Below are positions 1-64,000 of a stretch of 64,000 bases of DNA, piece after piece; the first letter of the stretch is position 1; every line of letters begins with the position of its first letter. This DNA is from Closterium sp. NIES-65 (Eukaryota > Streptophyta > Zygnematophyceae > Desmidiales > Closteriaceae): positions 1,806,001 through 1,870,000 of the forward strand of contig CANXME010002644.1 in assembly GCA_948144175.1 (NCBI GenBank). Reading direction: 5' to 3'. The position numbers and the translations under genes were made by a program. The notes below the pieces were generated by a model. The model was not told the origin of the DNA. It ran no database searches and saw only the letters and a list, made by a program, of their open reading frames with translations.

Positions 1-553
1 GACGCACAGCGCTACAAAAGAAGGAGAGAAGAGCAAGCAGGGGCGAAGGGGGCACCGTTGGGGGTGGGGGAAGAAGTATATGTCAAACAAGCCAGACAAG
101 ACATGCTGGATATAGGGCTCAGCACTGAGAGGTGGAAGGTGAAAGAGGTCAAAGAGTCGGGAGTGGTAGTACTAGTGGGAGACAAGGGGCAAGAGAAGAG
201 GGATCATCAGACGAATGTAGCTAAGGCAAGGCCCCAGCGAGTACCCCCAGGCCCTCCGCAGCCGGAGCAGACCAGGGAAGAGCCTTTCACAAACGGGGTC
301 CATCGGCGATACCTACCAGAGCGAGGGTTAGCGCCAAGGAGGGGGCAAGAGGGAAAGGCAGGGGTAGCCACTCAACGCATGAAGAGAGAGTTGAGGAACT
401 TGATGGGGTGAGACGAGGGGAGAGGAGACACAGAGAAGAGAGGGACAAGAGGGAGGGGCTGACAAGAGACAAAGACAGGGGTAGAAGGAAGAAGGTACTG
501 AGCTGGGAAGGACAAGGCAAGAGGAGAGACAGAAAGACCAAGTTTCCGACAGC
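1..553 (+). mobile_element. Ty3/gypsy 3' end: integrase C-terminal part
   Basis: The forward frame open from base 1 to 411 encodes a basic, Lys/Arg/Glu-rich segment (VGEEVYVKQARQ, then WKVKEVKE and QTNVAKARP). It looks like the small C-terminal barrel and tail of a gypsy integrase, where the polyprotein ends just before the 3' LTR. The upstream polyprotein lies outside the window. A purine-rich tract covers about 346-551 and leads into the LTR at 554, as a polypurine region should. I infer a 3' fragment of a gypsy element; family identity with the reverse-strand element next to it was not established. Confidence 0.55.
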
Positions 554-1127
554 TGTCATACATTTAATCGGAAGAATAGAAAGCAGGACCTAGCAATATA
601 AATGCATGACAGGATATTGTAGTGAGTAGCTTTGAAGCGAAGTAGGCAGGGGCGAATAGCGCCAAATCAGAGAATTGACGAAACAAAACCGACCGTTGCA
701 GGCAACGGTAACCCAGTGCACATACTTAGGCAAGCAACACAGGTCTGGTTCATTTGCTTGCTTGTATGTTTCCTCTATCAGCTAAGAGTTTCTTACTACT
801 CGCGTTAAGCCTACTAGGGAGGAGCCAATCCCAGCAAGCCTTGTACCAGTGCCCACTCAGAGACACCTGCAGTCAGCCGAGCTAGGGAGACTCTGAGGGT
901 TGCCTTCGAGCCAAGTGCTTACAAGAGGGAAAGGCAGGGGTAGCCACTCAACGCATGAAGAGAGAGTTGAGGAACTTGATGGGGTGAGACGAGGGGAGAG
1001 GAGACACAGAGAAGAGAGGGACAAGAGGGAGGGGCTGACAAGAGACAAAGACAGGGGTAGAAGGAAGAAGGTACTGAGCTGGGAAGGACAAGGCAAGAGG
1101 AGAGACAGAAAGACCAAGTTTCCGACA
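346..1127. repeat. 206-bp direct repeat flanking the LTR
   Basis: Bases 346-551 and 922-1127 are the same 206-bp purine-rich sequence at an offset of 576 bp; I saw no difference between the copies. The first copy is the natural end of the gypsy fragment. The second lies after the LTR and abuts the truncated reverse-strand gypsy RNase H at about 1128. A recombination, template-switch or tandem-insertion product fits, and the lack of divergence suggests it is recent. Confidence 0.75.
554..923 (+). repeat. LTR (370 bp) of the forward gypsy fragment
   Basis: The segment opens TGTCATACAT and closes TGCTTACA, the TG...CA form of an LTR, and follows a purine-rich tract. It is flanked on both sides by the same 206-bp sequence, which is not the usual outcome of one insertion. 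Confidence 0.5.
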
Positions 1128-1130
1128 ACT

Positions 1131-1356
1131 TGCGTCCCTGCAAGTACGCTCTGAACAGCTCCACCGCCCAGACTACTGCCAGTCCCTCTCCTTCATACGA
1201 GCTGTAATTGCTTTCGGCAGGACTGCAGGGTTGGCTCGCGTTTGCCACCACTCTTTCCGTGCCTCTTTCCTTCTGGCAGAGGACTGCCCCCAGCCCGCTG
1301 CTGCTCCAGTCAGTATACAAGGTGAATGGCTCCTCGGGGTCCGGCAATTTCAGCAT
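1131..1356 (-). pseudogene. gypsy RNase H fragment
   Basis: This reverse frame reads PFTLYTDWSSSGLGAVLCQ, followed by ANASQPCSPAESNYSSYE and GLAVVWAVELFRAYLQGRK. That is the RNase H-like part that follows RT in gypsy elements. It is out of frame with the polyprotein ending at 1402, and it is cut at about 1130 by the junction with the 206-bp repeat. It is not functional as it stands. Confidence 0.8.
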
Positions 1357-1401
1357 GGGTGCTGTCTTTACCGCTTCCTTCAGGACTCTCCATGCTCCTT
1401 C

Positions 1402-4400
1402 CTATTCTTCCCCCCATTCCCATCCTTGATCTTCCCTCAAGAGCATATTGAGGGGCCTTGCTGTTTTGCTGAAGTTCGGTATGAACTTCCGGTAATAACT
1501 CAAGAACCCGAGCTGGGCCCTGAGCGTGCTTCGGTCCGTCGGCGCTCTCAACCTATCTACCACTTCCACTTTGGCCTGCTGCACGGACAGACCTCCTTCT
1601 CCCACTTGAAACCCCAGATAAGCCACTGTTGTCACTCCAAATGTACACTTCCCTGGGTGACATGTTAGTCCCGCAGCTTGGATGGCTGCCAGGGTGTCAG
1701 CCACGTCTTGAATGTGTCTCTCTGCATCCTCGCTGTAGATCACCACGTCGTCAATGTAGCACAATGCACAGGTCAGCCCTTGTAACACTTGGTCCATGAC
1801 CTGTTGGAATTTTGCCGACGCGTTTTTCAAGCCGAACGGCATGTAATTCCACTCATAGAGACGGTCGGGTCCATGAAACGCAGTCTTCTTCTTGTCTTCC
1901 TCCTTTATTGGAATTTGATTGAACCCTTGCCGTAGATCCAGCGTTGAGTACACTCGGCCCTTCGACAGCTTGTCGAAGATCTCCTCAGTTATTGGCATGG
2001 GGTACCTGTCACTCTTCGTCACTTGGTTCAAGCCCCTATAATCCCCACACATCCTGCGGGCCAAGGTCTCTCCTGTGAGGTCTTTCCTGGCTGCCACTAC
2101 GGTCGCCGCTGCGTATTCTGACGTGGACTCTCTGATCAATCCCGCCTCCAGGAGCTCCTGACATTTTTCTACTGCCACATCCCTGTCCCCGGGGCTCATT
2201 CTTCTCCTTCTCTGATAGACCGGCACCTCTGTCTGGAGTTCTATCTCCATCTCTGCTCGATTGCATTTCCCCAACTCCTTCAGTGAGTATGCAAATGCTC
2301 CCCTTGCTTTGGCCAAGACCCGTCTCAGCTTTTCTTTCTGCTCCTGACTCAGGGCCTCACCAATGGTCCAGCTTGCTACTTCTTCCGTCTCCTTTTCACA
2401 TCCTCCCCCTTTCGGCGCACTTTCCGCTTGCTCTTCCCTCTCTGCCGTCTCTTCCGCCTGACTGTTCTCTGGTTGCTTCGCCATGAGGTGAATCCCTCGG
2501 CTGTTTAGCATCCCTTCCTGCCACTCTCCGCGCGCCAGCTGATCAGCCCTCATCCTTCTCCATTCAGCCGCTAGCTCCTGCGCCTTCTCTGGTTCGCCCT
2601 CGGTCATCTCCATGATGTCTGCCCACCTCCAGTGCATCAAGAGTTGAGCCCTCATCACCTCCTGCCTCTTCTCTGCGCGGTATAGCAGCCACACCAGCGC
2701 ATGTTGGTCAATCGCTCCTCCCAGAGCTCTCCTGCGAGCCTCTTCTGAGACTCCTTCTGCCGCTGTGGCGTTCCGTAGATACCCCATAGCTCTTTCTCTT
2801 TCTACCGCCAGCGGTTCCTCCCATTCTTCCGTCTCTATTACCTGTACCATCCCCGGTCCCGGCTGATCTCCTTCTTTCCGGAAAGCATAGCTGCCTGGAG
2901 AGGCCACCAAAGTGGGCCACGCCTGTCGGGGTGCCCCCACCTCATTGCATGGGTACTGCAGCTTGCAATCTGGCGACGTGACTGGGGCGGGCCTCCTCCC
3001 CGGCTCCAGAATCTCCTGGACCAGTCGTGGCATCGGCCTCTGCATTCTCCCCAGCTGGTCCCTTAACACTGGCTCGGGCACTAGGTTCTGCCAATACCGC
3101 CTCACCCGATGTGCCCTGGCCCCCATCTGAGCAGCATCCCACGCTACCCCATGTCCCAGCTCTCTGGTCACCGCCTTGTGAGCTTCTCGGACTAGGGCCC
3201 TCTCGTCCTCCGCCACGTCCAGGTTCTCCACTATGTACGCGAATGGTCCCTGCCGCCTCTTGATTAATTTCATAATCTTGATCATCTCCTGGAACAGTCC
3301 CGTGCGTGCATCCGTCATTCCCCTTCCTTGGCCTGCCCTTGACAGGCCCTGGTACTCCCATCCCGCCACCATTAAGTCTATGTCTCCCCATGTTTCCACC
3401 ACTCCTTCATCTACCATCTCCACTTCTGCCAGGCCTTCCGCTTCCACCTCTGCCCGCTCTATCACCGCCAGCGGCAATCTCTCGGGGTAGTGTTGGTGTA
3501 GCATTATCGCGTGGTGGTATGCCATGCGGCGCTTTTCTGCCTCCTTTTCGATGTACACCCATCGCTTGATAGTTAGTCCGGTCCGAACTGTGGCTGCCAG
3601 TCCCGGGCCTATGCCTCCAAATAGCTCCAACAGAGTCACCGGCTTGTTGAAGGTCTCGAAGTCATAAGTAGGCTCTGCTAACCCTCTTGCCTCCCGGAGC
3701 TCTCCCACTCTCTCCCCGGCTGCCTCTTCCACCTCTTTCCTTTGTTTGGTCTTTTCCAGGAACACCCCGCAGTCCTCGTAGTTCCACTCTGGCACCCTCT
3801 CCGGTGACGGCTCCTGGTAGGCCACTTTTCCCCTCAGGAATCGTGCTGGCAGACTCGCTGCTAGGTGCTCTTCCTTCCTTGCTTCGGGATCCCAATATAG
3901 CGGTTGGTAAGTCACCTTCTCGGTCCAGGTGTCTACCACGGCCCCCACTTTGTACAGCAGTTCCATACCTAGCAGTAAGTCGTAGTCCTTCGAGTCCGAG
4001 ATGAGGCAGTGCACCCTGATCCTTGTTTCGTTCTCGCTCCCTGGGGACAGCACCACCTCCTGAGGTTTCAAGGACCTAGGTAGCCACTTCCCTCCTCCTC
4101 CTTCTGCGGTCTGTATCCTTACACCTTCCCTGGTCACCTTGTCTTCCTGGTGCAACCCCAGACGTTCAGCCATCCTTCTCCCCACCAAGACTTGCGATGC
4201 TCCTGTATCGATGATTGTCGTTCCTGGGTATTTTCCTTCCACTGCCACCGTCCCCTCCAATGCCTCTACTACGCAGGGACGTGCCGCCAACCTCTCGAAC
4301 GGGTGACGTCGGGGCCCGACCTCTCCTGCCGCTGTTGCTGCTGTCACCACTCCTTCTGCTCTTTCTACCGAGCGTTCTACGCTTGCTCTCGGGCCACGTC

Positions 4401-5952
4401 TTGCTATCGGGGTAGAGCTTCTGTTATCCCTCCCTTCGCTTCTTAGGCCCAGCTCCTCCCTTGCCCGGTCTGCATCCCTCGCCATGAATATTGGTTCCTC
4501 CAGGTCATCCTCCGACTCACTCTGTCCTCTGGCCATCAACCCGGTGGCTTCCTCTTCTTCACCGCTGGACACCTCCTCAGCCTTCAGCTTCCTCAGCTCT
4601 TTCTCCAGGGCTGCTATCCGACTGCGCCTCCCTCCCTTGTGCCGCTCTTCTCTCTGACGAGTATAACAGCTTTCCTTGTTATGTCCTTTCCGCTGGCAAT
4701 ATGAGCACGTCTGGACCTTGGGACAGTCTCTCTTGAAGTGGCCAGGCTCGTGGCATTTGTAGCACACTGGTTCTTCTCCGGCAGCCGCAGTAGGATTCCT
4801 GGCCCGTCTGACTTGTCCTCTGCGCTCCCTCGCCTTGTCCGGCTCTTCTTCCTCACCTTCGGCCAGCAAGGCACCACTCCATGTCACTGGCCTTCTCTCT
4901 TTGTCCCGAGGTCCCCTGTCTGTCCGTCTTCCCAGGTCATAAAGACAGAGTGACTGCTCGTGTCGCCAAGCAATCTCGTACGCCTGCCGGAGTGTCGCGT
5001 TCGGCCCCAGATCGTAGGTTCTATCCCTCACAGTACGCGCCAGCTCTCCCGAGAGCCCATCCAGGAATTTCGCCACCACGATACGCGGATCGTGACAGCT
5101 GATGTCTTCCGCCAACTGCTTCACCCTCCGGTAGTACGCCAGCAGCGATTCTCGATGCCCTCGCCTCACCTGCTCAAACTCCCTCAACCTCGCCGGCGTC
5201 TGGGTCGGGAAGTGAGTCTGCAATTCTTCCAGGAACCTTTCCGTGGGGTCTTCCAGTCGAATGACGCGTCCCTCTGCATCTCGCCTAACTCTGCCCAGCT
5301 TGTCCCTCTCCTCCTCTTCGAGGAGCAGATCCCGAATTTCCAGGAAGAAGGCCTCCGCCTCTCCCGCTAGCGTGTTGCCCAGCGAGCGGAAGAAGTGACG
5401 TAGATCCAGCCCGTCCAGTTCCCAGCAGTATTTCTCGCTGCACACATGCATCGCGTAGGTTTTCAGCCTGGGCCCCGATTCTTGATCGCCGGTGAAGCGT
5501 GCAGGTACCTCCACCTTAGGTAAGCTCGTGTAGCGGTATCTGCTACCCTCTTCTCCCAACGTCCTCCTCGACGCGCGCCCTGCTGATCCTTCTCCGATCT
5601 CGGCTCCCGAAGATCCTTCCTCTCCCGGCACACGCCAATTAGACGATCGCGCCTTCGGCGTTGTCACTTCCGCCGAGTTCGCACCTTCCAAGGTTTTCCT
5701 CGGCGAGCGCCGTTCTCCTCTGAGCGGTCGATCCGCTCTCATCGCAAACTCCTCCTCGCGCCGCTTCTCTTCGTCACGCGATCGCCGATCTCCCTGCTCC
5801 GGGTGACTCGGCTCTCCTCGATTCTCTTCTTCCTCGGCTTCGGGCTCCGCCGGTCCCGCGCTGGCTTTCTCGGCCGCGCGATCTTCCTTCTTCTCTCGGG
5901 AATTCTCTTCCCCTGGCAACCGGGTGCCGCTCCGCAACGACATTCCAGTCAT
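1402..5952 (-). CDS. Gag-protease-(DNMT-like)-reverse transcriptase polyprotein, 1,516 aa
   Basis: Domains in order: a charged N-terminal region; a gag region (about 150-380); two zinc knuckles at about 394-430 (CYKCHEPGHFKRDC and CSYCQRKGHNKESC); an aspartic protease with IIDTGAS near 577; a C5-cytosine-methyltransferase-like domain at about 768-1130; and a reverse transcriptase with CYIDDVV near 1396. The methyltransferase part has SAM-binding motif I (LLELFGGIGPGL, about 771), a motif VI-like VENLDV (about 905) and a late VRRYWQNL motif like that of Dnmt3-type enzymes. Motif IV reads GWEYQGLS where PCQ is expected, so the catalytic Cys is absent. The frame ends just after RT (FIPNFSKTARPLN) and RNase H follows in another frame, so this copy has a frameshift. 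The first Met is the start used. Confidence 0.85.
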   Translation of the reverse strand: MTGMSLRSGTRLPGEENSREKKEDRAAEKASAGPAEPEAEEEENRGEPSHPEQGDRRSRDEEKRREEEFAMRADRPLRGERRSPRKTLEGANSAEVTTPKARSSNWRVPGEEGSSGAEIGEGSAGRASRRTLGEEGSRYRYTSLPKVEVPARFTGDQESGPRLKTYAMHVCSEKYCWELDGLDLRHFFRSLGNTLAGEAEAFFLEIRDLLLEEEERDKLGRVRRDAEGRVIRLEDPTERFLEELQTHFPTQTPARLREFEQVRRGHRESLLAYYRRVKQLAEDISCHDPRIVVAKFLDGLSGELARTVRDRTYDLGPNATLRQAYEIAWRHEQSLCLYDLGRRTDRGPRDKERRPVTWSGALLAEGEEEEPDKARERRGQVRRARNPTAAAGEEPVCYKCHEPGHFKRDCPKVQTCSYCQRKGHNKESCYTRQREERHKGGRRSRIAALEKELRKLKAEEVSSGEEEEATGLMARGQSESEDDLEEPIFMARDADRAREELGLRSEGRDNRSSTPIARRGPRASVERSVERAEGVVTAATAAGEVGPRRHPFERLAARPCVVEALEGTVAVEGKYPGTTIIDTGASQVLVGRRMAERLGLHQEDKVTREGVRIQTAEGGGGKWLPRSLKPQEVVLSPGSENETRIRVHCLISDSKDYDLLLGMELLYKVGAVVDTWTEKVTYQPLYWDPEARKEEHLAASLPARFLRGKVAYQEPSPERVPEWNYEDCGVFLEKTKQRKEVEEAAGERVGELREARGLAEPTYDFETFNKPVTLLELFGGIGPGLAATVRTGLTIKRWVYIEKEAEKRRMAYHHAIMLHQHYPERLPLAVIERAEVEAEGLAEVEMVDEGVVETWGDIDLMVAGWEYQGLSRAGQGRGMTDARTGLFQEMIKIMKLIKRRQGPFAYIVENLDVAEDERALVREAHKAVTRELGHGVAWDAAQMGARAHRVRRYWQNLVPEPVLRDQLGRMQRPMPRLVQEILEPGRRPAPVTSPDCKLQYPCNEVGAPRQAWPTLVASPGSYAFRKEGDQPGPGMVQVIETEEWEEPLAVERERAMGYLRNATAAEGVSEEARRRALGGAIDQHALVWLLYRAEKRQEVMRAQLLMHWRWADIMEMTEGEPEKAQELAAEWRRMRADQLARGEWQEGMLNSRGIHLMAKQPENSQAEETAEREEQAESAPKGGGCEKETEEVASWTIGEALSQEQKEKLRRVLAKARGAFAYSLKELGKCNRAEMEIELQTEVPVYQRRRRMSPGDRDVAVEKCQELLEAGLIRESTSEYAAATVVAARKDLTGETLARRMCGDYRGLNQVTKSDRYPMPITEEIFDKLSKGRVYSTLDLRQGFNQIPIKEEDKKKTAFHGPDRLYEWNYMPFGLKNASAKFQQVMDQVLQGLTCALCYIDDVVIYSEDAERHIQDVADTLAAIQAAGLTCHPGKCTFGVTTVAYLGFQVGEGGLSVQQAKVEVVDRLRAPTDRSTLRAQLGFLSYYRKFIPNFSKTARPLNMLLREDQGWEWGEE

Positions 5953-6455
5953 TTAGACTTCTGTTTGTAAGAGATCCGCACTAGGACAAACGATGTCCCT
6001 AGTTCTCCGCACACCCTATGTTTGGCCTCTCTTTAGTGGATCAAGATTTGCTCCAGCCGATTCACTAGTAGAAGAGCATACAGGCATACCACAGTAGCGA
6101 GAGAACAAACATAAGTGATTTAGCTCTGTCACTCTACGAGTTTTGTTGTTCCCCTCCCCGAATCGCACTAGGAGCACCTCCAGCTGTGCATGAGACAACC
6201 TGTCAAACCTTTCTTGGTTTTCTCCGCCGTGAGGGCGCCTTGGGGTTTCCCTCGTGACCTGCCTTGCTTAGCTGGCCCTCTCCCCAACTCCCAACTCAGC
6301 TTGTCATGCCCCGCCGCCACGTCATTGTTGCCCCCATCCAACCGTACTTACCCCCTTTCGAGCCCTGCCTCGAGCTGTACCCTGAGTCCTCGGTTTTCTC
6401 GCAGTCTCCAACCTTAGCCACAACCACAGCTCTCTACACTCTTCGTGGTGTTACA
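5953..6455 (-). repeat. Probable 5' LTR/leader of the DNMT gypsy element
   Basis: Read on the reverse strand, the region begins TGTAACACC at 6455, a common gypsy LTR start, and runs to the polyprotein start at 5952. I could not fix the LTR end or a convincing primer-binding site. No other gene is seen here. Confidence 0.4.
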
Positions 6456-6489
6456 ATATTCCATATAACAATTTCAGTTCTATGGAATA

Positions 6490-7476
6490 ATGCGACACGA
6501 CGACTTGGTCTATGCCACAGCTGACACTGCTGGACTCGCCTACGTGAAGTCCGAGCTGCAGAAGAGACACACGTGCACTGACCTGGGTGAACTGCGCAGC
6601 TACCTTGGCTTGCAGATCACCCGGGACAGAGCACGCCACACCATTACCCTGACTCAGTCACACATGGTGCAGCAGGTCCTTCAGCGCTTCGGCTTCACGT
6701 ACTCCTCGCCTCAGGCCACTCCTCTGCCTACTCGCCACTCGCTCTCAGCTCTGCCTTCGGATGAGTCCGTAGAGTCGAGTGGCCCGTATCCAGAGCTTGT
6801 TGGCTGCCTCATGTACCTGATGACCTGCACTCGACCTGACCTTGCATACCCTCTTAGCATTCTCGCACGCTTTGTTGCTCCTGGGAGACACCGACCAGAG
6901 CACATGGCTGCAGCGAAGAGGGTGTTGCGCTACTTGTGCAGTACGTCGGGCATGGGGCTAGTGCTTGGAGGGCGGAGTCCAGTGGTCCTCACTGGGCACG
7001 CAGACGCTTCTTGGGCTGACGACCAGGCTACGCAGCGGTCGTCACAGGGTTACACCTTCAGCCTTGGTTCCGGCTCTGTTTCGTGGCGGGCTACTCGCTC
7101 GTCTTCTGTTCTCGGCTCCAGTTGTGAGGCTGAGATCTACGCAGGGGCCATGGCTGCACAGGAGCTTCGCTGGCTCACCGTCCTGCTGACTGACCTCGGA
7201 GAGCCGCCTCGTTCTCCTCCAGTTCTGTACATAGACAACAAGGCCATGCTGGCCTTGTGTCGAGAGCAGAGACTGGAGCACAGAACAAAGCACATTGCTC
7301 TCCGCTACTTCCTTGCTCGTGAGCTACAGCAGCGTGGACAGTTGCGGCTTGCGTACGTGGCCTCTGAGGCCAACACTGCTGATGTCTTCACCAAGGCACT
7401 TGCGCCCTGTGATCGTCAGCGCTTCTGCACTCAGCTGGGTCTTGTGCCTGTCTTGCCTCACTTGCTCACCTCTTGA
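6490..7476 (+). CDS. Ty1/copia polyprotein 3' part (RT end plus RNase H), 5'-truncated
   Basis: From about 6497 the sequence matches the RT/RNase H of the copia copy at 41331-42310 in this window. Visible pieces are the end of RT (YLGLQITRDRA, then GCLMYLMTCTRPDLAY, typical copia) and RNase H (LTGHADASWADD, VLYIDNKAML, HIALRYFLARE, TADVFTKAL). The frame is uninterrupted for 328 codons, but everything upstream (gag, protease, integrase, most of RT) is gone, so it cannot act by itself. The first ATG merely marks the truncation. It lies beside the truncated gypsy element, in a retroelement graveyard. Confidence 0.9.
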   Translation: MRHDDLVYATADTAGLAYVKSELQKRHTCTDLGELRSYLGLQITRDRARHTITLTQSHMVQQVLQRFGFTYSSPQATPLPTRHSLSALPSDESVESSGPYPELVGCLMYLMTCTRPDLAYPLSILARFVAPGRHRPEHMAAAKRVLRYLCSTSGMGLVLGGRSPVVLTGHADASWADDQATQRSSQGYTFSLGSGSVSWRATRSSSVLGSSCEAEIYAGAMAAQELRWLTVLLTDLGEPPRSPPVLYIDNKAMLALCREQRLEHRTKHIALRYFLARELQQRGQLRLAYVASEANTADVFTKALAPCDRQRFCTQLGLVPVLPHLLTS

Positions 7477-7688
7477 CCTTGCTTGTACTGTTACATATAT
7501 ATATATACCTGCTCTTGCTTGTCTAGCCTTATATATATATGTACTCCTGCATGTAAACTGGCCTTGTGGCCTTGAACTCGCGCTCGGAATGTGTGGTGAC
7601 TTTGTGATCCACCCTGAGCTTGTTTTGCTTTGCTTTGCTTGACTGGTCTTGTGACCACTTGTTCTCCCCCACTTTGCCTATGGGGGTG

Positions 7689-7801
7689 TGTCAGAACATT
7701 ATAGCTTATGCATTTGTATAAGCTGTAGTGGGGTAGCCCATAAGGGGTACAACCCAATTAGGGTTAGTACTAGTTCATTCATTCTTGTTCTAACTTACAC
7801 A
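7689..7801 (+). repeat. Copia 3' LTR (about 113 bp)
   Basis: The segment begins TGTCAGAACATT and ends TTACACA, after the RNase H stop and a short 3' UTR with TATA-rich runs. It is related to the LTR at 46608 and to the 176-bp LTRs at 9288 and 10667 (shared GTAGTGGGGTA and TAGGGTT blocks). The element is 5'-truncated, so no target duplication can be tested. Confidence 0.7.
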
Positions 7802-9282
7802 GTTCCAGCTCAGCTTTTCCGGAAGCCACGATTACATCAATCACACTTCATCAGCTGTGGCTGGAGCGGTGTAATGATGTCTTCAGGGGGCAAAGATTCC
7901 AGGCGAGGCGGGTGCTCCGGAGGGTTGAAACGGCCTTTCGACCACATGCAATGCTGCACACGCGGACAAGAGAAGCGCGGTGGAAGAAATGTCAGGGTAC
8001 ACGTCAGGAGGAGAAGTTTCGTTGCACAATGGAGAAAGAGGACAAGCTGTTGTTTCGGATCAGGGACAAAAATAGCAAGTCGTGGACGTGGACGAACGCA
8101 TTTACAAACGCCTGGCTCGCACCGAGGATGACTCACCGACCTCCTTAGAGGCCATACTTGGGGCGGCCGCGTGGCTTCCCCTCATGCAAAGTTACGAGTG
8201 TTATTGATTATGTATGCTTGTTTTGCTTGGTGTACATTTCAATTACCTAAAAAAAAAAACTGACTTTTCAGGGTGTATATTAGAAAAAAAACTTAACGAT
8301 CAGCGTCACTATTTGGTGAAGACTGAACCATTTCAAACACGTTCTGCATTGATATAACAAACGTTTACATGAAATCTAATTAAACATATCCTCATCCTCT
8401 TCATCATCATCATCCTCCTCACTATCACTAGAGCCTAAAGAGAGTGCCACGGGCAGCAATGACCGCCGCCATGCTAGCTTCACGGGCAGACCGCGAGGCA
8501 CCATGGCGACGGGGGAAAGAGACGATCGGCGAGGCGAGGGGAAGGCAAGGCTGCGCGACGAGGGGAATGCGGGACGACTGGAGGCTGCAGGGAACGACGC
8601 GGAAGTTTGGCTCTGCAACTGGAAAGGAAAGGGAATGGCAAATGAGTACCTGTATCTTAGATCGTGCTTACTAAGATGTGCGGCTGCTGCTGAGCTAACG
8701 GGATGGAAACTAGAATACGCGAAACTTTGCTCGGCGAGGGGAAAGGAAAGGGAACGGAAAATAAGTATCTCTATCCTAAATTGTACTTATTAGGCAAACT
8801 GGTGTAATGCTGCCGCACTGACGGGCTGCAGAGGAGAGCTCCAGAGGGACGCGGGTGGAGAAAATACGGAGAGGATTACGGGGAGCACGAGGGAGTGAAA
8901 GCGGAATCGCGGTTCCCTTTATCCCTCGCAACTCCCTCTCCCACGCAGCTAACTATCTCCCTCGCACTTCACTCTCTCCCTCGCAACCTGATCAAACGGA
9001 AACGAGGGAACCAAATGCGGGGGGTGTTGAGGAGTAACGGGAAACAAATGTCTATAGATTCGTACCTACTAAGATGGCGTTGCTGCTGAGCTGAGCTCAC
9101 CGGCTAAAAATGAGTGGGTACACCCTAATGCTCACCCAACCGCCCATTCTGAACACGCCCACTGCTACTCCATACGCCCAGTGGTCGACATTCCCAGCCA
9201 ACGGGCCGACCGTTACAAGCCCACGACAAAAGCAAGATACTCTTGACCTCGAATAAGTTATTCGAGTTTCCCAGACAAGACA
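7802..9282. other. Intergenic, with a diverged three-copy repeat
   Basis: No gene is recognised. Three related blocks (about 8610-8700, 8735-8800 and 9030-9090) share the pattern GAGTACCTGTATCTTAG ... CTTACTAAGATG with substitutions. A related GC-rich block recurs near 11590-11720. This looks like an old dispersed host repeat. The short open frames here have no recognisable features. Confidence 0.5.
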
Positions 9283-9287
9283 CACTA

Positions 9288-9463
9288 TGTGAAGATAAGC
9301 AGTAGAGGTAAGCGCCATAGCTAGGAAAGCCTTTGCTAGGCAAGAAAGAGTTTAGGCAAAAAGGATGTTCACTAGCAGGAATAGGGATACAAATAGCAAA
9401 CCCTAGAAGGGTTGTACTCGCTATAGAGCACCCCACTACAAGCTAGAGCATAACATTCTGACA
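9288..9463 (-). repeat. 3' LTR of the non-autonomous copia element
   Basis: 176 bp, the same length and nearly the same sequence as the copy at 10667-10842. Its outer edge touches the CACTA duplication. Confidence 0.9.
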
Positions 9464-10189
9464 CACCGCCATAGCCAAAGTGGGGTGTAATCAGCAGAGC
9501 AAGTAAAGCAGAACAAGCTCAGGGTGGATCACAATGTCACCACACATTCTGAGCACAAGTTCAAGAAGTAACAGTTTAAAGTTCACAAATGTAAGCAAAG
9601 CTAGAGGCTATCGCAGAGGGCAAGTGAGGAGGAGGAGGAGGCGAGACTGTAAGAGGAGAGGAGATAGGAGGCGACGACCGAAGCCGCAGACACACGGGCA
9701 ACAGGAGGCACACTGGCACAGCGGCTACCAGAACAGCGCTCCGGACTACTGGAGTAACTGGCCCCGCGGCTAAAAGTAGCGGCAGACGAGCAACGGACCC
9801 ACGGGCGACTGGCACAGGTGGCTGCGACTGGGCTACTGGAGCAACTCCCCGGACTACAGGTGCTGCTGGCGACACGACGGCAACCTCCGTTCAACTTCCC
9901 CAAACAGTCCCACCCCCCCTGACACACACCCCCTGCTTCACCCCTAGCTCCACTCCCCCTTCACCCCCCTTAGTACCACTCTGAGGGCTCCAACAGGTCC
10001 ACCCCCCCTCAGCGGCAGCTGCAGCACTGGGAGACGGAGGAGGAGGAGGAGCAGGGGATGGCACACAGAAGCTGCACCCCCATACCCCCCACCCCCAAAC
10101 CCTAATTCAGGAGAATGGGCAGCTGCAGGGGTGGGGCGCCAACAGAAGCACTGGGGACAGCGGGCAGCGCAGGGGCAGCGAAGAACGGG

Positions 10190-10400
10190 CTGCCCACGGG
10201 CCTGGCACAGCCGCCCGAACTGCGCGCAGGCGGCCCGAGCGGCGCGCGGGCCTGGGGCAGCCCGTACGGGCCGCGCGCGGGCCTGGCGCAGCCCGGACGG
10301 GCCGCGCGCGGGCCTGGCGCAGCCCGGACGGGCCGCGCGCGGGCCTGGCGCAGCCTGTTTGGGCCGCGCGCAGGCTGTACGGGCCGTGCGCAGGCCACGA
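10190..10400. repeat. GC-rich minisatellite in the copia leader
   Basis: A roughly 30-bp unit (CGGGCCGCGCGCGGGCCTGG plus about 10 bp) is repeated about six times with small changes. It opens long spurious reading frames on both strands. It lies in the leader between primer site and former gag, like the leader repeats in the larger copia copies at 35.2 and 44.7 kb. Confidence 0.8.
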
Positions 10401-10666
10401 CGGGCGACGGGGGGCGACGCGCGGGTCCCCGTCGCCCGTCGCAGCTCCTCCTGGGAGCGACGCGCGGAGTGACGGGGCAGAAACCCGTTGCGCGCCTCGG
10501 GGCGCCGGCGGGCAGAAAATTGCCGCGCGCCTCGGGGCGCACGGCGGGCTGAAAACCCTAATTTCGACGCCGCGCACCACGGGGCGCGCGGCGGACAGGG
10601 AGTAGCAGTAGCAGCGGAAGCAGTGAGGTGGGGCCCACAGGCCTGGAGCATAGGGCTCTAATACCA

Positions 10667-10842
10667 TGTGAAGATAAGCAGTAGAGGTAAGCGCCATTGC
10701 TAGGATAGCCCTTGCTAGGCAAGAAAGAGTTTAGGCAAAAAGGATGTTCACTAGCAGGAATGGGGATACAAATAGCAAACCCTAGAAAGGTTGTACTCAC
10801 TATAGAGCACCCCACTACAGGCTAGAGCATAACATTCTGACA
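10667..10842 (-). repeat. 5' LTR of the non-autonomous copia element
   Basis: 176 bp, followed on the reverse strand directly by the initiator tRNA-Met primer site (10653-10666). Its outer edge touches CACTA at 10843-10847. Confidence 0.9.
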
Positions 10843-10847
10843 CACTA

Positions 10848-13800
10848 GGCTAACCAAATACAGTCCCATTCTCCCCCATGGGGAGCTTGTGCTCGAGAGA
10901 GGAGCACAGGGAAAGATGGGGAACGAGACTGAAATAGGCATCAGGTGTATTCCCGTCAAGGAATATGCACGAACGAGAAGTGCAGCTCATGGGCTCACGG
11001 GCTCCATCGTACAGCGACGACCAACTGCAACGCCAGCTTCGCTGGCGAACGAGGCCCGCATGGCTGTTGGAGGTTGAGTGAGGCAAGGTTTTGCCCCCAA
11101 CCACCGAACGGTGCTTCTCAAGTGTTCCAAGAAGTTTGGCTTCACTGCAGTTCTCGAGAAGGTGCAGGTAGACTTCGAGAGACTTGCATTTCGGTGCCAC
11201 ATGGCAGCACAAGAAGAATCAAGACTCAGGGAGAATTCGATTTGGTGAAATTCGAGACTCGAATTTCACCCCTTCGAAATGTTACTCGAACATTCGAGTG
11301 TACCGCGGTTCGAGGTTACATGTGCACTTCGATGTTGATTGCATGCTATAAAACTAGTAGCTTTGTATGCATGTTTCATACTGAAATCAAGAATCACTTT
11401 GTATGTGATACAATCCAGAGAGCTCCCATCCTTTGTTCTAAGTGCACTGGGAAGCATATAAACGCCTAGAACTCCCTCGTTACTTGGGCGAATCGTGTGT
11501 TTGATGGCTCGTTAGAAAGCCAGCAGAGTGCTCTATCGTTTAGTACAAATTCCAGTTCCTGCAAAGTAGAGGAGAGTCCTCTACAACAACGGCGCTATGG
11601 CGATGGGGGGAAAGGAAAGCGTGGCACAGCGAGGGGAAGGTGAGGCTGCGCGACGAGGGAATGACTCTCGGCAAGGGAGGAGAGAAATACAGGATAGAAG
11701 AATCTCTATCCTTGAGCCAAGATACCTTCGCGAGAAGACAGCAGTGGAGTGAAAGTTCGTGAAGGATGCCATTCCCGAATGCGTTGGCAAGGAATCTTGC
11801 CATTTCGGCGTGATTGACGAAGGGACGGTCGAACCGGTGTACCTAGACATCTGGAATTCAGGGCACCTACGCGAATCTCTATTACAGGGATTTCAGCCAA
11901 CCCCTTCGTTACAACTTTGATGAGACAACGTACACGACAGGAAAAAAGCTGATATTTCAGCACAGACAGTTTTAAAAACCCTAAAATTTCAGCAAACACA
12001 CTTTAAAAAAAAAAGCTGCCACAACAGCCCCACTATTCTCCCACCACTGAAATCACAGCCTTTTTACCCCTAATCAGCCCTTTTTCGCTGACTTCTGAGG
12101 GCCTGACAACTAATCCTGTTAATGTACTCCTAAACTATGTCATCTAATAGTGCATTATCAGTGGATGTCAGGTTCGTTAGTGTCACTACGCTGGTGGTCG
12201 GTCGGTGTCGAACACACATGTGTCGGAATTTAGTGACTGGTCAAAGTGATGCGCACAAGGCGTCACAGAAAGCGTTCGCAAGGCTGAGGGGGGACTAGAC
12301 CAGCTCGGTCGCGGAAGCGGGGATTGCTGTGACTGCGCACGACACCGCTCTGCGCCTCCCTTCTTTCAAAAGGGGGGAACAGAACACCAGCCCTTGGCAG
12401 AAGAGTGGACAGCTTTTGGTGAGGCGATGCTGCGCGGAATCTCCAGAAGTCGCAGCCGACATTGGTGAAGCTTGGCGGAGGATTATCAGCCAAAAAACAT
12501 TTCAAGCCCAACCCGCGCGGAAACATCTGCAGAATTGGCTCTTTTCCGCCGTCGTTCAGCTCACGCACTCTGTGAAATGAGCGGAAGTACGGGTTTGCGT
12601 GAGAATGGCGGAAACTTGTATGTTCAACCATCCCGCTCACACAAATACAGTGGAGTGGAGGTGAATCTTCTCGGCATTCTCTAGGAACCCGAGGTTTTTT
12701 CCCCAGCCTGTTGCACCCACGGTACAAGCGCGTCGCGTGGTTATGAACCAATTGTAACGAACAGACCGAAGTCCAACTGAAGAGACCGAAGTCAGAATGT
12801 CAACGGAAAAGGTTACAGATCCTTTATATAAGCACCTGCGAATCCTTTTTAGCTAGCCGCGAATTGACGAAACTTATGCGAAACGCAGGATACAGCTTCT
12901 ACGCCCCCTTCACAAGGCAACCCGGAGGGGCTCAATCAGACATCATGTGGGTGGTGTTCTCCAGGCACTGGCGGAAGGGGAGCGAGGGGAAATAGGAATC
13001 TTCCCCCCTCTGCGTTTTTTGGGTTGACACATCAGTCAGCTCGTAGAACCGTGCCGAGCCTTTTTTTTGCCCTCCGAACCAAACCGAAGGTAAATGCCAA
13101 TAGAACGCTCATTTACCCTCAGGGATGTGCACCCTTTGGAAGCTGCACATTTACCCTCCCCACCTTCCTCATCAGGAAAATTTTGCCTCCCTCGCCCCCC
13201 ATTCCGGCAACCACTCCTCACGGGGATGTGGGACAGCCATAAGAGACTCTCCTCTCGGAGAGGTGTTGGGGAGGGAAAACCGACACTCCACCCGTGAATT
13301 TAAAGACCGCTTCGCTGATTCGCCCTTCCTCACGCACAGGACCTTGGCGAAAAAAAAAAAAAACCACGTCCCCTTCTTAGAGCAAACTCTAGTGAGGGTT
13401 TTAGATAAGGGGTCACCCTGGATTTTGTTTGTAGCCCTTCATGCATGTGAGGGCCAATTGAGCTACCCCCGTTTGGTGACCAGGAAAATGTACCCACATG
13501 TTCGTCATTTACCGTCGGAGCCTTCCCCCCCTGGCACCCGAAATTTCCTGTCTTCGGCTGTAGCGGGAGTTGGTTAAACCTTCCGAGGAAACATCCTCGG
13601 AACCATCGTCATTTACATTCGCCCCTCCACCTCCCCGCCTAGCAGGAGTCACCAGAACACCACCGTGGAGTGGAGGTGAATCTTCTCGGCATTCTCGAGG
13701 ACAAACTACAGCACCCGTTTCCCCAGTTGTCGGTCCTTTTGCCATGGAGATGTCGCCCTGTAACAGCTCAAGGTGACAACCTAAAATGCTGGTTTTGACG

Positions 13801-13977
13801 GCGATTGGTTCTGTCCCTAACTTCAGTTCCTTTCGTCTCTCTTGACCGCTTGTTGGCGGAATCACGCGCCGCTTCTCCTACTTCTAGGACTATCTTAAAG
13901 AATCGATTACCCGTAGTTTATCATCCACTTACCGTCCGCTCCACCCTCTTAGAACCACTCGTCCGAATTATTTCGCA
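10848..13977. other. Intergenic region upstream of the rhomboid gene
   Basis: No gene is supported. A block of about 30 bp around GGTGAATCTTCTCGGCATTC occurs at about 12650-12685 and again at about 13665-13700 within longer similar sequence, so this is repeat-derived. Short frames here encode nothing I recognise. Poly-A and poly-T runs occur at 12004 and 13350. The last few hundred bases before 13978 should hold the rhomboid promoter; I see no clear TATA box. Confidence 0.5.
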
Positions 13978-14424
13978 ATGAGTCGCATAGTAGGTCGCGG
14001 AGGCTCAGATCCTTACTCGAGCGACGTTGAGATGCCGTCGTCTACGAGCCTCCGCTCCTCCTCCTCTCTCTCCTCCACTCCCTCAGCTCCGCTCGCTCAT
14101 TCCCGCTCCGGCGAATACCCCTACGCTCCTCCCCATCCAGCCATCGTGTCATCTCATAACGAGTACGCTGACGACAGCCACTCCGCGTATCATCAAGAGG
14201 GTCAGTTCCACTCGTACACTTCCGGCAGTACAATCGTACCGTACGCTTACCCACCTCCTCCTCCGCCTGAATACCCCTCCGGAATCAACCCAGCAGCGTA
14301 CCCCCCTGTTGTTCCACCTCCAAACCAGCGGGATCCTTCGCAGAAACCGCGTTGGTATAGGAAAGTGCCATGGTTGGCACTTACTGTATTAATCGCCTGC
14401 ATAGTCGTCTTTATTGTGACCATG

Positions 14425-14433
14425 CATCGCGAA
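14425..14433 (+). repeat. Left terminal inverted repeat
   Basis: CATCGCGAA, directly after the TG at 14423-14424. It is the exact reverse complement of 29984-29992. Confidence 0.8.
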
Positions 14434-14707
14434 TTTCTGAGTTTGCACAAAATGTACACGGTAGCTTTTCCTGCGGGAAATCTTCGGAAAAGCTTCGGAA
14501 AACCTTCGGCGCGCACAATTGCACCTGAGTGGCCAAAGTGACATTGCAGCAACGACACTGAAGTGTCGCCAATGCTACTTTGCAGTTACAATTGTGACTT
14601 CGAAGTATCAAGTTCAGCAGTGATCCGGCCATACTCGATTTTGGCTCCATGTTTGGGGCGACACTTTGGGCCATATTGTTATTCATGTCGCAATGCGTTA
14701 ACATCAA

Positions 14708-17700
14708 TCAGTCGATGAGTGCAAACCTATTGAGTAGCCTGACTCTAGGATTAGTAAAGGACTTGCACACATGGACAATGCGCTCGATCGATGCAACCTC
14801 AATGATCCCGTGCGTGGCCTCCTTCCGCCCCGGCACAAGTTGGGGGCAAAGAGTCTGGGGACACACCCCTTCTTCCTCGTAATACTTCACGAATACATAT
14901 GCACCTTCCTCCCCGCTACAGTTCACCGCCCTGAAAATACAGAGACACCGCGCATACCACCACTCCTCCTCCTCCTCCTCCTCCTCCCTCTCTCCCGGTA
15001 TTGCAATGTCGGTGAACCAGTTCTCCTGCGGGCTTGCTTTCACGAACATCGCCTTCGGAACCAAGTAGCCCCCTTTCGTGCTAGGGATGGCCACTGCGGT
15101 GTGCACCTGCCGGGTATGGGTGGGTTAGCATGAGGACTAACACATTGTACGATGACGCCTCTTCACGTACGTGTCCAAGACACAACAGCCCAACCTGTTT
15201 ACAACCGAAGCAATCAGCTGAATTATCGGGTTACTAACATGACTCATCATCTCACCAACACACGTGAAGTCTGAAGGCCTTCCGCGGCCATGAGTGTCGC
15301 CATGTTGTCAAACTCGCTGCCCACCGTCTCCCTGTACAGCATCCGCAGTGGATCGTCAGCCGTCATGAGACACATGGCCTTGCTCGTGCGGGTCAGCGCG
15401 GGTTTCATGCTTCTCACAGCCTGAGAGGTGGGTTGTGAGCACGCATTGGATGAACCGGTGGAGTCATTACACCCTTATCACCTCGCACACCTCCGTGCCT
15501 TTAACAAATGCCACCAACACTACATGGCCGCGCGCTGTGTACCTCTCGCAGGGCGGTGTAGTAAGTTTTCCCTCCTCCTGACAGCGCCGCAATCTCCCTT
15601 GTCATCTCGCGTTGCGTCTCCTCCTCGACTATCCTCCTTGGTATGTCTTTCCAGTTGCTTCCGCGCACGGGCCTCTTCACGGTGCCCTTGTGGGTATGCT
15701 CCCACAGCTCCGTGGAATACTCGTGCGGCAAACCCCTCATGGATATGCCGTCGATGATGTGTACAACTTCGTGTAGCTTCACGAAGTTCCACTTCGACTT
15801 CTGCCTCGGGAAAGCCGCCTGCAGTGCAGCCACCAGTCTACACAAAGTTGTATGCACATTGTAGTGTCATCATTGGAAGATTCACCACAGATGTACAACA
15901 CCGATTATGGGTGCAACGAAACAAGTGGCCATCGTGTTCACTCACGAGATGCCATGCTGCCTCGCGATGGCGATTGTGAGCCGCGTGTGCTTTGTCACAG
16001 CCAGCAGGGACTTGTAGAAGACCGCATAGTAGCGGAAGGCACGAACCTCTTTCTCCCTCTGGTCCCTTTCCTCCGCAGAGCGCCCCACACACAGGTCGGA
16101 AATGACAATAGGGAAAACCTGCATCATGCCACGATACTCGAACGCCGCGTAATTCGCCCCGCTGCGGAAAAACGTGGAGCCACCCGGGATGCGCACCAAG
16201 ACACTCCTTGTCTCGCCCTTCACGCCAAACTTGCGTCTGTACCACGCACAAATCACACACAAGCAACGATATTGGATTGTTTCCGTGGTCAGCTCCGCCA
16301 TGTACGCACTACCGCATACAAAACTGTTCACAGATTCTATGTGTACTCACTGATCAAACCCCCGAATCTCGGCCTTCGACTTCCCCTCCATGAAACAGGT
16401 GGCCATATGCACCAGCACCCCCGAATCCAGCACATGCAATATGTCGCCAACAACTGCCAGGAAGACGTTACCCCACTTCGTCTCCGAGAAGTTCCATCTC
16501 TCCAGGACGCTCTGCACGTTGGATGGTGCTGTCAGACTCATCATAAAACGCAACATCAAGCCGCTACAATCATGGCCGCGGCCATGTGACTTGCCCCACT
16601 GAAACATCGAGCACGCACCGTGATCGGATGCGTAGACCACCTGGCCTGGATCGCTGCAGCGCCTTCCACCGTCGAAGCGCTCAGTATCTTCGACGCCGCG
16701 TGCCGCTCTCCCTTCACCATGCGCACTATTGACTTGTTTGACAGGTCATGAAGGTGCCCTTTCTTGATGTAGCAGCTCGAGCACGGTCTGTGCGATGCCT
16801 GCTGCATCGTTGCTGTGGCACGGCACCCTTCCGGATAGTCGCCAACAAATGCATAGAGGCATGGATATGCCTTGACGACACCTCCCCGGCCGTCTGACAC
16901 ATGGAAGCTTCGAAGCGGACCACTGCATGCACCACTTACACGTTTGAAGGGTCTCAGAAACCGACAATGACCCCGTTCGCCTCGAACAGGCCTAGAGCAT
17001 GCATTCGGACCACTTACTCGCGGTTCTCACGCATGAGCGGACCCATCACGATGCGATACGCCTCCTGATACACCCGAGTCTTCTCCGTCGCCGATGCCCA
17101 CTCCGGCGGAAAAGGGAGCACACCCACTAGCGCATGCCCAGGCTCACGCCACCGTAACTCCTCCGAGACATTGACCAAACCCATCAACATTGGCCATGCC
17201 TGTAGGCGTCCGTTCCCCGACGCGTAAGTGCTGTCGCTGTAGGAGATGACACCCAGCACCATAGAATCCTCCTCCGGCAGTTCCGCCTGCCAACGACACA
17301 AGGCTACCAACAGAGTCAGACTAACTCACATCAGAGTCCATTGTGACGCTTGGCAACATATGCCTCTACTTGCCTGCGCCTCTTCCAGCCAAGTCCCTGT
17401 GTCGGGGGTACTGAAATGTCTTGTTTCAGCCGTGTCTTCTGGATCTCGCCGCGGCCGTTTGACAAATCCCCTAACATTCACGAATGTCTTCACCATCTTC
17501 TGCGCAATCTGTCCACAAGGAGGCGCGTGAAGCCTGTATATAGCCAGTGCATAAACACACATACACTCGCCGACTCCGTGCAGCACCAACCATCAATCGC
17601 TCACCAGCTTTGTGTCCTTGTACAGCAGTTCCAGCATCTGACACCTTCCTCCGGGGCCCCGCACCTCAATCTCTGCCTTGAGCCATGGCACCATGTCGTC

Positions 17701-18186
17701 CGGCGCGTGTTGCTCCCCATACCGCCTGACGTCGGCGACGTTCTGCCAGCGCCGAACCGCTGCTGGATCGTATCCCGGGTGGTTGAATATGTGCAACACT
17801 CTATTTATTTCTCTGTCCGACAAATCAGCGTCCTTGAAGAACAGGTACAGCTCGTTCAAGGTGTTGAACAGATCGCCAACTGTGGATACAGATCCATCGT
17901 CCGACGTCGACACGTACCCGCGTACAAAATCCGAGTGCTCGGGAAACTCTCTTAAATATCTGAACAGCGAGTCCGCGGAGTGGGGGCTGCCCGGGACTGA
18001 CTCACTGTCCGAATGATGCACGCTATTTCTCACCTCGGCCAAAGCCTCCGCCAACGCCTCCACCGCCCTACTCTCGAGCCTCTCGAGCAGCGTTTCCCTG
18101 CACGTGTCATTGCGATACAGATGGATTCTGAGTAGGTTGTCTGACTCCAGCTCCTGCCCGCACGCCCCGCACCTGTTCCCTGCCAT
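14708..18186 (-). CDS. Plavaka/KDZ-type DDE transposase, 866 aa, nine exons
   Basis: Exons on the reverse strand: 17605-18186, 17374-17508, 17018-17286, 16619-16922, 16351-16511, 15946-16236, 15543-15837, 15256-15420, 14708-15106. They total 2,601 nt and stay in frame to the stop. Introns are 87-149 nt and GT-AG, except one GC-AG at 17287-17373. The N-terminus has a C2H2-like finger (CGACGQEL...HLYRNDTC). Then come the Plavaka landmarks: TGTWLEEAQ, the first acid in ISYSDST (about D257), a domain like SVSEELRWREPGHALVGVLP, the Cys-containing HRPCSSCYIKKGHL, the second acid in VVGDILHVLDSGV (about D453), and KLHEVVHIIDG...EYSTELWEH (about E624). Upstream of the finger there is only a short leader, and MAGNRCG is the natural start. 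It should cut and join the ends of the 14425-29992 element. Plavaka-type transposases are known mainly from fungi. Confidence 0.87.
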
Positions 18187-18893
18187 GTGTCTTAATCTGC
18201 GGACACAACCAATGGCCTATCCCTGACTTCCCCTCTAATTCGCGTTAGCTAACCATTACCGTCATGCATGTTCTCCACATCACGCCTGTAGGAGCTATGC
18301 TGTTATCGAGCGGCGCACGCCGTGCATCCTTCCACCGAAACTCCGTTCACCACGTCTCGCGCACCGCATACCGTTCTATTACTCCAGTTACTACTACTGC
18401 ATGTTCTGAACATGGGTCTTCCGCCTACGTCACCCCATTATCACAGCTCCTATAATGGATCGTCCAATACATCGTGTACGCACAAAAGGGCGCAGCGTCC
18501 TGGCGGGCGGCCTTATCCGTAGCGAGAAACCCTAACCGTCAGAAATGCATGCGGTAATACATCCCTTCGTGATGTTTGCACTTCCTTTGTTCAGGCGCGG
18601 TGGTTACACCAACCCGAGAGAATATACTCGATACAGCAACACATCTATCATCAATGTTCGAACCCCGTTTGTCAATTCCGATGGACTATCTCCCATCCTT
18701 GTCATACATAAACGTTGAAATTTTATAACAATTGTTCACACCCCTAGGAAACCTATGCCAATGCATTTAGCAACCTTTGTCACACAGAAACTCAGTGGCA
18801 TACTTAGTATGAAAAACATAAGCGTGCTCAGGGCAGCTAAACGCAGTACCAGTACGGCATGCTTTACTTTCCTGCCATATTGGGGTAAACATA

Positions 18894-19868
18894 TCAGTAA
18901 TAGCTGCCACGGTGGTCACGCCGACTACGACGTCGGCGCAAGAGACGATCAAGTACATCTAACAGGAGCAACGCCCCATCAATATTGTTGGACCTGGTAC
19001 CATCTGCCATAAGGGCACAAAGACAAGTCGTGAGGCAATGTGAAGCATCGGTCACGGCAAATAACAGGACGGTCGTTACCTCTGGGGTCCTCGACGTGCG
19101 TACGCCTCCGCCTCTCGCGGCGCCGCCCATACTCGTGTGTACGTTCATCGGGACATCCTATGGGACATTTGCGCAACGCATAGCAGCGCGAGGTTAATAA
19201 CGTGCAACATGGCTCCCATAAGTGGCACCACGCAGTCAAGCTATTCATGATGTTTGGTACTCACCTGTCTGTGCCCGGACGTGCCTCGTAGGAGTAGCGG
19301 CGCTAGACACGAAACTACCCGGGACCCTGTACGCCGATCCAGACCTGTACGGGTTTGGAGGGTCTGACTCTCCCGTCTCAACGGGCACATTATTGGCGTC
19401 GCCCCTGTTGCCAGGGAAGAAGAAGTCGAAGAGATCATTCACGCGGGTAGAACCTTCGCGAGAATCGGCCGCTGGATCTTCGCGCTCCGCACCCGCGGCT
19501 ATTTCCTCAATCTGCATCCTCTCCCAGCTACTAGGTACCGATTGTGCAGCATCTACATTCCCCCCTGCTGATATCGTGGCCTGTTCGTGGTTCACAGGTC
19601 CTGTAATTGACTGCGTAGCCCCCGCGTCTCCATCCTCCGTTTCATCATCAGTTGAGTCTACCACCGGCTGTCGGCCATTACCAGTTTGTGGCTCGGGTGT
19701 TACAGTCACAATGACGGTTTTATCTCGACTTATGTCGGCACCCGCGTTTATATCACCACTCGCTGGCGTTCCCTGCATACGCGTTCCATCTCGATCAAAG
19801 CTACCACCCAGTAGCTTGTTTATGTGACGCGCCGCTACCTTTGTGTCGTTGCTGCTAGGGGAGGCCAT
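18894..19868 (-). CDS. Transposon gene 2: unknown acidic protein with Arg-rich C-terminus, 263 aa
   Basis: Exons 19265-19868, 19080-19157 and 18894-19003 use GT-AG sites and keep phase 1 throughout, giving 264 codons with the stop. The first two thirds are hydrophilic and rich in Ser, Thr, Gly, Asp and Glu. A short aromatic patch (LFDFFFPGN) may be a binding motif. The C-terminus has two Arg clusters (GRRRERRRRTH and LLRRRRSRRDH), which could be nuclear localisation or nucleic-acid contacts. I do not recognise a family. It starts about 0.7 kb beyond the transposase start, in the same orientation. A companion of the transposase is only a guess from position. Confidence 0.65.
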
Positions 19869-20236
19869 AACTGGAATATGGTTAGGGTTTGAACGAATAG
19901 CCAGACAGAGCTAAATGACTCCTTGTATCTGCCTCCTATTTGTTCGAAGCCACTTCGGTAACCATTTCCGTCAGCGATATCGCCGTCAAAATCTCGTCGT
20001 TTGACGTTGTACATTCGTCGTTGTACACCCGATTGATTTACGGTGTGTGTTAGACGACATCTACAACGAAGCTCGATACCGTGAACGGCCATGAAAACTC
20101 TGGAGGTTTAATGTTTACATGATACATAAAATCTCAACCGCGCTACATATGCAAGTATTTAACCATTTCGACGGCACAGTCTGATCCCGTTCCGTATCAA
20201 ACTATGCCAATACGCCGATATGTCAAACGGTCCTGT

Positions 20237-21212
20237 CTACCGGTTGGCGTTATACTTTACTAGGCGAACGTAGGCACAATCAATAGTATTCGATGAGGTG
20301 CCCGTCATGGACTGTTCTTGCATGGGCTTAGTAGATACCTTGGACCACCAAGGTATCATTCCCAGAGCACGACTGAGATCCCCGATGCGCACTCCTTCGT
20401 CCATGTCCTTCAACACCTTGGGCGTGTTCACCTGAAACGTGCTTCATCTGGGTTTAGCGGAGGATATGCAGGCACCACACCACACACCGTCCTTTGTAAT
20501 GGCATTAACGGAACAACGTATACGTCTTACAATGGATGATGTGCCACATCCCGTGCATATGTCTCTTGAGTGAGGTGCCGAAATCCTGGACCCATCGGAC
20601 CGATGTCTCTCCTCCTGCACACCAGATAAACGTCCCACACCTTTCATGGCCATCTGAAACACACCCAGTCGGCACGCCAACGATCCTCACCTCATATCCC
20701 ATCGCCCGTGCCTCGGCCATTAGAACGTCTCTGTAGTCAAATGTCGGCAACTCCAGCAGTATGACATCCTCGAGGCGTGTTGCGCTGTGATTTACGAGTC
20801 TGTAATCCGCTATTGACGTCATAAACCGGCGACCTTTGGCACGTGTAATGCTCGACTCCGACTCGTCCGGATACGTGGCGTATATGAGCCTCAGGTACAT
20901 GAACGGTGTGGGTGCGTCGGGTGTTATTGCAAGAGACGCACGGGCTTCTGAAATCGCGCGCGCCCTGTGCTGTCTAGGACTGCGCCTTCCACTACCCAGG
21001 AATGGGTCCAGAGACCTAAGAATCGTGGCCGCGCTAAGGGTCTGACCTCGTTGCGACATTATGGCACCCTGCACCTGCATTATGGCGTAGGCTATAGTGG
21101 GCTTAGACCGTATAAAATAACCCCGTGTGTTGCGCCGACGAGGCTCCAGCACGTCGCGCGCTTTACTACACGTCGCGCTCATCATGCCACTGCCAACTGA
21201 AATCTGTACCAT
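20237..21212 (-). CDS. Transposon gene 3: unknown protein, 279 aa
   Basis: My model has exons 20691-21212, 20531-20653 and 20237-20431, with introns GTGAGG...TTTCAG and GTAAGA...TTTCAG, all in frame. The first exon encodes a likely folded region (about residues 40-170) with RLEDVILLELPTFDYRDVL. The middle exon has CTGCGTSS. If the second intron is retained, the frame continues to WCGAC, giving a GATA-like C-x2-C...C-x2-C pattern before a stop at 20444. Alternative splicing could therefore make a zinc-finger form. I do not recognise the family. The ATG at 21212 is the first in frame and needs transcript support. Confidence 0.55.
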
Positions 21213-21542
21213 TAGTCGGACGTTAGGGTTTTGTAAGTGTCCGTCTTACGGAAATCGAGGTACGTGCTGGTGGGACGATTGGAAGCGGTGTGGAATGGTT
21301 TGTGGATTGTTGGCACGCTTTCATGGTCAACAGGGTATACCGAGTACAAAGTGCAAAATTACTTCGCGCGTTCTTCAGTATGTGCCATATCGGGGAGGTG
21401 AACATTGTACTCGCTCTCGGATTGAGCGTGGAATGTGTAATATCCCCAACGTGAACAATCTCGTTACGTACACGATGACTGACAATGTGCGTATTATTCG
21501 ACAAATACAACGTTTATTGTGATCAACAAGGCTCGTCAGTTA

Positions 21543-22888
21543 CTACATCCCATACTCAATATCCCCATGCACGCTAGACATGGATGCCGTTGGGGAGTTG
21601 AAGCATATCTCCTCGCTGGCCGTGGAAGACAGGGACGAGGAAGGCGCGTATGAATGCCTCCTAACCTTCTTCTCTGGTGTGCGCAGCAGACGGTCAACGA
21701 GGTCCGGGTTCCCCAAGCGCTTAAGCGTGACGACAGCACTCGGAGCTACTCCAGTCGCGCTAGCAAGCCTTGTGTACGCATCAGATGCCATACGCATGAA
21801 CCGGCGGCGAGTCCTGTCGTCCCATTTGACGCGGCCGACACAGCTTGAATCATCAATCCGACGGTTGACCGGCTCTGGAAAACGTTCGGCCGTATCCTCG
21901 TCCATGGTGTCATCCCAAGTTGCATAGTCCAATGCATCCATCACGCAGTCGGGGATGTCCAACTGGTCCAGCCTCCTCTGCAGGCCCGTGAGGCTAACGA
22001 CGAGCTGCTCCACAACCTCTACATGCATGTCGCGGTTGATCGCCTGAAGCCGAGGCAGCCACTCGTCCGGGACGCACCCAGTGCGCCAAAACGCGAGCTG
22101 AATGTGAGATGTCGCCACCCCCCACAGTGCCTGGAATGTCCACTGCAACGTGTTCGTGGCTGATGGAAAGTTGCTGGTCCACACCCAAGCTGGAGGCACG
22201 CGCCTCATGAAGCGAGTCTGGTGGTCCACCCACATTGTGCGGAATTCGGACTTGAAGAATGTGACAATGCCCTGCACGACCGGGTTCCCCACGTCTGGCA
22301 CAACATCATGAAGCTGCACAATGCGAGTATGGGTTAGGTGTTGCACCATGAAGGGCCCACTCGGCTCTCGCTTGCCCTCTCCCCAAGTGAGATTGTGCCT
22401 CCGCGAGGACACAAGGACGACGATGTCACGGTCCTCTGCAAATTTCGCAGCGTTGAGGCCTAGCATGAACTGCGTGAAAAGCTGCACGTAACAACAAAGA
22501 GCATCACAGGGACATACTTTTAGCACCACCGTATTGAGTCCATACATAGGAGACAATCGCACCAGTCATCTCTAGTACAAATGGCCATTACCTGGGGGGT
22601 TATGCGGCCGGACCGAGTACGGCGTACATATGCCCACTGATCGCCGCTGACATCGTGGCCCAGCCTCAGTGGCTCCCGGTCGGCGCTCACAACAACGGGC
22701 CTGAAGCGATGCGCGCCGTCTGCGGAATAGAGAAGGCCGATAGACAGCCTCTTCATATCATTCCCATTGCGACCGACGAACGGATGCAGGTATGGCTGCA
22801 GAGCAGGTAGGAGAGAAACCTCTACAAATATGTACACGTCGCTGGGAGGTGCGCCAAGGCGAGACAAGAGATCCTTTAGAGCGGCCAT
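21543..22888 (-). CDS. Transposon gene 4: DDE_1 (pogo/Tigger-type) protein lacking catalytic acids, 411 aa
   Basis: Exon 1 (22592-22888) and exon 2 (21543-22481) join in phase 0. Residues about 17-180 follow the DDE_1 fold of pogo/Tigger transposases and CENP-B-derived proteins: DVYIFVEVSL for the YNxDETG block, KRLSIGLLYSADGAHRFRP, ITPQLFTQFML, DIVVLVSSRRHN for LLLLDNxxxH, and VPDVGNPVVQGIVTFFKSEFR for the LPPNTTSxxQPLDQGIIxxFK block. At each of the three places where the catalytic Asp belongs there is another residue, so cutting activity is not expected. A helical region with a basic, Ser-rich tail (RTPEKKVRRHS) follows. No CENP-B-type N-terminal DNA-binding domain is seen. It may bind DNA ends or regulate transposition; that is inference. 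The start has a good context (CCATGGCC). Confidence 0.7.
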
Positions 22889-23806
22889 GGAAGCATGGTG
22901 GCGTATGCGACAAATGAGGGCATATGATATAACCAGTAGGATTGGCGAGTACAGCGTCCAATGTACCTGCTATTTGACAATGAGTGAGTCTAGCGTGAGA
23001 AAAAAGTCGGGCGAAAGCTGGCCACTCCCTCTTTGCCCTGACAGGCGTGCATTGGCCACAGAAGCTACTGATTGCGCACTGACGTGGGTACACCTCATAG
23101 GCTACCACGGTTGTGCACTCTTTAAACCACATGTTTGTGTTTTGAAAGCTAATCTGTTAGTGACATATCCGTACCCCGTACAGTACATGCCCGGGTCAGT
23201 TAGTGTTCCGAGATAGTGTGCGCATGAATGCGTACGTCCGTACATTGTTACACTGCATGGTATAGTTATACTGTTTATGAACTATCTCGCCGCATCGCCC
23301 TGAACATCAATATACATCATATAATTTGGATGCTGCACTGGTCGTCGATTCGTTCAGTGTTCGACAATAAATCAATGGTTTAACTGAAACGAAGCCGAAA
23401 TATACCCATCCGCGTCAAGGTGGGAGGCCGAAATGTTACGTCGATGTTAATCGCATTTGGTTTTGTTCATAACGGGACATTAGTCGTCCCGATAATGGGT
23501 GCACAATTGACTTTATAAAGGTTTCGACTAGTATCGCCGGTGCATGCTGACGAGGGTACAGTAATCTCGACTCACATGCACTGTCACAAGTGTCAAATAG
23601 GGCTGGAAACCGCTGCCAATCACGAAGCGCCATGGTGGTATCCACTTTCTTCAATCTCATCGGTCCCTGAGTCTCCGTCGTCCGAGCAAATCATATGTTT
23701 ATCCCCGAAGATGCGTGGTGGAGTGTATAAACGCAACAATCGCACTACAAGCCCGACAGTTTAGTTCTTGCAACGCTAGGGTTTCGGCGTTCCTCATGAA
23801 CTCGCC
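22889..23806. promoter_or_regulatory. Divergent intergenic region between the leftward and rightward transposon genes
   Basis: This 918-bp stretch separates genes 1-4 from genes 5-6 and should contain promoters for both directions. A TATA-like TATAAAC lies at about 23726, some 80 bp before the rightward start codon. For the leftward gene 4, TATATCATA occurs about 50 bp upstream. No reading frame of interest is seen. Confidence 0.5.
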
Positions 23807-26274
23807 ATGGTTCCGCGAACCAAAGCCCAGGCCTCTAAACGAGGCCTCCATAGTCCACAAGCCATGACATCGCGTAGGCCACCGGCAGGGGCGCGGCGGG
23901 AGAACACCACGATCCCAGAATCGATGAGCAAAAAGCGGCTGCGTTCGCGTGAACTCCAGCAGGGGGATACGAATACCGAGGCCGCAGTGGCCGCGTCGGT
24001 TTCGGCTTGGGGCTCGCGGCTGCCATGCGTCAAAGATGAGCCCGCGCCGAATGACGCGCTGACTGCTCTACTGAACGCACCATCTTCAACGACCTTTAAG
24101 ACGGTGTCGCTGTATAACCACATGGGTGTGGGCTGTCAAGTGACTGCGCATGACGCATTGACGCTCGCCGACAAGGAATATCTGGGGGACGCGGTCGTCG
24201 ATTTTCATAACATGTACGTTTTTTGGATGGCGATACTTCTGTAGGTTGCTGTGTCGCCACTAAGGGTATGCCGACTTTAACGTATAAAAATTTATCGTGC
24301 GTTATCCATTCGCACCCGTGCAGCCTCCTGAACATCAGGTACCCAAGGTGTCCGAACGGGAAATCATGGGTGGTCTTTGACAGCAAGGCGTATGCGTATG
24401 CCAAGCTTCACAAAAAGCCGATTGGGAGGTGCACGGGCCCGTCTGTGTTCGAGTACGATTACATCGCGGTCCCGGTATATGCCGGGTAAGTACGTCTTTT
24501 GCAAGCCGCTGTTTTAAGCTCGTCTGTCGCCCCAACCTAACAAAGGCACCTCAAATGTGCAGGAAACACTACTCTTTGATGGTGGTAACCAACCCGAGCG
24601 GGATTGTTAGCCAGACGGCCGCACCTGTGGAGTTAATTCTGTTCGACAGTGACGGCCTCCACGCCAAGACTACTGATGCCTTTGACGGGACTAAAGCGTG
24701 AGACTCGCTATATATCACCGTGCAACCCCCTTTCAGCGGTGACGTCGTCCGACCTCATCTGACCTGTTGGCTATATCGTCGTGCAGGTTATTGCACCTCA
24801 TGTGCAAACGCGATCATCCGGAGGTGGACCAGGAGGCGTCTAGGCAAGCGCTCATCAAGGCAGAAACGATTATCATGGAGGTGAGATGCTGCAAAGACAT
24901 TAGGGCTCCTCTATCCCACTTGCTTTCTAATACGGGAGCGCGTTCTGATGAACGGAAACATGGTGTCTCGATGGTGCGCAGGGTCACCAGATCCCGAAAC
25001 AACCAAACAGCTGGGACTGCGGAGTGTACATTTGCCAGTATCTCGAAGCACTGGTGACATCTGGGTTCATAACCGTGCGAGAGTACATATCTTTCAAGGG
25101 GGTGAGCGCGGAGAGGTACCGCCACAAGATGCGTGGGGATCTTTGTTCACATGCCGAGGGAACGCTGATTCCCGAGCTGCAGCGCCAGGGTCTCCGCATA
25201 CCTCTGCAGCCTGTTCCCGTTATCGACGACAATGGATACATCTGCGTCGACCCTCCCGTGGACATCCGAAGAGAGCTGCTAGTCCACAAGGAGAAGTTCG
25301 CTGTGATTGAGCACGACATACAAGTTCTGACGGCCAAGATCGAGTATCTGGCCATCCGCAAAGGCGTGACGTCGGACGAGCTGGACGCAGGGGCGCGCCA
25401 ACACCTTGGTGCCGTGGTCGACACGCTGGTAGAGTCGGCGACTCCACGCAAGCACGCTAAAGCAGACCCTACCGCGGACAGCAGTGGCCCAATGGAAGTC
25501 GCGCAGACTCCACAGAAGCGTGCACTGGCGGCAGTCCCATCAATCTCTCCCTGTCATGCACCTCACACACCTGCCGTGAAAGATAGCCAAGTTACTGCCG
25601 GAGACGCGACACCTGCTGTGGTCAGGCAACAACAGCGCGACCAGCTTGCAGTGGCTTTGCGCAGTCGCGCTAAGACTCCCATGCCCGCAGCTCCAGGTAA
25701 CCCCGGGCGGGTCGCAAGCAGCGGCCGGGTGGGAGTTATGTGGAACGCAGAGAAGCAGAGGTACTACGTCCGGATCATATCTGCTCGCCGTCAGCAGGTT
25801 CGTCTGGGGTCGTACGAGGACAAGGACGAGGCGTCATACGCGTATGCTGCGGGAGCCGTTGTACTTCGCCCGAACTCACGCATCAGCTGCACGGTTGAGC
25901 TGTCCGACTGTGACAGGCAGGCTTTAGCCGGTTGCACAGAGGAGATCCTAAGGCTACTCGTGAAGTACAGGCGCTGGAACAGATGGAGGGAGTGGCGGAC
26001 AGCAATGGCTGGCCTGGACGACGCGCGGGCGGTCGAGACCCGTTCGCGGCGAAAGGGCAGAGCGTCCCGGGCCAGTAGTGACGTTGAGGAGGTGCAGGCG
26101 ATCACGCCGACGACACAGGACCAGCCTATGGCTGAAGAGCCAGAGGACGGAACAGAGTGTTACACGGATGACGACGAGTCCGTGGACGATGATGCTGAGT
26201 ATGAACCGGGATCCGATACTTTCGGCGAAGATGATGGATGGGAGGATGTGAACTGTGCAGATGGTGTTGCATGA
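23807..26274 (+). CDS. Transposon gene 5: Ulp1/C48 peptidase fused to an AP2-like domain, 696 aa
   Basis: Exons 23807-24213, 24324-24485, 24563-24697, 24787-24880 and 24982-26274 use GT-AG sites and total 697 codons in frame. After a basic N-terminus with KKRLRSREL comes a Ulp1-like cysteine-peptidase domain (about 115-310): YLGDAVVDFHN, then His192 in GKHYSLMVV, Asp218 in LILFDSD, Gln273 in IPKQPNSW and Cys279 in DCGVYICQYL. The catalytic set is complete, so removal of SUMO or a similar modifier is plausible. Residues about 512-565 (GVMWNAEKQRYYVRI, VRLGSYEDKDEASYAYAAGA) match an AP2/ERF-like DNA-binding domain. The tail is strongly acidic. The start has a perfect Kozak-like GCCATGG. Ulp1 genes have been captured by other plant transposons such as Kaonashi MULEs; I know of no Ulp1-AP2 fusion. 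Confidence 0.85.
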
Positions 26275-26770
26275 AGCACTAAACAGGGTGGGCATTGGAC
26301 CCGGGGTTGTACTAGTTGTTTGCTCAAACTGATAGGACTTAGACCTTGTGGCGGGTAGCCGAATCTGGAAATGTAAGCATCGCAGCGACCACGTTTTTGA
26401 AGTGTCTATATCCAGGAGATGTAAATATATGACAAAGAACGCTTAACCCATGCTCATCTTGAAACTGTAACAACGGTTGGGGGTAGTAGCAAATGCGGGT
26501 GTATAATTGGAGTATCGCATCTGACATAAACGTGGACGAGCATCGACGATGTGACAAACCTGGCACGGCGACATGTGACATGTGGAAAGTGTGGCTGACA
26601 ATTGTCTGTAATCAAACTGGCCACTCTAACCGTGACATGTGTAGAATTGTGCGCGTGGCAAACTCCGTTATCGAGCATTGCGATGTACAAGAGAGTGGTA
26701 AGGGGACTGTTGCGAGCGAGGGTAGAACCCCGGGGTGGTTTAGAGCTACGTCATTTCCAACCCGCTGTGT

Positions 26771-28851
26771 ATGCGGTCTGAGATGCTGTCTCCGCTAGAG
26801 GTCGATATGACTCCCACCGACGGCGGTCGTTCCAAGCGGCCGAAGACTGCGCCGTCATGGTTAGCTGATTCATATGAATACGGGGAGCGGAAGAAGAAAG
26901 GACGACCCCTAGCGGAAACCAAGAGGCGTAAAACAAGCACAGGAAAATGTGGCGCGGCGGATAAGAACGCGGGGCATGACGAAGGTAACATTTGTGACGT
27001 GACAAGTGCGTTGCATTTCATGTATCAGTGCTAATGCTTGTCTGTGGTGATATATGCCGTATGCACACGCAATCTACACACCCTTCTACCTACCACGCAA
27101 CTGGTCACAGAGACTCGAGAAGTGCCGCTGCAGATAGGCAGCGCCAACGCTGTCGGGGTCGTCGACGCGGAGGCAGCATGCACGCCCATTGTCGCCAACG
27201 CACCGCAAGGGGAGGAGGACACGGAGGCCGTGAAGGAACGCCTGATAGACGAGTTAATGGAAGGCGAAGATGAGGACGACGAGGATGGAAACGCTGGTGG
27301 TCAATCGTCAAGCAACGATCCGTGTGGCGAGAACGGATCAGAGGAGGAGCAGGCCACAAAAGCGCCACAATCGAGGAAGCGGATAGATGCAGCCGATGGC
27401 CAAGTCACACGCGTGGAATTTGATGCGTTGCGCGATTCCCAGAATGATACCGCGAAGACACTGGCTCGTCTTGAGTCACACGTACTGACCATCATCCGCC
27501 TTGGCGAACAGCGTAAGCGCAAGCGGGCGTCCACAACTGCCGCAGCGTCGCTTGGCCGAGAAGCTTTGAAGCGGAAACGCCAGTCAGATGATGACGAAGA
27601 ATCAACGTGCGATGAGGACGAATTGGCGGCGAAGGTGGCACGGCACGCGCGTCACGACAAGTCGCCAGTGCTCCAAACCGCCCTTGACATCCTTCCAGCG
27701 GAGAAGGCTTGGAAGGTGAGGCCTCGCATAGAGTGTTCTGCTCACGTCGAGGCACAGTTGTTGGATACACTACATATCTCGTCACCGTTTCCCCCCCCCC
27801 CGTACAACTACTTTCAATGTCGCAGGGTGTTTGCGACATGGTTAAGGATTATCTGTTTGTAGAAGCCCCGAACGAGAAGATGGATTTCTACCCGAGTCGC
27901 AACGCCAAAAACGCGGGCCTATGCCATGTCGTGTCCACCATTTCTCCCAAAACTGCGACTCTGGCGTTAGACGCTGATAAGGCTCGACGGCAGGATCTGA
28001 ACAAGACCTTGTCCGAGTACAAAACAGGGTTGGCTGGACGCGCTCGCGGAGTTTTTCTTCCACGGATTGGTCTTTTCCGTGACGACGAGGACAGGGCCAG
28101 TCCTTGGGCACGTAAGACAGAGCGCACTGGGGAGCGTGCCCGAAAGAGATATTGCGTCCCCGTCCCAGACGATGGTGCGTGTTCGCTTGTCATATGGCCG
28201 CAGCGATTATGGCCGCAACTCCTGTTTCGTGCCATAGTGGACCAGACATGTCTTTGAACCCTCCCCTTTTCCTGTACGCGGTATCGTTGTACCCCTTTTG
28301 CATTCCATGTGCGCAGGGGACCCGACCTTGTGCAAGTGGCACATCAGCAAGGATGGACTGCCATTTGCATCCGGAGCGTTCGCGGCATGTGCCATCGCGG
28401 CTTTCGGAGGGAAGCGGAAGGACAAAGAAACAACTATAAAGCTGTACCACCTGTCGTGGCTCGAGCACATTGTACGTATACACCGATGTGAACATATGGT
28501 GTAGCCATTTTTTTTCAACTCGCCGTTGTAAATGGGCTTCTCCTGCGGTCGCAGATCACGGACGCCATTGTCAACTGGGAGAAGCGCAAGGGGAAACTGC
28601 ACAACTCTCCGTGCGAGAATGGCGCTTCTGTGCGGAGGATTCAGAAGCTGGCATTCGATGCCATTGCGGATGCAGTATGCCGAAATGAAGTGCCCTACGA
28701 CGAGGAGAAGAAGTCGTGGAAGTGGGGCAGGCATGGGCTCCGCCTTTCATCTTGCGGCCTGGAATGCCTCCTGGAAGATGAAGCAGCCTACGAAGACGAA
28801 AATCATGATTCCTCCGCGTCGGAGGCATCGGATAGTGAAACAGATGGTTGA
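26771..28851 (+). CDS. Transposon gene 6: unknown nuclear-type protein, 539 aa, five exons
   Basis: Exons 26771-26984, 27111-27715, 27826-28174, 28317-28471 and 28555-28851 have GT-AG borders and give 540 codons with no phase error. The N-terminus has basic clusters (SKRPKT, ERKKKGRP, KRRKTS) fit for nuclear import. A Glu/Asp-rich stretch follows, then a probable coiled coil (FDALRDSQNDTAKTLARLES) ending in RKRKR, and a second acidic run. Residues about 275-510 look folded (MVKDYLFVEAP, WHISKDGLPFASGAFAACA, LSWLEHI, WEKRKGKLHNSPC). The extreme C-terminus is acidic and Ser-rich. Met5 and Met13 are alternative starts. I do not recognise a family. It follows gene 5 by about 0.5 kb on the same strand. 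Confidence 0.65.
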
Positions 28852-29983
28852 CATCCTGATTGTGTGTTTATTCCAATTGTGTGTCGTAGACTAGTGTAGT
28901 GGTTTAGTGGGAGAGGTTGTGGTTGTTGTTGGTTCTATGCATTTGTGCAGTAAATCGGTCACACATACGTTCGATATTGCACACCTAGCGGAGACCTTGC
29001 GCATGTTGGACACGAGGACGGTTGAAACGAAACTCGCAGCATTCCGCGCAGTACGGCGACAAATGCGCCGCAAATCGCGGCGACAAATGCGGCGCTAATC
29101 GCGGCGACAAATGCGGCGCTAATCGCGGCGACAAATGCGGCGGGGTAAAATGGAGCCGTTAGATGTGAAGCTATTCTAGAGACGTGGATATAGGGCAACC
29201 GTACAATCTGCCGAACCGCTCATCAAAGAACCGCGGCTTCTTTGTTTGCCCGACGACTGTGTGTAATGGCTATTTGCCACGTGTGTGATGGATATGGTCA
29301 CACGTGTGTTATCGTGGGATCTGCGACAATTGCGTGTCAGCGTGCGATTGGTATCAGTAGTCCTAGTTGGAAGACCCTATCACCGATCGTACGGCGTGTG
29401 ATGGTACAAGTGGATTCCTCTACAAATCGTGGGATGACATTTGTATCGGACGGACGGTAGATATGAGGCGTATGGGCGTGAGATCTGGAGGTTGACGGCG
29501 TATCCGGTGCGGCCATGTGCCGTGCTGCGGTTGGCATGGCGGAGTTGGCAAGCGACAATCGCGTGCGTACAACTGTGGCCATCTCGACCGTACATGCGGC
29601 ACGATACAATTCGTTATGGTTTGGCATCCACCTGTCATAAAGCGTGAGTACACGTGCAAATATTATGCTGACGTGGAATAGTGACTTCATGTATGCTAAT
29701 CGGCAGCTATGTGGCAACACACAGGTGTAACCGTAGAGTGTCCGCATGGTGACGCAAATGTCACTGGCAGCTACATGACGTAGTAGCGACCCATATGACG
29801 CCGTGCGGGTAGCGGCCATGTTGCCGGAAACGTTGCCTAAAAGCTGCGGGAAAGTTGCGGGGAAACCACTTTCCCTGTAACCCTGACCCAGAAGCCTTTG
29901 ACCTAGACTTTTTTTTTGCGAAACAAGAGTTGCGAAAAAGCAACTTTGAAGCTGCGGAGAAGCAACTTTGTGTGCTTGGTTTT
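28852..29983. other. Right subterminal region of the transposon
   Basis: There is no gene. It holds the 24-bp tandem repeat at 29054-29149, sequence rich in VNTR-like CGTGTG and GTTGC motifs, a poly-T run at 29910, and repeated GCAACTTTG near the end. The left end (14434-14707) is much shorter and has the repeated CTTCGGAAAA motif at 14474-14508. Confidence 0.6.
29054..29149. repeat. 24-bp tandem repeat, four copies
   Basis: The unit CGGCGACAAATGCGGCGCTA plus ATCG occurs at 29054, 29078, 29102 and 29126; the first and last copies are slightly changed. It lies about 0.85 kb inside the right end of the transposon. Such subterminal repeats often bind transposase, but this is unproven here. Confidence 0.85.
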
Positions 29984-29992
29984 TTCGCGATG
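29984..29992 (-). repeat. Right terminal inverted repeat
   Basis: TTCGCGATG, followed by TG at 29993-29994. Just inside are repeated GCAACTTTG and GTTGC motifs (29828-29972), possible subterminal transposase sites, including the short hairpin AGTTGCGAAAAAGCAACT. Confidence 0.8.
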
Positions 29993-30116
29993 TGGCGGTG
30001 AATGATTGCCCGTCGAAGCCGCACCCGCAAGGCCAGAGCTGCGTGCTGCCTTGGTTGGGTCGATTCTCCTTCGAGCCGCTCAATATCAACCCTCTCTTCG
30101 GACCAACCGCCTTAAC

Positions 30117-30335
30117 GTAAGCGACCTGTGACTTACCACCCTACCCTTCCTCCTCCCTCCCTTCCACTCTCCTCCCTCAAACCCCCCCCGCCCCCCCCCC
30201 TCTCCCCCTCTCCTCCTCCCCCGCCAAGTATTTCACTCAACGTCTATTCGGTGTTTCGAAGCTGACAATTTCGCCTATCTTATCATCCATATTCGTGCGT
30301 ATGTACGAACCCCCCCATTCTTCGCAACCTTCCAG
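30117..30335. other. Rhomboid intron after the split exon
   Basis: A GT-AG intron (GTAAGC...TTCCAG) with long C/T runs, phase 2, matching exons on both sides. Confidence 0.7.
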
Positions 30336-31565
30336 GCTTCAGGAGATGGGCGCGCTGAACAGTAATCTGGTTACCAACTACCACCAGGGCTGGCGGCTGG
30401 TAACGGCGATGTGGTTACACGGCGGCGTGGTGCATCTCGTGTGTAACCTCCTCGGCATCGCCTTCCTTCTCAACCGCCTCGAGAAGGAGTTCGGCCTGTG
30501 TACGTGCGTGGCGCGGTGCAATGACGCTGTGTGGTGTGGTGTGGTGTGCGGCGGGATCGGTGGGGCCCGAGGGAATGTGGGAAAAGCGGATGGAATGATG
30601 ATGTGTGGTTTAGGAAGGGGGGAGGGGGGAGGTGGGATCAACGGGTGAGGAGGGAAATGAAGAGAAAATGTTTCTGAAGAATCTGTTGTGGACGTAGGCG
30701 TGTGGTCGGGAGGAGGGATAGACTCAGGCCACCGCCACCACCACCACCACCACCACATGTGATTCTTAATTCAGCATGCTGCCCCCTCTGTGCCCCTTTG
30801 CATGTGCGCCGCGCTCCCTCTGCTAGTCCCTCCGTGCTCTGCTCTCTCCTGTGCTTTTCCCCTGGCAGGGCGTCCCACGGCCATCTACCTTCTCAGTGGC
30901 GTCTTTGCTGCCGTCTTCTCCTGCCTCTTCCTCAACACACAGGTACGCCCTCGCCCAGCCGCCAGTGAAAAAAAGATTTTGCAGCATGAAAGATTCACCA
31001 AAAGTCTGAAGTGCTATATGCCCCTCTCTTCCCTGCGTCACTATTCATTTGGCTACTGCGAGTGACGCTTCCAAGAATGTTTCATGTTTCATTCAGCGAA
31101 TGTGCTTGTGGATTGTTCACCCTTGTAACGTTTCCCTCGTCCTTCCCTCCTTCCCCTCCCTCTCCCCACCTCCTACTCCTCTCCCTACTGCTTCCCACCC
31201 ACCCAACCTCATCCCCTTCTCAAACCACCCCCCCTCCCCCCCCCCCCCCCCGATTTCACCTGGGATTGCTGTTGATTCCCCGCCGTCAGATCAGCGTGGG
31301 TGCATCTGGAGCGTTGTTTGGGCTGGTAGGTGCGTGCCTATCAGAACTCCTGATGAACTGGAAGCTCTACGACAACAGGGTACGTGGGTGCTTGCTTGAG
31401 TTGATGAGGGTGTCTTTTCATTCTCTTTCCAGCTCCTTTTCTCCAGTCCATCTTTCCCAAACCCCTTTCCACCTCATTTCCACTCCTCGTTTCAACCCCT
31501 GTGTCTCTGCGCAATCCAACCCTCTCCTCCCCCCCAGGGTCCCTCCTCCTTGGCCTCCCGTGCAG

Positions 31566-32147
31566 TTTTCAGCCCTGATGACTCTTCTCATCCTCATAGC
31601 CATCAATCTCACCATCGGCCTCATGCCCTACATTGACAACTCCTGCTTCTCCTCCCTCCCCACTTTCCCCCGCCCCCCCGGCCATCCCTCCCCACTTGGG
31701 CTCCCTACCAGTTCTCAGCCCTCATGACGCTCATCATCCTCCTCATAGCAATCAACCTTGCCATCAACCTTACATCGATAACTCCTGGTTCTCCCTCTGC
31801 CCCCCTTCTCTCCTCCCTCTGCCCCCCTTCTCTCCTCCCTCTGCCCCCCTTCTCTCCTCCCTCTGCCCCCCTTCTCTCCTCCCTCTGCCCCCCTTCTCTC
31901 CTCCCTCTGCCCCCCTTCTCTCCTCCCTCTGCCCCCCTTCTCTCCTCCCTCTGTCCCCATACCCTCCCATGCAGTTCTCAGTCCTGATGACGCTAATCAT
32001 CCTCATAGCCATCAATCTCGCCATCGGCCTCATGCCTTACATCGGCATCTTCGCCCACATAGGCGGCTGCATCGCCGGCTCCTTCCTCGGATTCGCTCTG
32101 CTGCTCAAACCCCAACGGATTTTCTCCGGGATACTCTTTATGGCTCT
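31566..32147 (+). repeat. Three tandem copies of the rhomboid helix exon
   Basis: After a splice-like AG, sequence beginning TTCTCAG (or TTTTCAG) and encoding SALMTLLILIAINL-type helix occurs at 31566, 31712 and 31975. Only the third continues into the AHIGG motif with the catalytic His and ends in a GTAAGT donor. The first two break off into C/T-rich sequence, so they look like decayed duplicated exons. Confidence 0.75.
31788..31955. repeat. 21-bp C/T-rich minisatellite
   Basis: The unit CCTCTGCCCCCCTTCTCTCC plus T repeats about eight times inside the rhomboid intron, right before the functional helix exon. It gives long spurious frames on both strands. Confidence 0.85.
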
Positions 32148-32287
32148 GTAAGTAGTGCATTTCCAGGCTCACCACTCCACCTGCCAGGTTTACACTCGGG
32201 TTTGCTCTGCTGCTCAAGCCACAGCTGGGCTTCATTGACCTCCGAGATAGCTCTGGCGTGGCGACGGCAACAGCGATCAAGGTGTCT

Positions 32288-32500
32288 CTCGGGGATAATC
32301 TTCATGGCTAAGAGGCTCTCCACCTGCCAGATCTACACGCGGGTTCTCTCTCGCATAATCTTCATGGCTAAGAAGCACTCCACCTGCCAGGTCTACACGC
32401 GGGTTCTCTCTGGGATAATCTTCATGGCTAAGAAGCACTCCACCTGCCAGATCTACACGCGGGTTCTCTCTCGCATAATCTTTCATGGCTCTGTAAGTGC
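32288..32500. repeat. 60-bp tandem repeat in a rhomboid intron
   Basis: A 60-bp unit containing ATAATCTTCATGGCTAAGAA and TCTACACGCGGGTTCTCTCT occurs three times, plus a partial copy, at an exact 60-bp period. It appears derived from the end of the preceding exon (GGGATACTCTTTATGGCT). Confidence 0.85.
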
Positions 32501-32519
32501 ACTGCGCTGCACCACTGCC

Positions 32520-33244
32520 CTTCCTGCATGGCGGTTCTTTTCCACTAAGGGAAGCATGACTTCTGGCACTCATTCCCCCTTCTTGCTGCATCCTCTCCTT
32601 CTCACCCCTCATCAGCACAGGCAGCAAGGTAGTGCTCGCCACCATGGGCAATATGGCTCTTGATGCACGGCACATTCCGCTTTCCCACTACTGCCTCCTC
32701 TCCCTCTCCCTCCCCCATCAGCTGCTGACTCACCCATGTCTGCTGCCTCCTCTCCTTCCCAACCCCAACCAGCTTCTCGCTCTGCATGGCGGTGCTATTC
32801 ACCAAGGGCAACGTGCCTGCTGACCCTCCCATGCCAGCTGCTTCTCCTCCTGCTCCCCTGCTCTTCTTTTCCTTCCCACTCCCCCAACCAGCTTCTCACT
32901 CCGCATGGCAGTGCTCTTCACCAAGGGCAACGTGGCACTCAGCACTCATTTCCTCTTTTGCTTCTGCCTCTCCTTCCCACTCCCTCCACCAGCTTCTCGC
33001 TCTGCATGGCGGTGCTATTCACCAAGGGCAACGTGGCACTCAGCACTCATTTCCTCTTTCGCTGCTTCCTCTCCTTCCCACTCCCTCCACCAGCTTCTCG
33101 CTCTGCATGGCGGTGCTATTGACCAAGGGCAACGTGGCATCAGACTGCACGTGGTGTCGCTACTTGTCGTGTGTGCCCACGCCCTGGTGGACCTGCGACC
33201 CCAATGCCCCAGGCACACAGGGCCGAGGGGGGCCTGTTTGCCGG
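32520..33244 (+). repeat. Five copies of the rhomboid C-terminal exon start
   Basis: Sequence encoding CMAVLFTKGN occurs near 32527 and, with AG-CTTCTCGCTCTGC in front, at 32773, 32892, 32993 and 33094. Only the copy at 33094 continues into the Cys-rich tail (DCTWCRYLSCVP) and a phase-matched donor at 33244. The others end after about 45-60 bp. Confidence 0.75.
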
Positions 33245-33603
33245 GTCAGCTTCCAGTTTTATCCTTGCCTCGCATTGCTCCCATTGCATTCCTCTTACTG
33301 CTTGCAAGTTTGTGTTTTGATTTTACTGGCGTGCCCCGAATTATTTTCGCTAATGGTGTTTTTCCGCTTGTGCAGGTCCGGTCATATCAAAATGGCACTG
33401 GTGTGCTGGTGTGTACTAATCAGACAATGCTTGCCGTACCAAATATCACATCAATGGCAAATTATGACCTTCGGGTGCTCTGCACACAAGCGTGTAGCGG
33501 CTGAGGCCCTGGTAAAAGGCCGCCCTTCTGGAGTGTTCTCCGATTTAATTATGTTAATATTATGCTTATTGGTTTTGTTGAGCATTTGTAATTTTTGTCT
33601 CTT

Positions 33604-33933
33604 TGTAAGGAATTTTCTCGGCATTCCTTACGGAGTCCGACTTCATCGCGTATAGCAACAGCCGTTGTTCGCCCGTTACTGCTAACGGGACTTCGCCAAC
33701 TTCGCGCGCACTGTTTTGCCAAACCTCGCACTGCTGGCCTGGCCGTGTCGGCCTACGCTTCTTGACTAGCCCGAGCCTCGCTGCCAGCATAGCACTAGCT
33801 AGCTCGCACGCAGCGCGTTACCGTTTGCATGTTTCGCGTATAAATGTTCGCTCATGACTTCGCTCACATCTTTGTACTCGTTTTGACACCCTAGTGCAAT
33901 TCTCGCTACTTCGATTCATTGCACCCGTAACAC
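33604..33933 (+). repeat. Gypsy LTR (330 bp), forward
   Basis: It begins TGTAAGGAATTTTC and ends CCCGTAACA. The following bases 33936-33950 read TGGTATTCAGAGCCC, an initiator tRNA-Met primer site. It is related to the inverted LTR at 48037-48365. Confidence 0.8.
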
Positions 33934-34115
33934 TTGGTATTCAGAGCCCCTTTGTTTTGGACTGCGCATCTCCGCACCCCATGAAATCAACTTTTGATTT
34001 TTCACTCGAGTGGACTCACGTACCTTAGCACCTAGGAGTCGCTGTCCTCGCGTTCTCTCGTAAATGTGTGCAGCCACAACTGCGCCTAGACTAAGACGAG
34101 CCGACGCCTTTCGAA

Positions 34116-34902
34116 ATGGCTGAACATATTGACGTCACGATTCGCACGCAGGAGCACTTGAACGATCTGCTGCGACGAATCCGCGAAAGCGCCGAGGAAA
34201 TCGCGACGCTGACGGCAGAACGCTCGTCCCTGCAAAACGACCTCACACGAGCACAATCCCAAGCACCTGGCACTCCGATTCAGCCCGCACAACAGACATC
34301 GTAGCACGGAAGTGTGGGGCAACCCGCGAGCGCCGCAAGTGATGGCGTCGTCCGCCATGACGGAGACGACGACCACGGCACGACACACCTCGACGCGACG
34401 AATGCGGCCAGGACTCAGCCTCAAGTCACGATTTCAATGCCGGCCGGCGGATCAACTCTTCCGTCGCCGATGCCGCTAAAGCCGCAGCGTCCGCCATGCT
34501 TTGACCCAAGTCAGCGGGGTGGTCCTACCGTTCAGGCGTGGCTCTTCACGTTGAACGTTTTCTTCGACGCGAACTACGTCTCGGAGGATGCGGCGAAGAT
34601 TCGTTACGCCGTGTCGTTGCTGCGAGGACCCACCATGGACTTGTGGCGCATCATCGTCACGAAGCCGGCGGACTACGCGACTCTACCGACAAGGGAAGGA
34701 CGAACCGGACCCTGGGCGCCGTCGTATTTGGTGGAGGTGCCCCAGTATCGCACGTGGGACGCGAGGTGCGCAGGTCTGCGCGCTCGTTTCGAGCCAATCG
34801 CGGCTTCGATCGCGGCGCGATAGAAGCTCCGCACTTGGCGCCAACTCGGTTCCGTCCAAGACTACACGAGCGGATTTCTGGCGCTATGCGAGCAGGTCGG
34901 AT
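34116..34902 (+). pseudogene. Gypsy gag fragment, forward, broken
   Basis: The frame starts MAEHIDVTIRTQEHL and includes CFDPSQRGGPTVQAWLFTLN, a typical gypsy gag. It has TAG stops at 34302 (Gln CAG in the inverted copy) and at 34821 (shared with the inverted copy). At 34903 it is interrupted by the copia LTR. Confidence 0.85.
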
Positions 34903-35032
34903 TGTCAAACTTATATGCTATAGTCTGTGTAGGCTGTAGTGGGGTAGACCATATCGGGTACACATTTCTAGGGTTGCATATTTGTACCACCTTCATTCCT
35001 TAGTGCACTCATTTCTCGCTTCTGTTTTCTCA
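34903..35032 (+). repeat. Copia 5' LTR (130 bp)
   Basis: TGTCAAACTT...TTTTCTCA, followed directly by TGGTATCGAGCAGGTT (35033-35048), an initiator tRNA-Met-like primer site. Confidence 0.85.
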
Positions 35033-35189
35033 TGGTATCGAGCAGGTTCCCTCGTGGGAACTGTGCCTAGGGCCCACCAAATCGATATTTTTTTCCCTGC
35101 CTGGAGCGCGCTCAGCCTGAGTCGCGCTCCCCTCTCTGACTTCGTCGAGCCGCCCTAGCGGCCACGTCGAGCCGCCTTAGCGGCCCCTT

Positions 35190-35930
35190 GATTTGTCGCC
35201 CCTGCGACCCCGTCGCCCTACCTGCGCCTCGGCCCCGTCGCCCTACCTGCGCCTCGGCCCCGTCGCCCTATCTGCGCCCCGGCCCCGTCACCCTACCTGC
35301 GCCCCGGCCCCGTCGCCCTACCTGCGACCCCGGCCCCGTCGCCTCAACTGCGACCCTGGCCCCGCCGCCATACCTGCGGCCCCGGCCCTAGCCCCGTCGC
35401 CCTACTTGCGCCCCGGCCCCGGCCCCGTCGCCCTACGTACGACCCCGGCCCCGTCGCCCTACTTGCGACCCCGGCACCGTCGCCCCACCTCTGACCCCGG
35501 CCCCGTCGCCCTACCTGCGCCCCGTACCGGCCCCGTCGCCCTACCTTTGACCGGGCCCCGTCGCCCTACCTACCAGTGGCCCCGCCGCCCTACCAGCGGC
35601 CCCGCCGCCCTACCTGCGGCCCCGCCACCCTACCTGCGGCCCCGCCGCCCTACCTGCGGCACCGCCGCCTTGCCTGCGGCCCCGCCGCCCTACCTGCAGC
35701 CCCGCCGCCCTACCTGCGGCCCTGCCGCCTTACCTGCAGCCCCACCACCCTACTACCGACCCCGCCACCCTACCAGCGGCCCTACCGCCCTACGCAGCCG
35801 AGCCGCCCGCACCGCTCGAGTCGCCCGTTCAGCCCGAGCCGCCCGAGCCGCCCGTTCCGCCCGAGCCGCCCGAACCGCCCGGCCCGCCTGAGCCGCACGA
35901 GCCGCACGAGCCGCCTGAGCAGCTGAGGAG
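35190..35930. repeat. GC-rich minisatellite in the forward copia leader
   Basis: Variants of CCCCGTCGCCCTACCTGCG are repeated dozens of times, grading into a CCGAGCCGCCCG repeat after 35800. It gives spurious Pro/Arg-rich frames. The region lies between primer site and gag and is probably untranslated leader. Confidence 0.85.
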
Positions 35931-36097
35931 CCGAGCCGCGGATGCCGCAGAGCCGCAGTTGCTTCCGAGCTGCCCGAGTCGCCCGTGCCGCCGTGTTGCC
36001 GAGCTGCTGTGCTGCCGAGCTGCCCGAACCGCCCTGTCTGGTGAGAGCAGCGCCTCTGTCACTGCACTACAGTTACCGCTGCTAGTTTACTGCTATC

Positions 36098-36918
36098 ATG
36101 GCTACCCCCAGTGTTCTCGCTTTTGACGCTGAGGGTCGGGCCATTGACTTTGACGTCTGGGTAGACGACCTGCAGCTTTTCCTACAGTGCGATAGGGCAA
36201 ACGGTCTCTCTCTCTTTGACCTCACCTCTGTTCCTCCCTTGCCCATGCTGCCGATGCCGACGCCACTGTTCGCTCACAGTGGGCCACTCGCGATGCTGCT
36301 GCACGTCTTGCTGTGCGTCGCCACCTGCCTACCACTCAGCGCGCATACTTTAGTCAGTACAAGAGTGCTCAGACCTTGTACGACGCTGTAGTTGCGCGCT
36401 ACTCTTCCCCTGCCACTGCTGCACTGAGCCGCCTCATGCTACCGTACCTCTTCCCTGACCTTGCTGCCTTTCCCACAGTCGCTGACCTCATTACGCACCT
36501 CCGCACTAGTGACACTCGCTACCGCTCTGCGCTTCCTGCTGAGTTCTGCGCCAAGAACCCCCCCCCCATGTACATCACTCTCTATAACATAGTCACCCGT
36601 CTCTCTGACTCCCTTCGTGTAGTCAGAGACCACTTCCTCTCAGTCTGTCCCACCACTCTCACTGTTGACCTCCTCGAGAAGGCCCTCCTAGCAGCCGAAA
36701 AGAGCATAGTCGTTGTTGGAGCCTCTCGTGGTGACCCTCGTACCCCCATCTTTGAGGGGTGCTCCCCTTCCCCCCTTTTGCCCTCTGTTGCCTCTTCTGC
36801 TGCGGCCGACCTCGTTGGTCTTGAGTCGGTCGGTGCGGCGTCTGCCCGTAGCGGGAGACGCCGCTCTAGCAAGGGCAAGGGGGGCAAGGGCGCGGGAGGA
36901 GCTAGCGGGGGTGGTTGA
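36098..36918 (+). pseudogene. Copia gag, frameshifted
   Basis: It starts MATPSVLAFDAEGRAIDFDV and continues in a second frame from about 36313 (HLPTTQRAYFSQYKSAQTLY, MYITLYNIVTRLSDSL). The frame change lies around 36230-36320. A TGA interrupts the Gly-rich linker at 36916. Gag function is lost in this copy. Confidence 0.85.
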
Positions 36919-37101
36919 GGCGGTGGTGGAGGCGGCGGAGGGGGTGGGGGTGGCGGTGGGAGTGGTGGCGGGGGTGGGGGTGTCGGTGGCGGCAGTGGAG
37001 GCGGAGGCGGCGGCGGCGGTGGGGGTGGGAGCGGAGGTGGCGGTGGTGGCGGAGGTGGAGGAGGCGGTGGTGGAGGAGGTGGAGCTGGTCGGGGTGGCGC
37101 T

Positions 37102-38241
37102 ATGCAGCGGAGCGGCTCCGGTGGTGGTCAGCGCCAGCAGCAGCAGCAGCAGAGTTCTCAGGACATTCCCCCACCTCAGCAGCTCCGTGAGTGGTACGCT
37201 GCACGTCAGCGTGGTGAGGGTTTTGGTCCGTGCACCTACGTCCTACGCACCGGCGACCGTGCGGGTGAGCAGTGTGGAGGTGCACACCCCACCCAGCGCT
37301 GCCTTGGCCGCTTGACGGACGCTTGGCGTCACCAGTTCCCGGAGGCCACTGAGATCCCCCGCTGTGGTGAGCTGTCTAGGGCGGGTGTAGCTATCTTTGA
37401 TCTTGACTTTGATGCTATTCTTGCTACCATGTATGCTGTGACTATTTGTGATGAGGGTGACAGTTACCAGTGTTTCCTGCCCGACCCGGGCATTGAGACT
37501 GCTGTTCTAGGTACTGGTGAGGCTGCTGCTCTAGATGCCTGTGAGGCTGCTGCTCTAGGTGCCGGTGCGTCTGCGTCCTCAGGTGCTGGTGAGTCTGCGC
37601 TCTCAGGTACCGCGTCGGCTTCGGCCTCCCTCACCTTCACACTTGACTCAGGAGCTTCTTGCTCCTTCTTTCGAGACCGCACCACACTCACGCCACTTGG
37701 TCGGCCGGTTGCAGTTTCCCTGGCAGACCCCTCTAGGGGCCCTGTCCTTTCTCACTTCTCCACTGTCCTCCCGTGTCCGGCTGCCCCCTCTGGCACCTTG
37801 TCTGGTCTTTACCTCCCCTCGTTCTCTACGAACTTGGTGAGTGGTGATGACCTACAGGATGCGAGGGTTCACCAGTTTACTCCTGCGAGTCAGCGGGTGA
37901 CCCACTGCTCGGACGCCCGCACAGGCCGGCACCTGGCCACGTTTACGCGTCGGCCGGGGTCGAGCCTGTACACCTTGACAACTGAGTCTCCTCCTGTTCC
38001 TGCGTCTGATGAGGTAGCTGCGTCGGGTCAGGTGTTTGCTGCAGCGTCCAGGTCTGGTCCTGAGTCTGCCCCCTGCTCGTGTCGCCTCCTGTCTCACGAG
38101 ACTCTCCTGTGGCACCACCGCCTTGGTCACCCCTCCCTGCCTCGTCTCCGAGGCATGGCCTCCCGTGTCCTTCTCTCTGGTCTTCCTCGGTCCCTCCCTC
38201 CCCTTCCTCCGGGGCCTGGCCCTTCCTGCGTCCGTGGATAG
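37102..38241 (+). pseudogene. Copia protease and GAG-pre-integrase region
   Basis: The frame runs from the Gly/Gln-rich linker through a conserved block (EWYAARQRGEGFGPCTYVLR), the aspartic protease (FTLDSGASCSFFRD) and the pre-integrase motif (LLWHHRLGHPSLPRLRGMAS). It ends at an in-frame TAG (38239) just before GHERYFLLVVDD, where related elements, as I remember them, have Gln. Confidence 0.85.
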
Positions 38242-38265
38242 GGTCACGAACGCTACTTCCTACTG

Positions 38266-40014
38266 GTGGTTGACGACTACTCGCGTTACACCACAGTCTT
38301 CCCCTTGCGCAGCAAGGGTGATGTCACTGAGGTGTTGATCGACTGGATCCGCGCAGCTCGTCTCCAGCTCAGGAGGAGCTTCGGCTCAGACTTTCCTGTT
38401 TTGCGTCTGCACTCTGACCGAGGCGGAGAGTTCTCCTCCGCCCTTCTGCAAGCCTACTATCGTGCACGAGGCATCCGCCAGACCTTTACGCTTCCGGACT
38501 CTCCACAGCAAAATGGGATTGCTGAGCGCCGCATTGGCATGGTCATGGACGTCGCTCGTACGTCCATGATGCATGCGGCTGCCCCCCATTTTCTGTGGCC
38601 GTTTGCGGTTCGGTACGCGGCGCATCAGATCAACCTTCACCCCAGGGTCTCCATGCCGGAGACCTCCCCAGCTTTGCTGTGGACGGGGAAGGTAGGCGAT
38701 GCGTCTGCGTTCCGTGTCTGGGGATCTCGGGCGTTTGTCCGCGACTTGTCTACGGACAAACTATCCCCTCGTGCTGCTCCTTGCGTCTTCCTTGGCTTCC
38801 CCCCTGACGCGCCTGGGTGGCAGTTCTACCACCCCACCTCTCGTCGAGTTCTGTCCTCCCAGGACGTCACGTTTGACGAGTCGGTCCCCTACTACCGTCT
38901 CTTCCCCTACCGCACTCCTTCCCTTCCCCCGCCTCCGCTCTTCCTTGTGCCAGGTCCCCCCCCAGTAGGACCCCTCCCCCCTCAGGGTCCTGCCCCTTCA
39001 GGTGTGTCCCAAGTAGACGCAATCAAGCCGGTCGAGGTTGCTGGTGACTCTGGTACTGCTGTGGGTACTGAGCCTGGGGGTGCTGACTCTGGGGGTCCTG
39101 CGCGAGTGGGTGCTGAGACTGGGGGTGCTGAGCGTGGGGGTACTACGCCTGGGGGTGCTAAGCCTGGGGGTGCTACGTCAGGAGCTGCTGAGCCTTGGGG
39201 TGCCACGTCTGGAGCTGCTGAGCCTGGGGGTGCCACCTTTGGAGCTGCTGAGCCTGGAGGTGCGGAGCCACTCCGGGTGCTTCGTCTCAGCGAGAGCCAC
39301 CCTCTCCACAGGAGCTGCGCGAGTGGTTTGCCGGGCGCTGGAGGCGTACTAATGGAGCTGGAGTTTCTTCGGTTGCTGAGGGTGCTGGTGCCGCCGGACC
39401 CGGAGGTGCTTGTCCTGGGAGTGCTGGAGCTGCTGAGGGTGTTGGCGCTGAGGCTACTGCTGTCACTCCTGGGGGTGCTGAGTCTGGGGGTGCTGAGTCT
39501 GGGGGTGCTGAGCGTGGGGGTGCTGAGCATGGGGGTGTTGAGCCTGGGGGTGCTGAGCTTGGGGGTGCTGAGCCTGGAGATGCTACGCCTGGGGGTGCTG
39601 AGCCTGGGGGTGCTACGTCTGGAGGTGCTGGGCCTGGGGGTGTCACGTCTGGAGCGGCTCAGCCTGGGGGTGCGGAGTCTGCGGCCGCTGGACCTGCTCG
39701 TGTGGCGTCTGGCGGTGCTGGGCCTGGTGGTTCTCCGGGTGCTTCGTCTCGGCGGGAGCCCCTCTCTTCACAGGAGCTGCGCGAGTGGTTTGCCCGGCGC
39801 TGGAGGCGTACTACTGGAGCTTCTTCGGCTGCTGAGGGTGCTGGTGCCGCCGTTCCCGGAGGTACTAGTACTGGGAGTCCTGGAGCTGCTGGGCCTACGG
39901 GTCCGACAGGAGCTGGAGCTGCTGGGGGTGTTGGCGCTGAGGGGACTGCTGTCAGTTCTGGCAGCGGTCCTGCTGCTGGTGTTACTGGAGGTACTACAAC
40001 TGGAGGTGCTGTAG
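38266..40014 (+). pseudogene. Copia integrase and repetitive linker
   Basis: The frame is continuous with the previous block apart from the TAG. The DDE integrase shows VVDDYSRYTTVFPL, LHSDRGGEFSS, and SPQQNGIAERRIG, the three catalytic blocks. From about 39050 the frame enters a GGGGGTGCTGAGCCT-type minisatellite, and related coding potential shifts between frames up to about 40640, so the linker is frameshifted. Confidence 0.85.
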
Positions 40015-40030
40015 GCGCTGGTGCTACCGC
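39050..40030. repeat. Minisatellite in the integrase-RT linker
   Basis: Variants of GGGGGTGCTGAGCCT (15 bp, also 30-bp higher order) are repeated many times. They encode Gly-Ala-Glu-Pro-like repeats in one frame and Leu-Gly-Val-Leu-Ser in another. Confidence 0.8.
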
Positions 40031-40684
40031 TGAGGGTGCTGGTGCTGTCCCTGCTGTGTCTGGAGTCGCCACGCGGCCTCGGCCGTACTTTGTTCCGCTC
40101 CTTCAGCAGGTTCTTGGTCTTCCTCCTCCCTTAGATTGTCCACCGCCTGTCCAGTCACAGTCACAGTTACCGCCGGCCTCCCCACTGCCTGCTCCTTCTC
40201 CCTTCACTGGTCCTACTGGAGGTCTTGCTGAGCGTCGTGAGCCTGCGTCTCGTCCTGCGTTGCCTGTTCGTGCTGCTCGCTCTAGTGGTCGCGGTGATTG
40301 TCAGCGTCCTCCTCCTGTCCGTGGCACGCACCGGATGTCTCTACGTCCGTCCACTGCTCCTCTGCGTGCCCCGTTGCCTTCTCCTCCTGAGTCCTCCCTT
40401 CCTGCTCTTGCCGACCCGGAGTCAGACTCTCTTCGTGCTGCCAGTCCTACTGTCACGCGTCTCCTTGCTACTGTCGTCAATGACCCCTCCTTTGAGTCCA
40501 CTGCTGCGTTTGCTCTAGTTGCTGAGCTCGTCGACTTTGCTGCTCGCTGTCGTCTAGACTACGCTGCTAGTCTTGTTGCTGAGTCCGCGTCTGTGTGTCC
40601 TCCGTCTGTCGGGGTTGAGAGTGCTCTTGGCACAAACGTCCTTTAGGACAGGCAGGAGGAGTTCCAGTTCCTGGCTGCTGCTTC

Positions 40685-42310
40685 ATGTCCGTACTGCTTA
40701 CCCCTGAGGGAGACCCGGATGCCCTTGACATCCCGACTCCGCGCTCTTACGCGGAGGCCGTAGAGGGTCCCTACTCCTCTCAGTGGCAGGCAGCTATGGA
40801 TGCAGAGATGGCTTCCTGGAAGTCCACAGGCACCTACGTTGACGCGGTTCCCCCACCTGGGGCGAACATCGTCAGTGGCATGTGGATCTTCAGGGTGAAG
40901 CGGCCACCAGGTTCTCCACCTGTCTTCAAGGCGCGTTACGTGGCTCCTTGTTTCATACAGCGGCAGGGAGTTGACTACTTTCAGACCTTCTCTCCCACCC
41001 CGAAGATGACCACTCTTCGGGTGCTGCTGCACATAGCCGCTCAGCGCGACTACGAGCTTCACTCTCTTGACTTTAGCACTGCTTTCTTGCAGGGTAGCCT
41101 GCACGAGGAGATCTGGCTACGCCGCCCACCTGGCTTCACTGGGACTTTTCCTCCTGGCACCCAGTGGAGCCTCCGGCGGCCAGTCTACGGTCTCCGCTAG
41201 GCACCGCGTGAGTGGCACGACACACTGAGGACTACGCTTGCGGCTCTTGGGTTTGCTCCCTCTACTGCCGACCCGTCGCTGTTTCTGCGCACCGACACCT
41301 CTTTGCCGCCGTTCTACATCCTCGTGTATGTCGACAACTTGGTCTTTGCCACTGCTGACACTGCTGGACTCGCCCACGTGAAGTCCGAGCTGCAGAAGAG
41401 ACACACGTGCACAGACCTGGGTGAACTGCGCAGCTACCTTGGCTTGCAGATCACCCGGGACAGAGCACGCCGCACCATTACCCTGACTCAGTCACACATG
41501 GTGCAGTAGGTCCTTCAGCGCTTCGGCTTCACATACTCCTCGCCTCAGGCCACTCCTCTGCCTACTCGCCACTCGCTCTCAGCTCTACCATCGGATGAGT
41601 CCGTAGAGTCGAGTGGCCCGTACCCAGAGCTTGTTGGCTGCCTCATGTACCTGATGACGTGCACACGACCTGACCTCGCATACCCTCTTAGCATTCTTGC
41701 ACGCTATGTTGCTCCTGGGAGACACAGACTGGAGCACATGGCTGCTGCGAAGAGGGTGTTGCGCTACTTGTGCAGTACGTCGGGCATGGGGCTAGTGCTT
41801 GGAGGGCAGAGTCTAGTGGTCCTCACTGGGCACGCAGACGCTTCTTGGGCTGACGACCAGGCTACACAGCGGTTGTCACAAGGTTACACCTTCAGCCTTG
41901 GTTCCGGCTCTGTTTCTTAGCCGGCTACTCGCTCGTCTTCCGTTCTCGGCTCCGGTTGTGAGGCTGAGATCTACGCAGGAGCCATGGCTGCTCAGGAGCT
42001 TCGCTGGCTCACCTACCTGCTGGCTGACCTCGGAGAGCAGCCTCGTTCTCCTCCAGTGCTGTACATAGACAACAAGGCCATGCTGGCCTTGTGTCGGGAG
42101 CAGCGCCTGGAGCACAGAACGAAGCACATTGCTCTCCGCTACTTTCTTGCTCGTGAGCTGCAGCAGCGTGGTCTGTTGCGACTTGCGTACGTGGCCTCTG
42201 AGGCCAACACTGCTGATATCTTCACTAAGGCACTTGCGCCTTGTGATCATCAGCGGTTCTGTACTCAGCTTGGTCTTGTGTCTGTCTTACCTCACTTACT
42301 CACTTCCTGA
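40685..42310 (+). pseudogene. Copia reverse transcriptase and RNase H with three TAG stops
   Basis: RT motifs are AVEGPYSSQWQAAMDAEMAS, GMWIFRVKRPPGSPPVFKAR, VYVDNLVFATAD and YLGLQITRDRA. RNase H shows HADASWADD, YIDNKAML and TADIFTKAL before the stop at 42310. In-frame TAG codons lie at 41198, 41507 and 41918. The second is CAG in the copy at 6673, and the third lies where that copy has Trp. RT is therefore inactive here. Confidence 0.88.
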
Positions 42311-42400
42311 CCTTGCTTGTACTGTCACATATATATACTCCTGCTCTTGCTTGTTTAGCCTTTCATATATATATGTGCTCCTGCATGTGACGAGGGAGGG

Positions 42401-43666
42401 GTGACCAAGACGATGGTGCCACAAGAGAGTCTCGTGAGACAGGAGGCGACACAAGCAGGGGGCAGACTCGGGACCAGACGTGGACGCTGCAGCAAACACC
42501 TGACCCGACGCAACTACCTGACCAGACGCAGGGACAGGAGGAGACTCAGTGGTCAGGGTGTAGAGGCTCGACCCCGGCCGACGCGTAAACGTGGCCAGGT
42601 GCCGACCTGTGCGAGCGTCCGAGCAGTGGGTCACCCGCTGACTCGCAGGAGTAAACTGGTGAACCCCCGCATCCTGCAGGTCAGCACCACTCACCAAGTT
42701 CGTAGAGACTGCAACTGGCCGACCAAGCGGCGTGAGTGTGGTGCGGTCTCGAAAGAAGGAGCAAGAAGCCCCTGAGTCAAGTGTGAAGGTGAGGGAGGCC
42801 GAAGCCGACACGGTACCTGAGAACGCAGACTCTCCAGCAGCTGAGTACGCACACGCACTGGCACCTAGTGCAACAGCCGCACTGGCACCTAGAGCAGCAG
42901 TCTCACCAGCACCTAGAGCAGCAGTCTCAATGCCCGGGTCGGGCGGGTAACACCGGTGACTGTCACCCTCATCACTAATAGTCACAGCATACATGGCAGC
43001 AAGAATAGCATCAAAGTTAAGATCAAAGATAGCTACACCCGCCCTAGACAGCTCGCCCCAGCGGGGGATCTCAGTGGCCTCCGGGAACTGGTGACGCCAA
43101 GCGCCCGTCAGGCGGCCAAAGCAGCGCTGGGTGGGGTGGGCACCCCCACACTGCTCACCCGTGCGGTCGCCGGTGCGAAGGACGTAGGTGCACTGACCAA
43201 AGCCCCCACCACGCTGACGTGCAGCGTACCACTCACGGAGGACGCTGCTGCTGCTGCTGGCGCTGACCACCATCGGAGCCGCTCCGCTGCAAAGCGCCAC
43301 CCCGACCAGCTCCACCTCCTCCACCACCGCCTCCTCCACCTCCGCCAGCACCGCCGCCTCCGCTCCCACCGCTACCGCCTCCGCCGCCTCCTCCTCCACT
43401 GCTGCCACCGACACCTCCACCCCGGCCACCACTCCCACCGCCACCCCCACTCCCTCCGCCGCCTCCACCGCCACCTCCACCACCCCCGCTAGCTCCACCC
43501 GCGCCCTTGCCCCCCTTGCCCTTGCCAGAGCGGCGTCTCCCGCTAGGGGCAGACGCTGCACCGACCGACTCAAGACCAACGAGGTCGGCCGCAGCAGCAG
43601 AGGCGACAGAGGGCAAAAGGGGGGAAGGGGAACACCCCTCAAAGATGGGGGTGCGAGGGTCACCAC
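42401..43666 (-). pseudogene. Reverse copia protease/pre-integrase region
   Basis: It contains EWYAARQRGGGFGQCTYVLR, FTLDSGASCSFFRD and LLWHHRLGHPSL, matching the forward copy, but with an internal deletion after LTPLGRPVAVS. The frame changes from the gag frame inside the Gly-rich linker. It runs into the junction at about 42400. Confidence 0.82.
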
Positions 43667-44558
43667 GAGAGGCTCCTACAGCGACTATGCTCTTCTCTGC
43701 CGCTAAGAGGGCTTTCTCGAGGAGGTCAACAGTGAGTGTGGTGGGACAGACTGAGAGGAAGTGGTCTCTGACTACACGAAGGGAGTCAGGGAGACGGGTG
43801 ACTATGTTATAGAGAGTGATGTACATGGGGGGGGGGTTCTTGGCGCAGAACTCAGCAGGAAGCGCAGCGCGGTAGCGAGTGTCACTAGTGCGGAGGTGCG
43901 TAATGAGGTCAGCGACTGTGGGAAAGGCAGTAAGGTCATGGAAGAGGTACGTTAGCATGAGGCGGCTCAGTGGAGCAGTGGCAGGGGTATCGAAATTAAG
44001 CGAGAATGAGCTAAGTTTAAACTAGGGCCTAGGCTTAGAAGCCTAGGCCCAACTTAGGTATCGAGCGGGTTTCACCTAGGGTGAGAGATCGAGTGAGTTG
44101 AAAGAAGAGTTGGGAGAATTAAGTTTCACTTTAGTTTCGAAGAACATATAGCAAAGGAAACAATTGAAGAGGTGCACCACCTACAGATTTAAATAACTAC
44201 ACTAACTACAGCTACAGGCAGTTACATAATATGACTTTTGACAAGGGGAAGAGTAGCGCGCAACTACAGCGTCGTACAAGGTCTTAGCACTCTTGTACTG
44301 ACTAAAGTGCGCGCGCTCAATGGTAGGCAGGTGGCGAGGCACAGCAAGACGTGCAGCAGCATCGCGAGTGGCCCACTGTGAGCGAACAGTGGCGTTGGCA
44401 TCAGCAGCAGGGGTAGGGGAGGCACCAGAGGTGAGGTCAAAGAGGGAGAGACCGTTTGCCCTATCGCACTGTAGGAAAAGCTGCAGGTCATCTACCTAGA
44501 CGTCAAAGTCAATGGCCCGACCCTAAGCGTCAAAAGCCAGAACACTAGGGGTAGCCAT
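43233..44558 (-). pseudogene. Reverse copia gag, broken
   Basis: Gag begins at 44558. A TAG replaces Trp TGG at 44496-44498 (the forward copy has TGG), and there is a further change at about 44533 (GAG to TAG). The gag core continues as MLTYLFHDLTAFPTVADLIT below 43958 and ends in a Gly-rich linker. An AT-richer stretch at about 43990-44240, absent from the forward copy, splits gag and looks like a separate small insertion. Confidence 0.78.
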
Positions 44559-44639
44559 GACAGCAGTAGACTAGCAGTGCTAGTCGTAAGGCAGGGGCAG
44601 TGCAGTGACAGAGGCGCTGCTCTCACCACGCAGGGCGGG

Positions 44640-45480
44640 TCGGGCAGCTCGGCAGCACTGCAGCTCGGCAACACGGCGGCTCGGGCGACTCGGGTGGCTC
44701 GGGCGGCTCGAGCGGCTCGGGCGGCTCGGGCGGCTCAGGCGGCTCCTGCGGAACGGGCGGCTCGGGCGGAACGGGCGGCTCGGGTTGCTTAGCTGTGCAG
44801 GCGGCTCGGCTGCATGGGGCGGCAGGGCCGCAGGTAGGGCGGCTGGGCCGCAGGTAAGGGGGCGGGGCCGCAGCGAAGGGCGGCTGGGCCGCAGGTAGGA
44901 CGTCGGGGCCGCAGGTAAGGTGGCGGGGCCACAGCAGCAGGCGACAGGGCCGCAGGTAAGGTGGCGGGGCCGCAGCTAAGGGCAGAGGGGCCGCAGGTCA
45001 AGCGGCGGGGCCGCAAGTAAGGTGGCGGGGCCACAGCAGTAGGCGACGGGGCCGCAGGTAAGGTGGCGGGGCCACAGCAAAGGGCGGCGGGGCCGCAGGT
45101 AAAGGGCGGCGGGGCCGCAGGTACGATGGTGGGGCCGCGGGTAAGGTGGCGGGGCCTCAGCAGCAGGTGACGGGGCCGCAGCAGTAGGTGGCGGGGCCGC
45201 ATGTAAGGTGGCGCGACGGGGCCGCAGGGCGGCTGATCGGGGCCGGGAAAGGCCGGCGCGAGGGCCGCGAGGGGGTAGGCGACGGGGCCGCGAGGCGGCA
45301 GATCGGGGCCGGGAAGGGCGGCACCGGGGCCGTAGGGCTAGGCGACGGGGCCGCTAGGGCGACGGGGCCGCTAAGGCGACAGGGCCGCTAGGGCGATGGG
45401 GCCGCTAGGGCGACGGGGCCGCTAGGGCGACGGGGCCGCTAAGGCGACGGGGCCGGGCCGCGAGGGCAGCGCGACGCAGC
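44640..45480. repeat. GC-rich minisatellite in the reverse copia leader
   Basis: It is the inverse of the leader repeats at 35190-35930: GGGGCCGCAGGTAAGGTGGC-type units and GGCTCGGGCGG units. Confidence 0.82.
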
Positions 45481-45612
45481 CGCTAGGGCGGCTCGACGAG
45501 AGGAGAGAGGGGAGCGCGACTCGGGCTGAGCGCGCTCCGGGCAGGAAAAAAAAAAAATTTTGACTTGGTGGGCCCTAGGCACAGTTCCCACTAGGGAACC
45601 TGCTCGATACCA

Positions 45613-45734
45613 TGAGAAAACTGAAACGAGAATGGATGCACTAAGGAATGAAAGTGGTACAAATATGCAACCCTAGGAATGTGTACCCCATATAGGCTAC
45701 CCCACTACAGCCTACACAACATTATAATTTGACA
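45613..45734 (-). repeat. Copia 5' LTR (122 bp), reverse
   Basis: On the reverse strand TGTCAAATTATAATG...TTTTCTCA, followed by the primer site at 45597-45612 (TGGTATCGAGCAGGTT). Confidence 0.82.
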
Positions 45735-46265
45735 ACTACTGGCCGGAGCTGTTGACCGACTTACAGCAGCACGTGGGCTCGTGCCCCACGTGTTAGGTGA
45801 TGAAGAGCTCGAGGAAGCAGAAGGCGGGTCAATTGCAGCAGATACCACCGCCAGAGCGTGCCTGGCAGCAGGTTACTATGGACTTTGTCACAGGGTTACC
45901 TTCGAACCCTGGGGGTAACGACGCGGTGATGGTCGTCGTTGACAGGTCGACGAAGAAGGCACACTTCGCTGTGTGCAAAAAGTCGATCTCAGCCGAGGAG
46001 ACCGCTCGTCTGTTCATCGCAGCCGTTGTTCGCCTGCATGGGATACCGGCGATTATCAACGACAGGGACACGAAGTTTATCAGCAACTTCTGGAAAAATC
46101 TTTGGGAATAGTTCGAGACCAGGCTACAGTTCAGTTCGTCGTACCACCCCGAGACCGACGGTCAAACGGAGCGGACAAATCAGACGATGGAGCAGTTGAT
46201 TCGTGCCACATGCGACGACCCCACGACTTGGGAGCAGCAGTTGCCGCTAATCGAGTTCGCGTACA
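45735..46265 (+). pseudogene. Gypsy integrase fragment, forward
   Basis: It reads the end of the zinc-binding HHCC region (PELLTDLQQHVGSCPTC), a TAG, then the DDE core: WQQVTMDFVTGLPSNPGG, GIPAIINDRDTKFIS, another TAG, and [19 protein letters not shown] codons lie at 45794 and 46109, both where Gln is expected. It adjoins the reverse gypsy protease fragment at about 46268. Confidence 0.83.
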
Positions 46266-46268
46266 ATC

Positions 46269-46496
46269 TCAGGTAAACATTGCCGACATTGCGTCAATCT
46301 CAGGTAAACATCTGTCCAATGGCAGTCGCAGTTTTCGTGCTGTGGCAGTGTTGATTAGGCTGTGGCTGGCTCCCCCGTCTACGAAGATTTTTACTAAGTC
46401 CGTCCTGATTTTCCCACTGAGCAGTATGGGGCTGTCTACCGTAGTACCCTCCTTATTCGGCCGGGTGTGGTCGATTGCGTGAACTGGCACAATCAC
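46269..46496 (-). pseudogene. Gypsy protease fragment, reverse
   Basis: IFVDGGASHSLINTATARKL is a retroviral-type aspartic protease block (DxGASHS). It belongs to the reverse gypsy element whose gag lies above it. Confidence 0.75.
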
Positions 46497-46607
46497 TCGG
46501 TGAGGGTCGGTTGGGTCGGGCGAGCGGCGTGACCTGTCAGTAGAGGGCCCGTGTGCTACTGACTCCCAGCGTTTCCCTGCTGCTTGGTCTATTTTTGCAG
46601 CTCAGCT

Positions 46608-46737
46608 TGTCAGAATATTATGTTTCTCTAGTCTGCAGTGGGGTACTCTATAGTGAGTACAACCCTTTTAGGGTTTGCTATATGTATCCCAATGTTTGCT
46701 AGTGAACCTCTCTCTTCTTCATTCCTCAATTTTCACA
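46608..46737 (+). repeat. Solo copia LTR (130 bp) with target duplication
   Basis: TGTCAGAATATT...TTTTCACA is flanked by CAGCT at 46603-46607 and CAGCT at 46738-46742. No internal sequence is present, so it is a solo LTR left by LTR-LTR recombination, inside the reverse gypsy gag. Confidence 0.87.
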
Positions 46738-46742
46738 CAGCT

Positions 46743-47851
46743 TCCCCCTTTCCCTTAGCGTTTTCTGGGTATTCGCTCTTGCGATGTCCCGGCCGATTGC
46801 ACGCAAAGCAGGGCCCTTTGAACGGTGCGGCAGCGGCATTTGCGGCGACGGCACATATCGTGGCGCCCTCGTTCGTCCCATGAGGCCGATGTCCCCAATG
46901 GCTGCTTCCGTAGGACTCCGGTCTCGGTCGGCGGAAGAAATCAAGTTTCTCCGCCATAGCGAGAATTTCTTGAAAGTCGGTGACACCGCAAAGCTGGATT
47001 TCCTGAGCGATGTCCTGCTTTAGGCCGCCAATGTAGCGGTTGATGCGCTCGCTTTCGTGCATATATCCCACCTGCTCGCATAGCGCCAGAAATCCGCTCG
47101 TGTAGTCTTGGACAGAACCGAGTTGGCGCCAAGTGCGGAGCTTCTATCGCGCCGCGATCGAAGCCGCGATTGGCTCGAAACGAGCGCGCAGAGCTGCGCA
47201 CCACGCATCCCACGTGCGATACTGGGGCACCTCCACCAAATACGACGGCGCCCAGGGTCCGGTTTGTCCTTCCCTTGTCGGTAGAGTCGTGTAGTCCGCC
47301 GGCTTCGTGACGATGACGCGCCACAAGTCCATGGCGGGTCCTCGCAGCAACGACACGGCGTAACGAATCTTCGCCGTATCCTTCGAGACGTAGTTTGCGT
47401 CGAAGAAAACGTTCAACGTGAAGAGCCACGCCTGAACGGTAGGACCACCCCGCTGACTTGGGTCAAAGCATGGCGGACGCTGCGGCTTTAGCGGCATCGG
47501 CGACGGAAGAGTTGATCCGCCGGCCGGCACTGAAATCGTGACTTGAGGCTGAGTCCTGGCCGCATTCGTCGCGTCGAGGTGTGTCGTGTCGTGGTCGTCG
47601 TCTCCGTCATGGCGGACGACGCCATCACTTGCGGCGCTCGCGGGTTGCCCCACACTTCCGTGCTGCGATGTCTGTGGTGCGGGCTGAATCGGGGTGCCAG
47701 GTGCTTGGGATTGTGCTCGCGTGGGGTCGTTTTGCAGGGATGAGCGTTCTGCCATCAGCGTCGCGATTTCCTCGGCGCTCTCGCGGATTTGTCGCAGCAG
47801 ATCGTTCAAGTGCTCCTGCGTAAGAGTCATGACGTCGATATGTTCAGCCAT
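46743..47851 (-). pseudogene. Gypsy gag, reverse, with a zinc knuckle
   Basis: It starts MAEHIDVMTLTQEHL at 47851 and matches the forward gag at 34116. A TAG at 47144-47146 (shared with the forward copy) interrupts it. Beyond it, CEQVGYMHESERINRYIGGL and a zinc knuckle (CFACNRPGHRKSEY, last Cys replaced by Tyr) continue. A solo LTR interrupts the next part. Confidence 0.83.
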
Positions 47852-48036
47852 TTCGAAGGGCGTCGGCTCGACTTAGTCTAGGCGCAGTCGTGGCTGCACG
47901 CGTTTACGAGAGAACGCGAGGACAGCGGCTCCTAGGTGCTAAGGTACGTGAGTCCATTCGAGTGAAAAATCAAAAGTTGATTTCCTGGGGTGTAGAGATG
48001 CGTGGTCCGAGAAGGAAAGAGGCTATGAATACCAAG

Positions 48037-48365
48037 TGTTACGGGTGCAATGAATCGAAGTAGCGAGAATTGCACTAAGGTGTATAACGAGTACAAAATG
48101 TGAGCGAAAGCATGACCCTAAACATTTATACGCGAAACATGCAAACAGTAACGCGGTGCGTGCGAGCTTGCTAGTGCTACGCTGGAAGCGAGGCTCGGGC
48201 TAGTCCTGAAGCGTAGGCCGACACGGCCAGGCCAGCAGTGCGAGTTTTGGTGAAATAGTGCGCGCGAAGTCGGCGAAGATCCGTTAGCAGTAACGGGCGA
48301 ACAACGGCTGCTGCTGTACGCGATGTTGTAGGGTGCGCTAAGGAATATCGAGAAAATTCCTTACA
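48037..48365 (-). repeat. Gypsy LTR (329 bp), reverse
   Basis: On the reverse strand TGTAAGGAATTTTC...CCCGTAACA, followed by TGGTATTCATAGCC as a primer site. It is the inverted counterpart of 33604-33933. Confidence 0.8.
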
Positions 48366-49313
48366 TACGCAATAAAAAGTTCAGGTCTGCGATTCTGGGT
48401 ACAAAAACGAAACGCTTTACCGAGTAGGACCCTTGAGATGGACCTGAGGGCGCGTGACTTTTGGTGTAGGGTTCGAAACAACGATCAACTTTTTGCTGGT
48501 AACTCGGGTCGCTAGTTTCGTGCCACCTAGATTGCGAAAGTTGTGTTTCCCAGTTCATGGTTTGATGAAATTGAAGGACTCTGAACTAGGGTCGATTTTC
48601 ACGTGCACGTGTGTTCTTCTGCTCGTGCACAGTGAATTTGCGAATAGCACGACGGTAACGACAGACAACGTACTTAGTTACTATAGGCGTATTCTCAACG
48701 AACTCTGTCGGCTTGACTAGGTAACCTACGAAATTTGGGCACGACTCGGAATCTCTTGTACATAGTCCAGCTTCGCTAGTCGAACTTTTTTGTTCCATCT
48801 GTTTGATGTGAAAGGTAACACTGCGACTTGACCACAAATAGTCGAGAATGTCGAACACAGGTCAACCGAAGTTCAGATGGATAAAGCTGAACAGAAATCC
48901 TGAACTACCACTCCAATAGAGACGCGCCCTAAGCATGGATGGTCTCGCAGTCTCTTTCAATGTATGCCTCCGCGTAATCAGGGTAGTCTCCTCGGCTCAG
49001 TCCTGTGTCCTGCCTCTCCAAGCTTTTCAACGCGGGAAGGAATAAGACGGGCGACACCCTCTATCATTGTCGCAGGAGCTTTAGACTAATTCGCAAGGGT
49101 TAGACTGAATGCTGAGGGCTCATTGGTTCGTGTCTACCTAGGTCGCACCGCGTACTCTCCTGCATCGGACTGCTATAAGGCTCAACAGGAATAACATATT
49201 GTAGCAAACGTCCTGGCTCGTACAATTCTGCTATGGCGTGATGGCCGGTAGTTTCGCGAACGCTACGTTCTGTATCTGACGTTTTCAGGTCTCAGCCAAT
49301 ATCTTATGGCGTG
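48366..49313. other. Intergenic region upstream of the GT61 gene
   Basis: No gene is recognised. The end contains a duplicated start-codon context: GGCGTGATGGCCGGTAGTTT at about 49235 and GGCGTGATGGCTGGCAGTTT at about 49308. Confidence 0.5.
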
Positions 49314-51762
49314 ATGGCTGGCAGTTTCGCAGGCGCCATGAAGCAACGTCGAGGGTCGGGGGAGCTCTTGCAGCAGCGCCGGCGGAGGCAGAGCGGAAGG
49401 AAGCACGCGCACCTGCGCGACAATCTCCCCCTCTTCGCGCTCTTTCTGTGCGCCGTTGCCTTGCGCTTGCTTTTTCTGGCGCGAGAATTCCTCTCTGCGC
49501 ACGAGTTTGCGCTTTCGGGGGAGAGATTTTCCAGCTGGTGGCCTCTATCTAATGGTTCCGGTAGCGGAGCTGCTCATAGCGAATCTGCAAATACAAGCGC
49601 GAGCGCTTTTTGCTCGAATACTGGCGACTTTGAAGCGTCAGATGTGCATTCTTATGGAGTCTGGACTGAGAACAGACGTGCATGCTCCAGGATTCGAACT
49701 GAAGACCTTTCATTTTCCAACATTCACCTGCACAATGTGGCAATTCAAGGCACCGAGATTCACTTTTATGGCATCAGCGAGGCTCGGTGGCGGCCGACCT
49801 TGGAGAGCAGGCTTGTGCCGTACCGGCATTTGGTGGAATGGGGAGAGAAACAAAGTCCTAACTGGACATTAGTGTTCCACAACAGCACACTTGATGTTAA
49901 ACGGAGCTGCCAGCAGCAGGTTGATGCTCCTACAGGTGAGTTTAAAAGGATCCTACCAAACCGCCTTCTCTTTCCTTCCCTTGACTTGTCCCCACCCCCC
50001 TTCCCCTCCGTGCTTCTCTTTAGCCTGTAACGCACCCCTCTCTCCCTCGTGACCCTTACTTGTTGCTGTCCTCTTCATGCCTCCCTGCCTGTGGCTTCAC
50101 CTCCTTCCCTCCCCTCCCGCCTGCTTCATTCCCCCCACGAGCGCCAGAGCAGTGGTGGTGAGTCTGTGGCACGTGGACAACGCCTTCCACGCACTCAACA
50201 ACAACCTGCTCCCTGCCATGCTCCACCTCCTGGAGATGGGCGCGCTTCCTCCCCGCATGCCCGTACCGCCACGCACTGATTCTGCCTCTGACCGACCGAG
50301 TGCAGCTGGTGAGAGCAGTGGCGAAGGAGGGAGTGACAGTTGGAACCGCAGCAGCAGTGGCAGTGGCAGGGAGGGTGGCTTTATCACTGGTGCCACTTAC
50401 AGTGATGCGAGAAGCAGTGGCAGTGCGCGGAGCAGAAAAGGTCTGACTGGCCGGCGTGGGTCGTCTTCTTTTGCTGCATCCACTGATCGCTTCTTACAGC
50501 GCGTGCAAGAGAGGCTAGTGGAAACCATGGAGAGACACACAAGTAGCGGAGCAGGCCGTGAAAGATCACATGGAGGTGGCAGCGTAGGTGGGTTCCACTC
50601 AGTGGGGCAGGATAGGGGAGTCAGCGGATTGGGTTTACTGGAGGGGAGGGAAGGGGCGGAATGGGGGCAGGGCGAGGAGGAAGGGCTGCGAGTGTGCATG
50701 CTGTTCTACCTTGGGGATGAGCGGCTCAACCAGTATCCCACATCAGCCGTGGCGATTCTATGGAGATTATTCCACTGCAGGATTCGGCTCAGCGATACCC
50801 ATGGTTTAAGTCGGCGAATCTGCTTCCACCACCTGGCGTACGGCCAGCGTGCAGCCTTCCCTTTTTACAACAGCTCCTCCTCTCTCCCTGGCTTTGATCA
50901 GTTCCCGGCTGTAATTGCAGCCTATCGCTCCCTCGCCTTCTCCCTCTTCAACATTTTTCCAGCTGCCCGAGCTGTGGTTTTGGGCCCTCACAGCCAATCG
51001 GAAGCTAGCGATGGTGCCCCGAGAAGGACCTTGGAGCTTCCGGCTGTTGGACCCTTGACGGCCGAGAGTGGCAACTTCGCGGTTCAAGGACCAGACTCTG
51101 CATCAGCGTGGATAAAGGGACGAAGAGCAGCGAGCGCTGGACGAGTGGAAGGGAGTTCGGGCAGTGATGAATCATCAGCGGTGGCAGATGTAGGGGGGCT
51201 CGGTGGACCACACATGTCAGACCTGCAGCGGCGGCGGCAGCAGCAGCAGCAGCAACAGCAGCAGCACCATGCCTCTCTGCCTGTCCCAGGCATATACTCG
51301 AGCGGCCCGATCGTGGTCTACGTCCCCCGGAGCTCAGCTTTCGGCGACGATCGCTATGTTACGTTCATCAATCCCTGGATCGAAGCCATGGGTCGGAATG
51401 GCTTTCATTGTGTCGTGCCCTGCTGTGACTTCGCACACGAACCGATTGAGAAACACTTGGCCCTTTTCTCCGTGGCTCATATAATGGTGGGTTTGCATGG
51501 AGCAGGGCTCACAAACGCCTTATACATGTCTCCGGGGCGGCTTTTAGTGGAGTGGCAGGATGAGTTTGCGTTGGGCACTGGGGGTAAGGATCGGGAGCTG
51601 TTGTTTTACTGGGTGGCCAAGCATTCAGGTTTGGGGTATTTGGTGGAAGATGTGAGGCCACTGCATGTGACTGGGCACGGCATTGTGATGAATAGGGAAT
51701 GGGCAACCCGTTCTGCTGCACGTATTGCAGAAGAATGGCGTACTCAGATGTTGGATACATGA
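49314..51762 (+). CDS. GT61-family glycosyltransferase, 744 aa, two exons
   Basis: Exon 1 is 49314-49935 and exon 2 is 50150-51762; the intron starts GTGAGT and the phases agree. The protein is a type II membrane protein: a short basic cytosolic tail (QQRRRRQSGRKH), a signal anchor at about 38-60 (LPLFALFLCAVALRLLFLA), then a lumenal part. The C-terminal 180 residues carry the GT61 (DUF563) signature: VVYVPRSSAF, FSVAHIMVGLHGAGLTNALY at about 648-668, then LLVEWQDEF. Plant GT61 enzymes add xylose or arabinose to cell-wall polymers or N-glycans in the Golgi. A long Ser/Gly-rich insert (about 275-420) and a Gln run encoded near 51240 interrupt the domain and may hide an intron. The substrate cannot be told from sequence. 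Confidence 0.87.
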
Positions 51763-53734
51763 GGCGAAGAATTGGCGGTGTTGGTTGTCGATATGGTATC
51801 ACTCCATTCGTTGCTGCAAAATTCAAGGCAACCTACACTGTTGTGCCTTACACCAAAACGATTTCAGGCAAAAAAAAAAAAAACAACGACGACGACGACG
51901 ACGACGACAAATCCTGAAGAGATTAAATTTCTGTGCTTCACCAAATTTCTTATCAGTCAACCCACCCTTCAGCATTGTTATGCTCACTCAACCCTCCATT
52001 GTTGCATTTGCTCTGTTCTTGCTTTTCCTTTGCAGTCGTTTCTCTGTGCAATGTTCTCCTTCTGGATGTAAGCTGATGCTTCCATACAGCGTATAGAGAT
52101 TAGATACAATAGAATCGCAAACTCCAACGCACCGTATCTTCACGGCTCGCTAACGTATCCTTCATGGCACTGCTGGCTGTGCTGTTTCTGTCGTCTTGTG
52201 TTCCAAGTATTTCGCCCTCTGCCCGCACCACAAAATATTCGGTGTGTTGGTGGCGTGAAATTCCATCATTCCTCTGACAACCGTAATGTTCCGCTTCCTT
52301 CCAGCTCGCCTCCGAAAAGCACGTGTTGGAAAAGAATAATTTCTGCGATGCTGACAGGCTGTAGAATCACATTCGATTCTCCGCTTTCTTATTGGTGAAA
52401 TTTGCTGAGGCAGGGGATCACATCATGAACAGTGCAGGATGTCCAACAATGGGATGAGAGCCTTACAATTGCGTCCAATGGAATAAGCCGTAATCTGGCT
52501 TTCTGTTTGCCAGCAAGGTGCGTTGCTGGAAGGCGATCGAGTCCTCGGCCACATAAAAAGTGGATTGGTTCCGCCTGGAGTTTCTTCTTTCTGCCCCAAG
52601 CTAACGTATGGATGGATACCGTTGCTGAGCTGACATCGTACGCTTCATCTCCCTCGCAACAATCACGAAAATCCTTGTCGGTGTAGCCGTGCCCGCCGAA
52701 GATATCTTCTGACAAAAGGCGAGGCGAATGCTATGCGCGCTTCTCCCATTGGTTTGCCCAGCGCACAAATCCCGCACTGAAGTCCTGACCATCGAAATTA
52801 CACTGCACCACCAAGGGACCATGCTGTCATAGCCACAGGCTAGGTTCAGTTGCGGGCGGGTGCTTACCGGCTGGTTGGCTGGCTAGATGCTACACCCTGT
52901 TTCGCGCTAGCAGAGCATCTGGTTGCAGAACATGCTTTGGTTGTAGAACGTCACCACGTTTGAAATGGTCTTATCACCGACGGTACAAGCACATTCACAA
53001 GAAAGCGGTTAGCTAGGATGCTGCATGGTAAAGAACATTAACCAAGCGTTTTAAAGCGGTTGAAAAGGGTATACAGCGATAAAGAAAAATTTTGCCCCCA
53101 GTACCACTCCGTCAGCTGGTGCGGCTTTGCCCGCAGGTTTCAGCCATACGGTTTATGGCACCTGACCGCACTGTAGCAGCGAATCGCGCAAGGTGAGAGG
53201 GTCGAGAAACAGGGTGTATTCCTCTGCCCTCCTCCTAGGGTTTCATGCAAGCTCCCGCAGCTCTGGCATTCCCCGCGCTTCCCCCCCATGTTCCGCCATT
53301 CCCGTCTCTTCCTGGACCTTCCCCTCCCATTCCCCTTTCCCCATGCTTTCCGTTCCCCCTCTCCGCCTCGATGCTCCGCGGACGGAGTTTTTTCCCACCA
53401 AGGCTCTGCGCGAACTCACTCTCATCCCATCCCCCCTCCATCTGCCGCTGCTCCTTGCACAGCCCTTCCCTTCCCCGCAAGCCCACTCTCGTCTGCTGAC
53501 CTATCCAACCAACGACTCCTCTTCCATTCCGAACCCTTCTAACTGACCACCACAGTAACGACGGCTCCCCTTTCTCTAGCGTTAGACCACCCTCAGATTT
53601 TTCATCCAAGAATCCTTGTTTGTTCGTGTTGAAGCGTTAGGGAGGCACCTAAGAGTAGAGCATCTGAAATAGCTCCCTTGCGTCTATGTTGAAATCCATT
53701 TTTTGCTGACTACGTTTCAATAATACCTGCAGTC
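51763..53734. other. Intergenic, with an (ACG)n microsatellite
   Basis: A poly-A run at 51870 is followed by about eight ACG units at 51885-51908. No gene is recognised. The C/T-rich sequence at 53190-53560 could be the 5' leader or an upstream exon of the next gene. Confidence 0.5.
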
Positions 53735-56700
53735 ATGTTTCAAGCGCACTGCAGCAGCGGCAGTGGCGGCAGTCGCGCAGGGATTTGGATTTCCGGACAC
53801 GATTCGTTTAAATCCTCGTCTCAGTCCGCCTCGCCCCTGCATAGAACAAACCCTGCCGGATTCGACTGGGAAAATTTCTGGCGCGACTCTCGGCATCCTC
53901 TAGGTTACCAGCCGTGCGCGGCTGAAGCGTTTCGCGCTAGGTCGCAGTCGCCAGCCGACGATGAAAAAACCGTCGCAGACGTCGCTAGGCCCGTGTGCGC
54001 GTATCAAGGCTCTGGGACGATTCTCTGGAGCGCTTTCGCGAATGTCGCTAAAGGTTGCGAACCCGAAAAGGATGCGCAGCGTGACGTGACGATAGGAGTC
54101 GTGCGTGAGCGAGAAGGGGTCGTCCCTTGCGACGCTAGCCGTGGTAGTAAGGAGCGGGTCGCTTTATCGAGACACTCATCTGAACCGGCCGCTGACGATA
54201 TGTTTTCTGTACGCGGGAAGGCTCTCGGGTGTGGTTTTGACGAGACTTACCTGACAGCAGTACAGAAGAGGTGTTTAGCTGCTGGCGACGAGCATGACTC
54301 GTTGTTCGATAAGACTAGGGATTTCGCATCGTTTCTCGGAGGAGGTGTGAAGTCATCCGGTGTTAGGGTGCGGTCCGGGGGAGTGAGAGTGCTAGTCGGA
54401 GGCGGAGATGACGTGGCAATGGCGGTAGCGGGGGAAGTGGAGGGGGAAGCGGAGGCGGAGTTGTTCCCGTGTGGCGCTGAGCATGCGAGCATTGGGGGGC
54501 TTGCGGGGGGTCGAAGTGCGAGCCAGCGACGAGAATCTGGTGGTAACAATGGCGCCTGGCGAAACGGAGTTGATGCTTCGCATCGGGACGAGATGTGGGC
54601 CGACATGCTCTTGCAGGAACTCGAGCAAGCCTCTGCCAACCAGAAGGTTACTTTGTCGGTCGGCGGCAAGTCGAACGGCGAGAGCGAGACGCGCCGTCAA
54701 TCGACTGAAGCGGCGTCTCGAGAAGCGCAGTCCCCGACGCGCGACGGTCCTGGAACTTTAGGGTTGGGCGAAAGCATCAGCGGAAGCGGGCGGAAGAGAG
54801 AGCAGGCGGAGCGGAGTCCGCTTGACGGCTTGCAGTTGGGGGCCGGGGGAGGAGGTTGCGGCGGTCAGGGATTTTCGTTTTCCCCTGTCGGCAATCCCGA
54901 GGGTCATCAGAAGCGGCAGGAGACGAATCCTGGGGGATGCGCAGATGGAGTGACTACGCACAATGTGACTAAAGGCGTGGGCAGTCGAGGAGACGGTCAG
55001 TACGTCGGGAGGAGTTCACTCGGAGGGGAGGATGCTAGGGGTGTGATTGAAACGAGACTGCTAGGATTCGTGCGGGAGGAGAAAGAGAAGGAACCGTCGA
55101 AGGGCGATGAGCGCGAGAGTGAGCGGGAGGGAGGCGAGGCGGCACGGGACGGGGTTAGGAGGGGAAGAGAGGGAGGATGGGAGGGGTGGGAGAAGCTCGT
55201 GGGGTCAGGAAATAAGATTTCCGCGCACGATCAGCAACAGCAGCCGCATCGGGATTTTGAGACGTCTCCGAACGACAAGGAGCAGCAGCAGCAGCAGCCG
55301 CCACCATCGCAGAACGTATTTGGCGGCGACGCGCATCGGCCTGTGGAGTATCGAGTCACGGCGTGCGAGGAGGGGCGCCGCCCGCCCGCGTGGAAGCCGG
55401 CGGGTTCCGCGGGGCACTTAAAGCCCGACGACGACCTCACTCTTAAAGCGTTCCTCAAGGGCGGCAAAAGGCGCCACGGGGGGAGTGCGGTGCGCGGCGC
55501 GCAGACGTGGCAGGCGGACAAGATTGCGGACGCGTGGCGGGTGGCGGAGGGGCTTGCGGAGATGGAGCGCGTGCGGCGGGAGCAGGCGGGTCGGGGCGCG
55601 CATCCCCCTTCCGGTTCTGCAAATGCCCCGCGCGTTATCACTACTGCGACGGCTGTAACCGCCACACCGGCAGCGGCTGGTGCCATTCAGCGTTTTCCAT
55701 CTGCGGACGGCCACGCCGCCGACTTCTCCCCTTACGCCAGTGGAGGCGCCGCCGTGAAGGCCAATGGCGCGCCAGGGGGTGGGATCGCCCGGAGCGACAG
55801 CGCGCGGAAGGGCAAAGCGGCGGTTGCGGACGAGCCTTGCGGGTTTGACCGGTGCGCCAGCAGCGATTGCACGGGCGGATCGTCGCAGGGGGAGAGCTCA
55901 AGGTCGCGCGGAGGGGGAAGGGCGCGCAGAGAGGGTAAGAGGCGCAAGGGTTCGCGCTTGTCGGGCGGAGGGGAGCGGAAGGGGAAGGTGAAGGCTGCTG
56001 GTGCTGCTGCAGGTGATGCTGCTATTGGTGTTGACGTTACTGCTCCGACCGATTTGAGCATTGGGGGGAAGGCGTCCGCGCCAGGCGCTAAAAGCGGAGG
56101 GGGGAGGGAGAAGCGCGGAGTAGATGCGCGCGCTGACGTGGCAGGAAAGGTCGCGGCGCAGCAGAGCGAGAAGGCGAAGCAGATGGAGCGGAACCTCAAG
56201 GTAGCTTCCGCGCAGCTTCTCACCCTGCAGAAATGGGACGAGGGATCAAGAGACCTAGCAGTGCGATGGGCTGTATGGCTCTTGAGGCTCATCCGCAAAT
56301 CCGCCCCCACGCCCCCCCCGCCCTCTATCCGCCTCCTCCTCTTCTCTTCCATCCTCATGACTCTCCCTCGGATAGCCGACTCTCTCCTCCCCCTCACCTC
56401 CCTCCCGGGCCTCGCCTTCTCTCCAGTGTCAGCCTCGGCAGCAGGCTCGGTGAAAGGCTCGGCAGGAGGTTCGGTGGCCGAGGCGGTGAGGCAGATGCTG
56501 CGGAGCGTGTGTGCGCTGGTGGGGGCGGTGGAGAGGAGTCAGGTGTGCTTCTCCCCCCTGCACTGGGAGATTCTACAGGAGCCGTTGGATCGGTGCAGAT
56601 CGCTCCATGCCTCTGTTTCTAGAGCTACTGCTCATGCCAAGCCCACACCCAGCACCACTGCTGCTGCTGCGACGGCGGCGGCAGCGGCGGCGGTGCCTGC

Positions 56701-57394
56701 TACAGCTGTGAAACCTGCTGCTGCTGTTGATGTTTCCACTGCTCCTGCAGCCGCTACAGCTGCAACAGCATCAGAAGCTGCTGGCACCATGGCTCCTGAG
56801 GCTGTTCAGCAGAGTGCCAAGCAGGGGCTCAAAAGGGGCCGGAGTGACACCTTCACCCATTTCCCCGTTGACTCTTCTCCTCCGGTTACTGCTGCTGCTG
56901 CTGCTTGTGGTGGTAGTGTTGCTGCGGCTGCTGATGCTGCTCCTTCTCCCGCTGTCGCTGCTGCCATCGCTGCGCCAATCACTGCAGCAGGCGCGGACAC
57001 GGCGGTGAGTGAGCCTGCAAAGCGCGCCAAGGGGGATCACTGTGCGGCCAGGCAAGAGGCACCCATGGCAGCGTCGCAACAGCAGTGTGCAGCAGCAGGT
57101 GGAGTGCCAGAACTAGTGGGCGCAGCCCTGCCTGCAGCAGCAATACTGCCAGCAGCAGCAATACTGCCAGCAGCAGCAATACTGCCAGCAGCAACAGCAG
57201 CAGCAACAGCAGTGCCGCCGCCAGTGGCAGCAGCAGCAGCAGCAGTGGTGGTTGAGGCTGCGAGCCCGCGTGTGCAGTCGTCTCCATTGTTCCGCAAGGG
57301 ACTGTTGAGCTTTAAGTCGTGGGCTGCAAAGAAAACACGAAGAGCAGAGGAGCAGGGAGGAGCTCATGCCTCCGGTGCTCCTATGCCCGGTGCC

Positions 57395-57441
<47 letters not shown>

Positions 57442-59506
57442 CGCTCCTGCCCCTGCTGCTCACCCACCGTCTACCTTGGAGTCTTCACAGCATCACGGTT
57501 TGGACCTCGCTCTTTCCGCACCTGCAGAAGCAGCAGCTGTTCCTGTTCCTGCTCCTGCTACTACGCCCGCAGCTGCAACTGCCAACCCGCTCGCACACCA
57601 ACCAGCGCCACCCCTGAACGCGCACTCGCAACGTGCATTTGGGTCGGCGCAGAGGAGGCGGCAGAGGGCGGTGGAGCAGCAGGCCAAGGAGCTCTGCAGC
57701 GGGCTCTTCTCCCCGTACGGGCGGCAGGCCGTGTCTGGTAGCGGCGCTAGTAGCAAGCGATCAGACGGTCCTCCTCCTCCCCTTCCTCCCCCTCATGTTA
57801 CTGCCGCTGCCGCCGCCGCTGCTGCTGATGCTGCCGCTTCTCCCTCTCCTAGTGCATCTGCCTCAGCAGCAGCGAGCAGTGGTCGCATGGCCAAAGACAC
57901 AGCAGCACCCAAGGAAGCATCAGGATCAGGGCATAAGGGCAAAGCAGCACGTGCAGGCACGTCGGTGTGGCTGGGAACCCCTCTGGCTGCTGGCATGGGG
58001 GCGAAGATCGCCGTGGGCGGCAGGGGCAGCGCCAGTGCTGTTTACCGCGAGCTGTCCTCCCGCTGTGGGTCCTCTGGGGGATGGAAGAGCGGAGGGGAGG
58101 GGGGTGTGGGGGAGGAGGGGATGGAGGAAGGTGAGAGTGTGAGGGAGGGGTCGGTGGGTGGTGGAGTGGGGAAGAGAGTGAGGGAGGGCGAAGCAGGGGG
58201 GTATGCGGAGTGGAGTGCAAGGAATGTGGCTCAGACCGAGGCGAGCTCTGTGCCTTACTTCTGGTCCGGGGTTTACCGAACCTGTGGTTCAGGTTTGGCT
58301 GGTAGTGTTGGGTTGAGGGCTTGGCAGAAGGGCAGGGTGGATACAGCGAATCTGGTAAGGTCGCCCAAGGCTGCTGATGCTAGCACTGCCGCCGCTGCCA
58401 CTGCTGCTGCTGCTATCGGCAGTGCTGCTGCCGCAGCTGCTTCCGCCGATGCCCCATCATCCTCTCCAGTTACTGCTGCCGCTGTAGCAGCAGCAGCAGC
58501 AGCAACAGCAGCTGGAATTGCCAAGGGTGGTGATTGCAGCATTGGTGCAGTCCCCACTGTTGGTGACCCAGCAGCCAACGGGAGCAGCAGCGCAGGGCAG
58601 GGCACAGAGATCAAGATTGAGATGGACGCGAACGGCTGTGATGATGCCGCGGCCACAGCCACAGCCTCTGGCGAAGAAGCATGGGAGGGGGCCTTGGATT
58701 CTGCTGTTGCAGCCAAGGTCGCCTCCCTCTCATCCCTCTTCTCCTCCCGCTATTCCTCGCCCCCGCAACCTCCCTCCCTCTCTCCCTCCCCCTCCCCTTT
58801 TCCCTTCCCCGTTCCCAAGTGTGGGCCAACTCGCCCCTCTGTGTCTGCCTGTGCGGGTCCCAGCCCTCAGCAGTACCACCTGTACCAGTTGCACCCGCAC
58901 CAGCAGCACAGGCGAGGGAGACGGGGGGTGCCGATGCAGGAGGGATGGCAGCAGCAGTGGCAGCAGCAGCACGGGTCACTTGGACTGCAGTGGCAGCAGC
59001 AGCAGGGATGGCAGAAGCACCAGCAGCAAGGGTCAGTGGGGCGGCAGCAGTGGCGAAGCATGTCTGCTGCTCCGCTGGGGCGGATAGACGAGGAGAGGCA
59101 GGAGGAGGAAGAGGAGGAGCAGCAACTGCAGAGGCAAGAGCAGCAGCAGACGCAGCAGCGGCCGGAACAGCGGGAACAAGAGCAGGAGCAGGCACAGGAG
59201 AATGCGCAGCAAGAAGGGGAAGTGGAAGACCAGAGACCGCAGCAGCGTGCGGGGAAGGAACGAGTGGGATCAATGGCAGATGCTCCTGTCGCAGGCGCTG
59301 CTGCTTTAGGTGTTGTGACAGGAGCCGCAACAGGGACAGAGACAATGGGAGCAGTGGGTACAGATACCGCGGGGAGTGCATACACACGCACGTTCACTCA
59401 CACGGGATGCACGTCAGGCAGCACATGGATGCAGGAGGGCGGGGAGGGCCCGCACATGGTGTCGCGACCACGGTCCAGGAGGAAGAAGATGGCCAAGCGC
59501 GAGTGA
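53735..59506 (+). CDS. Uncharacterised 1,923-aa low-complexity protein
   Basis: A single 5.77-kb open frame starts MFQAHCSSGSGG, followed by regions rich in Gly, Ser, Glu and Arg. Ordered-looking stretches are few: WADMLLQELEQASANQ (about 287), LKAFLKGGKRRHGG (about 570), and a helical block at about 810-890 (MERNLKVASAQLLTLQKWDE, then LAVRWAVWLLRLIRKS). From about 960 on, Ala, Pro and Gln runs from GCN/CAG repeats dominate, ending in a basic SRPRSRRKKMAKRE tail that could be a nuclear signal. I recognise no family. Some trinucleotide-rich parts may be introns or mis-joined, but the unbroken frame over this length is strong evidence for coding. Confidence 0.7.
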
Positions 59507-59998
59507 GAGTGATGTGTGGGGGGGTGAAGCATGTGCCTAGGGTTGCATGCACGTACCGTATCTGGTGAAGGATGCAGCAGACAGCAAGGTGTAGTGACAG
59601 GAATGGAGGAGAGATAATTGCGAGGCGCGGTTGATGGCGAGTGAATGGGTTGAGTGTTGTATCAGATTTACTGTATTAGTGCACGATTAATTCTTTCATT
59701 GCCTAGTTGCTGCACACAAGAGCTGCCAGGCTTTGGATTGTGTGTGTGGCTGAGCGAATCTGCACTTACCCTTTACGTACCGTATATAATGTTGGGCTGA
59801 GTGCACTTTAGGATCTTTGGTAGAGTTAAAGTCTGAGTAAAGTGATGTAGTAGCGGAAGCGTTTTAAGTAAGGCATTTGAACCACCTTGCGCTAGTATGT
59901 GAGGGCAAAGTAAGTTGATTAAAGCAAAGAGATACAAGAATATATATATATATATATATGAATACAGAGAATATGAAGGGACATTATAACTAATTTAC
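59507..59998. other. Intergenic 3' flank with a TA microsatellite
   Basis: It probably holds the 3' UTR of the large gene. A run of about ten TA units lies at 59940-59959. Nothing else is recognised. Confidence 0.5.
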
Positions 59999-60235
59999 TG
60001 TTGCGGTTCGATACAGTGCGACTCGGGCAACTGCTCAATGTCGAGTCAGTTGTGTGTCCTTGCTGTCGCGCTGCATTTGTCAGGTCAAAGGTCGCTGACC
60101 TTTGACTTTCACGTAACCTCCAGCGGTTACATCAACCTCCGAGGGTTGACTCGCTGGTGCCTCCATATGCGCTGCTTCGCTTGTGTCTTGGTGTTTCGAC
60201 ACGACAGAGGCGCTTAAGATTGTTTGTTCCCAACA
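59999..60235 (-). repeat. Copia 3' LTR (237 bp), reverse
   Basis: On the reverse strand TGTTGGGAAC...CCGCAACA. The preceding bases GAAGCGAAGGGGAGTG are a typical copia polypurine tract. The target duplication cannot be tested. Confidence 0.75.
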
Positions 60236-60474
60236 CTCCCCTTCGCTTCTGGAGTGTCACTGATGGTGACGTGGCTTTGTCCAGTCAGCAGCATGCAGTA
60301 CTCGAACTTCTGTTTTCCGAGCTTCTTGGTCAAGTAGTCAGCTGCCATCTCGGACGTGGGACAGTAGGATAGTTCAAGTTTCCCCTTCTCGATCTCGTCT
60401 TTCACGAAAAAATATCGCAGAGCGATATGCTTCGTTCTGTTCGCGAATCCACTTTTGTTGGCGATGCGAATCAC
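60214..60474 (-). pseudogene. Copia RNase H C-terminal part, frameshifted
   Basis: RTKHIALRYFFVKDEIEKGK and MAADYLTKKLGKQKFE are the conserved end of copia RNase H. It is in another frame than the RT block ending at 60516, so there is a frameshift between 60474 and 60600. Confidence 0.82.
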
Positions 60475-60515
60475 AGATTGGTTGTCGCAGAACAGAGTGA
60501 AGTTGGGTAACTCGG

Positions 60516-62210
60516 CTAGCTTCGCTTCTTCCAGCAGCTCGCGAAGATAGAGCCTTCCTTGGTGGCTGAGCAGAGTGCAATATATTCTGCTTCAGCTGAC
60601 GAGAGAGCGATTAGTTCCTGCTTGCTCGATTGCCAGGAGATCGGTCCGATAGGTTCGAGGCGGTAGATGTAGCCAGTGCGGGAGCGCCTATTGTCTGAGT
60701 CGCCAGCGTGATCGGCGTCGACGTAGCCGATTAATTTCGTCGGTGTAGTTGTGTTCTTGTAGTAGGTCAGACCGATCGTAGAGGTACTGACGAAGTAGTG
60801 GAGAGCGCGGTCGAGCTCCGCCAAGTGTTCCGCTTCAGGTCTTTTGAGGTAGGTGGCGAGTTGGCTTGCGGAGTAGGATAGATCTGGGCGGCAGGTGACG
60901 GCTGCAAAGAGAAGGCAGCCCAGCTTTCTCTGGTAGTCACGTATCCCGGCGGATTTGAGTAGAGAGGATCCTTCATTGTGGTTTCCTGTCGTGTAGCGGT
61001 AGGGCGTAGAAATGGTGGTAGGTGTGAGCGCGAAGCGTTTGGCGATGGTGTCGGCGTACTTAGCGGCGTTGAGGTAGATCGCGCCTTCTTCTTCCCGAAT
61101 GTTTAAGCCGAGATACTGTGTGACGCTAGAAGAGACCGTCAGTGTGAGGTCCTTCTGTAGCTCCCCTTCGAACCAGGTGGTGATGTCGTCAGTAGAGCCG
61201 ATGTAGAGTAATTCGTCTACGTGGACGATCAACAGAATGTAGTCGGTGTCTTTGGTGAGTCGGTACATCCCTTGGTCGTGAGGCAGTTGACGGAATCCGA
61301 TGCGAGTGAGGCGAGCGTGTAGGTACTGTTGCCATAGCCGCGGAGCTTGCTTGATCCCGTAGAGTGATTTCAGCTGTTTATAGACTTGGTTCGGTTCCCC
61401 GTGGGTACCATGTGGGAGCTCGACGAAGATTTCCGCGTCGACAGGTGCGTAGAGGAACGCGTTGGCAACATCGATTTGCCGTAGCTTCTCCTTCTTCATA
61501 GCGGCGATCGCGAGGAGAATTCGAAGTGAGGTATGTCGGCTGACCGGGGCGAATGTCTCGGTGAAGTCCCGTCCGTGCTCCTGATCGAATCCACGCACAA
61601 CCCAGCGTGCTTTGAATTTCTCAATTTTGCCGTCTGCTTTCGTTTTAATGCGGAAGACCCATTTCCCGGTGAGAATGGTCTTATTCCTTGCCACGCTGAT
61701 GGGGACAATTTTCCAGGTGTTCCGTTCCTCCAGCGTCTTTAACTCTCTGTCCATGGCTTCACGCCATTTTTCCCTGTGTTCCCCCCCCAGAGCCTGCTGA
61801 ACCGTCGCAGGCTCCTTAGGTAGAGAGGTGCCGTGGACTGCGGTGACGAGGCCGAGAATCTGCAATCCAGTCTGTGAGTAGCGGGGAAGAGTTGTGTCCT
61901 CGGGATAAGCTGCTTCGTCTCCCGCTTCTGGGTCGGGTATGAAATTCGGCCCTATCCGTTCTGCTTCGTGGGTGTTGGCTGTCGCAGGTGTTACGTAACC
62001 GTTGTCGGCGAAGTGGTAGAAGACTTCGGCGTTGGCGCTTTCGCGAGGGTTGTCTTCGTCCATGGGGACGTTGACGGAGCAAAACGGGAGAGGTCCGGCT
62101 TCTTCTGATGCGTTGTCCACATTCTGCTCGTCCCAGTCTGCTTCGTCCGCTGCTGAGGCGAAGGCTCGGTCACCACGAAAGCCACCTGTGGGATCTTCAT
62201 TGTCGTGCAA
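60516..62210 (-). pseudogene. Copia reverse transcriptase and RNase H N-terminal part
   Basis: Motifs are GKWVFRIKTKADGKIEKFKA, FAPVSRHTSLRILLAIAA, VYKQLKSLYGIKQAPRLWQQ, ILLIVHVDELLYIGS (VDD changed to VDE) and GYVDADHAGDSDNRRSRTGY. It is in the same frame as integrase but separated by one TGA at 62238-62240. This decay is slight. Confidence 0.85.
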
Positions 62211-62237
62211 GTTGGCAAGGTACGTCTGAAGCGTGAG

Positions 62238-63755
62238 TCATTCGTAGAAAATTACGTCACGTGCTGCTACTGTTTCCTTGGAGTGGACGTCGAAGATTTT
62301 CCACGCGTTGTAGTTCTTTTCGATGCCGAGGTGCAGTCCCCACTGTGCGCGTTGTGAAAATCTTCCCGCTCGTGCTTCTGGGGGTTGGTACTGTACCATG
62401 TACCCGAAAACTCGTAACATTTTTGTGCTGCCCTGTTTCCCTGTCCACAGCAGATGCGGTGACGCGTTGTTCGGAAGTGAAGACGACGACATCAAGTTGT
62501 GCAGCATGACGGCGTGGTCCATTGCTGCAGGCCACTGGTGGTTGGGTAACCGCATGCCACATAACAGTTTGCGCATGCTGTTCTGCAGAGTCCTGTTCAT
62601 TCTTTCTGCCACACCTTGCTGCTGATGGGCGTAGGGAAGAGAGAGGAGCTGCTTGATTCCCCTTTCCGCCAGGTACTGCTTGAATCGCTGAGAAGTGTAT
62701 TCTCCCCCTCCGTCTGACTGGAAGCTTTTCAGTTGTGCGCCCGACTCTCTCTCTGCTACTGGTAGCCAGGCAGCGAAGGCTGCGAGTGCCATGTCGCGGC
62801 TGGGCAGGTTTAGGTGCCAGACGTAACGGGTGGCGGCATCGATGAAGGTGATCGTGTAGTTGTATGTAACTTGTCCTGGTTCTCGATTGAAAAGGATATC
62901 GCTGTACACCTTCTCGAGTGGTGCGTACGCGGGTGCGCTCGGGTTGTGATGAGGAATGAACGGCCGATGTGGTAAGTCGGCTTCGGGGCAGGTAAGACAA
63001 GTTCCTCGTGCTCGTTGAAGTTCTTTGCCGTCGAGTAGTAGTAATGAGTCCTTGTCAAGGACTCCTGCTCTTATTGTGTTGTTTAACACAGTGTTGCTTG
63101 GGTGTCCCATGCGTGCGTGCCAGATGTCTTCGGAGGCGCGGTGTCCGGGTGAGCGTTGATACGCGTCGGAGTTGGAGTAGAAGGTGGCGATGAAGTTTGC
63201 GCTTCTGTGGACTTCCCGTTGAGTCGGATTCAGCCGCTGTGTGGGTGTTGGTGGTGCTTCGTCAACGAGGACTGGTGTCGTTGTTCCTGCTGTTGCCGAC
63301 GATGTTTCTGCTGCTGCCGATGTTGTCTCTGCTGCTGCTTCTGCTGCTGCCGATGTTGTCTCTGCTGCTGCCGAATGTTGTATTGTTACTAACGCACGTG
63401 TTCGTTCTGCTTCAGGAATGGTATGTGAATACCAGAAGCCTTCCGGACTGAAGTCAGGGTCGAGATCCGGCGGGTGCGTCCGGAATGTGAAGGTGACGAT
63501 CCCGTCACTGTCTGCGGTGCCCAGGTCTGGGACGAAGTCGAGGACGAAGACATTGTTCTTCAGAATCGCCTTTCCGATGTAGAGGCCGCCCTTCCCGTGG
63601 TACAGTTTGAACTCCTGGGTGGTACTGTCGGCTTCCAGATGTATGCCTTTCGCCATCAACTGACTGACGCTCAGTAAGTTGTAACCAAGTCCTTCTGCTA
63701 TCAGGACTTTTGACATTTGCAGTACGACATTCGTCTCTCGTGACTGAAGTTGCAC
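62238..63755 (-). pseudogene. Copia pre-integrase and integrase
   Basis: It shows IWHARMGHPSNTVL with a CLTCPEADLPH zinc-binding end, then the DDE core: DAATRYVWHLNLPSR, FQSDGGGEYTSQRFKQYLAE and LPYAHQQQGVAERMNRTL. It ends FYE followed by TGA, where an Arg CGA is likely in an intact copy. Ser/Ala/Glu repeats (AAAETTSAA) lie in front of the integrase. Confidence 0.85.
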
Positions 63756-63785
63756 TACCCCTTGTCGTCGTGTGCGCAGGTTCTA

Positions 63786-64000
63786 GTTATTGGCGACAGT
63801 GATGACGACTTCTCGTTGAAGTTGGTGCTCGCGTTGAACGAAACGTCCTTTGGAACACATGTGTTGTCCGCAGCAACTGTCCAAGAACCATGTATCCTTT
63901 CCGGACGGCTCGCTTTGGGCGATGGCGGCGTACGTCGGGTTTGGTTGAAGTGACTCGCGGCGAGGGGTATTGTTGTCGAGTTGTTCTTCTGGTGAGTAAT
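63786..64000 (-). pseudogene. Copia protease region (partial)
   Basis: On the reverse strand TWFLDSCCGQHMC resembles the copia protease site (FLDSGCSQHM), with Gly replaced by Cys. A TAG at 63783-63785 separates it from the integrase frame. The rest lies outside the window. Confidence 0.65.

Follow-up and report, generated by a model that had tools for sequence, protein, structure and literature searches.

From its sequence, the 64,000-nucleotide stretch of Closterium DNA analysed here (the window) very probably carries a complete and recently active Plavaka-type transposon of the cut-and-paste kind, autonomous in appearance and inserted in an exon of a rhomboid gene. Its features, and what each assignment draws on, are the following:

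13978..14424, + strand: rhomboid gene, portion of its first exon to the left of the element (start codon predicted; rhomboid homologues)
14423..14424, no strand: left target site duplication, TG (read in the window; a single TG in the empty paralogue)
14425..29992, no strand: whole element, 15,568 bp, probable Plavaka-type DNA transposon (recurrent borders; eight collinear copies)
14425..14433, + strand: left terminal inverted repeat, CATCGCGAA (CATCGCGAAA in most sister copies)
14708..18186, - strand: gene A, Plavaka transposase, 866 aa, nine exons with a single intron of the GC-AG type (D, D, E, C-x2-C and H-x3-H all present; dN/dS 0.18)
18864..19868, - strand: gene B, 229 aa, three exons, the last of them uncertain (no Pfam match; 37 genome matches; dN/dS 0.48)
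20505..21212, - strand: gene C, 235 aa, one exon (no Pfam match; 64 genome matches; dN/dS 0.44)
21543..22888, - strand: gene D, DDE_1-related protein, 411 aa, two exons (catalytic residues apparently lost; dN/dS 0.37)
23864..26274, + strand: gene E, 677 aa, five exons, protease of the Ulp1 type (C48) that bears an AP2-like domain (C48 match; AP2 through relatives and profile; dN/dS 0.26, over 146 of 677 codons because the compared relative has lost most of the gene)
26771..28851, + strand: gene F, 539 aa, five exons (no significant Pfam match; at least 129 genome matches; dN/dS 0.35)
29984..29992, - strand: right terminal inverted repeat, TTCGCGATG (read in the window and in copies)
29993..29994, no strand: right target site duplication, TG (read in the window; a single TG in the empty paralogue)
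29993..30116, + strand: rhomboid gene, remainder of the interrupted exon (donor site predicted; empty paralogue)

The sequence-only reading had claimed 9-bp inverted ends with TG on either side, and both were found in the window. Such a 9-bp repeat, taken singly, is a possible coincidence; the same borders were found again at other loci. When the left end (201 bp) was compared with the genome, 37 of the best 40 among 77 candidates, the window being counted, extended to the first base, and for the right end (210 bp) 34 of the best 40 among 70 extended to the last one. Twenty left and twenty right flanks were read, and similarity ended at the element borders except at C2400, where the left end stops four bases short, at C2080, where the right end stops seven bases short, and where flanks shared beyond the borders correspond to the same insertion present on two or three contigs. 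The equivalents of 14425 and 29992 thus recur in other copies, a few of which are truncated. Among the 16 tabulated contigs with both ends, 13 present identical 2-bp flanks, for which chance predicts about 1 in 16, and these represent 12 independent insertions (TG, TC, TG, CT, TG, CT, AC, TA, AT, TG, TT and GG, the second CT being one insertion counted on two contigs). Of the three others, C1780b has mismatched flanks (TA/CA), C2080 is truncated, and the two ends on C615 are separated by about 200 kb and do not form a pair.

The search for further copies revealed many of them in the Closterium genome. Eight were read end to end and all are collinear with the window element, with about 90-97% identity per block, which fits the earlier description of the element as complete; the closest of these eight is 2.8% away from the window copy, as measured on best-scored matches, and no near-identical donor was seen among them. 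A short element of 1.84 kb shares the ends of the large one and is flanked by TC on both sides. For the C501 lineage, no ends were recognised in 5.3 kb of flank using simple patterns and shared 11-mers. Empty sites were looked for within this genome and found in two cases. A rhomboid paralogue 60 kb upstream (C2346:1760503-1760771, 93% identity) is uninterrupted and has one TG, so that the reading frame VTMAVN(D/N)CP, which had been predicted to be restored upon removal of the element plus one TG, occurs as a real sequence; for copy C343, a site 98% identical and empty is present on a second contig.

Gene A was left without a family name in the earlier reading; it is of the Plavaka type. Its protein, scored on a near-final model of 852 aa, matched Pfam PF18759 over positions 14-321 of 325 (E 4.5e-21, 75.9 bits for a cut-off of 26.3), and the second D, C-x2-C, H-x3-H and the E are invariant between gene A and the fungal Plavaka protein P0034 (alignment A2). 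The streptophyte setting is confirmed by the transposase homologues, 33 of 34 of which carry the name Closterium. No Tnp2-type transposase profile was listed among the Pfam matches of gene A at E up to 10, as far as the HMMER filters permit, and a match to Ribosomal_S19e at the end of the transposase was rejected as lying under its cut-off. The structure predicted for a transposase relative was of low confidence (mean pLDDT 50.8), and the search of PDB profiles with alignment A4 of the transposase homologues (29 rows, about six of the 34 being omitted, P0005-P0008 and P0010, and the fungal row kept) gave nothing credible.

Gene D, which has a 91% match to the NIES-64 protein P0155, is related to DDE_1 transposases and is apparently devoid of their catalytic residues, to judge from its alignment. 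In the alignment made for this gene (A1), the block of the second aspartate, judged by eye, reads VLVSSRRH, FTYNTAH, LVYDPKH or LTIHEAH, and none of these corresponds to the usual motif. The window protein itself scored under the DDE_1 cut-off of 22 (16.2 bits, E 0.008), its predicted structure was of low confidence (mean pLDDT 40.8), and the PDB profile search with A1 gave nothing credible. That D should be a still active nuclease with its catalytic residues at unrecognised positions would agree with the four Closterium relatives which pass the cut-off (24.5-34.6 bits), but these A1 blocks, as compared by eye, argue against it, and we regard it as unlikely.

The protease assignment of gene E comes from a match to Pfam Ulp1/C48 (E 7e-10, 39.5 bits for a cut-off of 20.7). 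An AP2-like domain was first suspected from general resemblance, and the support that came later is solely from relatives and a profile: Pfam scans found no AP2 match in the window protein alone and found one in four of the eight members of alignment A3 (best 3e-5), while the A3 profile matched WRI1, a protein with AP2 in two copies (1.1e-5 over its full chain, 0.0021 over the better stretch), and TEM1 (4.3e-4). Of the nine E relatives retrieved for this alignment, two (L085 and L086) were excluded because each contains a stop codon. For B, C and F, searches of NCBIfam and, with protein pieces, of PHROGs returned nothing significant.

All six genes are open in the window copy, although these frames are not fully independent evidence since the models come from a simple predictor partly trained on this copy. 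The claim that they keep frame over three to nine exons stands as regards the frame; the exon numbers are right for four genes and wrong for two, the models having 9, 3, 1, 2, 5 and 5 exons from A to F. Stop-bearing codons and poorly aligned ends being skipped, dN/dS is below 1 in every gene (0.18-0.48, the upper bootstrap limits lying between 0.23 and 0.71), and in the same comparison exons are 85% identical, for 73% in introns and intergenic DNA. As estimated from these substitution ratios, all six genes are under purifying selection.

This selection, together with the collinearity of all eight whole copies, has to be set against the idea that a smaller Plavaka element received inserted mobile elements or host genes (DDE_1, Ulp1-AP2) and carries its six genes as passengers. 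Internal insertions are indeed frequent in sister copies, and genome matches, counted on exon pieces, are fewer for B (37) and C (64) than for D (at least 127), E and F (at least 129 each). For D, E and F, this explanation is largely refuted by their linkage to transposases of about 30% identity: among distant relatives, 58 of 80 for D, 33 of 44 for E and 49 of 81 for F lie within 15 kb of a transposase. The transposase list is a minimum, made up of the best 150 of 1059 candidates, all used; the proportions refer to 80 of at least 127 matches for D, 44 of at least 129 for E and 81 of at least 129 for F, in hand-compiled lists restricted to matches under 60% identity and to one fragment per locus. 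Some of the linked loci are near-identical copies of each other, so that they do not count as independent. For genes lying within 20 kb of each other in these distant elements, each of the 35 E-F pairs has F on the downstream side, and the orientation of E and D is divergent in 24 of 25. The genes D, E and F remain associated with Plavaka transposases in much more divergent Closterium elements, and we consider the passenger explanation improbable.

The changes private to the window copy address its recent history. In the copy tree, it is nested as the sister of C1006, and its private coding changes comprise 52 synonymous and 53 non-synonymous ones, where neutrality would predict 25.9 and 79.1 (omega-like ratio 0.33, p 3.4e-8), with a coding to non-coding rate of 0.43. 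By contrast, the seven sister copies pooled look neutral (110 synonymous and 275 non-synonymous for 117.9 and 267.1 expected; omega-like ratio 1.10), the difference having a p of 1e-4, and because they are near neutral an earlier selection scan on close copies had low power. Synonymous private changes are in excess in C1651 too (0.52, p 1.4e-6), but its set cannot be polarised because this copy is the outermost one. Selection on its private changes indicates that the window copy derives from a recently active lineage, in support of what had been proposed. The same contrast, strong in the window copy and absent in the pooled sisters, might be expected of a domesticated gene cluster now serving the host, but the element interrupts a rhomboid exon, its ends and duplication are intact and its family has moved, so that we judge domestication very improbable. 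An endogenous virus or virus-transposon hybrid, evoked by a size, a gene number and an Ulp1-type protease that recall Maverick-like elements, is hardly credible given the short terminal repeats, the 2-bp duplication, the absence of capsid, polymerase or packaging families in Pfam scans and in PHROGs (pieces of four proteins), and a lone viral contig locus which, found with a transposase piece, matches over 22 residues and has no significant match to the other element genes.

For the autonomous-looking Plavaka-type transposon that we favour, the gene A transposase would recognise the ends, excise the element through its DDE centre and insert it where the target is cut with a 2-bp stagger; it could also mobilise short copies in trans. 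Less surely, and by analogy, gene E may provide a SUMO-type protease brought to element or target DNA by its AP2-like domain, there to counter silencing or regulate the transposase, and gene D may be a former DDE_1 transposase retained as a partner without catalytic function; B, C and F would be required or helpful parts of the element. We tentatively suggest, as a possibility with somewhat less than even chances, that Closterium Plavaka elements have evolved a transposition apparatus of several proteins, in which a second, catalytically dead transposase (D), the DNA-targeted SUMO protease E and an obligate partner F became fixed components that stayed together despite deep divergence. If so, a eukaryotic DNA transposon would possess subunits of its own for evading silencing and for regulation, and it would offer a natural example of an AP2 DNA-binding domain carried by a mobile element in the Zygnematophyceae, the sister group of land plants. 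For a zygnematophyte alga, the Closterium element provides borders known to the base, sites lacking the insertion, a copy that is apparently intact and a set of genes that is conserved. With it one can test whether mobility, or escape from silencing, depends on a pseudo-transposase and an AP2-bearing SUMO protease, and it bears on the traffic of AP2 domains between mobile and host genes.

Plavaka elements have been described chiefly from fungi, and among the green hosts compared here Auxenochlorella is a chlorophyte, while the Closterium element has a streptophyte host. The kind of element is already known; as far as our literature searches reach, the six-gene set is new, in agreement with the earlier claim, and no account of Plavaka elements in streptophyte algae was found. 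According to excerpts of a recent survey (Kojima 2025, PMC12730594), Plavaka transposases have C(2)C and H(3-4)H between the second D and the last E, PlavakaB elements have CATCA..TGATG termini and a 2- or 3-bp duplication, EnSpm/CACTA elements have CAC..GTG termini and a 3-bp duplication, and Zisupton (KDZ) elements an 8-bp duplication. The CATCG..CGATG termini, the 2-bp duplication and the lack of a listed Tnp2-type match do not fit EnSpm/CACTA, and the 2-bp duplication does not fit Zisupton. The Closterium element resembles fungal PlavakaB as excerpted there in its transposase with C(2)C and H(3-4)H, its termini starting with CATC and its 2-bp duplication; it differs in the fifth terminal base (four of five agree), in its Ulp1-AP2, DDE_1-like and three further genes (B, C and F), in its zygnematophyte host and, from those PlavakaB which carry TET/JBP, in that no TET/JBP family is among the Pfam matches of its six proteins. 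The EnSpm-Plavaka of the green alga Auxenochlorella, taken from part of PMC12633428 and compared without its gene set, is likewise a Plavaka-type cut-and-paste element of the green lineage. The CACTA elements of plants that have a ULP1 domain, as presented for grapevine in the extract of PMC2528002, are likewise CMC-related transposons bearing an Ulp1-type protease, but their transposase is Tnp2, whereas in Closterium we find a Plavaka transposase, a 2-bp duplication and an AP2-like domain on the protease. Finally, the giant Plavaka repeats of Amoebidium, as excerpted from PMC11244446, form tandem clusters of intron-poor genes, many of them for tyrosine recombinases, whereas five of the six genes of the Closterium element have introns and their order is fixed.

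The sequence-only reading had described 9-bp inverted ends, a TG on both flanks of the element (14425-29992) and restoration of the rhomboid frame, all of which we found again on re-reading the window. In the genome holding it (874 Mb, 2400 contigs), base 14425 was reached by 37 of the 40 scored matches to the left 201 bp (the best 40 of 77 candidates, window included) and base 29992 by 34 of the 40 scored matches to the right 210 bp (the best 40 of 70 candidates). Beyond these two bases the flanks (20 left and 20 right compared) vary between copies, save where two or three contigs bear one same insertion; the copy on contig C2400 is without the first 4 bases of the element and that on C2080 without the last 7. 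The genome search by both ends proposed in that reading gave identical 2-bp flanks on 13 of the 16 contigs tabulated with both ends (window included), that is 12 independent insertions, C2178 and C2292 bearing one same insertion. Among the remaining three, C1780b has flanks TA/CA, C2080 is truncated and the ends on C615 lie ~200 kb apart and are not a pair. The duplicated dinucleotides are TG, TC, CT, AC, TA, AT, TT and GG, and because they vary among insertions no strict target could be discerned. Copies on C532, C287, C2187 and C1759 (25 to 64 kb from end to end) are known here from their ends only.

Eight further copies were read whole and all are collinear with the window copy, at about 90-97% identity per block; three measure 15.5-15.9 kb and five 17.3-22.9 kb, the latter because of internal insertions. 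Near the right end lies a short tandem repeat (window 29054-29142, 12-bp steps, 24-bp unit), at which the alignments of C2080 and C1651 break. An empty site, apparently allelic or homeologous, exists for the C343 copy, whose joined flanks align to C1721:1507495-1507772 with 98% identity along 278 of their 280 bases. For the window site, the joined flanks match a single contiguous stretch, C2346:1760503-1760771, at 93% with one TG at the junction; this stretch represents not an allele but a paralogue of the rhomboid gene, located 60 kb upstream. The rhomboid gene is thus duplicated on one contig (the stretch just mentioned and window 14281-30116), and the upstream copy is uninterrupted at the insertion site. 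A 1.84-kb element on C1244, known from its ends, has the same ends with TC/TC flanks and would fit a short derivative moved in trans. Several contig pairs (C343/C1721, C2292/C2178, C1801/C2199, C2165/C388, C1512/C1789, C1732/C995 and C1780/C874) have flanks or match patterns in common, as haplotypes or recent duplicates would give, and are useful for finding polymorphic insertions.

Gene models came from our own small predictor and were hand-corrected with homologues. Gene A, in a near-final 852-aa model, is a Plavaka transposase (Pfam profile search, E 4.5e-21); in the alignment with its fungal relative the second D, C-x2-C, H-x3-H and E are invariant, and the first D falls, as judged by eye, in the block SYSDST/ISSDKT. 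Homology gives the predicted mechanism of gene A good support. Among the 7999 candidates sharing most words that were scored, 33 of the 34 transposase homologues at E up to 0.001 are named Closterium, which the lineage record places in Zygnematophyceae, and the remaining homologue, at 23% identity, belongs to the fungus Dendrothele bispora. The gene D protein of the window, 91% identical over its length to a NIES-64 protein, matches DDE_1 at E 0.008, below the Pfam cut-off, and the acidic residues of its catalytic block are not conserved in the alignment, by eye. DDE_1 exceeds the cut-off in four Closterium relatives of gene D annotated as single chains with Plavaka. Such chains, as seen in the public Closterium proteins P0015, P0018, P0021 and P0027, are probably fused predictions of neighbouring transposon genes. 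Gene E is a C48 protease (Pfam, E 7e-10) with an AP2-like C-terminal part: AP2 was matched in 4 of 8 aligned members (best 3e-5), with no Pfam match in that part of the window protein itself, and WRI1, a protein in which AP2 occurs twice, was matched by the alignment profile (1.1e-5 over the full chain, 0.0021 over its better-scoring stretch). Functions for D and E are put forward as proposals. Genes B, C and F gave no significant match in family profile scans (fewer scans for B than for C and F).

All six genes can be aligned to a relative found on contig C388 (identity per block 75-85%), which misses the first 33 residues of D and most of E. Exons are 85% identical to it, introns and intergenic DNA 73% each. 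The dN/dS values are 0.18 (A), 0.48 (B), 0.44 (C), 0.37 (D), 0.26 (E, on 146 of 677 codons) and 0.35 (F), with bootstrap upper bounds of 0.23 to 0.71. Among nine copies, the six frames are free of stops and frameshifts in mapped exons only in the window copy and C1673, with gene models trained in part on the window copy and hence biased towards its openness. As the C1673 copy bears a 5.9-kb insert inside gene D, the window copy is alone among these nine in being both uninterrupted and fully open.

Private changes of the nine copies were then sorted into classes and tested. The window copy has 287; those in coding sequence comprise 52 synonymous and 53 non-synonymous ones, where neutrality predicts 25.9 and 79.1 (omega-like 0.33, p 3.4e-8), and its coding sites change 0.43 times as fast as its non-coding sites. 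In seven sister copies, with between 38 and 160 private changes each, the omega-like value ranges over 0.60-2.06 and is not significant for any copy taken singly; pooled, they give 1.10 (110 synonymous and 275 non-synonymous against 117.9 and 267.1 expected); window and pooled sisters differ (Fisher p 1e-4). C1651 gave 0.52 (p 1.4e-6) on a private set that includes the stem of the other copies, since it was treated as outermost in an unrooted tree, its branch being the longest and lying farthest from the rest. In that tree the window copy has a nested position, as sister of C1006 (support 1.0, terminal branch 0.024), and its private changes therefore belong to its own branch. We take the element to have passed most of that branch under selection while its lineage was mobile, which would make the insertion late. 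The nearest of the eight other whole copies is 2.8% away, so the donor is absent from the copies examined.

The window element represents one branch among the very numerous Plavaka elements of this genome, where one transposase exon has 1059 candidate matches (best 150 scored). Among D, E and F loci under about 60% identity to the window genes, a transposase match lies within 15 kb for 58 of 80, 33 of 44 and 49 of 81, respectively, where uniform placement would give 0.2 to 0.4; these loci are not independent, many being near-identical to each other. Among genes no more than 20 kb apart, all 35 pairs of E and F share one strand with F on the downstream side of E, and 24 of 25 pairs of E and D are divergent. 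In the window element the genes run F, E, then D, C, B, transposase, and in a divergent lineage (e.g., C501) F, E, then transposase, D. C1512, C1789 and C2165 have matches to all six genes. Plavaka-type transposase exons at 67-71% identity are also repeated on single contigs (C1915, C660, C1032, C563, C306, C1103), on C1915 at 45243, 65625, 85999, 103858 and 145091, on one strand and in steps of 18-41 kb; these would be clusters or arrays of another lineage.

The proposal of a complete, recently active element thus holds, within a known transposase group. No prior description of the element or its gene set was found in mostly open-access literature at the level of titles and abstract openings, CACTA and EnSpm are absent from the main text of the Closterium genome-size paper (PMC10407611), and the gene set is new as far as this search reached. 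Ulp1 is reported with CACTA in plants (PMC2528002), EnSpm-Plavaka in Auxenochlorella (PMC12633428) and Plavaka giant repeats in Amoebidium (PMC11244446). The 8-bp duplication of Zisupton does not fit the Closterium element, nor do the CAC..GTG termini and 3-bp duplication of EnSpm/CACTA. Kojima 2025 (PMC12730594) takes the transposase as the defining feature of Plavaka, and CATCA..TGATG with duplications of 2 or 3 bp as that of PlavakaB. The Closterium transposase agrees with this definition in those features tested, whereas the terminus is CATCG instead of CATCA, and we therefore name the element Plavaka-type, PlavakaB-like.
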